64,000 nucleotides of DNA from an uncultured Desulfobacterales bacterium (GTDB taxonomy: Bacteria; Desulfobacterota; Desulfobacteria; Desulfobacterales; JAHEIW01), in the NCBI GenBank assembly GCA_947259495.1, contig CAMYLV010000027.1:27984-91983 (forward strand), written 5' to 3'. A program made the translations under genes and the position numbers. Positions 1 to 64,000 of this stretch are shown one piece after another; the first letter of the stretch is position 1, and every line of letters begins with the position of its first letter. Below the pieces are notes generated by a model. That model did not search any database. It saw only the letters and a list, made by a program, of their open reading frames with translations, and had not been told where the DNA came from.

Positions 1-9
1 ACAACAATC

Positions 10-234
10 ATGAAAGTGCCGGCCCTAAAAACCGTCTACCGCAGACGACGCCGTCGCCTTAAATCTTACGATTGCGATTGCTGCAGGTTGACATTTGTAT
101 TTTGCTGGACTTGCCGTTGTGGCTTTGGTATCTGCCAGAATTGCATGCAGGAAAACATGTGGGGCATGTCCTGCAATGCGATCACCTGGACGTGTCCGGA
201 TTGTGGCGGGCAAAATGGCTTCGGCAACCAGTGA
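10..234 (+). CDS. small Cys-rich (zinc-ribbon/treble-clef-like) hypothetical protein
   Basis: 74-aa ORF with CDCC, CWTCRC, CQNC and CPDC cysteine pairs; no identifiable RBS because it starts 9 nt from the window edge. Confidence 0.45.
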   Translation: MKVPALKTVYRRRRRRLKSYDCDCCRLTFVFCWTCRCGFGICQNCMQENMWGMSCNAITWTCPDCGGQNGFGNQ

Positions 235-427
235 GCGGGCATCTTAGAGTCCAAACTCTGATAGTGCTATATTATTCAGTAAGCCGTTTCAATTAGATGG
301 GGTGCAATGGAAAAATGGAAGAGTGGAATGATTGTTCCAGTATTCCAATATTCCGATTTAATCTTAGCGGGACTTTTACTTTTAGCCTTTTCGGCCAAAT
401 TCGCACACATTGGAGGTTAAACCAGCC

Positions 428-724
428 ATGTCGGACAAAATCATTTCAATTGAGGATCAAGAAGGTTCTTTTCAGATGATATTTCAACGGGTCATGCGGA
501 TGGTGCCGGATCGGGACAAACAGGATAAAAAATTGCAAAGACTCATTGCGTTTCGTTTACGAATTGACGGTGAGGCGGCGATCAGTGAGTATCTGATTAA
601 AAAAATCAAAGAGGCGATAAAGTGTTCTTACCGCGGCGGTCTTTATGACTATCTTAAGGATGATCTTCTTGAAAAAACATGTTTAGGCGATAAATCAGAC
701 GACCCACCTCCAGGTGCCGCCTGA
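428..724 (+). CDS. hypothetical protein
   Basis: ORF MSDKIISIEDQEG..., GGAGG at ~411-415 upstream of the ATG. Confidence 0.55.
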   Translation: MSDKIISIEDQEGSFQMIFQRVMRMVPDRDKQDKKLQRLIAFRLRIDGEAAISEYLIKKIKEAIKCSYRGGLYDYLKDDLLEKTCLGDKSDDPPPGAA

Positions 725-824
725 AGAAAACAGTTGCCATGGTTGCCCGAAATGGTTAAAAAGGCCAAAGAACGGACTGATTTGAAAGTCAGTCCGTTTA
801 AATATCGAAGGGGATGTTCAATTC

Positions 825-1694
825 ATGCACTATGAAGGAAATATAATACGCCCCCCCAGCGAAGCCAACAGTATACTGCTGCAGGTGACGGTCGGCTGTT
901 CTCGCAATAAATGTACCTTCTGCGGAACATACAAAGGCGAACGCTTCCGAATAAAGCCCGATTCCCTCATTATGGAAGATATTGCTTTTGCAGCCCAGCA
1001 TTGCCAGCGGCAGCGCCGTGTCTTCTTATGCGACGGCGATGCCCTGATTATTCCACAGAAAAGACTTCTTAACGTCCTGAAAGAAATAGAAAAGCAGCTG
1101 CCCTGGGTAACGCGGGTCGGATTGTACGCCAATGTCAAAGCCCTGAAAATGAAAACCGTTGATGAGCTCAAAGAGCTCAAAGCCCACGGAGTGGGTATTG
1201 TTTATCTGGGGCTGGAAACCGGCGACGACGTTACCTTAAAGAACATAAACAAAGGTGCCACTGCCACACAGATGATTGAAATGGGCAGAAAGGCAAAGAA
1301 GGCCGGCTTCAAACTTTCGGTTACGGTGCTTTTGGGCATTGCCGGCGCGGAGCGATCCCAAATTCATGCACAGCAAACCGGACGCGTCCTTTCCGAAATT
1401 GATCCCGACTACGTAGGCGCCCTGAGCCTGATGCTCATACCTGAAACACCGCTTCATCAGGATTATGTATCCGGAGAGTTTCGCCTGATTGAGCCGCAGG
1501 AAATGCTGGCGGAGCTGAGGACCATGATTGCCAGTACCCATTTGACCCGGGGGCTTTTCCATGCCAATCACGCTTCAAACTACCTGCCGATCAGGGCCAG
1601 ATTTCCTAAGGAAAAAGAGACCACTCTTCAATTGATTGACGAGGCCCTGGCAGGCAAGGTACCGCTGAAGCCGGAGTATCTCAGAGCGTTATGA
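825..1694 (+). CDS. radical SAM protein
   Basis: GCSRNKCTFCGTY cluster motif (CX4CX2C spacing) and GLETGDD motif. Confidence 0.85.
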   Translation: MHYEGNIIRPPSEANSILLQVTVGCSRNKCTFCGTYKGERFRIKPDSLIMEDIAFAAQHCQRQRRVFLCDGDALIIPQKRLLNVLKEIEKQLPWVTRVGLYANVKALKMKTVDELKELKAHGVGIVYLGLETGDDVTLKNINKGATATQMIEMGRKAKKAGFKLSVTVLLGIAGAERSQIHAQQTGRVLSEIDPDYVGALSLMLIPETPLHQDYVSGEFRLIEPQEMLAELRTMIASTHLTRGLFHANHASNYLPIRARFPKEKETTLQLIDEALAGKVPLKPEYLRAL

Positions 1695-1717
1695 AGGGAA
1701 CTGGTGTCAGTGAACAG

Positions 1718-1816
1718 CTGACAGAGGACAGAAAACAGAAATCAGATAGGATGCTTCATCTTACAGCTATTATTATCTGTCTTCGGTCATATGAACTCTG
1801 TCCTCTGAAATCTGAC
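1718..1816. repeat. intergenic inverted repeat, CAGAGGACAGAAAACAGA type (copy 1)
   Basis: gacagaggacagaaaacagaaatcaga facing atctgtctt...ctctgtcctctgaaatctgac; similar to 23390-23484 including the centre. Confidence 0.7.
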
Positions 1817-1870
1817 ACCTGAACACTGAAACCTGAAACCATGATCTTTTAATAGAACGTGAGGAGCACT

Positions 1871-2161
1871 ATGGATTTCAAAATACTGCTGACAACCTTC
1901 GGTTTAATTTTTTTGGCTGAACTGGGAGACAAGACACAACTGGCAACCTTTTGTTTTTCAGCCGATTGCGACTCGCGAATTTCTGTATTTTTAGGATCCG
2001 CCGGAGCCCTGGTGCTCAGTTCGCTGATTGCCGTTGTCTTCGGCGCTGGAATCAGCCGCTTGATTCCCACAAATTATATCAGAATCGGTGCCGGGATTTT
2101 CTTTGTCATCGTGGGAATATTGACGTTATACTCTTCCGTACGCACCGCAAATGCTCTTTAA
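1871..2161 (+). CDS. single-repeat TMEM165/GDT1 (UPF0016) family membrane protein
   Basis: FLAELGDKTQLATF motif, hydrophobic helices; ATG at 1871 after GAGGAG. Confidence 0.8.
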   Translation: MDFKILLTTFGLIFLAELGDKTQLATFCFSADCDSRISVFLGSAGALVLSSLIAVVFGAGISRLIPTNYIRIGAGIFFVIVGILTLYSSVRTANAL

Positions 2162-2223
2162 GGCAGAGTCAAAACCAATTTCGGCAAATGAACTTCGACT
2201 GCGTTGCCGAAAACAACACCCCT

Positions 2224-3165
2224 ATGTCCGCTAACTCCAAAAAACCAGCAGGTGGATCTTGGCCTTTTTTTCGCACAGGCCGATCGGCAGGCACGCTGTT
2301 GATGCTGGCTTCGGCTTTATTGTTTTCCGTTCTGGATGGTCTTATCAAGCTTATGGGGCCTGCATTCCGAACCTGGGATATTGCTTTTTACCGATTCGGC
2401 TTTGGACTGGTTATTCTGATTGGCATTTTGGGATGGAGGGGTAACCCTTTCAAGGTTCATAATCTTAAACTCATGCTCATTCGAGGGCTTACCGGAACCG
2501 TCACTTTTCTATTACTGGTTATCGCCATCCGTATGATTCCGATATCAACGGCCATGGTCCTGTTTTTTTCTTTTCCGGCTTTTGCCGCACTCTTCTCATT
2601 TTTATTGTTCGGTGAGCACATCTCAACAGGACAAATCGGTTGTGTTCTGGGGGCTCTGTTGGGTGCCGCTATTTTATTTGAATATCAAGTTTCAGACAGT
2701 CTATGGGGTCAGGCGGCCGGCCTGACCTCCGGTATCTTTGCCGGATTGACGGTTTGTTTAATCAAAAAATTAAGGGAAACAAACGGAGCACCCGTCATTT
2801 ATCTGTATTTTTGCCTGCTGGGTGCCGCGATTACCTTTCCAGCATTTATCAGCAATCCTCAATTGCCTCGCTTCGGAATCGATTGGCTGATGACCGGCGG
2901 CATTGTTTTCACCGCCTTGTCAGCCCAGCTTCTGATGAATCAGGGGTTTAAATATTGCAAAAGCTGGGAAGGCGGGCTTATTTTGACCAGTGAGGTTGTA
3001 TTTACTTCACTGCTGGGTATCATGTTTCTGGGCGAAATCTTCAGCTGGCGGTTTGGATTCGGTAGTCTGCTGATCGTCGGCAGTGCTGTTTTCAGCAATT
3101 TTGCAGGAGATGGAACCATATGCTATGTAAAGAAAGCCGTTCGCAAAAGATTGAGGCACATATGA
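2224..3165 (+). CDS. EamA/DMT-family transporter
   Basis: multi-TM protein, EamA-like repeats; the ORF track start at 1951 overlaps the upstream gene, so an internal start is chosen. Confidence 0.8.
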   Translation: MSANSKKPAGGSWPFFRTGRSAGTLLMLASALLFSVLDGLIKLMGPAFRTWDIAFYRFGFGLVILIGILGWRGNPFKVHNLKLMLIRGLTGTVTFLLLVIAIRMIPISTAMVLFFSFPAFAALFSFLLFGEHISTGQIGCVLGALLGAAILFEYQVSDSLWGQAAGLTSGIFAGLTVCLIKKLRETNGAPVIYLYFCLLGAAITFPAFISNPQLPRFGIDWLMTGGIVFTALSAQLLMNQGFKYCKSWEGGLILTSEVVFTSLLGIMFLGEIFSWRFGFGSLLIVGSAVFSNFAGDGTICYVKKAVRKRLRHI

Positions 3166-4298
3166 AACGCATCATTTTGACGTTACTGTTGATCATACTG
3201 TCCGGTACGGGTATCTTCGGGGCCCAGGAACTGGAGATGCAACAGCCTACTGTCTGGCCCTCGCTGATGACCGACATTAAAACCACCCAGGCGCTAAATT
3301 TTTGCGGCGAGCCGGTTGCGCTGGACAATCAGGAAGTGCGTGAACGCCTGGAAAAAGAATTGCTGCTCATACTCTGGGATCGGCCTCAGGTGGCGCTGTG
3401 GATAAAGCGCTCCCCTCGCTACCTACCGGTCATCGAAAAGATGCTGCGAGAGAACGACATGCCCGATGACCTGAAATATGTGGCTATTATTGAAAGTGCC
3501 CTGCGTCCACATGCCGGCTCGCGCAAGGGGGCCATCGGATTCTGGCAGTTTTTAAATTCAACCGGCCAAAAATACGGGCTTAGAATAAACGCCGAAATTG
3601 ATGAACGCAGAAATATCTTCGCCTCAACCCTGGCTGCGATTAAATATTTTAAGGAGCTTTACGCTATGCTGGGTTCCTGGACCCTTTCGGCAGCCGCCTA
3701 TAACATGGGGGAACTCGGTCTGCAAAGCGAGATGGTAACCCAAAAATCAAAGGACTATTACAGGCTTTATCTGCCACTTGAAACCCAGCGATACGTTTTC
3801 AGGATTATCGCAGCCAAATTGATTTTGTCGGATCCGGAGCGATTCGGCTTCCAATACACCCCACAGGATCTGTATCCGCCGCTGGCATTTGATCGCATTC
3901 AGATCGAATGCTTTCAGGATACACCGATCCAGGTTGTCGCCCAGGCCGCCAACACTTATTTCAAGGCCATTAAAGATTTGAACCCTGAAATCCGGGGCCA
4001 CTTTCTGGCGGCCGGCACGCATTCGCTTTTGATACCCCAGGGTGCAGCCGAAGGGTTTGATGTGCGTTTCAAACAGCTGGTTCAGCAATGGCAGGCAAAA
4101 AACAAGGAGCGGGTGTATGTCGTTCAGACAGGCGATAACCTGACGAGCATTGCCGAGCGTTTCAATGTACCGCTGCCGGTGCTGCTCATCTGGAACCGTC
4201 TGGATGGCAAAAAGCCGATTCATCCGGGTGACCGACTCGTAATTTATCCCAATGAAACCCAATCCACACAGGAAGACCCCGCTAGTCGGGATCCCTGA
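3162..4298 (+). CDS. lytic transglycosylase (SLT domain) with C-terminal LysM, MltD-like
   Basis: YVAIIESALRPHAGSRKGAIGFWQF, AAYNMGE, and LysM YVVQTGDNLTSIAERFNVPLPVLLIWN; 4-nt overlap with the upstream stop. Confidence 0.9.
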   Translation: MKRIILTLLLIILSGTGIFGAQELEMQQPTVWPSLMTDIKTTQALNFCGEPVALDNQEVRERLEKELLLILWDRPQVALWIKRSPRYLPVIEKMLRENDMPDDLKYVAIIESALRPHAGSRKGAIGFWQFLNSTGQKYGLRINAEIDERRNIFASTLAAIKYFKELYAMLGSWTLSAAAYNMGELGLQSEMVTQKSKDYYRLYLPLETQRYVFRIIAAKLILSDPERFGFQYTPQDLYPPLAFDRIQIECFQDTPIQVVAQAANTYFKAIKDLNPEIRGHFLAAGTHSLLIPQGAAEGFDVRFKQLVQQWQAKNKERVYVVQTGDNLTSIAERFNVPLPVLLIWNRLDGKKPIHPGDRLVIYPNETQSTQEDPASRDP

Positions 4299-4319
4299 CG
4301 CCGGCTGCTGCCTGTCCGT

Positions 4320-4631
4320 TTATCGCTGCGGCAGCTGAATTTTGCGTTTTTCCGGATCGCTCTGCCGGCGATAGAAAATGACAATATGACCGATCATGCC
4401 AACCAGCTGACAATCCACTTCAGCCGCAACCGCTTCGGCTGTGCTGACTTTCTGCTGCCTGTCTCTAAATTCAACAAACTTTACTTTTATCAGCTCATGC
4501 GTTCCAAGGGCCTCGTGAATCGATTTGATCAGGTTGGCGGTAAAACCCTTCTGGCCGATAAAAACCACCGGCTTTAATCCGTGGGCAAGTCCTTTAAGAA
4601 ACTTTTTTTGATAACCCTTCAATGCTTCCAT
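4320..4631 (-). CDS. YhbY family (CRM domain) RNA-binding protein
   Basis: LKGLAHGLKPVVFIGQKGFTANLIKSIHEALGTHELIKVKF. Confidence 0.9.
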   Translation of the reverse strand: MEALKGYQKKFLKGLAHGLKPVVFIGQKGFTANLIKSIHEALGTHELIKVKFVEFRDRQQKVSTAEAVAAEVDCQLVGMIGHIVIFYRRQSDPEKRKIQLPQR

Positions 4632-4741
4632 AGGTGCTCCTGATCAACACACTGTTTTTTGTAAATTGAAAAATATCATTATTCATGAGATAACCCCTTC
4701 ATGGATCGTAAAAACATTATTCCACCATTCCAATATTCAAC

Positions 4742-4847
4742 TTATACCGCTTTACATAATAATGTTCCGCTCTACAGAATTGGGGTATAAGTGTTTGTAG
4801 AAAAAAACGTTGGAAAAAAAGAACGTTTTTTTGACAACCACTATATA
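4742..4847 (-). repeat. MITE-like palindromic element, copy M1
   Basis: ttataccg...ggggtataag...tttgtagaaaaaaacgtt...aacgtttttttgacaacca; reverse-complement relative of 52296-52399 and 54901-55003. Confidence 0.75.
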
Positions 4848-4860
4848 AGGAGATCCATGC

Positions 4861-5220
4861 ATGCCAGACACCAAACACCCCCAGGAAGCCGTAAAATTTG
4901 AAATTCAAGCCTATCGGCGCCCAAAAGATCGAAAAGCCCTGCGCAGGACGCATGTCGCTTTTTCCGGATCACCGCAGCGGCATCCCTATGATAGAGACAA
5001 AATCATATTGATCGCTGATCCCTATAGTTCCCATAACGTGTTTTACGAATTTTATAAAGCTGATATTGCTTACGTGGAGGAGCTGCCGAATATCGTCAAC
5101 ATGGACGGAGAAACCATCACCATGGTGCGGGCTTGGATCAAGAAAATGAGCATCGGCATGCGATGCTCACCGTTTATTGTCGAAGACATTTCTGGAAATA
5201 CCATCGAGAAAAAGTCATAA
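4861..5220 (+). CDS. conserved hypothetical protein
   Basis: 119-aa ORF with AAGGAG upstream of the ATG. Confidence 0.65.
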   Translation: MPDTKHPQEAVKFEIQAYRRPKDRKALRRTHVAFSGSPQRHPYDRDKIILIADPYSSHNVFYEFYKADIAYVEELPNIVNMDGETITMVRAWIKKMSIGMRCSPFIVEDISGNTIEKKS

Positions 5221-5310
5221 ATTTTTTTACCCGAATTGGCGCGGGATTATGAGCGAAGCTTAGGTGCCGATCTGTTGAAATAAATCCGACCATACAATGT
5301 GGGGCCAATT

Positions 5311-6456
5311 TTAGTGCACTTTAATGACCACCAGGGTCGCATCATCATCAATTTTTAGCGGATGACAAAATCGATTCAGGGATTCAAATACGGTATCCAG
5401 GATTTTCTTAGCCGGTTGAGCAGCCGTGTCGTTGATCACCTGCAGCAACCGCTGGGTGCCGAACATTTCGCCTCTGTCATTGACCGCCTCTTTGATGCCA
5501 TCTGTCCCGATCAAAATAATCTGGCCGGAGCTGATCTGTTTCTGATATTCTTTATAAACAGCGTCATCCATTATCCCGAGCGGCAACCCCTTGCCGGCAA
5601 GCAATTCGGGTGAATCAGCCGCTGACGGGGTCCAGAGAATCGCCGGTTCATGTCCGGCCTTAACCCATCGGATTAATTGTTTTTTAGCGTCAAGCTCACA
5701 GTAAAACATGGTCATAAAAAGATCCAATTCTGCAACATCCTGCACCAGTCGTTTGTTCACATCCGAAATAATTGCAGCACACGCAGTGGGGGAGGCCTGG
5801 ATGCGCTCTCTGAGAAAGGCACGGGCCGTTGTCATCAGCAGAGCAGATGGGATGCCGTGATCGGCCACATCGCCAACAACAATGCCGATTCTCTCTTTGC
5901 CGTTTGCAGGGGGATACAAAAAGTCATAATAGTCGCCACCGGTTTCGTCACACCAGATGCTGCGGCCGGCGATGTCAAACCCGTCAAATTCGGGATCCGA
6001 TTTCGGCAACAGTTCCTGTTGAACCTTGCTGGCCTCTTCCAGTGACGATTTAAAATTATTCAGCTGCTGTTGATGGGAAATGACTTTGTGATATTTTTGA
6101 ATAGCGCTTTGAATGCCCAGGCTCAGCGTATCTGTCGGACACGGTTTGGGGTGAAACTGAAAAATATTGCCTTCGTTTACCGCTCGAATGGCAGTCGGCA
6201 TATCCGCAGAGCCAGTCAGCATCATGCGGACGGTGTCCGGACTGGTTTTTTTGACAACCGATAAAAATTCAACGCCATTCATTCCCGGCATCATGAAATC
6301 AGATACAATTACGGCATAAGGCCCATTTTCCTGCACCTGTTTCAAAGCCTCTTCGCCACTGAGCGCTGTATCAATGCGAAACTGATTTCGCAGCTGGCGC
6401 TTAAGTCCGGCCAGAACCATGGCATCGTCATCGACCAGTAAAACTTTATCTTTCAT
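5311..6456 (-). CDS. response regulator with C-terminal PP2C/SpoIIE-type phosphatase (RsbU-like)
   Basis: N-terminal REC (LLVDDDAMV...VSDFMMPGMNG), then GDYYDF, GDVADHGIPSALLM, GTDGIKEA. Confidence 0.92.
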   Translation of the reverse strand: MKDKVLLVDDDAMVLAGLKRQLRNQFRIDTALSGEEALKQVQENGPYAVIVSDFMMPGMNGVEFLSVVKKTSPDTVRMMLTGSADMPTAIRAVNEGNIFQFHPKPCPTDTLSLGIQSAIQKYHKVISHQQQLNNFKSSLEEASKVQQELLPKSDPEFDGFDIAGRSIWCDETGGDYYDFLYPPANGKERIGIVVGDVADHGIPSALLMTTARAFLRERIQASPTACAAIISDVNKRLVQDVAELDLFMTMFYCELDAKKQLIRWVKAGHEPAILWTPSAADSPELLAGKGLPLGIMDDAVYKEYQKQISSGQIILIGTDGIKEAVNDRGEMFGTQRLLQVINDTAAQPAKKILDTVFESLNRFCHPLKIDDDATLVVIKVH

Positions 6457-7676
6457 TACACTTTCCTCTCTGCGAGATCTTTACAAACAAGCTGCCAATC
6501 ATCGATTCGATGGCAAACACCGAGGTTGTCAAGATACCCGCGATCCAATTGTTTCAATTCGTCGGCACCATTTTCGTCACATTTCAACCGGTCATACGCA
6601 TCGCCAAAATGTACGGCAGTTAAAAGCCCGGTTGAGTTTGATAGACTTTTTTCGGGACAATGATGAAACGCAATGGCTTCAACTACCGGGTAATCAAGCC
6701 CCCATAATCCCATTAAATAGGCACCAATTTCAGCATGGCTGGTCCCGAACATATCATTTTCAAGCTCCCACAGATATCGCTTGTTTTGCCGGGCTGCATC
6801 CAAAATCTGTTGATACGGTTCTTGAAAGTTGGTGACCAGGATAAGCTTTCCCAAATCGTGAAACATGCCTGCCATCAAGGAGTTGTTTATCAGGTATTGA
6901 TCCAGGCGCTCCTCTTTGGAGATGGTTTGCGCAAACATACTGACCGACATACTGTGATTAAAAAGTTCATCAAAATTAAACCAGGTAAATTTTTTCTGGT
7001 TAAATTTGGAAAAAATCTTTACCGAAAGCACCAGGGCTTTGATGGTTTCCGTTCCCAGCAGCATAATCGCCTCTTTGGGATTGCTGATTTTGCGAACAAG
7101 TCCGAAAAATGCTGAGTTCACAACTTGTAGAATTTTGGCCGTCATGGCCAGGTCGGTGGATATAATATCGCCGATTTTTTGCACCGATGGATCCGACGCC
7201 TGCAGCTCATTGATAACTTCGGTATAGATGGCCGGCAGACTCGGAAGCGTTTCGGTTTGCGAAACAATGCGTTTGATGGATTCATCTTCCAGCAGATTGC
7301 GTAAACCGAACAGCTTGTTTAACGTATGCTTTAAAATATCTGCATCACAGGGTTTGGAAAGGCTTTGATGCGCCAGTTGCACGGATTTAAATGTGGTTTC
7401 CTGTTCTACCTGCCCGGAAAGAATAATGCGCACAACCTGCGGATGTTTGCGTTTGACTTCAGCGAGCAACTGGGTCCCATCCATCTGCGGCATTCTTAAA
7501 TCAGAGACAATCACATCAAAGGGTTCGGCGGCAAGAATATCCAGCGCCTCCTGACTGCTGGAAGAAAAACGCATCTCCCATTCAGTCCTCATTTTTCTGA
7601 GCGACCGCTGGAGGCCTTTTAAAACCATGGGCTCATCGTCAACAAATAATATACGTCTTTTGGTTTGATCATTCAT
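6456..7676 (-). CDS. response regulator with HDOD output domain
   Basis: REC domain (FVDDEPMV...VSDLRMPQMDG) then LPSLPAIYTEVINEL...ILQVVNSAFFGL. Confidence 0.92.
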   Translation of the reverse strand: MNDQTKRRILFVDDEPMVLKGLQRSLRKMRTEWEMRFSSSSQEALDILAAEPFDVIVSDLRMPQMDGTQLLAEVKRKHPQVVRIILSGQVEQETTFKSVQLAHQSLSKPCDADILKHTLNKLFGLRNLLEDESIKRIVSQTETLPSLPAIYTEVINELQASDPSVQKIGDIISTDLAMTAKILQVVNSAFFGLVRKISNPKEAIMLLGTETIKALVLSVKIFSKFNQKKFTWFNFDELFNHSMSVSMFAQTISKEERLDQYLINNSLMAGMFHDLGKLILVTNFQEPYQQILDAARQNKRYLWELENDMFGTSHAEIGAYLMGLWGLDYPVVEAIAFHHCPEKSLSNSTGLLTAVHFGDAYDRLKCDENGADELKQLDRGYLDNLGVCHRIDDWQLVCKDLAERKV

Positions 7677-9390
7677 TTACGGATTTATTAGCGTCTATCG
7701 GCAGCCGAATCACAAAGGTCGTGCCTTGGTTTTCCTCGGTTTCGATGTCAATTGTGCCGCCATGTTTATCAACGATCACAGAGTGCGCGATCGCCAGCCC
7801 CTGGCCCGTACCGCAGCCCGGCTCCTTGGTGGTAAAAAACAGATCGAATATGCGATGCCGGATGTGTTCCGGAATTCCGGCTCCGGTATCGCTGATTCGA
7901 ATTTCAACCCGGTTTTCGGAGCGGTTACTGCTGATCGCAATGGTTCCTTTTTCAGATGAATTGTCTGTTTTTGCGTCGGCAATGGCATGCGCGGCATTAA
8001 CAATCAAATTCAAAATCACCTGGTTAAATTCCGCGCGGTGGCAGGGCACGGCCGGCAAAGCGGTATCAAAATCCGTTTTCAATTCAGCCACGTATTTCCA
8101 TTCATTGCGCGTTATGGTAATGGTTTTTTCAATTTCTTTGTTGATATCAACGGGTTCTTTTTCAATTCCACCCGGATGGGCAAATATTTTCATGGCCTGC
8201 ACGATATGGGTGATCCGATCGACTCCTTTGAGCGTCTGCTGAATAGCAAGCGGAACCTCTTCTTCGAGATAGGCAATGTCCAGCTCTTCGAGGCGTTTTT
8301 CGATGTCTTGAATGTGTTGCGAGTTTAATGTCGCGGATTTGGCAGCGTTAATCGATTCTTTGTACAAGTTGCAGCCTTCGAGCAAGTCGCTGAAAGCATC
8401 CTGCAGAAACCGGGTGTTGTCACCTACAAATTGGGTGGGCGTATTGATTTCATGGGCAATCCCGGCAGCCAGCTGCCCAATAGCCTCCATTTTCTGAGAC
8501 TGATGAAATTGCGCTTCAAATTTAATTCGATCGGTGATATCGGCACCGATAATTGTCAGACCCGAAATGCGCTCATCCTCGCCCTTAAAAGGTGTGATGG
8601 AAAGCCCCAGATAACGGTCCTCACCATCGGTATTGCGATAATGAATGTTGTCCAGCCGGACGATACACCCGTCGGCCTGACTTTTTGAAATACCGTCTGA
8701 TAATTTATCCCAATCCCATTCGACGCCGCATCGGTCCAGGGACAAACCCATCACATCGGTCGAGGACATGTCAAAGACCCTGGCGGCGACAGCGTTCCAA
8801 TGAATGATTTCATTTTCGCGGCTTAAGCCGATCAGAATCGTCGGTAAAGATGAAATCAAATGCTCAATTTCGCGGTGCGCCTGTTTAACTGTTCGTTTGG
8901 CCTTTTTGCGTCTTTTTATCTGGCGCTTGAGCTCTTGGCTGGATTCCACAAGCTCGGCGGTTCGGTCCTGCAGGAGTTTCTCAGTGCGATTATTGTCGGT
9001 TAAGTCCAGCATGACGCTGATGATACCGGCAACCATCCCATTATGATCGGCAAGCGTCGATCGGCTCAGCAAAAAATCGCGCTGAACACCGTCAGCACAT
9101 GCGATGGCGGCTTCGTAAGTTTGTATGCCGGGTTCGTTGAGCAGCTTTTTATCGTTTTCCAAACAGATATCCGTCAGCGCCTGGGGAATAATGTCAGGCA
9201 AGTCAAAAACCGATTGCCCTACAATATTTTCGCAGCTGGTTCCCAGTATTTTTTCAGCAAAGGCGGTGTTGCAATTCATGAACACGCCGTCTTTATTTCT
9301 AAAAAAAGCCGGGTTAGGGATCGTATTGATTAAGGTTGACAGAATCTGTTGAGAATTATTCACTGGCTCCAGATTTTTTACAGTTTTATT
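7669..9390 (-). CDS. PAS-domain sensor histidine kinase
   Basis: two PAS regions, AAGIAHEINTPTQFVGDN H-box, GAGIPEHIRHRIFDLFFTTK and GTGQGLAIAH. Confidence 0.92.
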   Translation of the reverse strand, partial: NKTVKNLEPVNNSQQILSTLINTIPNPAFFRNKDGVFMNCNTAFAEKILGTSCENIVGQSVFDLPDIIPQALTDICLENDKKLLNEPGIQTYEAAIACADGVQRDFLLSRSTLADHNGMVAGIISVMLDLTDNNRTEKLLQDRTAELVESSQELKRQIKRRKKAKRTVKQAHREIEHLISSLPTILIGLSRENEIIHWNAVAARVFDMSSTDVMGLSLDRCGVEWDWDKLSDGISKSQADGCIVRLDNIHYRNTDGEDRYLGLSITPFKGEDERISGLTIIGADITDRIKFEAQFHQSQKMEAIGQLAAGIAHEINTPTQFVGDNTRFLQDAFSDLLEGCNLYKESINAAKSATLNSQHIQDIEKRLEELDIAYLEEEVPLAIQQTLKGVDRITHIVQAMKIFAHPGGIEKEPVDINKEIEKTITITRNEWKYVAELKTDFDTALPAVPCHRAEFNQVILNLIVNAAHAIADAKTDNSSEKGTIAISSNRSENRVEIRISDTGAGIPEHIRHRIFDLFFTTKEPGCGTGQGLAIAHSVIVDKHGGTIDIETEENQGTTFVIRLPIDANKSVNE

Positions 9391-9660
9391 CATAGCACTT
9401 TTTAAACTACTGATATGATACAAACTTCTTTAAATTATAATTTTTAATACACTCTGAATAAGCAGCAGTTGCGCTTCGAAAACGGGTGTTTGCAGCCCTA
9501 ATCATTCAAGTTTCACCCGGAAACAAATCAGCGGTTTAAGACACTATTCTTATCGGTCCAAACGGCTAAAATCTTTACCGGATTTTAGGCTTTCGAGTAT
9601 CAATTTTGCTCAATCTTGGATGTAATCGGTAAGGCAGGAAGGCAGGATCTCGATTAAGAA

Positions 9661-9690
9661 GGCTCAATCTATTCAGATTGAGCCCTTTTT
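9661..9690. terminator. rho-independent terminator-like hairpin beside the pseudo-tRNA
   Basis: GGCTCAATCT-ATTC-AGATTGAGCC-CTTTTT. Confidence 0.75.
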
Positions 9691-9694
9691 ATAG

Positions 9695-9773
9695 TGGCTC
9701 CCCAGTCCGCCGCAGGCGGAAACCGCGGACCCGGTGGTTAATCCGCCGCAGGCGGACTCGCCTACTGAGCTAC
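9695..9773 (-). pseudogene. degenerate tRNA-Asn copy with two palindrome replacements
   Basis: matches the intact tRNA except that two internal segments are TCCGCCTGCGGCGGA and the 5' acceptor strand is lost. Confidence 0.85.
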
Positions 9774-10030
9774 TTTTTCACAATCGTAGCTTTTATCCAT
9801 TCACGGCCTTGACCACTTTTCAGGAACCGCTCCCGGTTCATTGCTTCAGCGCGGGTGAGATATTCTTCAGAATAAATGAGTCGCCATGGTCCTTTTTGTT
9901 TGTGCGTATATCTCATTGATCCGGATTCGTCAGTGTTGTGACGCTCAATTCGTTTTTCCAGCTCTGAGGTATGACCCTTGTAAAGTTTGCCGGTCGTTTC
10001 GTTTTGAAGAATGTAAACCCAATATGTCAT
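9770..10030 (-). CDS. small GIY-YIG nuclease family protein
   Basis: MTYWVYILQNETTGKLYKGHTSELEKRIERHN; stop codon TAG lies in the pseudo-tRNA. Confidence 0.88.
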   Translation of the reverse strand: MTYWVYILQNETTGKLYKGHTSELEKRIERHNTDESGSMRYTHKQKGPWRLIYSEEYLTRAEAMNRERFLKSGQGREWIKATIVKK

Positions 10031-10050
10031 TTCAAACCAAATCCAATGTA

Positions 10051-10083
10051 AAAGGCTCAATCTCAGAAGATTGAGCCTTTTTT
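10051..10083. terminator. terminator downstream of tRNA-Asn
   Basis: AAAGGCTCAATCT-CAGA-AGATTGAGCCTTT plus T-run. Confidence 0.75.
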
Positions 10084-10087
10084 AAAG

Positions 10088-10163
10088 TGGCTCCCCAGCA
10101 CGGACTCGAACCGCGGACCCGGTGGTTAACAGCCACCTGCTCTGCCTACTGAGCTACTGGGGA
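10088..10163 (-). tRNA. tRNA-Asn (anticodon GTT), CCA encoded
   Basis: reverse complement TCCCCAGTAGCTCAGTAGGCAGAGCAGGTGGCTGTTAACCACCGGGTCCGCGGTTCGAGTCCGTGCTGGGGAGCCA folds as a cloverleaf. Confidence 0.95.
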
Positions 10164-10490
10164 ACATATTTATGAATAAAAGTTTACTCTAATTGATGTG
10201 TTTGTCCAGAACCCGGTGGTTAATCCGCCGCAGGCGGACTCTGCCTACTGAGCTACTGGGGAACATATTTATGAATAAAGCTACTGGGGAACATAATAAC
10301 GAATAAAAGTTTATGTAAATTACGATATTTGTCCAGAACCCGGTGGTTAATCCGCCACAGGCGGACTCTGCCTACTGAGCTACTGGGGAACATATTTATG
10401 AATAAAAGTTTACGTTAATTACAGTGTTTGTCCAGAACCCGGTGGTTAATCCGCCGCAGGCGGACTCTGCCTACTGAGCTACTGGGCATC
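10164..10490 (-). repeat. tandem array of three partial tRNA-Asn-derived units each carrying TCCGCC(T/G)GNGGCGGA-type palindromes
   Basis: acccggtggttaa + palindrome + ctctgcctactgagctactggg at 10211, 10338 and 10437, separated by similar gaacatatttatgaataaaagttta...tttgtccaga spacers. Confidence 0.9.
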
Positions 10491-10566
10491 AGACAAATTT
10501 GGTTAAATAATTGTTATTCTAACAAAAGTCAAGGAAAAATTCATCACGGCGTATCTTGGTGTTTGA

Positions 10567-12354
10567 TTATTTAGTTATCGGCTTCAGCTTTAGATAAAGC
10601 TCATCCAGCTGAGCTTTGCTGGTTTCTGCCGGCGCCTCGGTCAGCAGACAGGCCGCCTTCTGGGTCTTGGGAAAAGCGATCACATCCCGGATGGATGATT
10701 CAGCGCACATCAGCATCACCAGCCGATCAAAACCGATGGCAATGCCGCCATGGGGCGGTGCACCGGAATCCAGAGCATCAAGTAAAAAGCCGAATTTGTC
10801 TTCATAGGTCTTTCGATCCATATTCAGGGCCTCAAAGACTTTTTCCTGCAGACTGCGCTGATGGATCCGGATGCTGCCGCCGCCGATTTCAAAACCGTTT
10901 AGCACCAGATCATAGGCCCGGCTTTTCACCGCAAGGGGTTCTTTCGCAAGACGACCGTAATCCTCTTCCAACGGGGACGTAAATGGATGATGCAGAGCCT
11001 GCAGCCGCTTTTCGGTTTCATCATATTCAAACATCGGAAAGCGGGTTACCCACAAAAAACGATACTCATTGGCATCGATCAAACCCAGGATTTTGCCCAG
11101 ATGATTTCTAAGATAGCCCAGGGCCTCATTGACAATCTTGGGCTGATCGGCGACAAAAAATATCAGGTCTCCGGTCTCCATCTCGATCCGTTCGGCCAGA
11201 GCCTCTTTTTCCGCATCCGAAAAGAATTTTGTGATCGGAGATTGCCATTCATTTTCTTTGACTTTTATCCAGGCCATTCCTTTTGCCCGGTAAACACTGA
11301 CAAGATCGATCAAATCATCGATTTCCTTACGCGAAAAGTCAATGCATCCTTTGGCATTTAGAGCTTTGACAATACCGCCTTTTTTGACCGCATTGGCAAA
11401 AACCTTAAAGCTGGAACCGGCAACAATGTCGGAAATATCTTTAAGCTCCAAGCCAAAGCGGGTATCGGGCTTATCCAGTCCATAACGGCCAACCGCCTCT
11501 TCATAAGTTAATTGAGAAAACGGGCGCTTGAGTTTTACCCCGAGTACACGTTTAAAAAGCCGGGCCATCATGCCTTCGGTGAGGTTCATGACGTCGTCTT
11601 CGCCCACAAAAGACATTTCAATATCGATCTGGGTAAACTCGGGCTGTCGATCGGCTCGCAGGTCCTCATCCCGAAAGCACCGCACGATTTGATAATAACG
11701 GTCAAACCCGGATATCATAAAAAGCTGTTTGAATATTTGCGGCGATTGCGGCAGGGCATAAAATTGACCCGGATTGACCCGGCTGGGGACAAGATAGTCC
11801 CTGGCGCCTTCGGGAGTGCTGCGCGTTAAAAAGGGTGTTTCCAGATCGAGGAAACCGTTTCTATTGAGATATTCTCTGACCGCAGCCGTGGTCCGGTGCC
11901 GCAGAACAAGATTTTTTTGCATTTCGGGTCGCCGCAGATCCAGGTGCCGATATTTGAGCCGGATGGTTTCAGAAGCATCAATCTCATCTTCGATCAGAAA
12001 CGGCGGGGTATTGGCCTTGTTTAAAAGCCTGAATTCAGTGACGGCAACTTCAATCTCGCCGGTCTTCAATTTAGTATTAATCATGTCTGCTGGCCGGTTC
12101 TCGACTTTGCCGCGCACCGCCAGCACATATTCATTGCGGATGGCGTGGGCCTTGGCATGAATCTTTTTGTCTACCTTCGGATTGAACACAACCTGGGTGA
12201 TACCTTCCCGATCCCGTAAGTCCACAAAGATCACGCCCCCGTGATCCCGTCGCCGATGGACCCAACCCATTAAAACCACTTCCTTATCAACGTCACCGGC
12301 ATCGAGCTCCCAGCAATGATGCGTTCTGCGCATGCTACCGAGTTGATCTGACAA
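10567..12354 (-). CDS. aspS: aspartyl-tRNA synthetase
   Basis: MRRTHHCWELDAGDVDKEVVLMGWVHRRRDHGGVIFVDLRDREG; class II motifs, GGSIRIH, APPHGGIAIGFDRLVML. Confidence 0.96.
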   Translation of the reverse strand: MSDQLGSMRRTHHCWELDAGDVDKEVVLMGWVHRRRDHGGVIFVDLRDREGITQVVFNPKVDKKIHAKAHAIRNEYVLAVRGKVENRPADMINTKLKTGEIEVAVTEFRLLNKANTPPFLIEDEIDASETIRLKYRHLDLRRPEMQKNLVLRHRTTAAVREYLNRNGFLDLETPFLTRSTPEGARDYLVPSRVNPGQFYALPQSPQIFKQLFMISGFDRYYQIVRCFRDEDLRADRQPEFTQIDIEMSFVGEDDVMNLTEGMMARLFKRVLGVKLKRPFSQLTYEEAVGRYGLDKPDTRFGLELKDISDIVAGSSFKVFANAVKKGGIVKALNAKGCIDFSRKEIDDLIDLVSVYRAKGMAWIKVKENEWQSPITKFFSDAEKEALAERIEMETGDLIFFVADQPKIVNEALGYLRNHLGKILGLIDANEYRFLWVTRFPMFEYDETEKRLQALHHPFTSPLEEDYGRLAKEPLAVKSRAYDLVLNGFEIGGGSIRIHQRSLQEKVFEALNMDRKTYEDKFGFLLDALDSGAPPHGGIAIGFDRLVMLMCAESSIRDVIAFPKTQKAACLLTEAPAETSKAQLDELYLKLKPITK

Positions 12355-12438
12355 TATTATCTCCCTGTTCCATCGGTTTTATTGGTTTATGAAGCTTGAT
12401 AATCTCTTAAAAAGTCAATAAAGCAATTTATTTACGAG

Positions 12439-12534
12439 TGTGTTTGGTATTTGGTGTTTAGTGTTTAGAGCTCTAACATCTCGATATAGCATCATAAACT
12501 TCATGCCAAACACCAAACACGAAACACCAAACAC
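12439..12534. repeat. intergenic inverted array, GTGTTTGGT type
   Basis: tgtgtttggtatttggtgtttagtgtttag facing gccaaacaccaaacacgaaacaccaaacac. Confidence 0.75.
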
Positions 12535-13788
12535 TTAATAAATCCGATTTTTTATAGCTTCAACCAGACCATCGAGGGGAATTGACGCCTGGTCTTTGGT
12601 TTTCATATTTCGCAGGATGGCCTCACCTTTTGCAAGCTCGTCGTCCCCCACAATCAGAACATGATCGGCCGCAAGCCGGTCGGCCCGTTTCATCTGGCTT
12701 TTTAGGCTTTTGCCGGCAAAATCCAGTTCCGCCCGAATGCCTTCATCACCGAGGGCACAGATCCATTCAAAAGCCAATAAACGGCTCTTATCCCCCAAAG
12801 CCGCCACGAAAATATCCGGTTTTCTGTAAAATTGGCTGGCAGCAAGCCCGGTCAATTCAGTGAGCCTGTCAAAACCAATGGCAAAGCCGGTTGCCGGAAT
12901 GTCCGGCCCGCCCAGTTCGCTGACCAGTCCATCGTAACGGCCGCCGCCGGCAACGGCATTCTGGGCCCCCAGGGATCCTGTTTGAATCTCAAAAGTAGTG
13001 CGTGCATAATAGTCCAGCCCGCGCACTAAATTCTTATCAACCACAAAGGGAACGCCCAGCTTTTGCAGCATATTTTGCACCTCGTCAAAATCTGCTTTGC
13101 ACTCCGAACAGAGGTGATCGATAATTGCGGGGGCATCAGCCACGGCCGCCCTGCAGGCCGGCACCTTGCAGTCCAACACCCTCAACGGATTACGGTCCTT
13201 GCGTCGTATGCAATCGGCGCACAGCTGATCACTGACGGATGCAAAAAATTCCGATAAGGCGGCTTTGAATTGCGGCCGGCATTTCGGGCAGCCCAGAGAG
13301 TTGATGTGCGTTATGACATCTGCGACTTCCAGTCGCGCAAACAATCTCACCAGAAGAAAAATAAGCTGGACATCGACCAGCCCGGATTGGACACCAAAGA
13401 TCTCGGCATTAATCTGATAAAACTGCCGGTACCTTCCCTTCTGCGGCCGCTCGCGGCGAAACATAGGGCCAATGGTGTAGAATTTTTGGACCGGATCTTT
13501 GGCATACAGGCGGTGCTGAATGTAGGCCCGCACAATCGAAGCGGTGGCTTCCGGGCGCAGGGTTATGAGGTCGCCTTTGCGATCCGGAAAGGTGTACATT
13601 TCTTTTTCGACGATGTCGGTATCCTCACCGATGCTTCTGGCAAAAAGTTCGGTTCGCTCCACAATGGGGATGCGGATCTCTTTAAAGCCGAAATCCTCCA
13701 GAAGCTCGCGTGCAACTTTTTCAACTGCCTGCCAGAGCTCGACTTCGCCGGGAAGAATATCTTTAAATCCTCTGATTAACTGGATCAT
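12535..13788 (-). CDS. hisS: histidyl-tRNA synthetase
   Basis: RGFKDILPGEVELWQ, LRPEATASIVRAYI, MFRRERPQKGRYRQFYQ, AGGGRYDGLV. Confidence 0.96.
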   Translation of the reverse strand: MIQLIRGFKDILPGEVELWQAVEKVARELLEDFGFKEIRIPIVERTELFARSIGEDTDIVEKEMYTFPDRKGDLITLRPEATASIVRAYIQHRLYAKDPVQKFYTIGPMFRRERPQKGRYRQFYQINAEIFGVQSGLVDVQLIFLLVRLFARLEVADVITHINSLGCPKCRPQFKAALSEFFASVSDQLCADCIRRKDRNPLRVLDCKVPACRAAVADAPAIIDHLCSECKADFDEVQNMLQKLGVPFVVDKNLVRGLDYYARTTFEIQTGSLGAQNAVAGGGRYDGLVSELGGPDIPATGFAIGFDRLTELTGLAASQFYRKPDIFVAALGDKSRLLAFEWICALGDEGIRAELDFAGKSLKSQMKRADRLAADHVLIVGDDELAKGEAILRNMKTKDQASIPLDGLVEAIKNRIY

Positions 13789-13953
13789 CGAACGCAATGT
13801 CCTTCAAGTCCATTAATTGGCTGAAAAATGGTAAAGCACTCAGCTGGTTTCTTTGTCCGGTTTTCAAGTAAATTCGATTTTTTATCTTAGTATTAACATT
13901 TTAGTCAACCTTAATATTTATAACCCACCTCAAAAAAGCGTCTAAGTGCCCAT

Positions 13954-14025
13954 GGCCGCGTTGCGGATCGCCTCAAAATGCTCACATACTATCGTGTATG
14001 CTCCGCTTTTTCGCCGAACCGCGCC
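13954..14025. repeat. long imperfect palindrome
   Basis: gccgcgttgcggatcgcctcaaaatgctcacatac-tatc-gtgtatgctccgctttttcgccgaaccgcgcc. Confidence 0.75.
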
Positions 14026-14241
14026 TTTTGAACTCCTTAATTTAAAAGATCAAGAGGTGAAATCCCGCTTATTGCGGGGGCCATGAACCCTTATCCACAT
14101 TTTTTAGATGGGTTCTATTTTTAATTCTTGACACCCCAGGTGTGATTGCCTAATTGATTTACTTTCAAACTTAAATAATTGTATATTAATCTGATTTTAT
14201 CTCGATAGAAATTTATTTCTGGAGGCGAAAAGGTAAATGAT

Positions 14242-15246
14242 TTGGCAAATATAGGCAAAAATAATGGTTTGACAGATGTGGCCGGCATAAAAGTAGGTCA
14301 TTACACGGACACAGATGCCGCCAGCGGTGTAACCGTAGTGATTTGTGCCGAGGGGGCCGTTACCGGCGTTGACGTGCGCGGTTCTGCACCCGGCACCCGC
14401 GAAACCGACCTGCTGGCACCGACCAACCTGGTCGAAAAGGCGCAGGCGGTGATGCTTTCCGGCGGTTCGGTTTACGGCCTGGCCGCCGCAGACGGTGTGG
14501 TGCGCTGGCTGGCAAAAAAGGGCTTTGGGTTTCCGCTGGACAAGGGATATGTCGCTCCGATCGTACCTGCCGCTGTTCTATACGATCTCGATCGCGGATC
14601 TGATTTTGTGCCCCCTATTTGCGCCGAATGGGGCGAAAAAGCCTGCCGGGCAGCCGGCAACGGTCCAGTGGCCTGCGGTTGCGCGGGTGCCGGCACCGGG
14701 GCACGGTCCGGCAGCATCAAAGGAGGGCTCGGGACCGCCAGCCGGATTCTGGATTCCGGCATCAGCGCAGCCGCTTTAGTGGCCGTCAATTCGGGCGGGT
14801 CGGTCATCGATCCAGCCACCGGGCACCCCTGGGAAATTAACCTGGAAATCGGACAGGAGTTCGGCCGGCAGGGAAAACGGGCGGTAAAACTGCCGCCGTT
14901 GCCCGCAAGCGCTCCGGCTCAAAACACCACCATCGCAGTGGTCGCCACCGATGCCATCCTGAACAAAGCGCAGGCCTGCAAAGTTGCTCAGATGGCGCAT
15001 GACGGCATGGCACGGGCCATTCGGCCGGCGCATACGATGTTCGACGGCGATACCATCTTTTGCATGGCCACCGGCAAACGAAAATTACCGGAAACCCCCG
15101 GATTTTTCAGTGCACCCCAGGCCCAAGCCATCACCGACATCGGTCACGCCATCGCAGACTGTCTGTCGAGAGCCATCATAACCGCCATCCTGACGGCTAG
15201 CAGTATGGCGGGTATGACGGCATTTTGCGATCTTAAGAATCGATAG
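14242..15246 (+). CDS. P1 family peptidase (DmpA/BapA-like aminopeptidase)
   Basis: GLTDVAGIKVGHYTD, MLSGGSVYGLAAADGVVRWL, GAGTGARSGSIKGGLGTAS, NTTIAVVATDA; TTG start. Confidence 0.9.
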   Translation: MANIGKNNGLTDVAGIKVGHYTDTDAASGVTVVICAEGAVTGVDVRGSAPGTRETDLLAPTNLVEKAQAVMLSGGSVYGLAAADGVVRWLAKKGFGFPLDKGYVAPIVPAAVLYDLDRGSDFVPPICAEWGEKACRAAGNGPVACGCAGAGTGARSGSIKGGLGTASRILDSGISAAALVAVNSGGSVIDPATGHPWEINLEIGQEFGRQGKRAVKLPPLPASAPAQNTTIAVVATDAILNKAQACKVAQMAHDGMARAIRPAHTMFDGDTIFCMATGKRKLPETPGFFSAPQAQAITDIGHAIADCLSRAIITAILTASSMAGMTAFCDLKNR

Positions 15247-15281
15247 CATTTCATAACCCAACCAAAATGGAGGGGAATACG

Positions 15282-16934
15282 ATGACCAAGAGGAGTTTAG
15301 GGAAGATTTTTCTTTTATCTTTTATATTCATACTATCGGCCCTTTTAATACTTTCCTGCGAAAAATCTACAGAAACGGGCAGGGACGCAGAAAAACTCAA
15401 TAAGCTAACCGAACAAGTCGAAAAATTGACTGAAAAGGTCGATCAATTATCCAAACAGGTTGATGAGATGGGCCGGAAACTGGAGAAATTCAGCGAAACA
15501 ATGGCAGCCCCTCAACGAGGCGGAAGTCTGGTTCTGTGCGTGGGGGATGAACCACCGGGGCTGGATCCGACAGCGAGTGCCTCTGCCGCAATCGATCGGG
15601 TCGTTTACGCCAACATCATGGAGGGTTTGATCAAGGTCGACCGCAATGGCAAATTTGTGCCCGGTCTGGCAGCCAAATGGGACGTTTCCCCGGACGGCAA
15701 GGTGTACACGTTTCAACTTCGCCAGGGCGTCAAGTTTCACAACGGTGAAATTTTCAACGCCCGGGTGGCCCGGTGGAACCTTGAGCGCGGCGCGGCGGCG
15801 GACACTAAAAATGCCCACCCTGAATTTTTCCGTGTCATCGAAAAAATCGAGACACCGTACGACTACACGCTGGTGGTGACCCTCAAGGATGTCGATGCCC
15901 TGTTTATCGTGCACATGGCTGAGGGCGACGCGGTTATGCTGCCGATGAAAGGATACGAAAATACCGCGGCGGCGCCGATCGGAACCGGACCGTTCAAATT
16001 CGCCAAATGGACCCGCGGCGACAGCGTGGGAATGGTTAGAAACGAGAAGTATTGGAACCCCGCCCTGCCCTACCTGGACAAGGTGACCTATCGGTTCATT
16101 AAGGACCCCAGCGCCCAGGTTGCGGCTTTGAAAGCCGGTGACGTGGATATCATCGGTTGGCTCTTCGCTCCCGAGCTGGCGGCGGACATCGCCATAGATA
16201 AGCGGTTTAAGGTGCTCTCGGGTGCTTCCACCTCCGAAGTCATCATGTCCACCAATAACAAGGCCAAACCTTTTGACAACAAGCTTGTGCGCCAGGCCAT
16301 CGCCTATGCCATTGACCGCCAGACCGTCATCGACCTGGTCATGGCCGGCTACGGCACCGTCATCGGATCCCACTGGCCCCCCGTCACCCCTTACTACAAG
16401 AAGATGTCCGACAGGTTTCCCTTCAACCCGCAGAAAGCCAAAGAGCTGCTGGCCCAGGCCGGTTATCCGAGCGGTTTCGAGGCGACCATCAAACTACCGG
16501 CCATCTATCCCTATTCCCAGCGGGCCGGCGAGGTCATCGCCGACATGCTGGGTCAGATCGGGATCAAGCTCAAAATCGAGATTGTAGAGTGGGGTTTTTG
16601 GCTGGACCGCATTTTCAAGCAGAAGGACTTTGAACTGTCCATGATCGGCCACGCAGAAGCCTGGGACATCGGGATATACGCCAACCCGAATTACTACTTC
16701 CAGTACGATTCCCAGGAGTTCCGGGAAGCCTATGCCAAAGCGCTCAAGGCGCCAAACGAAGCGGAGAAAGCCAAATGGTTTGGACGCTGCCAGGAAATCA
16801 TTGCCGAGGATGCCGTCAACGGCTTTCTTTTCCTTTCACCCGCACTTTCGGCAATGAAAGTCGAGCTGATGAACTGGTGGGAGAATTATCCAACCATTGC
16901 GCTCGATTGCACCGAAGTGTGGTGGAAGCGTTAG
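15282..16934 (+). CDS. peptide/nickel ABC transporter substrate-binding lipoprotein with N-terminal coiled coil
   Basis: lipobox-like LLILSC, leucine-heptad segment KLTEQVEKLTEKVDQLSKQVDEM, SBP family 5 fold motifs. Confidence 0.92.
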   Translation: MTKRSLGKIFLLSFIFILSALLILSCEKSTETGRDAEKLNKLTEQVEKLTEKVDQLSKQVDEMGRKLEKFSETMAAPQRGGSLVLCVGDEPPGLDPTASASAAIDRVVYANIMEGLIKVDRNGKFVPGLAAKWDVSPDGKVYTFQLRQGVKFHNGEIFNARVARWNLERGAAADTKNAHPEFFRVIEKIETPYDYTLVVTLKDVDALFIVHMAEGDAVMLPMKGYENTAAAPIGTGPFKFAKWTRGDSVGMVRNEKYWNPALPYLDKVTYRFIKDPSAQVAALKAGDVDIIGWLFAPELAADIAIDKRFKVLSGASTSEVIMSTNNKAKPFDNKLVRQAIAYAIDRQTVIDLVMAGYGTVIGSHWPPVTPYYKKMSDRFPFNPQKAKELLAQAGYPSGFEATIKLPAIYPYSQRAGEVIADMLGQIGIKLKIEIVEWGFWLDRIFKQKDFELSMIGHAEAWDIGIYANPNYYFQYDSQEFREAYAKALKAPNEAEKAKWFGRCQEIIAEDAVNGFLFLSPALSAMKVELMNWWENYPTIALDCTEVWWKR

Positions 16935-16988
16935 TCCATTTTGCTGTGTGGGTAAATGAATAGACCGGTTCTTTTATTTTAATGACAT

Positions 16989-17100
16989 CGGAGTGATGAA
17001 CACTGGCGTAATGGAGTAATGAAGTAATAGCGTATTGGGATGATCTTTCTGAAAATGTCACCCATCATCCCCGGCAGTCCAGCACTCCACCACTCCAAGC
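16989..17100. repeat. intergenic inverted array, GGAGTGATG type
   Basis: ggagtgatgaacactggcgtaatggagtaatgaagtaat facing cagtccagcactccaccactcc. Confidence 0.6.
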
Positions 17101-17114
17101 ATCTATGAGTATCC

Positions 17115-18059
17115 ATGATCCGCTACCTGATCAAAAAACTGATAACCCTATTGATTCTGCTTGGCCTTGTCTCCATTACGGTATTCGCGGTTCTTTTCGT
17201 TCTTCCCGGCGACCCGGCTCAGATTATTTTAGGGATCAATGCGACCCCCGAGTCGCTGGCGACGCTGCGCGCCGAGCTGGGTTTGGACAAATCATTCATG
17301 GGACAATATGCGCATTGGATGGGAAACCTTCTGCTGGGCCAGAGCCAACAGTCCATCCATTACAAAATGCCCGTTTACGAGTTGATCCGGGACAGCCTGG
17401 CGGTGACCGGTCCGCTGGCCCTTCTGGCCATGCTGTTCGCCCTCGCTATTTCGCTGCCTTTTGGCATCTACGCCGCCCGGCATCAAAACCAAGCCGGTGA
17501 TGTGGTGGTTATGGTTTGCACCCAGCTCGGGCTCGCCACCCCGGAATTCTGGTTTGGGATTCTGCTCACCCTGTTGTTTTCGGTTCAGCTGGGCTGGTTC
17601 TCCGCCGGCGGCTTCCCGGGCTGGAGCACCGATTGCTGGGGTTCGCTCAAAGCGCTGCTTTTACCGGCCTTCGCCCTGGGCGTCATCCGCGCCTCCATCC
17701 TGACACGGCTGACGCGCTCCTCCATGCTGGAAGTTCTGAGTGAGGATTACGTGCGCACGGCGCGCGCCAAAGGGCTCAAAGAACGGACGGTCGTTTATGG
17801 ACATGCACTGCGCAACGCACTCGCTCCGGTCCTGACCATCATGGGGCTTCAGTTGGGACAGCTACTGGCAGGGGCGATCATCATCGAAAACGTCTTTTTT
17901 CTGCCCGGTCTGGGAAGGCTCGTTTTTAACGCCATCGGCCAGCGAGATTTGCCGGTGGTGCGAGATATCGTATTGTTTATGGCGGCTGCCGTCGTGGTGG
18001 TCAATTTTCTCGTCGATATAGCCTACGCCGTTATTGATCCAAGAATACAGCTGGAGTAA
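17115..18059 (+). CDS. dipeptide/oligopeptide ABC transporter permease (DppB-like)
   Basis: RYLIKKLITLLILL..., binding-protein-dependent permease EDYVRTARAKGL. Confidence 0.93.
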   Translation: MIRYLIKKLITLLILLGLVSITVFAVLFVLPGDPAQIILGINATPESLATLRAELGLDKSFMGQYAHWMGNLLLGQSQQSIHYKMPVYELIRDSLAVTGPLALLAMLFALAISLPFGIYAARHQNQAGDVVVMVCTQLGLATPEFWFGILLTLLFSVQLGWFSAGGFPGWSTDCWGSLKALLLPAFALGVIRASILTRLTRSSMLEVLSEDYVRTARAKGLKERTVVYGHALRNALAPVLTIMGLQLGQLLAGAIIIENVFFLPGLGRLVFNAIGQRDLPVVRDIVLFMAAAVVVVNFLVDIAYAVIDPRIQLE

Positions 18060-18125
18060 AGGGCAACTTTCTTGGATCTTTGAATCCGCGTTGGTTGAAG
18101 CCATCTGGATTTGAATAACGCATTT

Positions 18126-18950
18126 ATGAAACGCTTCTTTAGAAATAAAAACTTTACCGTTGGATTTATTTTGTCGTTGATTGTGATCATCGCGGCTGTC
18201 ATCAGTCTGATCTGGACACCCTTTGATGCCAACAGGATGAATGCCAAACTGCGTCTGCAGGGTCCGTCCTGGCAGCACCCGCTGGGAACAGACCAGTACG
18301 GCCGGGACACGCTCTCGCGGGTGATGGTGGGCGCCGTAAATTCGATTATCGTCGGGCTCATGACGGTGGCAATCGGTTTAAGTGTCGGCGTGCTATTGGG
18401 ACTGGCATCAGCCTATTACGGTAAATGGGTCGACGAGACGATTATGCGATTTTCAGACTTTTTATTCGGATTTCCAGCCGTATTGACAGCTATCTTGATA
18501 ACCTCGATTTTGGGACCTTCCATGATCAACGCCATGCTGGCGATCAGCATTTTTTATATCCCGGTGTTCGCCCGCCTGACCCGGGCGGTGGCCATGCTCA
18601 TCTGGGAGCGTGAGTTTATCGTGGCCGCCCGTGCGGCCGGCATCAGCGAGTGGAAGATTGCCTGGCGCCATGTGCTGCCCAACATTCTTTCAACGTTGCT
18701 GATCCAGGGCACGATTCAATTTGCCGTGGCCATTTTGGCCGAGGCCGGGCTGAGCTATCTTGGATTGGGAACCCAGCCCCCACACGCCTCCTGGGGCCGA
18801 ATGTTGAATGAAGCTCAGACCTATATGTCACTATCACCGTGGATGGCTATTTTTCCCGGATTGGCCATCGCCTGGGCAGTATTAGGATTTAATTTACTGG
18901 GAGATGGACTCAGGGATACTTTGGATCCCAAAATGGTCCGAATCAGATAG
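18126..18950 (+). CDS. dipeptide/oligopeptide ABC transporter permease (DppC-like)
   Basis: HPLGTDQYGRDTLSRVM, EFIVAARAAGIS. Confidence 0.93.
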   Translation: MKRFFRNKNFTVGFILSLIVIIAAVISLIWTPFDANRMNAKLRLQGPSWQHPLGTDQYGRDTLSRVMVGAVNSIIVGLMTVAIGLSVGVLLGLASAYYGKWVDETIMRFSDFLFGFPAVLTAILITSILGPSMINAMLAISIFYIPVFARLTRAVAMLIWEREFIVAARAAGISEWKIAWRHVLPNILSTLLIQGTIQFAVAILAEAGLSYLGLGTQPPHASWGRMLNEAQTYMSLSPWMAIFPGLAIAWAVLGFNLLGDGLRDTLDPKMVRIR

Positions 18951-19029
18951 TTTTCATCTGGAAACAAAATATACATATAAAGAACATATTTTCGAAATCT
19001 AAATTCGGTAAACTAAGCAATACATAGCA

Positions 19030-20304
19030 ATGTTACCTTCAGCAATTATCAAAAAAGTCCTTAGTCATATTGATCCAGACGAGCTAATTGCTTTGACGGC
19101 TGATCTGGTGCGGATCAACTCGGTGTGGGATCCGGCAGCCGGCACCAGTGAACAGGCTGTCGCAGAAAAAGTCGCGCGCTGGGCGCAATCGCAGGGTTTT
19201 GTGGTTCAGATCGACCAAGTCGCCCCAAACAGGTCCAATATCATCATCAGCGGGCCAACCGGATCGGAAAAACGGACCCTCATGTTTGAGGCCCATACCG
19301 ATGTGGTCACCCCGGGGGATGTTTCGGCCTGGCGATATGACCCCTTTGGCGCTGAAATTGTAGGCCGCCGGATGTATGGCCGCGGCACCAACGACACCAA
19401 GGGCAACCTGGCGGCCATGCTGATTGCGATGAAAGCTTTAAAAACCGCAGCGGTTGAGCTTTCCGGTTCAGTGGTCGGCGGGGCTCTGTGTGACGAAGAA
19501 GATCAGATGCTCGGCGTCACGGATTTTATAAAAAGAGGTCATGCCGATAAGATAACCGCAGCTGTGATCTGCGAGCCGCAAGACGGCATGATCTGTACCT
19601 CTCAGAAAGGTGCTGTTCGCGCCAGCTATCGGATCACCGGCCGCATGAGCCATGGTGCCATGCCGCTATCCGGTTTGAACTGCGCGCCGGCCATCGCCCG
19701 GCTCATTGATGGCCTGCACCAGCTGGAAAAAAAGGCGGCAACCACTGTCGGATGCGATACGCATTTAGGCTGGCCCAGCTTCACACCAACTGTCATCCAG
19801 GCCCCGTCGGCCGGCGCGCCCCAGCTCAATGTCATGCCCGGGGAAGCCGAGGTGCTGGTGGACATTCGCACCACGCCCGCGCAGTCCCATCAAAAAATCA
19901 CCACGGAGCTGAAAACACTGGCCCAAAATGTTACCCAAAAGGTCCGGGAAAGTTACAAACAGTACGACGACCTGCTTGATTTGCAACGGCGTCAAGACCT
20001 GGCAGTGCGTGTTGACATTTTAACCGACAGACCCTGTACGCTGACCGATGCGGCCGAGCCCATCGTTAAAGCGGCAGCCTGGGCCATCCAAACGATCAGC
20101 CGTAAAACACCGGTCTTTGGAGGGGTGCCCGGCGCAACCGACGGGACCTTTCTGTGGTCCATGAAAAACATACCGATCGTCACCATGGGCGCGGGCAACC
20201 GCCGGATTCCCCATCAAATCGACGAATGGGTCGATCTGGATCAACTGATTGAGACCGCCGGGGTTTATGCCCTGACAGCGCTGCAATATCTCCGGGCCGG
20301 ATAA
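19030..20304 (+). CDS. M20 family metallopeptidase (ArgE/DapE/carnosinase superfamily)
   Basis: FEAHTDVVTPGD, YGRGTNDTKGNLAAML, CDEEDQMLG. Confidence 0.9.
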   Translation: MLPSAIIKKVLSHIDPDELIALTADLVRINSVWDPAAGTSEQAVAEKVARWAQSQGFVVQIDQVAPNRSNIIISGPTGSEKRTLMFEAHTDVVTPGDVSAWRYDPFGAEIVGRRMYGRGTNDTKGNLAAMLIAMKALKTAAVELSGSVVGGALCDEEDQMLGVTDFIKRGHADKITAAVICEPQDGMICTSQKGAVRASYRITGRMSHGAMPLSGLNCAPAIARLIDGLHQLEKKAATTVGCDTHLGWPSFTPTVIQAPSAGAPQLNVMPGEAEVLVDIRTTPAQSHQKITTELKTLAQNVTQKVRESYKQYDDLLDLQRRQDLAVRVDILTDRPCTLTDAAEPIVKAAAWAIQTISRKTPVFGGVPGATDGTFLWSMKNIPIVTMGAGNRRIPHQIDEWVDLDQLIETAGVYALTALQYLRAG

Positions 20305-20309
20305 AGCAA

Positions 20310-21317
20310 ATGGATCCTAAACTTTTAACAATCGAAGCTCTGAGTGTTCACTTCCACCTTCCCGAAGGTGTCGCCCGGGCGGTGGATGGGATCGGCTTTG
20401 ATCTGCAACCCGGCGAAACCCTGGGGCTGGTGGGGGAATCCGGTTGCGGCAAAAGTGTCACCGCGTTAAGCATTTTAGGTCTGGTTCAGTCTCCGCCGGG
20501 CCGGATCGAAGCCGGCCGTATCCTGTTTGAAAGCCGGAATTTGCTGCGGCTGGATGCCGAGGGCTTGCGCCGTATTCGGGGCCGGGACATCTCAATGATT
20601 TTTCAGGAACCCATGACGTCTCTAAATCCGGTGCTGCCCATCGGACGACAGGTGGCCGAACCGCTGATGGTCCATAAGGCACTTTCACGATCGGAAGCAA
20701 TGGCAGAAGCGGCTGCATGGCTGGATCACGTTAAAATCCCGGCTGCCCGCAAACGGCTTGACGATTACCCCCACCAGCTCTCCGGTGGTATGCGCCAGCG
20801 GGTAATGATTGCTATGGCGATGGTGTGTCGGCCGAAATTACTGATCGCCGATGAGCCCACCACCGCGCTGGATGTAACCATTCAGGCCCAGATCCTGTCC
20901 CTCATGCTGATGTTAAAATCAGAATTGAATATGTCTGTGTTGCTGATTACACATGACCTGGGGGTGGTGGCCCAGATGGCCTCGCGGGTGGTGGTCATGT
21001 ATGCCGGTCAGGTCGTTGAGGAGGGGCGTATGACGGACATGTTTGATCAACCCTTTCACCCCTACACCCGGGGCCTTCTCAAATCGATGCCGCGATTGGG
21101 CGATCGTCGGGCCGGACGTCCACCCCGGCTCAATGAAATTCCCGGAACCGTTCCATCCCTCATTGAAGCCGTTAGCGGGTGCCGGTTTGCCGGCCGCTGT
21201 CCGCACGTGTTTGACGTCTGTCGCAAACAGCAACCCGATCTTTTTAAAATCGGTGCCGGCCAGCGCGCGCGCTGTTGGCTGAAGCGCTACCCGGATCGGA
21301 GGAAACCAGATGCCTGA
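20310..21317 (+). CDS. peptide ABC transporter ATP-binding protein (DppD-like)
   Basis: [35 protein letters not shown]. Confidence 0.94.
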
Positions 21318-22302
21318 AGTCCCCCTGTTAAAGGTCAACAACCTGATCAAGGAATTTCCGCTGGGCGGTGGCTTGTTTGCCGAACCCAGGGCCCGGGTCC
21401 GGGCCGTCGATGATGTTTCCTTCGCGCTGTCACGCGGTGAAACTTTTGGCCTGGTAGGGGAATCGGGTTGCGGCAAAACAACGCTGGGACGCTTGATTCT
21501 GAGGTTAGTCGAACCCACCAGCGGGGATGTCGAATTCGACGGTCAACATATTCTGGCATTAGGCGCTAAAGAAATGCGGTTGCTGCGGCGCCGCATGCAG
21601 ATTATTTTCCAGGACCCCTACGCCAGCCTCGATCCGCGCATGAAGGTAAACGCCATCGTCACCGAACCGTTGTGCGCGATACAAAATCTTGCGAAAAGCG
21701 AACGCAAAAAGGTTGCTGCCGAACTGATCGAAAAAGTCGGACTGCGGGCAGCAGATTTGGATAAGTATCCGCATGAATTTTCAGGCGGACAACGTCAGCG
21801 GATCAGCATTGCACGGGCGCTGTGCGTGCGCCCGGATTTGATTGTCGCCGATGAGCCGGTCAGCGCTCTGGACGTTTCCATTCAGGCCCAGGTCATCAAT
21901 TTAATGGCGGATCTTAAAAAAGAGTTCCAGCTGTCCTATGTTTTCATTTCACATGATTTGAGTGTGGTCGAGCACATCAGCGACCGCATCGCTGTCATGT
22001 ACCTTGGAACGATCGTGGAGCTGGCACCGGCCGTAAGTTTCAGTGACTCCCCCCGTCATCCTTATACGGCGGCACTGCTGCGAGCCGTGCCAATGCCCGA
22101 CCCGCACCGAAAAACCGAGCCGTTTCCCATGGAGGGTGATGCGCCCAGCCCGATCGATCCGCCGCCGGGTTGCGCTTTTCATCCCCGATGTCCGCACGCG
22201 TTTGAGCGCTGCCGGGTTGAAAAGCCCTCACTGGTAAAAACGGCACGGCAACATTTCGTAGCCTGCTGGCTGAACAACAGCCGAGGACTGGGTATTGAAT
22301 AA
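21310..22302 (+). CDS. peptide ABC transporter ATP-binding protein (DppF-like)
   Basis: [37 protein letters not shown]; 8-nt overlap with upstream gene. Confidence 0.94.
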
Positions 22303-22450
22303 TGAAAATTGAAGATTGAAGATTATTTCTCGATGGTCTTCCAAGTCATTGAGAAATGACCATATCATGCGTTGTGCCCGGAGTAAAAAACTGTAAATAA
22401 AAAAGGCAAAATTCCTTAAATATTCAATCTGCAATATTCAATATTCAATC
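22292..22450. repeat. intergenic inverted array, TGAAAATTGAAGATTGAAGATT type
   Basis: attgaataatgaaaattgaagattgaagatta facing atattcaatctgcaatattcaatattcaatc. Confidence 0.65.
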
Positions 22451-22467
22451 CATACGGGAGAAAAAAC

Positions 22468-23388
22468 ATGAAAATAGCCGTTGTCGGTGCCGGAGCGATG
22501 GGCAGCCTGTTCGGCACCCTCCTGGCTGAAGGCGGCCATGCCGTCTGGCTCTATGATGTCTGGCAAGAACACATTGATGCAGTCAACCAAGATGGGGTCA
22601 CGCTTGAGTTTGACGGCAAGATCCGCCGGGTCAGGCTGGAGGCCACCACGGATCCTTTGCAAATCGGAGAAGCAGAGCTGGTGCTAGTTTTTGTAAAAGC
22701 GACCCAAACCAAATCCGCCGCACAAACAGCTGCTCGACTGGCGGGCTCCAAAGGTCTGGTAATGACCCTGCAAAACGGTATGGGCAACGCCGAGACAATC
22801 GCGCACATCATCACGCCCCGGCGCATCCTGGTCGGCACGACGGCGCATGGTGCCACAATGCTGAAAGCCGGATCGATTCGGCACGCCGGTGCCGGCCCCA
22901 CAACTGTCGGGATGTGGGCCGACGGTGAAAAGGAATTTCAAAACGCCCGGCAAATCGCTGATCAATTTACGCAGGTCGGAATCGAAACCACTGCGGTTAA
23001 AGATGTTCGTCCGGTGATCTGGGACAAGCTGCTCGTTAATGTCGGAATCAATGCCATCACCGCTTTAACGGGCATTAAAAACGGACAGATACTGGATCTC
23101 GAGCTGACCCGGGAACTTAGCCGCGCTGCAATCGAAGAAGCGGCTTCAGTGGCACAGGCCCGGGGAATCCAGATGCGCAAAGATCCGGCATCCCCTGTTT
23201 TTCAGGTCGCTGCAGCCACTGCAGCCAACCGATCCTCCATGGGCCAGGATGTGGATCACTGTCGGCCGACTGAAATTATGGCCATAAACGGGTTTGTGGT
23301 GCGTGAAGCCGAAAGCATGGGCATTTCCGCCCCGGTCAACCGGACGCTGACAGCATTGGTGCAGACGATGGAGGCACATTATAAATAA
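22468..23388 (+). CDS. panE: ketopantoate reductase family (2-dehydropantoate 2-reductase)
   Basis: MKIAVVGAGAMGSLFGTLLAEGGHAV, LQNGMGN, KLLVNVGINAITALT. Confidence 0.88.
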   Translation: MKIAVVGAGAMGSLFGTLLAEGGHAVWLYDVWQEHIDAVNQDGVTLEFDGKIRRVRLEATTDPLQIGEAELVLVFVKATQTKSAAQTAARLAGSKGLVMTLQNGMGNAETIAHIITPRRILVGTTAHGATMLKAGSIRHAGAGPTTVGMWADGEKEFQNARQIADQFTQVGIETTAVKDVRPVIWDKLLVNVGINAITALTGIKNGQILDLELTRELSRAAIEEAASVAQARGIQMRKDPASPVFQVAAATAANRSSMGQDVDHCRPTEIMAINGFVVREAESMGISAPVNRTLTALVQTMEAHYK

Positions 23389-23389
23389 C

Positions 23390-23484
23390 GGAAGACAGAG
23401 GACAGAAAACAGATGTCAGAAGGGATGTCTCATCTTTCAGCATTTCTGGTCTGTCTTCTGTCCTCTGGCCTCTGCCTTCTGAAA
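23390..23484. repeat. intergenic inverted repeat, CAGAGGACAGAAAACAGA type (copy 2)
   Basis: gaagacagaggacagaaaacagatgtcaga facing tctggtctgtcttctgtcctctg. Confidence 0.7.
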
Positions 23485-23527
23485 TGTGAATTCTCCAACC
23501 AAAATCTAATGGAAAGGGAACAAACAA

Positions 23528-24373
23528 ATGAGCAAAAACGTTACGATTTCAGACATCCAACAGGCCAAGGTCGAAGGCCGTAAACTGGTGATGCTCACGG
23601 CCTATGATTATCCGTTTGGTTTGCTGGCCGATCAGGCGGAAATCGACATGGTGCTGGTGGGCGATTCGCTGGGCATGGTCGTCATGGGGATGGACGGTAC
23701 CGTTAAAGTGACCATGGAACACATGATCCATCATATCAAAGCGGTTGTACGGGGCTGCAAAGGGCCGCTGGTGATCGGAGATATGCCCTTTATGAGCTAT
23801 AATACGTCTATCCGCGAAGCGATCCATAACGCCGGCCGCCTGATGAAAGAAGGTGGTTGTGATGCCATCAAACTGGAGGGCGGCCTTAATTTCGTCCCCA
23901 CCGTTGCAGCCATCGTAAAAGCCGGCATACCGGTGCAGGGTCACATCGGCTTGACGCCCCAGACAGCCAGCGCTCTGGGGGGCTTTAAAATGCAGGGCAA
24001 AGACGCGGCGGCGGCCAAAGAAATCATTGATGACGCCGCGGGCCTGGAGGACGCCGGAGTATTTTCGATCGTTCTGGAAGCCGTTCCGGCCCCTCTTGGC
24101 AAAATGATCTCGGAAGCGGTCAGGGTTCCGATCATCGGCATTGGTGCCGGACCGGACGTGGATGGCCAGGTGCTGGTCACCCATGACATGATCGGGCTGT
24201 TCGACAAGTTTGTACCCAAATTTGTCAAGCAGTATACGCAGATTCGAACGATCATTTTGGACGCCATGCTGGCCTATAAAAAAGATGTGCAGGCAGTGGA
24301 TTTCCCGGGGCCGGAGCATTCATTCAAAATGTCCGCAGAGACGCTGACGCAACTCAAAAAAATGACCGATTAA
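23528..24373 (+). CDS. panB: 3-methyl-2-oxobutanoate hydroxymethyltransferase
   Basis: KLVMLTAYDYPFGLLADQAEIDMVLVGDSLGMVVMG, GHIGLTPQ, GIGAGPDVDGQVLV. Confidence 0.96.
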   Translation: MSKNVTISDIQQAKVEGRKLVMLTAYDYPFGLLADQAEIDMVLVGDSLGMVVMGMDGTVKVTMEHMIHHIKAVVRGCKGPLVIGDMPFMSYNTSIREAIHNAGRLMKEGGCDAIKLEGGLNFVPTVAAIVKAGIPVQGHIGLTPQTASALGGFKMQGKDAAAAKEIIDDAAGLEDAGVFSIVLEAVPAPLGKMISEAVRVPIIGIGAGPDVDGQVLVTHDMIGLFDKFVPKFVKQYTQIRTIILDAMLAYKKDVQAVDFPGPEHSFKMSAETLTQLKKMTD

Positions 24374-24412
24374 TTCTTAGAACCGCTTTGCGTTAGATTT
24401 GAATATTTTATT

Positions 24413-24695
24413 AACCGCAGACCCGCGCAGACGATCGCAGACCTTTTGGCCGAGCGACTCGCTCGGCCAAAAACTTTCACCCCGCTTCGCGGGATATTCA
24501 TTCGTACTGATACAAATCATCCGTTTTTTATAAAGCTAATAGCGCAAGTCGGGACTCCCCTGAACAATTTACAATTGACATATCGTTTAAAGCTTACCGA
24601 GTATTTTAGCTGTATTTCCCGCAGGGCAGGAGTTTTAGCCCGGCCGGGTCGGCCGGGCTAAATGAATCTGCGGCTGTCCGCGTTCGTCTGCGGTT
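24413..24695. repeat. nested palindrome island (outer inverted arms, two long perfect palindromes, one short hairpin)
   Basis: outer arms 24413-24441 / 24667-24695 (aaccgcagac...); 24444-24472 ttttggccgagcga-c-tcgctcggccaaaa; 24634-24662 tttagcccggccg-ggt-cggccgggctaaa; cccgcttcgcggg at ~24481-24493. Confidence 0.85.
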
Positions 24696-24701
24696 GAAAA
24701 A

Positions 24702-27692
24702 TTATATTTGATAAATCTTGAGGGGCTGGTCAGCCAATTGTTGATTGGCTTCTTTCAGTTTTTCTTCATTTGAAATGACAGCGACTGAACCGTGTTCGCA
24801 TTGGGGGCCAAAATATTTTTCGGCGGCCTGCTGGATGTCGCGGCGCGTCAGCGATAACAACCGGGCCTTAAACTGCATGCGAATGTCGTCAGAAAGTAAA
24901 ACAATCTTGCGGTAAAATGCTTTGCGGGCGGCCGGGCCCGGTGGATCCGGTTTGTCTATTTCGGAACACACCTGCAAGATAGCTTCCTTGACATCCTCTT
25001 CGGAATAGGAGCCGCCGCGGGCAAATGCTGCTGCGGCGGCATAGACCTTTAGGGTCGCAACGATATGGGGATCCCGATAAGAACCAAAGCAAAATAATCC
25101 ATCCTCCGGATTGTAGATCGCAAACCCCCCATAAGCCCCGCCTTTTTCGCGAATTTCACGGTGCAGATACATCGATCGTAAAATTTTGCTGATAACGGTC
25201 AAAGCCGGACCGTCCGCATGCATCATGCGGACGGTCTCAAATGTCAGGGCCACAAACGATACGGCAGTCGCCGTGCTCCAACCTTCGCGCAGTGTTTCTT
25301 TAGGCACCCGCATTCGGGGCGGACCGAATCCGTCACGCTGACTATCTGCCAGCTGCCGAAAAATGCCGGCAGCCGCGGTGCCGGCGGCCGCCACAGGCTC
25401 TTCCTCTCCGATGAGCGCCATCTGAAAATTGTTGCGCACGAAAACGTGCTTTCCGATGGCAACCAGGTCATGTGACAGCGTGTTTAGCTTTTCGGTATTG
25501 AGACCGTCGGTCAGTTGCTGGATCGTTTTCAGCTGGTGGATGCCGCTCCAGGATTCGCTGAGGGCGCGGGCGGGTGAAAAATTTCTGGATGCGGCCGAGA
25601 TCGCCAGCCGATGACCGTTGTGGACAATCATGGACTGGAGCGCGGCACGATATTCCTTCAGGAGGCTGGTTAAGCGCGAATGATCGGAGAAATCAAAAGC
25701 AGAAATGAACTCCTGTATGATTTCAAACATCTTCTCCTGATTGCGGACCAGACATTTGCCGCTGAATGAAATAAACGGCAAACATCTCCCGTCCTGATCA
25801 TAACGGGTACGAGCGTGTGTCGCCAAACCGACACCGCCGGTATAGGCATCAATGCGCCGTACCATCTCGGTATAATCGTGTATCGTGGTACCGCAGCGGG
25901 TCAGGGCATAACAAAAAAACGGTGCCCACGGACTCAGCTCCCGGGGTAGACTGCCGGTACCGGCTGAAGTTGCAAAATAAAAAATCCCGGATGTTGGCTG
26001 ACGATATAAGGTGGTGCCGGAGGACCGATCATATTCTGATTCTTTAACGATTGGAACCGAAGCAGGAATATCTTCCCGTTCCAGGGTGGGCAAACTGGAC
26101 ACATCATCTTTGGTTTCTTGCTGCAGCTGAAGGGATTTGCTGTCCTGTTGGATTTTTTCAAGCGCAGGGCGCGGCAGTCCATTTTTAATTCTTTCCAATT
26201 CGTTTTGCACCCGAACGGTTTCATTTTGCTCCATTTGTTGATCCGGGATCATGGTGAGCCGGATTCGATGCGGATTGTTCAGCAGCCTTTTTTCGATCAG
26301 CTTTTCAAAAAAAGGTTCCTGATTCATCAATTCGCGCAATTTATTGAGATCATCGTCAAATTTTAAAATCTTTACGGGATCTCCACCATGCAACAATGGG
26401 CCGGTGAATGCCAGCAAAAGTTTAATACCGTAGGGATAGGGCGTGTTGGTTATCTCTTTGCGATGGAATTCGATCTGGTGAATCGCTGAATCAATCAATT
26501 GTTTGTCGATACCGTTTTTAACCAGATCGGTCAGCGTTTCAAAAATGATGGCTTCGACCTTTTCAGCAGCACCCTCTTCAACATCTTTTAGTCCGGCAAC
26601 AAAGGCGGTATCCCGATTATCGGCATCCAAACCGCAGCCGTCACACAGGGCAGAGCCGAGTTCAGAGTCGATGAGGGCTTTGCGCAGCGGCGCTGCAGAA
26701 TTTCCAAGCAGAACTTGTTCCAAAAGCGTCAGGGATAGAACTTGAAAAGCATCTTTAATATCGCCGACAAGCCAGGCAACGCATGCCTGATACTTTTTGG
26801 TTGGATCTTCGTTGGCGTTGAAAGGATATGGAAATGAGGCTGCCCGCGGCTTGTGCCATCGCGGTTGTGCAGCCACTTCCGTATCGGGCGTGATGCGCTT
26901 GAATTTCCGCAAAACCGTATCTTCAATAGCGGTCAGACTTTCAGACAAGGGTACATTGCCGTACGTATAGAAAAAGGCGTTGCTGGGATGGTAATGGCGA
27001 CGGTGAAAGTCTTTTAATTGTTGATAAGTCAACGACGGAATGTCGGCCGGATCTCCACCGGAATTGTAATGGTAGGTTGTGGACGGGTACAGTTCTTTCT
27101 GGATCGAGCGAACCATGACCTGATCCGGTGAAGACATTGCCCCTTTCATTTCATTGTAGACAACCCCTTTATAGGCCAACCGCAATCGGTCAGGATCATC
27201 TGTATTTAAATCGCCTTCAATTTCAAGACGATGCCCCTCCTGCTGAAAACTCAGTTCGTCCAGCTTCGGAAAAAAGGCAGCATCCAGATAAACATCCAGG
27301 AGGTTGAAGTAATCTTTCGTGTTCTGGGTAGAGAAAGGATACATGGTCCAATCTGAAGCGGTAAAGGCATTCATGAAGGTGCTCAGGCTTCTTTTGAGCA
27401 TCGAAAAGAAGGGGTCGCGGACCGGAAATCGACGGGAACCGCAAAGCACGGTATGTTCGAGAATATGGGCAACACCGGTAGAATCAACCGGTACGGTTTT
27501 AAAAGCAACACCGAATGTGTTTTCAGCATCTTCGTTACTGATGTGAATGTGCCGTGCTCCGGTTGATAAATGCTCCAGATCATAAAAAAAGGATCGAATC
27601 CGCTCGAGGGGCACGACCCGTTTAACCGCATAGTTGCCAACCTGTTCACCCTGACGAAGGTCTGAATTCCGTGAATCCACAAATTTGCTCAT
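24702..27692 (-). CDS. M16C insulinase-type metallopeptidase (presequence protease-like)
   Basis: inverted zinc motif HILEHTVLCGS, PVRDPFFSMLKRSLSTFMNAFTASDWTMYPF; ~1000 aa. Confidence 0.93.
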   Translation of the reverse strand: MSKFVDSRNSDLRQGEQVGNYAVKRVVPLERIRSFFYDLEHLSTGARHIHISNEDAENTFGVAFKTVPVDSTGVAHILEHTVLCGSRRFPVRDPFFSMLKRSLSTFMNAFTASDWTMYPFSTQNTKDYFNLLDVYLDAAFFPKLDELSFQQEGHRLEIEGDLNTDDPDRLRLAYKGVVYNEMKGAMSSPDQVMVRSIQKELYPSTTYHYNSGGDPADIPSLTYQQLKDFHRRHYHPSNAFFYTYGNVPLSESLTAIEDTVLRKFKRITPDTEVAAQPRWHKPRAASFPYPFNANEDPTKKYQACVAWLVGDIKDAFQVLSLTLLEQVLLGNSAAPLRKALIDSELGSALCDGCGLDADNRDTAFVAGLKDVEEGAAEKVEAIIFETLTDLVKNGIDKQLIDSAIHQIEFHRKEITNTPYPYGIKLLLAFTGPLLHGGDPVKILKFDDDLNKLRELMNQEPFFEKLIEKRLLNNPHRIRLTMIPDQQMEQNETVRVQNELERIKNGLPRPALEKIQQDSKSLQLQQETKDDVSSLPTLEREDIPASVPIVKESEYDRSSGTTLYRQPTSGIFYFATSAGTGSLPRELSPWAPFFCYALTRCGTTIHDYTEMVRRIDAYTGGVGLATHARTRYDQDGRCLPFISFSGKCLVRNQEKMFEIIQEFISAFDFSDHSRLTSLLKEYRAALQSMIVHNGHRLAISAASRNFSPARALSESWSGIHQLKTIQQLTDGLNTEKLNTLSHDLVAIGKHVFVRNNFQMALIGEEEPVAAAGTAAAGIFRQLADSQRDGFGPPRMRVPKETLREGWSTATAVSFVALTFETVRMMHADGPALTVISKILRSMYLHREIREKGGAYGGFAIYNPEDGLFCFGSYRDPHIVATLKVYAAAAAFARGGSYSEEDVKEAILQVCSEIDKPDPPGPAARKAFYRKIVLLSDDIRMQFKARLLSLTRRDIQQAAEKYFGPQCEHGSVAVISNEEKLKEANQQLADQPLKIYQI

Positions 27693-27763
27693 AATCATAG
27701 CTCTCTTAATTAAGTGTTATCCATTTTGGCGTAATTTTAGCTCTTTTCAAGGTAGAAGATATA

Positions 27764-27825
27764 ATCACGAAAACACGAAATTATTTATTCTATTTCGTGT
27801 TTTCGCCCTTTCGTGCTTTCGTGGT
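27764..27825. repeat. intergenic array, CACGAAA/TTTCGTG type
   Basis: atcacgaaaacacgaaat facing atttcgtgttttcgccctttcgtgctttcgtgg. Confidence 0.65.
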
Positions 27826-27914
27826 TGATTTCAGCTGTTCAGCTATTCGCTGTATCAATTCAAGATTTAGAATACCGGTAACAATAAACTGCAGTTCAGA
27901 TGATGAACGTAGCT

Positions 27915-28283
27915 TCAGGCAGCCACATAAATGCCGCGGCTTTTGCGCTTAATTTTGCCGATTTTATTTAATCGGAAAATAATATTACGAATTTTTTTTT
28001 CACCAAATCCAGTCTTGGTCTGAATGTCAGCAAAGCCCAGCCCTTTGCGTGAGCGCTTGATGGTGTCAAATACCATATCTACTGCGGTGACGGCAGCTTT
28101 GGGGCGTCCCATCTGTCCTTTTGAATGTCCGCCACCGGCCATACTCGCTAGGATTAGATTTTCCAACCGATCTAATTTTGCCATCAAACGATCAACGTCT
28201 TTTTTGGTCGGGATATTGTAATTCTGCATGAAAAATTTTACCATGGCATCGAAACTGATGCCCTTGCCCCTTTTTCTTGACAT
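27915..28283 (-). CDS. hypothetical protein with C-terminal winged-helix-like region
   Basis: 122 aa; GLGFADIQTKTGFGEKKIRNIIFRLNKIGKIKRKSRGIYV. Confidence 0.65.
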   Translation of the reverse strand: MSRKRGKGISFDAMVKFFMQNYNIPTKKDVDRLMAKLDRLENLILASMAGGGHSKGQMGRPKAAVTAVDMVFDTIKRSRKGLGFADIQTKTGFGEKKIRNIIFRLNKIGKIKRKSRGIYVAA

Positions 28284-28329
28284 GGGATCCTCCTCACTGA
28301 ACGGCTATATGCTTGCTGACACGGTGACA

Positions 28330-29244
28330 ATGGATAAACCTATGGAATTTGGGGTAAAGCCTAATGATAAAACCTCAGAAAGTCAAGATATGACATCTCC
28401 CAAAGCCCTGTTGAACGCCTGGAATCTGAGACCTAAAAAGAGACTTGGGCAGCATTTTTTGGTAGACCCCTCAACGGCCAGTATGATTGTGCGACATTCC
28501 CGGATTACATCACAAGATACGATTGTCGAGATCGGCGCCGGGTTGGGGGCGCTCACCATCCCGCTGGCCCGGATTGCACGGCGTGTTTATGCTGTGGAAA
28601 AAGATTCACATTTGTCCGGGTTACTTAAAACCGAATTGTTGGTCCATAAACTGACCAATGTTGAAATCATTGAAAAAAACATACTGAATGTCGATATGCA
28701 GTTTCTGGCAGAAAAATTGGATCGTCCGCTGGTTGTGATTGGAAATCTGCCCTATAATATCTCATCGCAGGTCCTCGTGAAATTGATTGAAGCCCGCAGC
28801 AATGTCAACCGTGCGATTTTGATGTTTCAAAAAGAGCTGGCACGACGTATTACAGCAAGCCCCGGCAACAAAGATTATGGAAGACTAACCGTCATGCTCG
28901 CGTATTGCGCCGCAATCAAATCCATCGCGACTGTGGCGGCAGCGCTTTTTTATCCGGCACCCAAAATCGATTCGGAAGTCGTGGAGGTCAATTTTAATGT
29001 TCCGCGCGAATATCCGCCCCATGATGAAGTCATGCTCTTTGAGGTGATCAGGGCGGCCTTTGGCAAGCGGCGGAAGACACTTAGAAATGCGTTGTCGAAC
29101 AGTGATCTTCAGGTCGAGCCGCTGAAGGCACAGCAAGCACTGATTGCAGCAGGCATCGATCCCGGGCGGCGCGCAGAAACCCTCGATGCGGCTGAATTTG
29201 TGGCTCTTCAAATCAGTTTGGCCCAGGTTCAGAAATCAACGTAG
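28330..29244 (+). CDS. rsmA: 16S rRNA (adenine(1518)-N(6)/adenine(1519)-N(6))-dimethyltransferase
   Basis: RPKKRLGQHFLVDPSTA, VEIGAGLGALT, VIGNLPYNISSQVL; ATG at 28390 is an alternative start. Confidence 0.95.
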   Translation: MDKPMEFGVKPNDKTSESQDMTSPKALLNAWNLRPKKRLGQHFLVDPSTASMIVRHSRITSQDTIVEIGAGLGALTIPLARIARRVYAVEKDSHLSGLLKTELLVHKLTNVEIIEKNILNVDMQFLAEKLDRPLVVIGNLPYNISSQVLVKLIEARSNVNRAILMFQKELARRITASPGNKDYGRLTVMLAYCAAIKSIATVAAALFYPAPKIDSEVVEVNFNVPREYPPHDEVMLFEVIRAAFGKRRKTLRNALSNSDLQVEPLKAQQALIAAGIDPGRRAETLDAAEFVALQISLAQVQKST

Positions 29245-29345
29245 CCACTGGTTGGTGTCGATATTTATCTGAATGAGTCTTGACCCCGTTAGACAGGCAT
29301 ATTATGTTTAACTGAATGTTTCGAACTTTTTGATCCGATTAGACT

Positions 29346-29372
29346 TTTGTGATCTTCGTGTCCTTTGTGGTG
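29346..29372. repeat. single CACAAAG/CACGAAG-type arm
   Basis: ttgtgatcttcgtgtcctttgtggtg. Confidence 0.55.
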
Positions 29373-29435
29373 AAAATAATAACCAATGCGCGCAGGAAGA
29401 ATTTTGAGGGTTCAACAATAAATGAGGAGGATTCA

Positions 29436-29732
29436 ATGGCCGTTAAAATACTAATTCGGCGGAAGGTACCGGAAGATAAGGCGAGAAAAATAATACCGCT
29501 GTTCCGGGAAATGCGCAAGATGGCAAATCAGCAGCCCGGCTACATTACCGGAGAAACAATGCGAAACCATGAAAAACCGGATGAGTTTTTGGTGATCAGT
29601 ACCTGGGAAACATCGGAAGACTGGAAGCGGTGGGTGCAAAGCAATGCGCGCCAGCAGATCCAGAACCAAATTGATGCCCTGCTGGGCGGTAAAACCGAAT
29701 ATGAAATCTTTCACTATGGCTTTGCGGAATAG
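29436..29732 (+). CDS. antibiotic biosynthesis monooxygenase (ABM)-domain protein
   Basis: QQPGYITGETMRNHEKPDEFLVISTWETSEDWKRWVQS; GAGGAG before ATG. Confidence 0.8.
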   Translation: MAVKILIRRKVPEDKARKIIPLFREMRKMANQQPGYITGETMRNHEKPDEFLVISTWETSEDWKRWVQSNARQQIQNQIDALLGGKTEYEIFHYGFAE

Positions 29733-29806
29733 CGGTCAACCCGTCCAGCCTGCACTGGCTATTACCTGACAATTTGGATGATCTAGCTCACAACCCTCGA
29801 AAAGCC

Positions 29807-29889
29807 GGAGTGATGGAGTATTGGAGTGATGGAGTGATGAAAAACCGACTTGACGCACTACCCAACACTCCACTACTCCAGCACTCCAT
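29807..29889. repeat. intergenic inverted array, GGAGTGATG type
   Basis: ggagtgatggagtattggagtgatggagtgatg facing acactccactactccagcactcc. Confidence 0.75.
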
Positions 29890-29969
29890 TAATCCTGAAA
29901 GTGAAGGCACGGTGCTCTATTTGAGCTTTATTCTGTAACCGAATGGTTGATGTCCAGGGAGGGACCCCC

Positions 29970-31232
29970 TTACATACTCTCCGCTATGGATACTGTTCGA
30001 TCTCCCAGAATATTCACATAACTTCCCATTTCATTGTCATACCATCCATAGATGACCGCCTGGGTGACCGGCACCCGGATAATGGATTCATGCAGATTGG
30101 CGAAAGCCTTTTTTTCCAATCCGGGTACTTTTTTCAAATCAATCGCAGCCTCTGCTGTTCGGGTATGGGTTTCGTGACCTTCAATTGTTGTGGCAACCTG
30201 CGGCATACCGATAATATCGCCGGAAACATTCTGTTTATTGGTAAAGTGAAGGTAGCCCTGGGGGTTTTCCCGGGCCGCCAGTTCAAATATGTCATTGATG
30301 GTATCCCGGGTGATGAAGGGGCCGCTCGGCTCTTCTTGTAAGTTGAGAACCAGAATGATCAGCGATCCGGTTTGAACCGGAATACGAACCGATTCAGCAA
30401 TGAAGGCGATTTCTTCCATTTCCGGAATGACCAACCTCAATGCATTGGCAGCGCCGGTGGTGGTAAGGATGATGTTGTTCATTATGCTTCTATTTTTGCG
30501 AAGATCGGTCTTGCCGGTTTTCGGAAGCCGGTCCAGCACCTCCTGAGATCCGGTGGCGGCATGAACGGTGGCCATAGATGCCGACATGATCTTTTTAGGA
30601 CCGAAAACATTGATCAAGGGCTTAACCATATGCGCCAAACAGGTTGTCGTGCAGGAGGCATTTGAAATAATTCTATGACGTCTGGGGTCATAGTCGTTTT
30701 CATTAATGCCCATCACAGTGGTCACCGTATCATCCGGCGCAGAAACACGTTTGTCTTTTAGCTTAAAGGGGGCCGAAACAATCACTTTCTCGGCACCGGC
30801 CTGAAGATGACCCCTGAGGGCACCCCCTTCATGATTCGGTTCCAAAGTCGGATCCAGAAATTGACCGGTGGTATCAACGACCAGCCGCACGCCGTGGTCG
30901 CGCCAGCCGATCTCAACCGGGTTGCGGTGCGATCTTAAAAAACGCACTTTGACGCCATCAACATTCATCGAGCCACCGGCCTCATCCAGATCTTCGATAA
31001 CCGGCCGGCCACGATGACCGTAAAGGTAGCCATGCAGCCAGCCATACGTTGAATCCCGTTCAAGGTAATGGGCAATGTCTTCTAGGCCTGAACCCGGCTG
31101 TCGCCCGATATTGATAACAATTTCATCGAAAAATTTGCGGCCGACATGGTGCCAGAGTGTCAGTTTGCCTATGCGGCCAAACCCGTTTACACCCAACTTT
31201 TTGCCGTCTAAATGCAACTTATTCTTGCCCAT
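29970..31232 (-). CDS. divergent glyceraldehyde-3-phosphate dehydrogenase family protein
   Basis: GVNGFGRIGKL, IISNASCTTTCLAHMVKPL, SASMATVHAATGSQ, GWYDNEMGSYVN; ~420 aa. Confidence 0.9.
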   Translation of the reverse strand: MGKNKLHLDGKKLGVNGFGRIGKLTLWHHVGRKFFDEIVINIGRQPGSGLEDIAHYLERDSTYGWLHGYLYGHRGRPVIEDLDEAGGSMNVDGVKVRFLRSHRNPVEIGWRDHGVRLVVDTTGQFLDPTLEPNHEGGALRGHLQAGAEKVIVSAPFKLKDKRVSAPDDTVTTVMGINENDYDPRRHRIISNASCTTTCLAHMVKPLINVFGPKKIMSASMATVHAATGSQEVLDRLPKTGKTDLRKNRSIMNNIILTTTGAANALRLVIPEMEEIAFIAESVRIPVQTGSLIILVLNLQEEPSGPFITRDTINDIFELAARENPQGYLHFTNKQNVSGDIIGMPQVATTIEGHETHTRTAEAAIDLKKVPGLEKKAFANLHESIIRVPVTQAVIYGWYDNEMGSYVNILGDRTVSIAESM

Positions 31233-31234
31233 GT

Positions 31235-34200
31235 CTAATTGGCTCCTTTCCTGGCTTCCTTAACTTTGATCAAACCTTGATAAACCGGACCCTCGTGACC
31301 GTCAATGCTGATGTGTTCCCCGGATTTTATTTTGAGTTGATTAAATTCACAATATTTTTCCTTTTCATTGCAATCCAGATTGGTCACGCTGACCACACAG
31401 GTTTTGCCCAGCCGGTGGGCGACAACGGCTGCATGGGAGGTCATCCCCCCGCGTGCGGTCAACAACCCGTCGGCGGCATGTATTTCCTGGATATCATCGG
31501 GGACGGTGTCGTTGCGGGCGAGAATCAGATTCGCGCCGGGGTCCATCACCCGCCACTCTTCAATCTCTTCGAGCGAAAACACCAGGCGACCACTCATGGC
31601 ACCGCCGCTAACGCCGACACCGTGCCCCAGATACAATTCTTGGGGGTCTTCCTCAAAATCGAAGGTCAGTACCTGCTTCCGTTCACGAATAGCCATATCG
31701 CGTGTTTGCAGCAAATACAGATCATCCGGTGACGGTCCTTCGAAAGTAAACTCGATTTCCTGCGGACTCCACCCTCTTTCATCAATCAGGTCATGGGCCC
31801 AGCCTTCTAATGCCCGATAAATTTCCGGAAAATGCGTCTGCATGGTGACATCGGTTTCCCGCATTTCAATTTCCTGCTGGAAAATCGAAATCGGCATGGT
31901 TTTAACCAGCCCCGCGACAACATCTTCGCCCTGGTTGCCGATGGTAAAGTCCCCCCAGAGTTTCAGCGTATCGCCGGACCACCGGGGATTATGCGTAAAC
32001 ACCACACCGGTGCCGGACTGCTGAGATATGTTGCCATAGACCATAGCCTGAACCGTAACCGCTGTCCCCCAGTCCTCGGAGATCCCGATAATCCGCCGAT
32101 AGGCCATGGCCCTTGATGATTCCCAGGAGGCCAGAACCCTATTGATGGCCAGATGGAGCTGCTCATAAGGGTCTTCAACCACCTCGATACCGGCGTCCTG
32201 AATCAGACGTTTATACGTCAGGGCCACTTCACGCATCTGCTTTCCGGTAAATTCTTTTTTGAGGGGAATTCCCAGCCGCTGTTTGGATTCGCTGATAATC
32301 GCATCGAAGTCATCACGCTCCAAGCCAAAAGCCATTCCGTAACACTGCAGGAACCGGCGGTAATTATCCCAGGCAAACCAGACATTGCCTGACTTTGCGG
32401 CAATGCCTTCTGAGATTTCTTCATTGTTGCCGACATCCAGCAGCGTATCCATCATCCCCGGCTGGGATATGGAAGAGCCGCTGCGCACCGAAAGCAGCAG
32501 CGGGTTTTGGCGGTCGCCGAAAACCTTACCGGTCACCTTCTCCAGGGCTGAAATATTGCCTATAATCTTTTCTTTAAAATTTTGCTGAGCCGGTGGATAG
32601 CTTTCAATGATCTCCCGGCAACGAAACACTTCGGTGGTGATGATAAAACCCGGCGGTATCGGATACCCGAAACTTTTCAGCCGAACCATGTTGAGCCCTT
32701 TATTACCCAGATAAATGATCCCGGTTAAGCGCGCTAAAGAGGAGTCAATCGGCGTGATGGCATTCTGAGGATCGTACAGAAGTAGTCGTTGGAGCTTTTC
32801 TTTGGGTAGCTTATAGGATTGTTGAAAAAGGGTGCTTAAAATCCGGCTCAAGAACAGATCCAGCTGTTGTAATCCCAGACTCAGCGCAATGCGGTCACGG
32901 AAAAAAATTTCTGAAACGCGGAGCTGCAGGTTTTCGCTGTTAATGGTCTCATCAGATGGCAGAAATTTCGGCAGCAGCGTATCAAGCGGTGTCTGGACAA
33001 AAATCCGGGTGAGGTTTTGGCCATGAATATTATTAAAATAGTCATTGACCATGTTCTTGACGGCCTGGGCAAATCCCTTAAAAATATCCAGATATTGGGT
33101 CAACGTGAAGCCTTTGTCTTCCAGAGAGTGAGCCAAAAACTCAAGCTGGCGTTCGAATTCCTTGGATGAAATGCCGTCCAGTTTCAAGGCTCTATCAAAC
33201 AGACGTAATAGACTGTAGATTTGATGAAAAGTGGCTTTGGTAATCAGACTCAGGTCAATATTCTCGATGAGTTCCTCAAAAAGGACATTGACCAAGGACT
33301 CGATTCGAAAGGTAAGCCCCAGGCAGTCAAACTTCATTTCATGATAACTGCCGTACATGGACGGTATATCGATGGTAATATGTCTTTTTTTATAAATATC
33401 CTGTCGGATTTCAAATGATTCATCAGACACAATGACCGCCTGCAATTTTTCCATATACTCGAGCAACATAAACAGGCGTTTATGAAAATCCGGTTCAACG
33501 AAAGCCATTTCGAGCCGGTTTAAATCCGGCAATGCCTCTGTTCGGAGCTGGGCGAGGTAAGCATCCAGCTCGTTTAAATCGAAATTATATTTCTGGTTCA
33601 GCATTTTGTAAAAGGCCGCCGCAAGCTCAATCCGCTCGAGATCGAGTGCGGGCACCCCTTCAATGGTCGCCAGCCATTGCGAGAGGTTTTTTTCGCTCAC
33701 CGCAAGCAGATCATTCGGATTGCGAATACCTTTTTCCGTTAAACAGCTCATAATTTGAAAAACACCGTCAATGAAAGGTCCCTGGGTTTCGATCTGATCA
33801 TAAATGACAGGCGGCACATAGGGCGCAAGACGTCTCTTATCGCGTGTTTGCCAGAAATACAGGACCGCCTCCATCAGATCGATGATGCGGTTGCTGCTTT
33901 CCACATGGCTTTGTTTTCTGAGGTAATGGATGAGAATATCCCGGCGTCGGGAAATCTCATCGATGCGCGTGGAAATGTCTCTCAGCCTGCCTTCGGCACC
34001 AATATCATTGAAATAAACCGGAAACAGCCGCGTCAACTGTTTGGCAAGGTTAAAAACGGGACCGATACTGCTGTTTAACAATTGGGTAATATCGCGTGGA
34101 AAAAGATCAATATCCTTGATGAACACACCGCAAAGGGACAGATGGATGATCAGGGCGGAAAGCAGGCGGACGGACCGCTTTGGATCTAATTCGATTAACT

Positions 34201-35431
34201 CCAGCCAGGTCCGGATATTTAAAATGTGGGTTTTGTTGACCTGTATTTGCCAGTTATTGTCTACACCCTGAATGTTCGGCGCGGCAAAGCCCAGATCAAT
34301 GACCGAATCAATGAAAAAATTAATGAGGTCGATATCGTCGGTTTTATAAACACCTTTTCCCATATTGAGCACACAATTTAGCGACGTGGCCGGGTACATG
34401 CTGGCGCGCTCTTTTAAAATGGAAAAGGTTTTCTGGATCAGGTGCTGGATGTCACGGTAATTTTCATTTTCGATAATCCAGCCCAGTGTCTGATTGATAT
34501 CCCGTAAGGTTTCCTCATGAATGAGCGCTAAACCGGCAATGCTCATAATGTGAAACAAAAATATGAGCTTGAGATGCCGGCCGCGCCCGCTTTCGCCTGA
34601 TTTGTTCAGCAGACGCAGCGGGATCTGGCGGTATTGTTCGACAATCTGATTAAATCCGGGCAGCTCAAGGAGCGAAGCCAGCGTCTGGTCGGATTTCAGA
34701 TGTTGATCACGTGTCATCCGCTCCAGCTGATGATTCCAGTCTGCCAGCTGCGAATGCGAAATGTTTTTAAAAACTTCGGCAAATGAGCTGCGCTGATCAA
34801 TCTCGGAAACTTCCCCTTCAAACCATGCCCGGGGATCACTTTCGCCCAACCAATAACCATAGCTAAAATTATAAAATTTTATTAACAACCGGTTGATTGC
34901 TCTATAAACACCATCTGATTTGGGCGCGCACTTTAGAAAGGTCTCGGCCAACCGGTTGATTTGATAATAGCTGCGGGTAAAGAGGGCGAAAAGGTTGTCG
35001 GGTAGATGGGCGATTCTCAAAAAGGCGCTGTCGATACAGGGCAAAAATGCCTTCAGATCCGAGTCGGAATCCCTGACGACTTTTTGCAAAAACAGCTGCA
35101 GGTTATCAATGGCATCGACCTTGACATCCATTTCAACATCCGACTCAACGGCGTCAAAGAATATATCGATTAATAGATTTGCTGCGGCCGGGCCTTTGCG
35201 ATGATTTTTAATCAGATGAAAATATTCGAGGGAATACTTGCGGGTTTCGGTCACAATGAAACGCCAGTTTTTGTACGGATGGGACAGTTCTTTTAAAAGG
35301 GTGTTCAACCCGTCCATCAGTCCGTAATATTGGGACATGACTTCCTGAAGGGTTGAATATTTGGCATCTATGGCGACATCGACATGATAATCCGCCAGAT
35401 TAACTTCAAGCGCTTTGGATTTAACTTTCAC
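31235..35431 (-). CDS. PPDK-like ATP-grasp plus phosphohistidine swivelling domains with ~850-aa uncharacterised N-terminus
   Basis: LLSVRSGSSISQPGMMDTLLDVG, TAVTVQAMVYGN, NQGEDVVAG, DDLYLLQTRDM, GLLTARGGMTSHAAVVAHRLGKTCVV; ends without PEP-binding barrel. Confidence 0.88.
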   Translation of the reverse strand: MKVKSKALEVNLADYHVDVAIDAKYSTLQEVMSQYYGLMDGLNTLLKELSHPYKNWRFIVTETRKYSLEYFHLIKNHRKGPAAANLLIDIFFDAVESDVEMDVKVDAIDNLQLFLQKVVRDSDSDLKAFLPCIDSAFLRIAHLPDNLFALFTRSYYQINRLAETFLKCAPKSDGVYRAINRLLIKFYNFSYGYWLGESDPRAWFEGEVSEIDQRSSFAEVFKNISHSQLADWNHQLERMTRDQHLKSDQTLASLLELPGFNQIVEQYRQIPLRLLNKSGESGRGRHLKLIFLFHIMSIAGLALIHEETLRDINQTLGWIIENENYRDIQHLIQKTFSILKERASMYPATSLNCVLNMGKGVYKTDDIDLINFFIDSVIDLGFAAPNIQGVDNNWQIQVNKTHILNIRTWLELIELDPKRSVRLLSALIIHLSLCGVFIKDIDLFPRDITQLLNSSIGPVFNLAKQLTRLFPVYFNDIGAEGRLRDISTRIDEISRRRDILIHYLRKQSHVESSNRIIDLMEAVLYFWQTRDKRRLAPYVPPVIYDQIETQGPFIDGVFQIMSCLTEKGIRNPNDLLAVSEKNLSQWLATIEGVPALDLERIELAAAFYKMLNQKYNFDLNELDAYLAQLRTEALPDLNRLEMAFVEPDFHKRLFMLLEYMEKLQAVIVSDESFEIRQDIYKKRHITIDIPSMYGSYHEMKFDCLGLTFRIESLVNVLFEELIENIDLSLITKATFHQIYSLLRLFDRALKLDGISSKEFERQLEFLAHSLEDKGFTLTQYLDIFKGFAQAVKNMVNDYFNNIHGQNLTRIFVQTPLDTLLPKFLPSDETINSENLQLRVSEIFFRDRIALSLGLQQLDLFLSRILSTLFQQSYKLPKEKLQRLLLYDPQNAITPIDSSLARLTGIIYLGNKGLNMVRLKSFGYPIPPGFIITTEVFRCREIIESYPPAQQNFKEKIIGNISALEKVTGKVFGDRQNPLLLSVRSGSSISQPGMMDTLLDVGNNEEISEGIAAKSGNVWFAWDNYRRFLQCYGMAFGLERDDFDAIISESKQRLGIPLKKEFTGKQMREVALTYKRLIQDAGIEVVEDPYEQLHLAINRVLASWESSRAMAYRRIIGISEDWGTAVTVQAMVYGNISQQSGTGVVFTHNPRWSGDTLKLWGDFTIGNQGEDVVAGLVKTMPISIFQQEIEMRETDVTMQTHFPEIYRALEGWAHDLIDERGWSPQEIEFTFEGPSPDDLYLLQTRDMAIRERKQVLTFDFEEDPQELYLGHGVGVSGGAMSGRLVFSLEEIEEWRVMDPGANLILARNDTVPDDIQEIHAADGLLTARGGMTSHAAVVAHRLGKTCVVSVTNLDCNEKEKYCEFNQLKIKSGEHISIDGHEGPVYQGLIKVKEARKGAN

Positions 35432-35481
35432 CGTTTAACCTTCCTCGACGAAACAGCCAACCAAACAAAAAGCTTTCACGT

Positions 35482-35704
35482 TTCGGGTTTCAGGTGTTCG
35501 TCCACTGGTTCAAAGGTTCAACGTTCAAAGGTTAGACAACTGGATAAAGAGGACTGAGTGCTGAGGATTAAGGACTAAGTCCTGTCCATGTAGGCGATTG
35601 CCACAAACAACAGATCGGAACCTGGCACTTAAAACCTGAAACTTCAGAACCCAGAACTCTGAACCTTTGAACCCTGAACCCGGGAACAGAACCGCTGAAC
35701 CCTG
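35482..35704. repeat. intergenic inverted array, GGTTCAAAGGTTCAA type
   Basis: ggttcaaaggttcaacgttcaaaggtt facing gaacccagaactctgaacctttgaaccctgaaccc. Confidence 0.65.
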
Positions 35705-35865
35705 ATAAGCGTACCAAAGATCACAGCCAATTTCAAGGAAACGCAATCGGGAGAAAGATTCCCGGTCTTCTAATCCGGCACACTGCGCTGCGGTAATCAT
35801 CAGCGAAATGAAAGAGACGGTTATTTGTTATTCGTTATATGGACAACAAACGACCAACAGATGAT

Positions 35866-35900
35866 AAAAAAAGCCCCCCCATACCGGGAGAGGCTTTTTA
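35866..35900 (-). terminator. terminator-like hairpin downstream of acsE
   Basis: aaaaaaagccccccc-ataccg-ggagaggcttttt. Confidence 0.6.
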
Positions 35901-35969
35901 GATGATCAAATTCCATTAACGAATAACGCCGAATTAAGCGTTTTTAGCTCAAATCGGCTTGTACAAACG

Positions 35970-36860
35970 CTATATTTCGAGCCATGAGTCTGAATATAAT
36001 GACTTACCGAGAATGACATCCACCGTCTTGGCGTAATTTTGCATCTCTTCGGAGAGTGACGCCATGTCCGGATCGTTGCCGTCCAGCATCCCGTATATCA
36101 GATCGACGATGTCCTGGCGCTTGCCTTTGGCAATATCGATCAGGGTGTCATCCAGGGGGTCTGCAATTACCGAATACATGCCGTACTTTTCAAGCATGAC
36201 CATATAGGTCTGATTCAAAATCGGGCGCAGGTGGTCCGGCGGCCCGTTGGAAATATTGGAAAGCCCACAGGTACTTTTGGACTCCGGCGCAATTTCGGGC
36301 AGCATTTGCTGAAAGGTCATCAGGCTTATCAGCTGGGGCTGCTGAATATTAACGGGGGTAACGATTCCGTCAACCCAGATCTTATCATTGGGAATTCCGG
36401 CTTCATTGGCGAAGTAAAGCAGCTCAACAGCCAGCGCCGCCCGTTCATTTTCATCCCGCGGCAAGCCTTCCGGCCCCCACATCAGGGCGATAAAGTCCGC
36501 ATTGTGTTCAACCGCCAGTGGAACCATTCGTTCATATCGCTCGGGGCGGACCATAATGGAGTTAATCAGCGGTGGCCGGGATGTATCCTTGTAAACCTTG
36601 AGTGCAGCCCCGATGGCATCGATATTGGATGTATCCAATGCCAGCGGCACATCCGGGACAACTTCCTGAACCGTCTGCACCACCCAAGGCATCAGTTCAT
36701 GGCCGTCTTTTTTAGCCGGACCGAGGTTGATGTCGATGTAATCCATCCCCTTTTCCTTCTGGAAAAGGGCTTCCTCCTGGATCGGCTTGGGATCCCTTTC
36801 TTTGTAAGCCGCGCCGATCTTTTTCGATATGACGTTTAAGCTTTCTCCGATTAAATACAT
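35970..36860 (-). CDS. acsE: methyltetrahydrofolate:corrinoid/iron-sulfur protein methyltransferase
   Basis: MYLIGESLNVISKKIGAAYKERD, YIDINLGPAKKDG, ALDTSNIDAI, GLSNISNGPP. Confidence 0.93.
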   Translation of the reverse strand: MYLIGESLNVISKKIGAAYKERDPKPIQEEALFQKEKGMDYIDINLGPAKKDGHELMPWVVQTVQEVVPDVPLALDTSNIDAIGAALKVYKDTSRPPLINSIMVRPERYERMVPLAVEHNADFIALMWGPEGLPRDENERAALAVELLYFANEAGIPNDKIWVDGIVTPVNIQQPQLISLMTFQQMLPEIAPESKSTCGLSNISNGPPDHLRPILNQTYMVMLEKYGMYSVIADPLDDTLIDIAKGKRQDIVDLIYGMLDGNDPDMASLSEEMQNYAKTVDVILGKSLYSDSWLEI

Positions 36861-36944
36861 ACACCCTCCCTCCCATTAGGTTGGCAAATTTATAACATGG
36901 TGAATGGTGAGTGCTACTTTATCAAACTATAATGATTCCCTCAA

Positions 36945-37066
36945 TGGGAATCATGGAATAGTGGAAGAATGGGTTTCGCACAAATGAGCCACCTGTACTA
37001 TAAGACCTGGCTCATAAACAACTAAAAAATGCCCCATCTTCCATTGTTCCGGTATTCCTGCAATCC
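36945..37066. repeat. intergenic inverted array, GGAATNGTGGAAG type
   Basis: gggaatcatggaatagtggaagaatggg facing ccatcttccattgttccggtattcc. Confidence 0.55.
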
Positions 37067-37074
37067 CCGTGGTC

Positions 37075-38415
37075 CTATTTTGCCTTGAGGAATCCAGGGA
37101 TATGAGCCGCTTCTCTGGGCCCTACCGTAATCTTCCAGCCTGACAGTTCCTCTTCAACTTCCCCGGCAATGGCGGCGGCATACCCCGGAATGATGAGTTC
37201 CTGATGCTTGACCTTGTCTGCGATTCCGGATTTCTTGACGAACATACCGACGTCATCACCGGCAAATTTACCGGCGGCCCAGGCCGTCATGACCGAAAGC
37301 CCTTCGGAGTCTTTGATCAGCAGCCAGGACGGAACCCGACTGCCTTCAATTTCACCGGAAACGATAAAGTAAGTCAGCGCGAAATTGGTCGTCACCAGCA
37401 CCGGTGAATTTTCATCCGGATTATTGACTTCATAAATGCCTTCGGTCACCGTCATGGGCCGCTGGGGATCGGTATAAATATTTAAGCGTTCCAGCAGGAG
37501 GGGGAACAAACTTTCGCCGGCAAAATCCGATAGGACAACGATGCCGCCGTATTTGGCCACAAACGTTCCGGCAATCAATGTCTCCATGTCCAGATTTGAG
37601 GCCATCTCGCTCGGAAAGAGGATGGTCGGATAGCCCACTGAGCGGTTCAGGTCTTTAAGAGCCGCCCGGCGAATGGCTACCTGGTCCTGATGGGCCTGTT
37701 TAATTTCGCGGGATCCCGGGTCCAGAACAATATCTTTAACCCCCATCTCGTTGAGTTTTTCGGTCAACTGTACCAGACCTTCCACCGAATCGGACCGCAC
37801 GGCCACGGGCAAATTTTGTTCCTTGGCCAGTGCACCCAGCTCATCCACATTGTTATTGGTCGCCGCATACAGCAACGGGCGTTTGAATCCGCAAACATCA
37901 ACGGCCGCCTTCATCACGCCGGGGTCTTCAGTCATCAGCACCAGGTTGAACTCAGAGGTATCGGCAATTTTTTTGGCTGCCTTGGCAAATGCATCCTTGT
38001 CGCCATTGACATCTTTGAGCGCCACCAGTTCCGGCCGAAGATTCAAGCCCACCCGTTCAAATTGAAATGCATTCCAGGCTTTTAGTTTGGTTTCGAGATC
38101 CGACTCGGCCACGTCGGATTGAACGGTAGCCGCCAGCAGGGTGGGATTAAAAAAGGTTTTTTCATGACGATACTGAACCGTTTCCCCACCCGTGGTAGCC
38201 GCACGAACACCCTTTCCGATTGGCACCGGGCGAATCGGCGGAGCAGAGGCCTCAGCCAGTTGCTCCCGGGCCTCATCAGAGACATACGGGCAGCTGTCCA
38301 ATTCCGCTTTGCCGGAAGCCAGGTTCATGGCAAATGCCAGACAGGTCGGCACACCGCATTCCTTGCAGTTGGTTTTCGGCAGTAATTTGAAAATCTGAAT
38401 ACCGGTTAATGCCAT
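37075..38415 (-). CDS. acsC: corrinoid/iron-sulfur protein large subunit
   Basis: MALTGIQIFKLLPKTNCKECGVPTCLAFAMNLASGKAELDSCPYV. Confidence 0.95.
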   Translation of the reverse strand: MALTGIQIFKLLPKTNCKECGVPTCLAFAMNLASGKAELDSCPYVSDEAREQLAEASAPPIRPVPIGKGVRAATTGGETVQYRHEKTFFNPTLLAATVQSDVAESDLETKLKAWNAFQFERVGLNLRPELVALKDVNGDKDAFAKAAKKIADTSEFNLVLMTEDPGVMKAAVDVCGFKRPLLYAATNNNVDELGALAKEQNLPVAVRSDSVEGLVQLTEKLNEMGVKDIVLDPGSREIKQAHQDQVAIRRAALKDLNRSVGYPTILFPSEMASNLDMETLIAGTFVAKYGGIVVLSDFAGESLFPLLLERLNIYTDPQRPMTVTEGIYEVNNPDENSPVLVTTNFALTYFIVSGEIEGSRVPSWLLIKDSEGLSVMTAWAAGKFAGDDVGMFVKKSGIADKVKHQELIIPGYAAAIAGEVEEELSGWKITVGPREAAHIPGFLKAK

Positions 38416-38431
38416 CTTTATCTCCTTATCT

Positions 38432-38525
38432 ACGAGTCGCGTTTTACGCGTTCGGGTTCCGGGTCGGGTTTGCGAATGGCGCATTCATTTTGCTAAACAC
38501 GCAACCCGCAACCCGTATGCCCGCA
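38432..38525. repeat. intergenic inverted array, CGGGTTCCGGGT / ACCCGCAACCCG type
   Basis: cgcgttcgggttccgggtcgggtttgcg facing cacgcaacccgcaacccgtatgc. Confidence 0.6.
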
Positions 38526-38537
38526 ACTGATTTTTTA

Positions 38538-40688
38538 TCACCCGATCAGCGGATCCATTTCCAGGGCCGGATGCTTTTTCTCCTGCAGGAAGGGCAGAAT
38601 CTCTTCCTCGGTTATGCCGACGGTCTCATCCGCAATGCGGTCAACCAGGTCCGGCATTCCGACTTCTTCACCCCGCTTAATCAGCCGTTCGCGGATTTCA
38701 TCTTTCAGGACCTTGGGCATCCAAACCAGGCGTTTAATGCCTCCATCCCCAAGGATGAACTTGCCCTGGGTGATATTGAATTTGGAATGGCCCACAAAGC
38801 CCGGAGAGGATGCGCCGCCACCCATGACACCGGCCAGGGTGGTAAACTTCATGCCGCAAGGGGTCTCCCCGCTATAATCCCGGCCAACCGTCATGATGCC
38901 GTTGCATTGCGGCAACATGGCGGCAATGCATTCACAGCAACCGCAGGTGGTCATGGGGTCATAGACCATGGAATAAAAGTTGTAGTGGTCCACGGCCCCG
39001 CGCGAAGCTTTTTGCACAAATTCATTGACGCCTTTCCACTGACCCAGAACCGGATCCAGGCATTCGCCCTTTTCGATCGGCTGATTGGGACCGGTGGGAT
39101 TGATTTCAAAGGACGCCTTGCAGTCCATCCAGTTATAGGCCCCGCACAATCCGGTCCGCTCGGGACTTACCGTACAGACGTGATTGGGGGCAAATGACTG
39201 GCACAGGGTGCAGGAATAATAGGTTTCCACATCTTCATCGGTCATCTTTTCCACACGCTCGTCGCGGGTTTTGTATTCGGCCCGGGCGCGCTTGGTCAGT
39301 TCATCCACATCCTTTTTCCCGGTGTAAAGGGTGACCTGGACTTTGTCGACGATTTTCTGAAAATCCTGGTGGAACTTGGCGTGCAGCACCGTGCCGATAT
39401 CTTTTAAGGTGAATCCCTTTTCGATGGCCGCTTTGCTGACCCGGATCCAGGAAATGTCGCGCTGGCCGATATGCATGATCCCCTGAATATAGTTGATCAG
39501 GTGATGGATCTGACGCTCGATGATCGGCTCAAAATCGGTCTGAAATTCACGCCCGGCAATCTGGACATAAATGCCCAGCGGCATGGTTTCGCCCTCTTTA
39601 ATTTCGGTGATTTCCGGGCCGATAACCTCAACTTTGCCGTCGTCGATTTCATTCATTTCAGCCATCTTGACCAGCTCGGTACACTGGGTTTTACCCCCGC
39701 CCATCTGCGCATACAGGTCCGCACCGCGCACACGCTCACCTTCATAGGCCGGCCCGAAAGAGCAGGGAATCTCGATCGAAGACACGCTCACTTTCAAGCC
39801 GCGGACTTCAACTGATTTTTGGACCATTTCTTCATGGCGCACGTTGGCCACCACGTGCTCATATGTACAAATTCCGGTGGGCAGAACCTCGGGGATGTCG
39901 GTGTCGGCCAGGGTCGGAAAACCCCAGTTGACGCATCCTGCAGCCGCACCGGCCCAATCGGTTCCGACTTCACCCAGGGCATTCACGAAGGCAAAGATGC
40001 GGTTCTTATTGTACAGCAGCATCGTTTTATAATCCCCCGGTTGAACATTGCCGAAGGCCATGGCCGCCCGGTTGGCAAAGCCCAGGGCAAAAATAGCCGA
40101 CGAAATATAGGGACCGAAGGGCACAATTCGCGTGTTCCAGCCGATCTGAACATCGGCTTCGAGCAACTGCTGGGCCACCGAAGTGTTATTGTGACCGGCG
40201 GCCAGAAAAATGTAAAGACTGCGTCTCTGGTATTCCTCGACAATCATTTTGGCGATCTCGGGATCCGGTGCCGCCCCTACAATGGCGGCAAAGCCCGGTG
40301 CGGAACCGTCCACAAACTCGACCCCGCGTTTACGAAAGACGGTGTCATCGGCGGCCCCCAGCCAGATTTTTCCGGCTTCCTCGTCGATATCTTCGGAATG
40401 CAGGTAAAAATCCGGTTCGTTCAAGTAGCGTAAAGCCTCCCTGATCTCAAAGGCAAACAGGGTGGCCATACCGGCATCCAGCAGCGGCCCCAGGTAGGGC
40501 AAATGGTTCATGCCTTTGATGTGCGGCGGCAAAAGTTTGCGCGTCACATCCAGCGCTTTTTGAATGTCTTCCAGGGTTTCAACTTTAATTCCCAACAGCG
40601 AATAAATCGCTTTTTGATATTCACCTTCAACCTGCGACACAACGTTGTAGCCACCTTGAATCGCGGCAAATGCAACTAACTTAGACAT
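38538..40688 (-). CDS. acsB: CO-methylating acetyl-CoA synthase
   Basis: cluster-region motifs CTLCQSFAPNHVCTVSPERTGLCGAYNWMDC, TTCGCCECIAAMLPQCNGIM. Confidence 0.96.
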   Translation of the reverse strand: MSKLVAFAAIQGGYNVVSQVEGEYQKAIYSLLGIKVETLEDIQKALDVTRKLLPPHIKGMNHLPYLGPLLDAGMATLFAFEIREALRYLNEPDFYLHSEDIDEEAGKIWLGAADDTVFRKRGVEFVDGSAPGFAAIVGAAPDPEIAKMIVEEYQRRSLYIFLAAGHNNTSVAQQLLEADVQIGWNTRIVPFGPYISSAIFALGFANRAAMAFGNVQPGDYKTMLLYNKNRIFAFVNALGEVGTDWAGAAAGCVNWGFPTLADTDIPEVLPTGICTYEHVVANVRHEEMVQKSVEVRGLKVSVSSIEIPCSFGPAYEGERVRGADLYAQMGGGKTQCTELVKMAEMNEIDDGKVEVIGPEITEIKEGETMPLGIYVQIAGREFQTDFEPIIERQIHHLINYIQGIMHIGQRDISWIRVSKAAIEKGFTLKDIGTVLHAKFHQDFQKIVDKVQVTLYTGKKDVDELTKRARAEYKTRDERVEKMTDEDVETYYSCTLCQSFAPNHVCTVSPERTGLCGAYNWMDCKASFEINPTGPNQPIEKGECLDPVLGQWKGVNEFVQKASRGAVDHYNFYSMVYDPMTTCGCCECIAAMLPQCNGIMTVGRDYSGETPCGMKFTTLAGVMGGGASSPGFVGHSKFNITQGKFILGDGGIKRLVWMPKVLKDEIRERLIKRGEEVGMPDLVDRIADETVGITEEEILPFLQEKKHPALEMDPLIG

Positions 40689-40752
40689 ACAGTTGCCTCC
40701 TTTTTTGAGGATTTTGAATTGTTAATTGAGGGATTAAATCCCTGAATTGTTT

Positions 40753-42789
40753 TTATGCTTCGAGTCGCTGGCGATCCGCCATGTCCATCAGGACCCGCTC
40801 GCGCGCTTTGTCGATGCCCAGCGCTTTGCGTTTTTCATCGATATGGGCAATCATCTTACGCGCCATTTCGATCGGATCGGTCGCCAGATCCCACTTACCA
40901 CCGTATATTTTCTCCAGCTCTTCAAACAGATACCGTTGAAAAACCGGGGCGCCGCTGGTCGGCAGATTAACGCCAAACAGGGTGTACACGCCGGAAGCCA
41001 CGAAATACTGACCGATGCTGATGGCTTTTTCGCTCATCCATTCCGGAGCGGCACCGGCGGCCGGCAGATCCTGAATGTCATTGCCCAGACCGCCGGCTTT
41101 GACCACCTCGCTGGCCGCCAGCAAAATCCGGCTGTTGTCCACGCAGGAGCCCAGATGCAGCACCGGCGGGATACCCACGGTTTCACAGACCTCGGCCAGA
41201 CCCGGCCCGCAATATACGTGCGCGGCTCCCGGTGTCAGCAGGCCTTCCATGGCGCAGGCGATTCCGTTGCAGCCGGTGGTCAGAACGATCACATCATTTT
41301 TGACCAATTCCTTGACCAGCGTCAGATGGGCTTCGTTGTGCCGGCTGCGTGCGTTGTTGCAACCGACCACGCCGGCAACACCCCGGATGCGACCGTTGAT
41401 AATGTTGTCATTCAGGGTGTAATAGGAGCCGCGGAAGGAGCCCCCCAGATGATACTGAATCGACTCCACGCCGAAACCCGCAATCTGCGCGGCTTTCTGG
41501 CCGGGAATCATCACGTCGGCGCCTCGGTTTTCGAAGTTATCGATGGCCATTTTAACGATTTTTTTGGCGTCCTCCATGGCGTGGTGCTCGTCGAATTCGA
41601 TGTGGGTGACGTTGTCCTGTTCCATGCGGGCAATCGGGTGGGTGGTGATCAGTTTGGTGTGGAAACATTTGGCCACGTTGGCCAGGTTTTGAAAAACACA
41701 CTGAACATCAACCACCATGGCATCGCAGGCGCCGGTCACGATGGCCAGCTCCTGCTGCAGGAAAGTCCCGGCCGGCGGTACGCCGTGACGCTGCAAAATC
41801 TCGTTGCCGGTGCAGCAAATACCGCCCAGCTGAATACCCTTGGCGCCTTTGGTCTTGGCATACTCCAGCATTTCTTTGGACTGGGCCGCCGCCACGATCA
41901 TCTCGGATAAAACCGGCTCATGCCCGTGAATAATGATATTGACCTGGTCTTCTTTCATGATGCCGAGATTGGCCTCGGATTGAAGCGGAAACGGCGTGCC
42001 GAACATAACATCCTGCAGATCGGTAGCGATCATGGAACCGCCCCAGCCGTCGGCCAGCGCCGCACGGGTGCACTGTTTGACGATGTTTTTGTAGTCCTGA
42101 TCAACACCCATATGGGTGCGATGCATGATCTCCACAATTTCTCTGTCGATGTTGCGCGGCAGCACGCCCAGTTTCTGCCAGCGTTCATAAAGCGGTTTGG
42201 GTGCGCGTTTGAGATAATCCAGCTCGCCTTCGGGCTTGCCCCACTCGGCCATGGCTTTTTGGGCCACCTCGAGTGCGATTTCATCCAGATTACGGTCGAC
42301 TTCTTCACCATCTACTTCGACTTTGATGTCCACCCCGAAATGGGGGGCAATCGCCAGCAGTTTGTTGGGATCTTTGATTTTGTAGTCACCGGTTTCTTTG
42401 TTGGCGACCGATAAAAATACCTCGGCGACATTGCGCCCATGATCCGAATGGGCCGCAGCGCCGGCGGCCACCATGCGCGCAAAATTGCGGGCCGCGATGG
42501 TATTGGCGGTAGCGCCGCATAAGCCCTTGCGCTCGTCTTCGCCTTCGATTCCGGATTTTGGAAGCGGCAGGCGGCAGGGGCCCATGGCACAGTTTTTACA
42601 GCAGGTGCCCTGGATGCCGATGTTACAAGGTTTCATGGTGACGGCTCGATCAAAAATGGTCTCGACACCCAGTTCCTGGGCGCGCCGGATCATCTGCTGA
42701 GTGGCCTGGTCAACGGTGGCCGCCACCGGGTCAGCAACTTTTTTGGCCTTTTCGGGTTTCGCTAGTTTTTTATCAATTGTTTCTGGCAT
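40753..42789 (-). CDS. cooS: anaerobic carbon monoxide dehydrogenase catalytic subunit
   Basis: PCNIGIQGTCCKNCAMGPCRLP, GLCGATANTIAARNFARM, GVVGCNNARS. Confidence 0.96.
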   Translation of the reverse strand: MPETIDKKLAKPEKAKKVADPVAATVDQATQQMIRRAQELGVETIFDRAVTMKPCNIGIQGTCCKNCAMGPCRLPLPKSGIEGEDERKGLCGATANTIAARNFARMVAAGAAAHSDHGRNVAEVFLSVANKETGDYKIKDPNKLLAIAPHFGVDIKVEVDGEEVDRNLDEIALEVAQKAMAEWGKPEGELDYLKRAPKPLYERWQKLGVLPRNIDREIVEIMHRTHMGVDQDYKNIVKQCTRAALADGWGGSMIATDLQDVMFGTPFPLQSEANLGIMKEDQVNIIIHGHEPVLSEMIVAAAQSKEMLEYAKTKGAKGIQLGGICCTGNEILQRHGVPPAGTFLQQELAIVTGACDAMVVDVQCVFQNLANVAKCFHTKLITTHPIARMEQDNVTHIEFDEHHAMEDAKKIVKMAIDNFENRGADVMIPGQKAAQIAGFGVESIQYHLGGSFRGSYYTLNDNIINGRIRGVAGVVGCNNARSRHNEAHLTLVKELVKNDVIVLTTGCNGIACAMEGLLTPGAAHVYCGPGLAEVCETVGIPPVLHLGSCVDNSRILLAASEVVKAGGLGNDIQDLPAAGAAPEWMSEKAISIGQYFVASGVYTLFGVNLPTSGAPVFQRYLFEELEKIYGGKWDLATDPIEMARKMIAHIDEKRKALGIDKARERVLMDMADRQRLEA

Positions 42790-42870
42790 ATGTGGTTCCT
42801 CCCCACGAATGGTGTTGAATTTGACCGTCGATGCTTGTTAAAATCGGGTTTGATCGACGGCCGGTTTTGG

Positions 42871-44433
42871 TTATCGTTTGTGGATCCATTTCAGATTATC
42901 GATCAGCTTTTCCACATCCGATTTTTGAACGGCTGCCGGTGTCTTTTCGGCCGCTTTCTTATCAGCAGCTGAGCGTTTGGCAGTCAGATCGGCACGCTCT
43001 TTGGCCCGTTTCTGCCTGATCTCATCGAGCTCGGCTTCGATCTTGGCTTTCGCTGCAGCAGCATTTTTGGCCTCCACTTCGGCTTGAGCTTTGGCTTCGG
43101 CGTCGGCCCTGGCTTGGGCTTCAGCTTCAGCCTGGGCTTTGGCCTCTTCAGCCGCTTTGGCCTGCGCCTCGGCATCGACTTTGGCTTTGGCTTCGGCCTT
43201 GGCTGCCGCCTCTGCCTGCGCGGCTGCATCCACCTCAGGTGCCGCTGCGGCTTTGGGCGCTTCAGCCGGTGCCGCCGGTGCCTCTACTTTCTTCTCCGGC
43301 TCGGGCGCCGCTTCCTTTTTAGCAGCCGGTGCGGCTTTCTTCTCCGGCTTCGGAGCGGCCGCCTTTTTGGCCGGTGCCGCCTTCTTTTCCTCTGCGATGG
43401 TCAGATCCGGCTCCGGTGAAAGCGCCAGCAGGTCGATATCCACATCATCCAGCTGTTTTTGGATCCCGGCCACAGCGGTCGCCATACCGCCGTCGTAAAC
43501 CAGATCGATATAGGATTTGACCAGCCGAATCGATTCGGGATGGCGCATGATCAGCAAATCGGACCCGCCCATCAGGTAGGCGACGGCCCCCACCGCCTCC
43601 ATCAAAATGCCACGTTTTTCGGGATCACCCAAAGTCGGCGCCTCGTCCACCGGCTGCTTGGCCTCTTTGCATTTCCAAACCTCGTTGCCCAGATTGTTGA
43701 TCAGGGGCAACTGCAGTTTGTCATCCCCCTGAGCCAGCGCCGCCATGCGAATGCGCTCCATTACCGAATAGGAATATTCCAGACCGTAACCCAGACCGCC
43801 GGTGGTGGGATCGATGATCAATTTGTCCATCGAGACCCCCAGGTTTTCAAGCAGAATGTTGCACTGTTTGGCCAGGTTCACATCAATGGGCGATGAAGAA
43901 ATAATCGTATGCCCGAAACCCATGGCGGCCGCACCGATGCCTTTGTGATTTTTGTCTTCCACGGGGCCCAGAATCAAGTTTTTGCCCTGACATTCCTCGG
44001 CAATTTTCTTCAGCACTTCCTCATCTTTTTCCACATTGGCCGTGCCCCATATGACCAGCGGCACGTCTATGGCGTCGAGGACCTTCTTGACCGTGGCCGC
44101 CGCCGCATCGGCGCCGGCGTTGTTGCCGTTGGGATCGGTGCTTTTTAGTTGCAGCACGATCATATCCGCCCCGTATTTATCAACACATTTTTTTGCCCAG
44201 GCCGCCGGATCCGCAATCACATCTTTAAACGGGCTCAAAGCGGCTTCGGGCCATTCCTCCGGTTCCATATCCCATACTTCCATGGCAACCCTGGGTTTAT
44301 GGGGCATTTCGCCTTCGAAACTATAAAACGGGTAACAGGTGGCACCGCCGACGGTGACGGCCTTATCTCCCTGTCCTAATGTAATTTCCTTTATTGCGCC
44401 GGAATATTTTTCTTTAGTGAATTCAAAACCCAA
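42871..44433 (-). CDS. acsD: corrinoid/iron-sulfur protein small subunit with ~170-200 aa Ala/Lys/Pro/Glu-rich C-terminal extension
   Basis: CFeSP small-subunit core, then low-complexity tail; TTG start with AAGGAGGTAACATTG. Confidence 0.92.
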   Translation of the reverse strand: MGFEFTKEKYSGAIKEITLGQGDKAVTVGGATCYPFYSFEGEMPHKPRVAMEVWDMEPEEWPEAALSPFKDVIADPAAWAKKCVDKYGADMIVLQLKSTDPNGNNAGADAAAATVKKVLDAIDVPLVIWGTANVEKDEEVLKKIAEECQGKNLILGPVEDKNHKGIGAAAMGFGHTIISSSPIDVNLAKQCNILLENLGVSMDKLIIDPTTGGLGYGLEYSYSVMERIRMAALAQGDDKLQLPLINNLGNEVWKCKEAKQPVDEAPTLGDPEKRGILMEAVGAVAYLMGGSDLLIMRHPESIRLVKSYIDLVYDGGMATAVAGIQKQLDDVDIDLLALSPEPDLTIAEEKKAAPAKKAAAPKPEKKAAPAAKKEAAPEPEKKVEAPAAPAEAPKAAAAPEVDAAAQAEAAAKAEAKAKVDAEAQAKAAEEAKAQAEAEAQARADAEAKAQAEVEAKNAAAAKAKIEAELDEIRQKRAKERADLTAKRSAADKKAAEKTPAAVQKSDVEKLIDNLKWIHKR

Positions 44434-44797
44434 TGTTACCTCCTTGTCTCTTTCCAACAGCTATTGAGGTGATTAAGATTAAATGCTTCTCGTAACGATA
44501 CGCCCATCCATTGCAGAGCGCGCCCATACGGATACTCCAGACTTTATCAAACCCCCTTTCATTTTTATTTTATTTGTGAATCTACAGGCGGTAGATTTAC
44601 TGTCTTTATCGCAGGTGGTGGGGTAAATCGCGCCCCAAAAATTCGTTTGCGTGGACCAGACGCGCAAGCGCTGTCAAACCGCGTCGGGGGTCCGCCCAGC
44701 ATAAGCTAAATGCAGAATATTGCTATTTATAAGCAGTGGATAGCTTTGTCAAGAGCAGAGCCCCGATGAATAAAAATTTCTTAATAAATCCGATTCA

Positions 44798-46744
44798 CTA
44801 TCCGTTTTTCTGACGGGCTTTAAGGCGGGCCTTTAAATTGGGAAATTGATTGATGTTGGTGTGGGGCAAAAACAGGGCGGCGATATAATTGTCCATGTAG
44901 GAAGCGGTGTCGGACAACTCAAAGTTGGTCATCTTTTTGGTCACCTCGACCACATCTTTGCGGATCCGATTGGTCAAACTGCTCATGCGGGCACCCATCA
45001 ACGAACCGTTGCCGATAAATGTCACTTTAGCGGGGTCCATTTCGGGCAGCAGACCAATGACCATGGCCTTTTCCAGATCCACATGACTGCCAAAGCCGCC
45101 GGCCAGGATAATGTGTTCAATATTCTGAATATGCATGCCGACTTCGGTCAGCAGGGTCATGCAACCGCTGTAGATGGCGCCTTTGGCCCGAATGAGGTTT
45201 TCAATATCGATTTCGGTCAGAACAACATCGCGATCAATCTGTGTATCATCCTTCCATGCCAGTACGTATTCATAGACACCCTCATTTTCCCGGATGCGGT
45301 CTGTAGCTAAATCGCGATTAAATTTGCCCAGGTTATTGATGATACCCATCTCAAACAGGGTGGCTACCATGGTAATCAGGCCTGATCCGCAAATGCCTTT
45401 AGGACGGACATTGCCGATGGTAATGAGCATCGGCTCATAGGTAATCGGCTCGATTGAAAAATCTTCGATGGCGCCTTTTTCAGCGCGCATGCCGTACTTG
45501 AGGCCGCCGCCTTCAAAGGCCGGTCCGGCCGAGCAGGCTGCACAGGCAAGCCAGTCTTGGTTGCCAATGACAATTTCGGCATTGGTGCCGACATCCATAT
45601 AGAGCGTCAGTTTCTCCGTTCGGTAAATACCGGACCCCATTACACCCGCGACGATATCTCCGCCGACATAGCTGGAAATCGCCGGATAAACCAGGGCGGA
45701 CACATGGTCGCCCACCGCCATGCCCAGGTCCTTAGCCCGGGTGGGCGGATACAGGGTCGCAGCCGGCACATACGGTGCCCGGCGGATGTAGCGCGGGTTG
45801 ATTTTGAGCATCAACTGGGTCATGGTGGTATTGCCGGCCAGTGTAATGGTCGCTATATCCTCATGATCGATGCCGGATCGTTTGATAATCTGTGCGAGCA
45901 CTTTGTTGATCGTATTCATCACGACCTCATGCAGGCGCTGCAGACCACCGGGTTTTTCAGCATAAACGATCCGGGAAATGACATCTTCACCGTAGCTGAT
46001 CTGACCGTTAAAATCGCCGTACTCGGCCAGAACATCGCCGCTGACCAAATCAATGACCTGACCATAAATGGTGGTGGTCCCGATATCCATTGCTATCGCA
46101 TAGCTGCGGCTGGTGGTATCCCCCCCCTGGACATTGATCAGGCGAGTTTTGCCGACATCGCGCACCGGACGCACGAGGGTGGCGGTTAACTCAAAATCTT
46201 TTTCGCGAATCGAATCCGGAATTTTGCGGATGACTGACAGGGCGACATCCAGCCGGTGTTCATCGTGCTGGGCTTTTAAGTAACTGATCAGCCGTGTGAT
46301 ATCTGCCAGATTGTCCTGGAGCGTCGGTTCCGGGAGCTGCAAAAAAATTTTCTCCACCGGCGGAACAAACAATCCCTTTTCTTTTAACTCCTCAAAGTTC
46401 ATCTCGCTGATATGGGCGGTTTTGCGCGGGGTCATGTGCGTTCGCAGCACACTGGCATCCACGGCAGACTCAACCGGGATGCGCACGGCCAGATCACTTT
46501 TTACGGCGGACTGGCAAGCCAATCGAAAGCCTTTGTCCTGATCTTCCTGACTGATTTTTTCGCTAATTCCGCCTTCAACCGTCCCTTCCTCGATCCGGAC
46601 GCGGCACTTTCCACAAACACCCTCCCCGCCACAGGAGGCGTTTACGTGCACACCGGCTTCCATGGCGGCATGAATAATCGTTTCGCCGTCGGGCACCGAG
46701 ATTTCCGTTTCATGGGGTAAGAAAGTGATCTTATGGGTTGTCAT
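44798..46744 (-). CDS. acsV: ASKHA-domain 2Fe-2S protein, reductive activator of CFeSP (RACo-like)
   Basis: N-terminal ferredoxin CGGEGVCGKCRV; AMDIGTTTIYGQVIDL, CSAGPAFEGGGLKYGMRAEKGAI. Confidence 0.9.
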   Translation of the reverse strand: MTTHKITFLPHETEISVPDGETIIHAAMEAGVHVNASCGGEGVCGKCRVRIEEGTVEGGISEKISQEDQDKGFRLACQSAVKSDLAVRIPVESAVDASVLRTHMTPRKTAHISEMNFEELKEKGLFVPPVEKIFLQLPEPTLQDNLADITRLISYLKAQHDEHRLDVALSVIRKIPDSIREKDFELTATLVRPVRDVGKTRLINVQGGDTTSRSYAIAMDIGTTTIYGQVIDLVSGDVLAEYGDFNGQISYGEDVISRIVYAEKPGGLQRLHEVVMNTINKVLAQIIKRSGIDHEDIATITLAGNTTMTQLMLKINPRYIRRAPYVPAATLYPPTRAKDLGMAVGDHVSALVYPAISSYVGGDIVAGVMGSGIYRTEKLTLYMDVGTNAEIVIGNQDWLACAACSAGPAFEGGGLKYGMRAEKGAIEDFSIEPITYEPMLITIGNVRPKGICGSGLITMVATLFEMGIINNLGKFNRDLATDRIRENEGVYEYVLAWKDDTQIDRDVVLTEIDIENLIRAKGAIYSGCMTLLTEVGMHIQNIEHIILAGGFGSHVDLEKAMVIGLLPEMDPAKVTFIGNGSLMGARMSSLTNRIRKDVVEVTKKMTNFELSDTASYMDNYIAALFLPHTNINQFPNLKARLKARQKNG

Positions 46745-46770
46745 TTCAATTTTCCTTTGGCGTCAATTAT

Positions 46771-46815
46771 CGGGTTCCAATGTTCAGGGTTCCAATGTTC
46801 AGAGGTTCAGGATTT
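46771..46815. repeat. short direct-repeat arm, GGGTTCCAATGTTCA type
   Basis: cgggttccaatgttcagggttccaatgttcagaggttcagg. Confidence 0.6.
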
Positions 46816-46984
46816 TATGTTCAATGGTTGCGAGTTACGGGCTCCGTGTGGCGATTTGAATTGGCCAGAAAGAAGTAGCCAGCAACTTTAGAATATAATT
46901 CGATTATCAATTTTCGAGTATAGAACCTGTTTTTCGCTGCAACCTCTTCAAAATTAAAGTCCTGTTTTTAATTCAAAAATGAGG

Positions 46985-47096
46985 ATTTTTGTTGTTGAGC
47001 ACGGCCGCACAAGGGTTTATGATCGAGGCGTGCTTGTAGTACGTTGAGGTCATAAACCCGCGGAGAACACAGCTCAGCGGCAAAAAGACCATTTAT
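46985..47096. repeat. ~110-bp imperfect palindrome
   Basis: tttttgttgttgagc...gggtttatga...tcataaaccc...gctcagcggcaaaaa. Confidence 0.75.
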
Positions 47097-47106
47097 GGAT
47101 TAGAAA

Positions 47107-48981
47107 CTAGATGGACTGATCGAACTTACAGCTCAGTTTCAGCATCTCACCGTCGAAAAAACTGTCGATCTTATAGGGCAGCGACTTAAACAATTTGATC
47201 ATCCCTCTATTCTGCGCTGATGTATAGGCGATCAAGCCGGAAGTACCATTTTCCCGGGCCGCAAAGGCCAGTTTGTCCAGCAGCAACTTGCCCAAACCCT
47301 TTTTCTGATAGGGTTTGCTGATCGAAAACGCGATCTCGGCCTCATTGCTTGCCGGATCGATCAAGCATTCACCGATTCCGATCACCCGGCCGAAGCCAAA
47401 CTCGCCGACAACCGCAACGATGGTCAAATCTTTGATGTAATCGATCAACGACACCCCTTTGACTTCATCGTGGACGAAGCTGGTTTTTTCGTGAAAAAAA
47501 CGGGCAACCACGTCGTCTTTGTCCAGACTGTAAAAGTGTTCCTGAATACGGCGTTCATCCACCGGCTTGGCGGGTCTGATGGTGACAGCTTCGCCGCCAA
47601 TTTGAACGCTTTCTTCCAGGTGAATCGGGTAAACCCCGTGGATGGATTCGTTCAGGGTTCGTTCGGCGCTGAGAAGCCCCATCTTTTTGGCTTCGTAAAA
47701 CAATTCATCGCGAAACTCTGGATGCGCAATGCTGATCATGGCCATCGCCCGTTCCTGCAAACTTTTGCCAAACAGATTCACCGCCCCGTACTCGGTGACA
47801 ACGTAATGAACGTCTCCTCTGGGAACGACCACAGCGACATCTACTAACTGCGGGACGATGCGACTTTTTTTTCCCTGCAGGTCCGTGGCCGGCAACATTA
47901 AGATCGACTTGCCGCCATTGGACTGGACGGCGCCACGCATAAAATCAAGCATGCCGGTTACCCCCGAAAAATGATTATACGGCAGCGCATCAGCGGCTAC
48001 CTGACCGGTCAAATCGACGATCATGGCAACAGACATGGACACCATTTTGTTGTGGCGTGAGATAACAGCAGGGTCATTGACATAGTCGGAAGGATGAAAT
48101 TCGATGGCCGGATTGTCATTTAAAAATTCATACAGCTCTTCGGTGCCGATGGCACTGGCAGCCACCATTTTGCCTTCATTGAATCCCTTCTTCCGATTGG
48201 TAATGACCCCCCGGGAAAACAGATGCATAATATCATTGGTCATATTCTGGGTATGGATGCCCAGATCATTTTTATGGGCCAGCGCCAGTAAGGTGGCCTG
48301 ATGGGTGGCGCCCAGCCCGATTTCCATGGTGGAACCGTCTTCAATAAGGCGCGCAATCAGCCGTCCAATGTCATTGGCGGCATTGAGCTCCGGTGTTTCC
48401 CCGATGGATAGCAGCGACTCGTCAAGTTCCACAAACACATCCACATCATTGACGTGCAGAAAGCTTTGCCCCAGTACTCTGGGCATGCGTGCATTCACCT
48501 GGGCAATGACCAGGTCTGCCGACAGGGCCGCCGCCAGGGTAATGTCCACCGATACGCCCAGGCTCACCCAGCCAAAATCATCCGGCGGCGAAACCTGGAT
48601 CAGGGCAACATGAATCGGCAGCAGCCGGCTTTTAAATAAACGGGGGACCGCTGAAAGATTGATCGGCGTGATAAACCGTTTGTTGCGGGCAATAGCCTGG
48701 GGTTTTGCCGAGCCCAGGTAAAACGACCGGATATTGAGGCTTTGATCCCGGGTTTTATTGGCAATCAGCGTCAAGGGCGCGGTTTCCATGGTCAACAGCC
48801 GGTTGATTTCAATGTCTTTGAAGTAATTGGATGCTTCAGAAAGGGCCCGCACCAGATGCTGGGGCTCTCCACAGGATGAACCGATGAACACACGCTGCGC
48901 CGGTTTAATCAGCGCAATCGCCTCTTTTGCCGTTCGTCTGTTTTCAACATATTTGTCGGCCCAATAAGTGGATAAAGGCAT
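47107..48981 (-). CDS. acetyl-CoA hydrolase/transferase fused to C-terminal GNAT acetyltransferase
   Basis: N-terminal CoA-transferase family I motifs and GNAT region EAEIAFSISKPYQKKGLGKLLLDKL. Confidence 0.92.
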   Translation of the reverse strand: MPLSTYWADKYVENRRTAKEAIALIKPAQRVFIGSSCGEPQHLVRALSEASNYFKDIEINRLLTMETAPLTLIANKTRDQSLNIRSFYLGSAKPQAIARNKRFITPINLSAVPRLFKSRLLPIHVALIQVSPPDDFGWVSLGVSVDITLAAALSADLVIAQVNARMPRVLGQSFLHVNDVDVFVELDESLLSIGETPELNAANDIGRLIARLIEDGSTMEIGLGATHQATLLALAHKNDLGIHTQNMTNDIMHLFSRGVITNRKKGFNEGKMVAASAIGTEELYEFLNDNPAIEFHPSDYVNDPAVISRHNKMVSMSVAMIVDLTGQVAADALPYNHFSGVTGMLDFMRGAVQSNGGKSILMLPATDLQGKKSRIVPQLVDVAVVVPRGDVHYVVTEYGAVNLFGKSLQERAMAMISIAHPEFRDELFYEAKKMGLLSAERTLNESIHGVYPIHLEESVQIGGEAVTIRPAKPVDERRIQEHFYSLDKDDVVARFFHEKTSFVHDEVKGVSLIDYIKDLTIVAVVGEFGFGRVIGIGECLIDPASNEAEIAFSISKPYQKKGLGKLLLDKLAFAARENGTSGLIAYTSAQNRGMIKLFKSLPYKIDSFFDGEMLKLSCKFDQSI

Positions 48982-49015
48982 ACTTTACTCCTGGAAATTT
49001 ATCTGCCAACGCGTC

Positions 49016-49095
49016 AACCACAAAGGCACAAAGTTCACAAAGGGTCTTCAATTTATTAGATCCTTTTCTTTGTGCTCTTCGTGCGCTTTGTGGTT
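49016..49095. repeat. intergenic inverted array, ACCACAAAGG type
   Basis: aaccacaaaggcacaaagttcacaaaggg facing ccttttctttgtgctcttcgtgcgctttgtggtt. Confidence 0.75.
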
Positions 49096-49131
49096 AGATA
49101 AGCATTTTGGTTTACATTCACTTCACTTCAT

Positions 49132-50403
49132 TTATGCTTTGGCGGAAGGCAGCTGAACGTCTGCGGAAATCCCCCCTCCGGCGGCATCACGCTTGCTGCG
49201 TTCTACAATGAGCCATCCGATGAATCCCAGCGCCACAGCTGCAACAAATGCCAGACAAATAAAAATCGTTTCGATGCCATAGCCTGTTTCAATCACCGCA
49301 ACACCCTTTACCGCCAGGGCCCCTACACCAAAGGTCAGCACGAACTTGGCGCCGAAAGCCGAGTGATGGAATCGTTTGGGTGCAAAACGGGCCACCAGCG
49401 TGTTTTCAATCGGCTGCATACCGAGCAAAAAAAAGAAAAAAACAACCGCCAGTCCGACCAGCAGCAGATCCTGCGCCAAAGCCATACAGAAAGCCGCCAG
49501 GCCGGCAGTCCCAAAAAAAACCAGGTATGATATGCCCGGGTCATATCGATGGGCACACCGCCCACCGCTGAATTGCCCCACAACGCCGATCAAGAAAATA
49601 AGCGAGGTAATCGTCGTCGCCACCAGGTTTTGAGAAAATGCGCCCCGGGTGACCCCGTCCAACCAATGATAGAGAAGGGGTGTCCTTAATTCAAAGTAAG
49701 CCGGCAAAATAACCGTGGCACCCCGATAAACGATACCCCCGAGCATCATGGCGGCCAGCAGGATGACGAAGGCTCCCAGGATGCCGTTGCCCGAGCCCGT
49801 ATCTTTTGCAGCGGCGGTGCCGGATTCGGGCACCGGACGCGCCATCATCAGCACGGCACCGCCTAAATTCAGCCCGCCAAGACACAGATAAGCCGCCGCC
49901 GGCCCCCAGAGCCAGTTGATGATGCCGGTTAAAAGCGGTGCCATGGCCAGACCCAAATTGCCAAACATACCGTTATAGCCCATCCCAATACTGACGCGCG
50001 ACATCTCTTTGGAAATCAGGCCCAGTCCGGCCGGATGGTAGATGCCGGAAAAAAATCCCAGGGCTGCCAGCGCAGAACGCAGTATGAGCGGAGAGTCCAG
50101 CCACAGGGCGGCAACGACACTGGAAAAACCGGATCCCAGAAAAAAAAGAAACAGCAGCACCCGGGCACCGAAACGGTCTGCCAATAGCCCCCACACCAGG
50201 GCTGTCAGTCCGAAAAGTAGATACATCCAGAAGCTGAGCGAAAGTACCTGTGCCATCTGCATGTCCAGGCGCGCCATCAAAGGCAGCACAAGTGCCGGAA
50301 AAACCAGCATGTTAAAATGGCTCATGAAATGGCCATAGCAGGTATTCAGCAGGATGCGTCGGTCGTGCGGATCGAGCGTTACAGATCGATTCGGTATCAT
50401 CAA
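49132..50403 (-). CDS. MFS transporter
   Basis: 12-TM-like hydrophobic pattern, LLADRFGARVLLF. Confidence 0.85.
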   Translation of the reverse strand: MMIPNRSVTLDPHDRRILLNTCYGHFMSHFNMLVFPALVLPLMARLDMQMAQVLSLSFWMYLLFGLTALVWGLLADRFGARVLLFLFFLGSGFSSVVAALWLDSPLILRSALAALGFFSGIYHPAGLGLISKEMSRVSIGMGYNGMFGNLGLAMAPLLTGIINWLWGPAAAYLCLGGLNLGGAVLMMARPVPESGTAAAKDTGSGNGILGAFVILLAAMMLGGIVYRGATVILPAYFELRTPLLYHWLDGVTRGAFSQNLVATTITSLIFLIGVVGQFSGGRCAHRYDPGISYLVFFGTAGLAAFCMALAQDLLLVGLAVVFFFFLLGMQPIENTLVARFAPKRFHHSAFGAKFVLTFGVGALAVKGVAVIETGYGIETIFICLAFVAAVALGFIGWLIVERSKRDAAGGGISADVQLPSAKA

Positions 50404-50440
50404 GCCCCTTTGGTGGCTAATGTCTCAATTTCCAAAAACG

Positions 50441-51814
50441 TCAGGATTCGCCCTCGACGCTTTCATCGTCATCGATGGTTACCGGCTCCATTAATTTGGC
50501 CGAATCCGAGTCGGGCAGCTCCTGGACCTTGCTGAGTTTGCGGGTAATGACCCGGGTGCGCACTTCGGCCTGATCGATGGTATTGCTGGCTTCCTGCAGT
50601 TTCTTTTTGGTCTTGGCCAGCACTTCACCGAACTTGCCAAACTGGGTTTTAACCGCCCCCAGCAGTTCCCAGACCTCGCTGGATCGTTTCTCGATGGCCA
50701 GGGTGCGAAACCCCATCTGAAGACTGTTTAAAAGAGCGGCCAGCGTTGTCGGCCCGGTAACCACGATGCGATATTCTCTTTGCAGACTGTCGCACAGGCC
50801 CGGAAGCCTCAAGACTTCAGCGTACAGGCCCTCCACCGGTAAAAACATGATCCCGAAATCGGTTGTCTGCGGCGGATCGATGTATTTCTCCCGGATCGCC
50901 TTGGCTTCGGCTTTAACCCGGATCTCCAGATTTTTAACCGATTTTTCCGCCAGGTTTTTATCGGCCGCTTCCTGGGCATCCATCAGGCGTTGATAATCCT
51001 CCTGGGGAAATTTGGAATCAATGGGCAACCAGACGGCTTTTTCCGGATACGAATCCGGACCGGGCAATTTAATGGCAAATTCCACCCGCTCGCTGCTGGA
51101 TTTTTTGGTGACCACGTTGGCCGCATATTGGTCCGGGGTCAAGATCTGCTCCAGAATATGGCCGAGCCGAATTTCACCCCAGGTGCCCCGGGTTTTGACG
51201 TTGGTCAGCACTTTCTTCAGATCGCCCACGCCGGAGGCGAGGCTTCTCATCTCACCCAGGCCTTTATAAACCTGCTCAAGGCGCTCACTGACCTGTTTGA
51301 ACGATTCGCCCAGTCTTCTTTCCAAAGTCGACTGTAATTTTTCATCCACCACCGCGCGCATTTGCTCCAATTTGCGGCTGTTGTCTTCTTGCAGTGTTCG
51401 CAGCTGGGTTTCAACCGCTTTTCGCATCGCTTCAAATTTTGTTTCATGGAGCTGCGTCATCTCCAGCAGCTGTTTGGAGAAACTATCCAGCTGATCTTTT
51501 TGCATGCCGGCAACCTCACGCATCTGTTTAAGCTGGGAGTCACTGGCATATTTCAATGTGCTGCCGATTTCCTCCCGGGCCTGTCTGGCGCTGCCGGCCG
51601 ATTCCTGACGATTACGCGCGAACTCATCGCTGACCATGCGTTCGGCCTGCTCCTGTTGTTTTTCAAGGCTCGCAAAAAAATCCTGCGACTTGATCTCGCG
51701 GCGCCGAACCAAAATGATCAGTAAGACAAGGGCGGCCGCCAAAATGACACCGACCAGAATCAGGAGCAAATTGGTTAATCCGATTTCAGCGATGATGGCG
51801 TGCAAATAAGGCAT
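50441..51814 (-). CDS. rmuC: DNA recombination protein RmuC
   Basis: N-terminal TM, coiled coil, GTWGEIRLGHILEQILTPDQY, PIDSKFPQEDYQRL, GPTTLAALLNSLQMGFRTLAIEKRSSEVWELL. Confidence 0.95.
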   Translation of the reverse strand: MPYLHAIIAEIGLTNLLLILVGVILAAALVLLIILVRRREIKSQDFFASLEKQQEQAERMVSDEFARNRQESAGSARQAREEIGSTLKYASDSQLKQMREVAGMQKDQLDSFSKQLLEMTQLHETKFEAMRKAVETQLRTLQEDNSRKLEQMRAVVDEKLQSTLERRLGESFKQVSERLEQVYKGLGEMRSLASGVGDLKKVLTNVKTRGTWGEIRLGHILEQILTPDQYAANVVTKKSSSERVEFAIKLPGPDSYPEKAVWLPIDSKFPQEDYQRLMDAQEAADKNLAEKSVKNLEIRVKAEAKAIREKYIDPPQTTDFGIMFLPVEGLYAEVLRLPGLCDSLQREYRIVVTGPTTLAALLNSLQMGFRTLAIEKRSSEVWELLGAVKTQFGKFGEVLAKTKKKLQEASNTIDQAEVRTRVITRKLSKVQELPDSDSAKLMEPVTIDDDESVEGES

Positions 51815-52036
51815 TTCGAAATAGGGTTCTTCCCGTAACCCGACCTGAAGCATGACGGGCTTACTTAACAGAGGGTATATCCTTGCGAATCGGAAAGCAA
51901 CATGCTAACGGTTCCGATCATTACAGGGTAATTCCGTCGGCCAGCGTTAAGAGCACCGGGCACCGACTATGATTTTGCTATAAATATTTACGTAGTTATT
52001 TGGAAAGTTCCAGTCGTTTACGTCCGATGGTGATCT

Positions 52037-52120
52037 CACCACGAAGATCACGAAGATCACAAAGGCAGGCTGAATAAATTGGCACCCCCTCTTCGGGTCC
52101 TTCGTGCCCTTCGTGGTTGA
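52037..52120. repeat. intergenic inverted array, ACCACGAAGATCACGAAG type
   Basis: caccacgaagatcacgaagatcacaaagg facing cttcgggtccttcgtgcccttcgtggtt. Confidence 0.75.
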
Positions 52121-52263
52121 TAGAGACGAACTTGGGCTTTCTGCATAACCGTAAATATTTAATTTCAAATAGTTATAAATTAATCGAGAGGTTTGTTCAG
52201 GTTCTGGGGATTATAGAGAAAACACGATAGAGCGTCAAGCTCTCCACCCGGAATTCGGTAATA

Positions 52264-52470
52264 TTTATAGGGGTTGTCAAAAAAGCGTTGCGGTATTTAT
52301 AGGGGTTGTCAAAAAAGCGTTGCGGTATTCAAACGTTTTTTTCTACAAACCCTTATGCCGCACTACTGTATTTCGAAACATAATTATGGAAAACGGTACA
52401 AACGTTTATTTCTACAACCCCTTATACCGCACTTCCGTCTTCCGGAAGATTATTATGGAAAAAGGTATAA
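52264..52470 (+). repeat. MITE-like palindromic element cluster, copy M2 (partial + full + 3' partial)
   Basis: tttataggggttgtcaaaaaagcgttgcggta twice, then full element, then another 3' half ending at the downstream ATG. Confidence 0.85.
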
Positions 52471-54891
52471 ATGAAGCGGTTGTACAAAATTATGTTCATC
52501 ACCTTCCTGCTGGCGGCGATTTTGATTGCAGGTGGTGGTATTTATCTGCAGCAACTGAAGCCGCAATATTCAGGCGAACGGGTTCTTCCGGGCCTTCACC
52601 AGAAAGTGGAAGTCTATTTTGATCCATGGGCCGTCCCGCATATCTACGCCCTGAACGAAGCGGATGCCTATTTTGCGCTGGGATATGTCCATGCGCAGGA
52701 ACGCCTTTTCCAGATGGAGATCTTGCGACGGATTGCCGCCGGGCGCATGGCCGAAATATTCGGTGAAAAGCTGGTTAGAACAGACCGCTTTTTCCGAACC
52801 ATCGGAATCGATCAGAGTGCCAAACGGTCGGCAGAAAAATTTTTTAGCAAAGATGCAAAGTCATACCAAAAAGCCGGGCGGGCCTATCTGGCCGGGGTCA
52901 ACCAGTACATCGCAAAAGGAAAAACGCCGATTGAGTTTCGCATCCTGAGGATCCCCAAAGAAAAATTTACGCCTCAGGATTTTTACCTGGTGGCGGGGAT
53001 TATGGCATTCGGTTTTTCCCAGGGCTTTCGGACTGATCCGCTGGTCGCCAAAATTCACCAAAATTACGGATGGCCCTACCTGAAAGATTGGGGGCTGGGG
53101 TGGCCTGAAGGCGCCCTGAAAATTCCGGTTCAACGATCAAATTTTAGTCCATCAGCTGCCAGGTTAATTGCTGCAATCATGCCCATCATCGACCGGCTGC
53201 CAGCTGCGGCATGGATCGGCAGCAACGGCTGGGTGATCTCCGGCCAAAAAACCACATCGGGAAAGGTTCTTCTGGCCAATGACACCCACATTCTGTTTAC
53301 CCAGCCTTCGGTGTGGTACGAAGCCCACCTTGAATATCCCGGATCCAGCTTCTACGGATTTTTTGCAGCCGGAATCCCTTTTGGCCTTGTCGGCCGCAAT
53401 CGCTCGATTGCATGGGGACTGACCATGCTCCACAATGACGACATTGATTTTTTTCGGGAGCGGGCCAACCCGAAGGACGCCGATCAGGTCTGGGTCGATG
53501 ATCACTGGGAAAATCTGGAAATCCGAACAGAAACGATTCAGGTTCGAAATGCTGAGGATGTGAGCTTTAAGGTGCGGGTGTCGCGCCACGGCCCCCTGCT
53601 GAATTCGGTTGATGAAACCGTGGCCGCGACAACTTCCGACCCCATTTCGTTATGGTGGACCTTTAATCAATTTCCGAGTACGTCCATCCAGGCGGCCTAT
53701 CAATTTTCCCGCGCCCGGAATATCGAAGAGATGCGCCGGGCCGCCGCGCTCATTGATGCACCGGGGGTCAACATCATGTATGGTGACCAAAACGGCAATA
53801 TTGCCTGGTGGGCGGCCGCCCGTCTGTTGAGGCGCCCGGCACACGTGAATCCCAAACTGTTTCTGGATGGGGCCAGCGGAAAAGATGAGCCGCTCGGTTA
53901 TTATGACTTCACTGAAAACCCCCAATCGGAAAACCCGCCAAGCGGCTTTGTTTATTCGGCCAACAATCAACCGGAACCGTTGACAGACCGGTTGTACCCC
54001 GGTTATTACGTGCCGGACCATCGGGCCAGACGCATTGTGGCCTTTTTGGAATCAGACACCGTCTGGTCGGTTGAGGCCGTAAAAGAAATGGGAACCGATA
54101 GTGTATCACCGGCAGCGCCTGAAATGACCCGTGAAATTTTAAATACCGTTTATGATAAAGAGCGCAATGCAAAATCGCCACTTGTTGAAAAAGCCTATCG
54201 AGTTCTGGAGCAATGGGATGGCGACCATCAAACAGATGATGTGGCCCCCACCATTTTCTATAAACTTCTCGCTCATATTGCTGAAAACACGTTTGCCGAC
54301 GAATTGGGAAAGGATGATTATCAAACCTTTATGACGACCCATTTGATGAAACGCTCCCTGCCGGTGATTCTCCAAAACAATTCATCTTTGTGGTGGGATA
54401 ACATCCACACTCAAGACATCAAAGAGACACGTAAAATGGTCTTTGCTCAATCCTTTGAGCGGACCCTGCAGGATTTGGAAAAACAATTGGGCCCTGTCAT
54501 TTCCGATTGGCACTGGGGGAAAGTCCACACCCTGGAACATCAGCACCTGCTCGGCAGGAAAAAACCGCTGGATAAATGGTTTAATGTCGGGCCGTTTTCG
54601 ATACAGGGGGGCGATGAGGTGATCGCCAATCTGGCCTTTCGGCTCAACACCGAAGGCCGCTACCCGGTGCTCTACGGACCCGCCATGCGTTTTGTTGTCG
54701 ATTTTTCCAAAACCGACGGTGCCCTGGGGATAAACCCGACCGGGCAGTCAGGTTATTTTTTAAGCCGCCACTACGACGACCAGACAACGTTATTCAACAC
54801 TGGAAAATTGCGACCCCAGATGATGAACGCAATTAAAATCCGGCAGAATCATAAGGGCAATTTGATTTTAAGGCCTGCTAAGGAAAATTAA
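52471..54891 (+). CDS. penicillin acylase family (Ntn-hydrolase) protein
   Basis: FDPWAVPHIYA, ALGYVHAQERLFQMEILRR, WIGSNGWVISGQKTTSGKVLLANDTH (candidate autocleavage G|S). Confidence 0.93.
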   Translation: MKRLYKIMFITFLLAAILIAGGGIYLQQLKPQYSGERVLPGLHQKVEVYFDPWAVPHIYALNEADAYFALGYVHAQERLFQMEILRRIAAGRMAEIFGEKLVRTDRFFRTIGIDQSAKRSAEKFFSKDAKSYQKAGRAYLAGVNQYIAKGKTPIEFRILRIPKEKFTPQDFYLVAGIMAFGFSQGFRTDPLVAKIHQNYGWPYLKDWGLGWPEGALKIPVQRSNFSPSAARLIAAIMPIIDRLPAAAWIGSNGWVISGQKTTSGKVLLANDTHILFTQPSVWYEAHLEYPGSSFYGFFAAGIPFGLVGRNRSIAWGLTMLHNDDIDFFRERANPKDADQVWVDDHWENLEIRTETIQVRNAEDVSFKVRVSRHGPLLNSVDETVAATTSDPISLWWTFNQFPSTSIQAAYQFSRARNIEEMRRAAALIDAPGVNIMYGDQNGNIAWWAAARLLRRPAHVNPKLFLDGASGKDEPLGYYDFTENPQSENPPSGFVYSANNQPEPLTDRLYPGYYVPDHRARRIVAFLESDTVWSVEAVKEMGTDSVSPAAPEMTREILNTVYDKERNAKSPLVEKAYRVLEQWDGDHQTDDVAPTIFYKLLAHIAENTFADELGKDDYQTFMTTHLMKRSLPVILQNNSSLWWDNIHTQDIKETRKMVFAQSFERTLQDLEKQLGPVISDWHWGKVHTLEHQHLLGRKKPLDKWFNVGPFSIQGGDEVIANLAFRLNTEGRYPVLYGPAMRFVVDFSKTDGALGINPTGQSGYFLSRHYDDQTTLFNTGKLRPQMMNAIKIRQNHKGNLILRPAKEN

Positions 54892-54900
54892 ATGACCGGC

Positions 54901-55003
54901 CTATAGGGGTTGTCAAAAAACGTTGCGGTATTCAAACGTTTTTTTTCTACAACCCCTTATGCCGCACTTCCGCATTCCGCAACATTGTTATGGAAAACGG
55001 TAT
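54901..55003 (+). repeat. MITE-like palindromic element, copy M3
   Basis: ctataggggttgtcaaaaaacgttgcggtattcaaacgttttttttctacaaccccttatgccgcacttccgcattccgcaacattgttatggaaaacggtat. Confidence 0.85.
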
Positions 55004-55043
55004 CACTTTTAGAAAATATTCCTGAGATGGCACACCATCAAAC

Positions 55044-56078
55044 TTAAGGGGAAGGCGTGTCTGGTTGGGTCGCCTTATACTGGCGGTACATTCCGCGAAA
55101 TTGATGATAGGTCAGTCCCAAAATCCGGGCGGCTTTTTTCTGATTGTACTTTGCTTTTTGCAGGGCGGTTTGCATCATGGTGGCCTTTAGCTGCCAGACG
55201 GCTTCCTTGAGGGGACCCTGCAGCAATTTACCTAGATCCGTCCCGCCGGCACTTTCATCCGCAGCCGATTTTGCGGCTGCGGGGGCCGCTGTGTTTTCAT
55301 AAGGGGAATGAAAGGGGTAAAAGTCAATCTCGGTAATGGTGGCCGCGTCGGAACGATAAACCGCCCGCTCAACAACATTTTTCAATTCCCGGATGTTGCC
55401 CGGCCAGATATGATTTTCCAGCGCCTCGACGGCTTCGTCACTAAAAACCGGGATTTCGTCCCACCCGAGTTCCAGCGCCATCCTGCCGGCAAAGTGACTG
55501 GCAATTAAAAAAATATCTTCTTTACGCTCTCTGAGGGGCGGCAAAAACAAAACTTCAAAAGAAAGCCGATCCAACAAATCCTGTTTGAAACGGTTTTTAC
55601 GGGCCAGATACTTTAAATCGGCATTGGTAGCGGCAATAATGCGGACATCCGATTCTACGCTCTCCGAGCTGCCAACCCGCTCGAAGGCATTATACTCCAC
55701 TACCCTTAGAATTTTTTCCTGAACTTCCATCGGTATACTTCCAATTTCATCTAAAAACAGGCTACCGCGATCAGCGGCCTCAAATCGACCAACCCGTCTC
55801 TGCAAAGCGCCGGTAAATGCGCCTTTTTCATAACCAAACAGCTCTGACTCGATTAGAGACGGCGACAGAGCTGCACAGTTCAGTGCCACCATCGGGGCCT
55901 GCCATCGATTCGACAGATAATGCAACCGCGATGCGGCCAATTCTTTTCCCGTTCCCCTCTCACCGATTAACAAAACGGGTCGATTTACCGGAGCAACCCG
56001 GGAGAGCCGTTCCTGGAACGCCAAAAACGGCTCCGACTGGCCCAGGGCCTCTGTGACGGCTGTTGCCGTATGTGCCAT
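55044..56078 (-). CDS. pspF: sigma-54 enhancer-binding activator of phage shock operon
   Basis: LIGERGTGKELAASRLHYLSNRW, SLIESELFGYEKGAFTGA, FIS-like HTH tail; divergent from pspABC. Confidence 0.93.
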   Translation of the reverse strand: MAHTATAVTEALGQSEPFLAFQERLSRVAPVNRPVLLIGERGTGKELAASRLHYLSNRWQAPMVALNCAALSPSLIESELFGYEKGAFTGALQRRVGRFEAADRGSLFLDEIGSIPMEVQEKILRVVEYNAFERVGSSESVESDVRIIAATNADLKYLARKNRFKQDLLDRLSFEVLFLPPLRERKEDIFLIASHFAGRMALELGWDEIPVFSDEAVEALENHIWPGNIRELKNVVERAVYRSDAATITEIDFYPFHSPYENTAAPAAAKSAADESAGGTDLGKLLQGPLKEAVWQLKATMMQTALQKAKYNQKKAARILGLTYHQFRGMYRQYKATQPDTPSP

Positions 56079-56199
56079 AGTTAATTTTACCAATTTTTAG
56101 TTTTTATTACTATATATAAGTATTTTTCGCTCATCTGTCAAGAAGGGTCTTAAATCAGTATTAAATATAAATTCGGTAATTTAAAGCCAATTTCGACCC

Positions 56200-56215
56200 T
56201 GGCACGATATATGCT
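56200..56215 (+). promoter_or_regulatory. sigma-54 (-24/-12) promoter upstream of pspA
   Basis: TGGCACG-ATAT-ATGCT, close to consensus TGGCACG-N4-TTGCW. Confidence 0.8.
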
Positions 56216-56309
56216 CAATTGGAAGTTATTCATTTAACAGATAACAATTAACGTCAAATTGAGCGTTTATGAGCAATTCGGGCGTTAATTGGCAAACAGG
56301 GAGGTCACC

Positions 56310-57002
56310 ATGGGTATTTTTACACGCTTTCGTGATATCATTAGCTCCAATATCAATGCGATCCTTGATAAAGCGGAAGATCCGGAAAAATTGATTAAGC
56401 TGATGATCAGAGAAATGGAGGATACGCTCGTTGAGATCAAAGCGGCCTGCGCCGGCGCTATGGCCAGCAGCAAAAAAGTTCAACGCCAGCAGGCTACATT
56501 GCAGGATAGGATTCATTACTGGGAGGAAAAGGCCCAGCTGGCAGTCAGCAAAGGAAGAGATAATCTGGCTCGCGAAGCTCTGGTCGAAAAGCGCCGTTAT
56601 ACCCGCCGGATTGATGGCCTTGAAAACGAGCTCAGCGAACACAATCTTCTGGTCGAACAATATCAGGCGGACATTCGCCAGTTGGAAGACAAGTTGAAAT
56701 CAGCCCGTGATAAACAACGCCTGCTCGTCCAGCGCCATATTCATGCCAGTCAAAAAATGCAGGCTCAGGAAGAGATCAGACGGGTGGATGGTGCCGCGGC
56801 CATGATGAAATTTGATGAACTTGAAAACCGTATCGAACGCATGGAAGCTGAAGCCGATCTGGTCAATTTCGGGAAACAGTCGGTTCTGGATGCCGAATTC
56901 GACACATTGGATGTGGATGAAGAAATCGAGAAAGAACTGCAGGCGCTAAAAACGCCGGATTCGGTCTCAAAACCCAATGAAACACAAACTTTAGATGGAT
57001 GA
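56310..57002 (+). CDS. pspA: phage shock protein A
   Basis: MGIFTRFRDIISSNINAILDKAEDPEKLIKLMIREMEDTL, coiled-coil PspA/IM30. Confidence 0.95.
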   Translation: MGIFTRFRDIISSNINAILDKAEDPEKLIKLMIREMEDTLVEIKAACAGAMASSKKVQRQQATLQDRIHYWEEKAQLAVSKGRDNLAREALVEKRRYTRRIDGLENELSEHNLLVEQYQADIRQLEDKLKSARDKQRLLVQRHIHASQKMQAQEEIRRVDGAAAMMKFDELENRIERMEAEADLVNFGKQSVLDAEFDTLDVDEEIEKELQALKTPDSVSKPNETQTLDG

Positions 57003-57137
57003 TCGGTGCGTTCGAATTTCTGTTGAGATTTTTATTGATCGTTTTGCGCGAATAATTTTATAACCTTCTCCAGGATTCGGGGGGCACCTTCGACGGTTGC
57101 AGACAACCTAAATGATTAAGCCAAGGTAAATGCAAAA

Positions 57138-57389
57138 ATGAAAGAAGTATTGATTGTAGCCATTGTATTCGGAAGCATCCTGCTGGCGCTGGCCATCATC
57201 CCGGGCACGATTCTTTTGGCGATAAAATTCTTTCGCGGTGGTCTATCTGCAGATGATCAAGCCGAGGAGGCCAAAATGATTCAGGAAATTTATAAGGGGC
57301 TGGCGCGCATGGAAAATCGCGTTGACGCGTTGGAGGCCATTTTGCTGGATCAAAAAGGGCCGAAACGAGCGGCACCGAAAGGAAGCTAA
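57138..57389 (+). CDS. pspB: phage shock protein B
   Basis: N-terminal TM, EAKMIQEIYKGLARMENRVDALEAILLD. Confidence 0.88.
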   Translation: MKEVLIVAIVFGSILLALAIIPGTILLAIKFFRGGLSADDQAEEAKMIQEIYKGLARMENRVDALEAILLDQKGPKRAAPKGS

Positions 57390-57392
57390 ACC

Positions 57393-57779
57393 ATGACACT
57401 TCATACCCGCAAAGACCGCAATGGTATCTATCGTTCACGCAGCGGAATGATCCTGGGCGTATGCAAAGGGCTGGCAGAACACTTTGATTTTTCAGTTTTG
57501 TGGACCCGGGTAATCGCCCTGATTGTGCTGTTTGTCGCCGGTTTTCTGCCGGCCATCGGGTTGTATTTGCTGGCCGCCTTACTGATGAAGCCCGAACCGG
57601 TTATCCCCATTAAGGATTCAGCGGAAAGGGAATTTTATGACAGCTATACGCACTCCCGACACAGCGCCGTGCAGCGGCTGCAAAGGCGATATCAAAACCT
57701 GCAGCGCCGCATCCAGCGCATGGAGCATATCGTTACTTCAGCTGAATATGACTGGGAGAATCGCCTCAATAATGGATAA
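57393..57779 (+). CDS. pspC: phage shock protein C (PspC domain)
   Basis: GIYRSRSGMILGVCKGLAEHFDFSVLWTRVIALI. Confidence 0.92.
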   Translation: MTLHTRKDRNGIYRSRSGMILGVCKGLAEHFDFSVLWTRVIALIVLFVAGFLPAIGLYLLAALLMKPEPVIPIKDSAEREFYDSYTHSRHSAVQRLQRRYQNLQRRIQRMEHIVTSAEYDWENRLNNG

Positions 57780-57875
57780 CCGTGCGAACCAGAAAAGGGA
57801 TACGTTTCGGTGATAAATTAAGCCAAGCCAGGACCGTCAGGACGGCGTTTTCAGTTTTTTAGCAACCGGCCCCGG

Positions 57876-57900
57876 CCCACAGGCTGAGGCCGGTTAAAAC
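57876..57900. terminator. terminator-like hairpin after pspC
   Basis: AACCGGCC...GGCCGGTT arms. Confidence 0.45.
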
Positions 57901-58137
57901 TCAGATTTGATCCAGCACAGTTGAGGGTACGTCGAATGTCTCCATGACGGAATAGTTATTGGCGCTGGAAATGGAGTCAGACAAAACTGTCTGGATTTGA
58001 TCCAAAAGCTCGCATTCTTCCATGCAGCCGGGGAAATCTTCTCTGGTCGGGCATGCTTTGCAGGGGCTTTTGACAAGATGACCAATGTTGAAATCAAAAT
58101 TGTGATTGTCTGCTGCTTTGTCTAACATTTTTAACAC
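57901..58137 (-). CDS. small cysteine-containing hypothetical protein
   Basis: 78 aa, VKSPCKACPTREDFPGCMEEC. Confidence 0.6.
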   Translation of the reverse strand: MLKMLDKAADNHNFDFNIGHLVKSPCKACPTREDFPGCMEECELLDQIQTVLSDSISSANNYSVMETFDVPSTVLDQI

Positions 58138-58580
58138 CTTATCATTTGAGGTTTTTGTTGCTGGCCAATTTCATGCACATCTTGTAATCCTAATATCGGT
58201 CATTGGGCATGAAAGCATTAGGATCATTTCAGGCAAATGAACTACATAGCCATACAACTATCATGCCAACCTCGCCTAATTTTTTAATCCACATTATTTC
58301 GAGTAGTTATGAGTTTGACCGTTTTTCCGATCGGCAAAATGTGACAAATGTTGTCAAAAAAAGGGTCAAAAAATTGTCAGTCGGGAAAATTTTTCGCGGT
58401 AGATCCTGAACGTAAGGTCAGGGTCCAATGGTACCAGGGTTCAGGAATCTCGGCTGGGAGATACGAGTTGCGGGTGGTGGGTGGTTTGAGTTCTCGAGGG
58501 CGGCCTTGCATTTTTCGGGCAAAAGTCATCCGGCACCGAAAATTAAGCCGTTTAGATGCGACCTCCTTCAATATCGGGAT

Positions 58581-61500
58581 TCAGTATTTGGATCCCATCG
58601 TCTGGACCCCACTCTGCCGGTTGAGATCACTTCTTTTGCGCCCTACATGCCACAGAAAGGCCAAAGCGATTGTGATGATTGCCCCCAGCAGGCACCAGGT
58701 GGTGTTAAATTGCATACCGGACCTGGCCGTGTCGATAAAGCAGTTCAGGCCGCTACTTCTGCTGGTGCCTTCCGAATCATCCCGGGCTCTGAATGTTTGA
58801 AAAACAAAGGCGGCGCCGGCATCGATCAGCAAACCGGCCAGATCGACATCCGGTGCCCCAATGATAATGGTATCGCACGCCAGAATGACCGCTGCGCCAA
58901 AAGCTTCGTCGGCGACCGCATCCGATGCGGTCAGTCTGGTCCGCAGGCTGAACAACCCCGTGTCCGGATCGCGCCTGAAATCATAGGCCGCACCGGCATC
59001 AACCCGCATCATCATGCCCTCCGGCGGCAAATCGACACCCGGAGCGCCGACCACAGCCATATTGCCGGCCAGGGCCACAGCGGTGCCAAACGCATCGTCG
59101 GTGGCCGCATCCAAGGCTTCCAGCTTCTGGAGTTCGGTCCACGGATCGGTGGCATCCGTTGGATCACGCGTAAATACATATACTGCCCCGGCTGTCAGCA
59201 CTCCAGTGAGATCCGCCTGGGGCGCACCAATTATGGCCGTATTGCCGAACACGGAGACGGAATACCCGAACTGATCCCCCGGGCTGGCATCTGAGGCTGT
59301 CAGTTTTTGCTGACGCGTCCAGCTGTTGTCATCAGGATCGCGTACAAATACAAAAACCGCCCCGCCGCCATCTTCAAATGGTGCGCCTACCAGAGCCGTA
59401 TCGCTGTTTAGGGCCACTGAAGTGCCAAAGCGATCATCCATATCCTTATCGACTCCGGCGGTCAGTTTGTCCGTTGCACTCCATTGATCGGGCGCTGCCT
59501 GGTCCGGATCGCGACTGAAAAGAAATGCGGCACCGGCATTGGGTGTTGCATTCGGGTTGTGAAAGGGGGCCCCGATTAAGATGATGTCGGCGTCAATCGC
59601 CACAGCGGCGCCGAAGTTATCCAGGGCGTTCACATCGGCTCCAGCGGTCAATCGGACCGCTTGATCCCAGTTGCCTGTGGCCGAATCCCGGTTAAACACA
59701 TAAGCGCTGCCGGCATTGGGATCGCCGCCGATATCAGCATCCGGCGCACCGATTATGGCGATGTCGGCGTCAATGGAAACAGCTGCACCAAAATTATCCA
59801 TTGTGGCTCTGTCGGCGGCCGTCAGCGTGATTTCATCATCGAAAACCTGGGTATCCGGATCGCGTTCGAAAGCAGCGCTTTCCCCGGCGTTAATATCCCC
59901 CCCCGGATCGGCATCCGGAATCCCGATCAGCGCACTATCCCCGCTGAGCCCCACCGCACTGCCAAACCGATCGTTTGCGGCGGCATTGGTGGCGGTCAAT
60001 ATGTCGGTTTCCTGAGAGATGTCATTGTCTTCGGGCTGCAGCACAAACACAAACGCAGCACCTGCAGAAGTGGATAATCCCTGATTTCTTTTTGGTGATC
60101 CAATGATAGCGGTAACGGCGTTGAATCCCACGGCCCCGCCGAATTCGGACAATGCCGCCGGATTGCTGCCGGTTAACTCCTGCTGCTGGCGCCAGTCGCC
60201 TGAAAGCGCGTCGCGCGCAAAGAAATACGCCTTGCCGGCGGAGTTTGATGTCAATACACGCGCCAGAGCAGCACCGATCATCGCCGTTGGGCCGTCCACA
60301 AAAACAGACGTGCCAAACTGATTATCGGAGCCTGGATTGCTGGCATTTAAAATTTGTTTTTGGCTGAAAGCAGCAGATGCCGATTCGCGGGTGAAAATAT
60401 AAGCTGCTCCGGCATCGTTGGCACCGGTGGTATCTGCCCGCGGCGCACCCGCCAGAACGGTGTTGGCATCCAGGGACACGGAAGATCCCAGGCGGTCATC
60501 CGCACCGGCATCAGTGGCGCTGAGCTTTTGTCGCTGATTCCAGGGGTCCGGGTTGCCGGTTTGATCGCGCGTAAACACATACAGTGCACCGGCATCAAAA
60601 GAGGCGCCCAAATTCGCCAGGGGCGCGCCCACTACGATTGTATTTCCATTTAGCGAAACAGACGCACCAAACTCGTCTTCAGCCGCCGCATCGGTGGCTG
60701 TCAGCTTTTGCTGCTGGGTCCAGAGAAAGCCCGGACCGTCTGGATCACGGGTAAATACATAGGCTGCGCCGGCGGCAGTTGCCGGGCCGACATCCTTGCG
60801 GGGGGCGCCGCCCACCAGTGTATGGCCCTCCACATACACCGAGCTGCCAAAACGATCATTAGCGGCTGCATCGGCGGCAGTCAGTTTTTGCTGCTGGGTC
60901 CAGGGATTATTTGCGATCAGTGGGTTTCGGGTAAACACGTAAACCGCACCGGTATCAAATAGAGCGCCCGTATCCACCTGGGGCGCACCGATGACCAGGG
61001 TATGGCCGTCCACATCAACCGCACTGCCGAACTGGTCCCCTGCGGCGGCATCATTGGCCGTCAATTTTTGCTGCTGGGTGAAAATCCCGGTTGACGGATC
61101 CCGCACAAATACATAAACCGCGCCGATATCAAATGAAGTGCCCGAATTTAGTCGCGGTGCGCCGACCACGATGGTATCAGCGTCTACGGCCACCGCACTG
61201 CCGAACTGGTCATCTACGGCCGCATCGGAGGCGCTTAAAGGCTGCTCAGAGCTAAACATCGGATCAATAGTCACCGGATAGACCGCACCGGTGGTATCGA
61301 CGGATATGCTCAGATGATTTCCCGCTAACTGAAATCCGGCCGGCAGGATCTGATGGTTGGCATCAAAAGCCAGCAGTTGATTGTAATGTATTTGAACCCG
61401 ACCGGATGGGTCTTTGAAATCAAGCCCCGTAACGGCTAATTCGGGGATCAGATCTCCGCCAAGTTTAAAATGAAGCTCGAAATTATTTTGAGTGCGCGAA

Positions 61501-61991
61501 CCGGCCCCATTTTTCGGTTCCTGAAATGCACGCATCAGGCAAAACCCCTGTTCGATACCCACCGGCGTGTTGATGAACCATTCGCTCAGATCAGGGTCGT
61601 GAATCATCTCCACCCGCACACCGTTGATTTGTAAACTGCTGGACCGTGGGGTTTTTAAGCTACCATTGAACCCGAAATGAGTGAGCTGCATGCTGAAAGT
61701 GAATCCGTTTGCAGCCCTAAGGCGGATACCCTGCCGATCGATGCGCGCATTCAGGCGCTGCACCGGATTGCGCAGTTGGACGTCTCCGTTGCGCATCTGA
61801 CTGGGGTGCCAGTAATCGGGCAACTGCTCCACCACCTGCTGCAGGATCTGCGGCATCGCCGGATTTAAAACCAGTTTGGGGGTTGCAGCGCGGGCCGTTA
61901 GAATTGAAAACAGTAAGACCGCAAAAACCGCTAATACCGCAACAGCGGCCCGCTGCCGGTTGACATTACGGGGTTGCATATCGGCAAACAT
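58581..61991 (-). CDS. secreted FG-GAP repeat protein with C-terminal Cys motif, TM helix and basic tail
   Basis: 14 repeats of pattern LTA.DA..DD.FG.AV...G.T..IGAP..D.GA..DAGA.YVF.RDP; AAGAGGTG before ATG at 61991. Confidence 0.9.
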   Translation of the reverse strand: MFADMQPRNVNRQRAAVAVLAVFAVLLFSILTARAATPKLVLNPAMPQILQQVVEQLPDYWHPSQMRNGDVQLRNPVQRLNARIDRQGIRLRAANGFTFSMQLTHFGFNGSLKTPRSSSLQINGVRVEMIHDPDLSEWFINTPVGIEQGFCLMRAFQEPKNGAGSRTQNNFELHFKLGGDLIPELAVTGLDFKDPSGRVQIHYNQLLAFDANHQILPAGFQLAGNHLSISVDTTGAVYPVTIDPMFSSEQPLSASDAAVDDQFGSAVAVDADTIVVGAPRLNSGTSFDIGAVYVFVRDPSTGIFTQQQKLTANDAAAGDQFGSAVDVDGHTLVIGAPQVDTGALFDTGAVYVFTRNPLIANNPWTQQQKLTAADAAANDRFGSSVYVEGHTLVGGAPRKDVGPATAAGAAYVFTRDPDGPGFLWTQQQKLTATDAAAEDEFGASVSLNGNTIVVGAPLANLGASFDAGALYVFTRDQTGNPDPWNQRQKLSATDAGADDRLGSSVSLDANTVLAGAPRADTTGANDAGAAYIFTRESASAAFSQKQILNASNPGSDNQFGTSVFVDGPTAMIGAALARVLTSNSAGKAYFFARDALSGDWRQQQELTGSNPAALSEFGGAVGFNAVTAIIGSPKRNQGLSTSAGAAFVFVLQPEDNDISQETDILTATNAAANDRFGSAVGLSGDSALIGIPDADPGGDINAGESAAFERDPDTQVFDDEITLTAADRATMDNFGAAVSIDADIAIIGAPDADIGGDPNAGSAYVFNRDSATGNWDQAVRLTAGADVNALDNFGAAVAIDADIILIGAPFHNPNATPNAGAAFLFSRDPDQAAPDQWSATDKLTAGVDKDMDDRFGTSVALNSDTALVGAPFEDGGGAVFVFVRDPDDNSWTRQQKLTASDASPGDQFGYSVSVFGNTAIIGAPQADLTGVLTAGAVYVFTRDPTDATDPWTELQKLEALDAATDDAFGTAVALAGNMAVVGAPGVDLPPEGMMMRVDAGAAYDFRRDPDTGLFSLRTRLTASDAVADEAFGAAVILACDTIIIGAPDVDLAGLLIDAGAAFVFQTFRARDDSEGTSRSSGLNCFIDTARSGMQFNTTWCLLGAIITIALAFLWHVGRKRSDLNRQSGVQTMGSKY
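58820..61245 (-). repeat. tandem ~170-190 bp coding repeats (FG-GAP units)
   Basis: 14 tandem units in the translated protein. Confidence 0.85.
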
Positions 61992-62369
61992 AGCGCACCT
62001 CTTGTTGGTGAAAGTATCGGTGACTGCCGCATCGGACAGATCGCAAAGCATATCAAAATTTCAATTGGTTAATTGAAAAAGCGGATATGTGCGCAATTGG
62101 GACCAATTTTTAGCGGAAATGATTCCTCAGGGAATACCGGAAAAAGCGTCAACTTCTTGGATTTTCATTAAATTGACGATTGGCAAGTATCATTGAAGCC
62201 ACAGTAGTGCAGAATTGTCAACTCAAAATATGCTCATAGCTATATATCTATATAGTCTGTTTATCTATATATATCGACATATTGCATATCCACGGGCGCC
62301 GTTCGGGCACGTCAGGCATTAAGAGAAGAATCCCCGATGCCGCAAAGGGCTACGGGGGCAGGATGGAGA

Positions 62370-63089
62370 TCAGTTATTTCGAGCGCCACGCCGCTGGCGG
62401 TCATTTCGATTCAACTGCCCTGGATTGTCCTGATTCATGCGGCGCTTTTGGCGATATTTCTCTCGCAACCGGCGTTTTTTTTCCGGTGACAGATTTTGCC
62501 ACCTTTTTCTTTTTTCCAGCAACCGCTTGCGTTGCTCCGGGGTCATATTTTCAAATCGGCGACGACGCTCCCGAATGCGCTGTTTCTCGGCATCACTCAA
62601 ATTTTTCCAGCGTTGATATCTGTCCCGCACAGATTGGCGTTGAGTTGCATCCAATTGTTGATAACGCCGCCAGTTATTTCGAATTCTGGTCTGCTTTTCC
62701 GGTGGCAGATTTTTAAACCGCTCATATCTGGCCTTTATTCTCGCTTTTTCTTCGGGCGTTAATTGTTTCCAGTGTTTCAGACGCTGACGGTATTTGCGTT
62801 TTTGCTCGGGAGAAAGGCTTTGCCATTTTTGGCGAGCGCTTGACCGAGCTTCCGTATTCTGGGCCAAATAATAACGAACATAATCAGGCTGATCACTCAT
62901 CTGACGGTGCTGCGTTATGGATGAATCCATAAGGCCTGTAAGGCGTCGCGCCGCAGATGGTTCCATTCCCGCAAGATGTGTTGGGGTCGCATTGGCCGTC
63001 GCGCTCATCAACACACCGATCAACAAGATTGCAAGTGCAAACGCCAAGATTTTGGCCCGCGGTTGTCTAACTGTCATCGTCATCTCCAA
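62370..63089 (-). CDS. DUF3106-like highly basic secreted protein
   Basis: N-terminal hydrophobic signal, repeats such as RWKNLSDAEKQRIRERRRRFENMTPEQRKRLLEKRKRWQNLSPEKKRRLREK. Confidence 0.85.
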   Translation of the reverse strand: MEMTMTVRQPRAKILAFALAILLIGVLMSATANATPTHLAGMEPSAARRLTGLMDSSITQHRQMSDQPDYVRYYLAQNTEARSSARQKWQSLSPEQKRKYRQRLKHWKQLTPEEKARIKARYERFKNLPPEKQTRIRNNWRRYQQLDATQRQSVRDRYQRWKNLSDAEKQRIRERRRRFENMTPEQRKRLLEKRKRWQNLSPEKKRRLREKYRQKRRMNQDNPGQLNRNDRQRRGARNN

Positions 63090-63270
63090 TTTCGGTCATG
63101 GTTTCCAGAAGGTCTAAATCTTCTTCCAAGAAATCCAGATTTTCTAAAATTTCTATCATCTGAATGACCTCTAAATCTTCATCTGAAAGTGCTTCATCCT
63201 GGGCAAAACCGACAGATCCCTGCGATAGAAACAAAACCGCAATCCCCAAAATGATTTTTTTTAAATTCAT
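63067..63270 (-). CDS. small acidic secreted protein
   Basis: signal peptide MNLKKIILGIAVLFLSQGSVGFAQ then EDLEVIQMIEILENLDFLEEDLDLLETM; overlaps the next gene. Confidence 0.7.
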   Translation of the reverse strand: MNLKKIILGIAVLFLSQGSVGFAQDEALSDEDLEVIQMIEILENLDFLEEDLDLLETMTEIGDDDDS

Positions 63271-63299
63271 GCAAGCGCCTTCTGCGATAAATGGTGCAC

Positions 63300-63806
63300 T
63301 CAGGAAGCCTCGAGCCCATTCATATTCTCAATAATTTCAAAATCCGAAAAAAAATCCATGTCCTCAATAATCTCATAATCTTCTGCCAATTCAATATTGG
63401 CAACCATCTCCAGCTCCGTGTCATTGAGCGCCGCCAAAACCGCCGGCACTTGTGGTTTTTGCAGATATTGAACGATGGAAATGACACTGACCAGCAAAAC
63501 AATTGCCGCAGCGGCCATAGCTGGGACCCAGCGCCGCTGCAAAAAGACGGTCTGAACATGCTGCAAGATTCTGGCATGCAATGGACTGCGGGTATCAACC
63601 GATCGCCAGAATCGGACCCTGTAATTGGGATCCGGCTCTATTGCTTTGATCGCGCCGAGCAGTTCCCAGGATTTTTCGATTGCCTGGACTTCCGCCTGAC
63701 AATCGGCACAGGCCCGCAGATGCTCAGCGACCCGCTGACGGTCTGCGGCTTCAAGCTCATGGTCTAAATAAACCGGAATTAATTTTTTTGTTTCCTGACA
63801 GTTCAT
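63300..63806 (-). CDS. zf-HC2-type anti-sigma factor with single TM and acidic tail
   Basis: MNCQETKKLIPVYLDHELEAADRQRVAEHLRACADCQAEVQ, TM AMAAAAIVLLVSVISIV. Confidence 0.88.
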   Translation of the reverse strand: MNCQETKKLIPVYLDHELEAADRQRVAEHLRACADCQAEVQAIEKSWELLGAIKAIEPDPNYRVRFWRSVDTRSPLHARILQHVQTVFLQRRWVPAMAAAAIVLLVSVISIVQYLQKPQVPAVLAALNDTELEMVANIELAEDYEIIEDMDFFSDFEIIENMNGLEAS

Positions 63807-63861
63807 GTCTGCATTGCTCCAATCCTTTAAACACTCAATAAACTGAAAAGTTGCGGTAATC

Positions 63862-63895
63862 AAACCACAAAGCACACGAAGAACACAAAGAAAAA
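63862..63895. repeat. single ACCACAAAG/CACGAAG-type arm
   Basis: aaaccacaaagcacacgaagaacacaaagaaaaag. Confidence 0.55.
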
Positions 63896-64000
63896 GATCT
63901 GGAAGCCATTTCAAAACCTCTTTAGAGCTAATTTTGCGGACTTTTGTTAAAAAGCGCTTAGCGCAGCGGAGCGTAAAATCTTGAACTGTTTGAGGGCCTT

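Follow-up and report, generated by a model that had tools for sequence, protein, structure and literature searches.

How do short palindromes come to stand in the place of the arms of a tRNA gene? The question is raised by an array of partial tRNA-Asn copies in the window, the whole stretch of 64,000 nucleotides from an uncultured Desulfobacterales bacterium analysed here. Along the minus strand, aspS is followed by three tandem 5'-half tRNA-Asn copies (10486-10211), an intact tRNA-Asn, a terminator-like hairpin, the gene of a GIY-YIG nuclease, a doubly swapped 3' copy, and a second terminator hairpin. The parts are as follows:

10437..10486, minus strand: 5'-half tRNA-Asn copy (gene positions 3-24 and 35-47); a palindrome at 10450-10464 replaces positions 25-34
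10338..10389, minus strand: 5'-half tRNA-Asn copy (positions 1-24 and 35-47); palindrome at 10351-10365 with a TGT loop variant
10279..10290, minus strand: 12-nt 5' fragment of tRNA-Asn
10211..10262, minus strand: 5'-half tRNA-Asn copy (positions 1-24 and 35-47); palindrome at 10224-10238, followed by a spacer that looks like a promoter
10088..10163, minus strand: intact tRNA-Asn(GTT), the sole intact one found by ARAGORN
10046..10082, minus strand: intrinsic-terminator-like hairpin GGCTCAATCTTCTGAGATTGAGCC (minus-strand sense), stem-loop 10054-10077, after the intact tRNA
9770..10030, minus strand: free-standing GIY-YIG nuclease gene, 86 aa plus stop (open reading frame open to 10060); catalytic Y6, Y17, R27, H31 and E67 conserved
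9695..9774, minus strand: 3' tRNA-Asn copy with two palindromes, at 9742-9756 in the anticodon arm (positions 25-34) and at 9706-9720 in the T arm (positions 56-65)
9655..9690, minus strand: second copy of the terminator-like hairpin, stem-loop 9661-9684

The sequence-only reading of this locus had described 10-nt tRNA segments at two positions swapped for a palindrome, and the copy at 9695-9774 does read in this way: on the minus strand, ...GAG is followed by TCCGCCTGCGGCGGA, TTAACCACCGGGTCCGCGGTT, again TCCGCCTGCGGCGGA, and CTGGGGAGCCA. From this copy, the 5' acceptor strand is missing, as is a single base (GGCGAG instead of GGCAGAG), and its T-arm swap starts within GTT/CGAG of the T loop. 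Three further partial copies had been said to carry the swap at the anticodon-stem site, and gene positions 25-34 are indeed replaced in those at 10437-10486, 10338-10389 and 10211-10262. The segments replaced are, as had also been proposed, mostly hairpin arms, namely the anticodon and T arms. Together, five palindromes lie inside partial tRNA-Asn copies between 9695 and 10486, with 10 nt replaced at two tRNA positions. They had been called identical, which is true of four of the five but not of that at 10351-10365, TCCGCCTGTGGCGGA, which has a variant loop. As the three upstream copies are tandem repeats of each other, the window represents two independent swap positions rather than five events. 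Matches to the palindrome with up to 3 mismatches number 14 in the window against 2.6 expected, and none of 100 shuffles reached 14. The spacer between the tandem copies at 10163-10211 resembles a tRNA promoter (TGGACA, 16 nt, TAAACT); each tandem tRNA-Asn unit may carry its own promoter.

The sequence-only reading did not contain the GIY-YIG nuclease gene, the duplicated terminator, or the recurrence of the arrangement across phyla. The nuclease gene sits between the intact tRNA-Asn and the doubly swapped copy, with its stop codon abutting the first bases of the latter. The protein belongs to the GIY-YIG superfamily (Pfam PF01541, 9.3e-15) and has the catalytic Tyr, Tyr, Arg and Glu; its structure model has a pLDDT of 85. 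Its closest structure and profile matches are UPF0213 (6e-14) and the structure-specific nuclease SLX1 (8e-6). Ten residues are invariant across 40 sequences, the active site (Y6, Y17, R27, E67) included. The nuclease is under purifying selection, with a dN/dS of about 0.07-0.14 wherever dS could be measured. In-frame stops within the matched stretch of the nuclease were seen at two loci, L097 and L169. The gene in L097 (2501-2752) has two of these, and the adjoining downstream tRNA copy has collapsed to GAG, palindrome, CTGGG, which is the expected product of a deletion between the two palindromes of a copy like that in the window; this locus is apparently a decaying cassette.

A full cassette is present in another genome of the same genus (G001), while in a second one (G002) a swapped 5' copy and the intact tRNA are left as a remnant from which the nuclease is absent. 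In this remnant, the tRNA-Asn unit (L041) is inverted relative to the window, between the same two neighbours, a PAS-kinase gene and aspS. With G001 occupied and G002 a remnant, no clean empty tRNA allele was found in the genus. Two genomes belong to other families of the order: in G019 the cassette is complete and another palindrome, TCCCGCCGGGGCGGGA, occupies precisely this tRNA position, and in G024 a truncated nuclease and the doubly swapped copy are all that is present. The genome of the window itself (G000) contains a second GIY-YIG gene (contig C15, 58206-58498; L032) after tRNA-Asp; the tRNA-Asp copy behind it carries TCCACCTGCGGCGGA in the T arm and is interrupted by an N gap. Dispersed 30- to 33-bp matches to the tRNA-plus-palindrome stretch of the window (query 92-124) occur on six contigs of G041 and are possibly mobile tRNA-hairpin fragments.

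A single scan of the GTDB representative genomes with four seed proteins yielded 80 loci from about 15 phyla, including Planctomycetota, Bacteroidota, Nitrospirota, Patescibacteria and Chloroflexota. With the window, the G001 locus and the C15 gene, these make up a set of 83 loci. A tRNA gene lies within 230 nt of the nuclease gene in 68 of the 83, a fraction that describes this nuclease clade and not GIY-YIG genes in general, all seed proteins being tRNA-adjacent. The median distance is 40 nt, and the tRNA is on the same strand in 68 of 68 cases and on the opposite strand in none. Asn (24) and Asp (13) are the most frequent isotypes, followed by Val (7), Ser (5), Pro (5) and others. Extra partial copies of the same tRNA flank the nuclease gene in 66 of the 83 loci. 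The nuclease gene adjoins one intact tRNA, with 5' pieces of this tRNA upstream and 3' pieces plus a terminator downstream; the loci generally follow one of two arrangements, (5' pieces)-intact tRNA-nuclease-(3' piece) or (5' piece)-nuclease-intact tRNA. As a held-out check, 396 genomes of the phylum were searched later, and 153 had a match at E ≤1e-12. Among 28 previously unused loci, 18 were tRNA-adjacent (18/18 on the same strand), 15 had partial copies, and 6 had strict swaps. As a control, UPF0213/YhbQ-type GIY-YIG genes of the same order were inspected, of which 1 in about 18 was near a tRNA.

Repeats in a draft genome could be misassembled into such an array, and the sequence-only reading had named this artefact as a point to check. 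The genome of the window is a draft of 69 contigs, and the end of a related contig falls within the array. The same architecture nevertheless recurs in independent assemblies, in chromosome-level records (L100, L143) and in the cultured isolate Barnesiella sp. An22 (L159), by which an assembly artefact, now highly improbable, is rejected.

In the extra tRNA pieces of these loci, a hairpin takes the place of an arm or interrupts it. A permissive search for two tRNA pieces parted by a short insert gave 82 cases in 50 loci. Among the 68 clean inserts, which came from 47 loci, a perfect stem of 6 bp or more is present in 51 (from 37 loci), whereas shuffled inserts predict 1.2, with a maximum of 6. 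By loci, the 5' half of the anticodon arm is affected in 18, the T arm in 9, the whole anticodon arm (about 17 nt) in 7, and other positions in 4, and 6 loci have a pure insertion. The repeated exchange of 10 for 15 nt that had been proposed is therefore real as a replacement but is not the only mode, as no bases were lost in these last 6 loci. Barnesiella sp. An22 has two such units; in one, the complete anticodon arm of tRNA-Met has given way to TCCCGATGCAGCATCGGGA, and the second has the variant TCCCGATACAGCATCGGGA. The copies in L249 have swaps in three different arms.

The sequence of the hairpin varies between genomes and even inside one locus, most hairpins having in common that they start with TCC and end with GGA. 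One fixed palindrome as the agent of the exchange, as had been suggested from the window, is not supported, because other genomes carry different hairpins at the same tRNA site (TCCCGATAAAATCGGGA in L112, GTCCGCGTGGTCCACGCGGAC in L111, and also TCCCGATGGTCATCGGGA). One mobile palindrome as the whole story was rejected on the same ground. The same-site swaps in tRNA-Asn copies could have been inherited with the cassette rather than have arisen in repeated events.

The swapped copies might act as RNA, either as tRNA-like decoys or as leader structures controlling the nuclease gene. They share the strand and promoter-like spacers with the tRNA, and their hairpin arms can still fold. Such a role is nonetheless quite improbable, as one acceptor strand, either 3' or 5', is missing from the copies, which vary in number and position and have hairpin loops that are not conserved.

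The nuclease lineages follow the tRNA isotype beyond the host phylum. On the nuclease tree, which is based on 89 columns and in which many forks are weak, the isotype changes 24 times against a mean of 35 when isotypes are shuffled within phyla, and none of 300 shuffles gave a value as low. One clade of tRNA-Asn nucleases spans Desulfobacterota, Nitrospirota, Hydrogenedentota, Fermentibacteria and Zixibacteria. Linkage to a specific target gene across hosts, a criterion for homing endonucleases, is seen here in this tracking of the isotype. The phylum is clustered within the isotype as well (23 vs 34), which indicates that inheritance is partly vertical.

These results also bear on passive decay, according to which tRNA loci are frequently duplicated, redundant copies gain hairpins by quasi-palindrome template switching, and the GIY-YIG gene is a hitch-hiker. 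Tandem copies do exist, and imperfect hairpins occur, for instance in the upstream copy of L099. Yet the swap is at the same position in many genomes, and the near-perfect stems are of foreign sequence and not derived from the flanks. The nuclease is, moreover, strictly tied to strand and isotype, and the tracking of isotypes is hard to reconcile with decay, which makes this an unlikely account.

Are the palindromes confined to tRNA genes? Genome-wide counts were obtained by pattern searches. That the palindrome would be dispersed had been anticipated, and TCCGCCNNNGGCGGA was found 55 times in the genome of the window, where the reversed-pattern control gave 0. It occurs 155 times in G001 and 72 times in G024, with zero matches in many relatives. 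Across 57 genomes, palindrome density (two patterns, from which the reversed control is subtracted) is correlated with the count of nuclease matches (rho 0.49, p 1e-4; kinship ignored). The median density is 12.3 per Mb in genomes with a nuclease match of at least 45 bits and 0.43 in those without. Dispersed hairpins of this kind are numerous in nuclease-bearing genomes. Palindromes are present without a detected nuclease in G004 and G011, and a nuclease is present without palindromes in G007 and G033. G011 contains 35 matches to the pattern TCCCGC...GCGGGA, nearly all of them TCCCGCCTGTGCGGGA, and no nuclease of this family was detected in it; the mobiliser may have been lost, be missing from the assembly, or be a different one. 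In G045, TCCCGC...GCGGGA hairpins are often paired at a distance of about 42-50 bp, which suggests a larger repeat with two hairpins.

Replacement was expected to recur elsewhere and does so in the same genome outside tRNA genes, in a dispersed repeat of about 130 bp (L206-L235) with 50 matches, some copies of which are empty and some occupied. At its first site, TAA/CGCAGCA/GATGG (empty) corresponds to TAA/TCCGCCTGAGGCGGACC/GATGG, and at the second, GAG/CGGCTCG/CGATGG (empty) corresponds to GAG/TCCGCCTCAGGCGGA/CGATGG. The comparison of empty and occupied copies shows replacement and not simple insertion outside tRNA genes too. The occupied copies may descend from few events, the direction from empty to occupied being presumed. 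The repeat has a strong inverted repeat, TTAAGGGCGAAGC...GCTTCGCCCTTAA, and some of its copies contain a 40-nt palindromic insert between CCTTAA and TAACGC.

The dispersed copies give room to another reading, in which what moves primarily is the short palindrome, mobilised by the GIY-YIG protein in the way that REP sequences are by RAYT; the mobiliser gene would be housed in the tRNA cassettes, and the dispersed palindromes would be non-autonomous copies. The correlation of palindrome load with nuclease content, the many loci with palindromes on both sides of the nuclease gene, and the replacement in a dispersed repeat far from tRNA genes all agree with it. It is a possible but doubtful explanation, since the hairpins differ within a locus and between genomes and have only the TCC...GGA ends in common, so that there is no single mobile sequence. 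In addition, the swaps beside the nuclease gene are mostly tRNA-specific, and several palindrome-rich genomes have no detected nuclease.

The REP/RAYT system shares with the present one the short dispersed palindromes, the abundance of which goes with a candidate enzyme gene that they flank. REPs are defined as GTAG- or CGTC-tagged palindromes of 20-40 bp (PMC3733652). The elements described here fall outside this group: the palindromes are of the TCC...GGA type, measure 11-21 bp and lack a GTAG or CGTC tag, the adjacent gene encodes a GIY-YIG enzyme and not an HUH Y1 transposase, target bases are replaced, and the target is a tRNA gene. Elements that integrate into tRNA genes by tyrosine recombinases likewise use a tRNA gene as target and keep an intact tRNA. 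They differ in that no integrase was found here in the open reading frames beside the array, the sole gene between the copies being that of the 86-aa nuclease; both 5' and 3' pieces are duplicated, and hairpins are swapped, and a tRNA-integrating genomic island was rejected. At 11-21 nt, the inserts are much too small to be group I introns. UPF0213/YhbQ and SLX1 proteins are the closest to the nuclease in sequence and fold, but UPF0213/YhbQ genes are not associated with tRNA genes in the same order, unlike the nuclease of the cassette. The rtT repeats of E. coli tyrT are tandem repeats that contain a piece of the neighbouring tRNA; in contrast to the cassette, they are not known to have a nuclease gene or a hairpin swap.

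SegB of phages T4 and T6 is a free-standing GIY-YIG homing endonuclease in a tRNA cluster, which cuts inside tRNA genes and causes tandem duplications of tRNA plus nuclease (PMC13096335). In both cases, a GIY-YIG nuclease is encoded beside tRNA genes. SegB is phage-borne and has a C-terminal region, whereas the present proteins are single-domain, chromosomal and UPF0213/SLX1-like, and hairpin-swapped tRNA copies are not reported for SegB in the sections of that paper compared here (PMC13096335). Short, mobile-looking palindromes also occur in fungal mitochondrial genomes with GIY-YIG homing endonucleases. Those are organellar, and no swap of a tRNA arm tied to a flanking nuclease gene was seen in the parts of the report considered (PMC7218506). 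Among open-licence PMC papers, no description was found of tRNA-linked GIY-YIG cassettes with hairpin-swapped copies.

The best explanation, to which a probability of roughly one half is given, is a mobile cassette that targets tRNA genes and has a free-standing, single-domain GIY-YIG nuclease at its centre. By analogy with SegB, the nuclease would cut tRNA genes in the anticodon or T arm, and recombinational repair would leave duplicated pieces of the tRNA around its gene, with one intact tRNA retained for the host to survive. At the broken, hairpin-forming arm, repair would put in a palindrome copied from another site; this substitution would destroy the cut site in the extra copies and so protect them. 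One objection to the cassette model is that the nuclease should attack the intact tRNA as well. Others are that the C-terminal extension of SegB is missing from the nuclease and that, among relatives of solved structure, those nearest to it are either structure-specific or uncharacterised. Genomes with mismatched palindrome and nuclease content, pure insertions beside replacements, and the lack of a nuclease homologue in the phage and plasmid records searched also count against the model.

The cassette looks like an undescribed selfish element aimed at tRNA genes. More tentatively, and with the odds somewhat against it, it may stand for a new class of selfish elements across bacterial phyla, in which an isotype-specific GIY-YIG nuclease invades tRNA genes and swaps the broken native stem-loop for a palindrome. 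The hairpin-for-hairpin exchange would then take place actively, on DNA and linked to an enzyme, and would also spread short palindromes throughout the genome. If the cassette model is right, the very short palindromic repeats of environmental bacteria, the origin of which is unexplained, would have a candidate enzyme for their spread and a natural target, and the mobile elements at tRNA genes would gain a class that does without integrase or recombinase. The exchange in place of one DNA stem-loop for another hairpin would become directly testable, and the model would account for the tRNA fragments, and for the small GIY-YIG genes next to tRNAs, that recur in annotated genomes.
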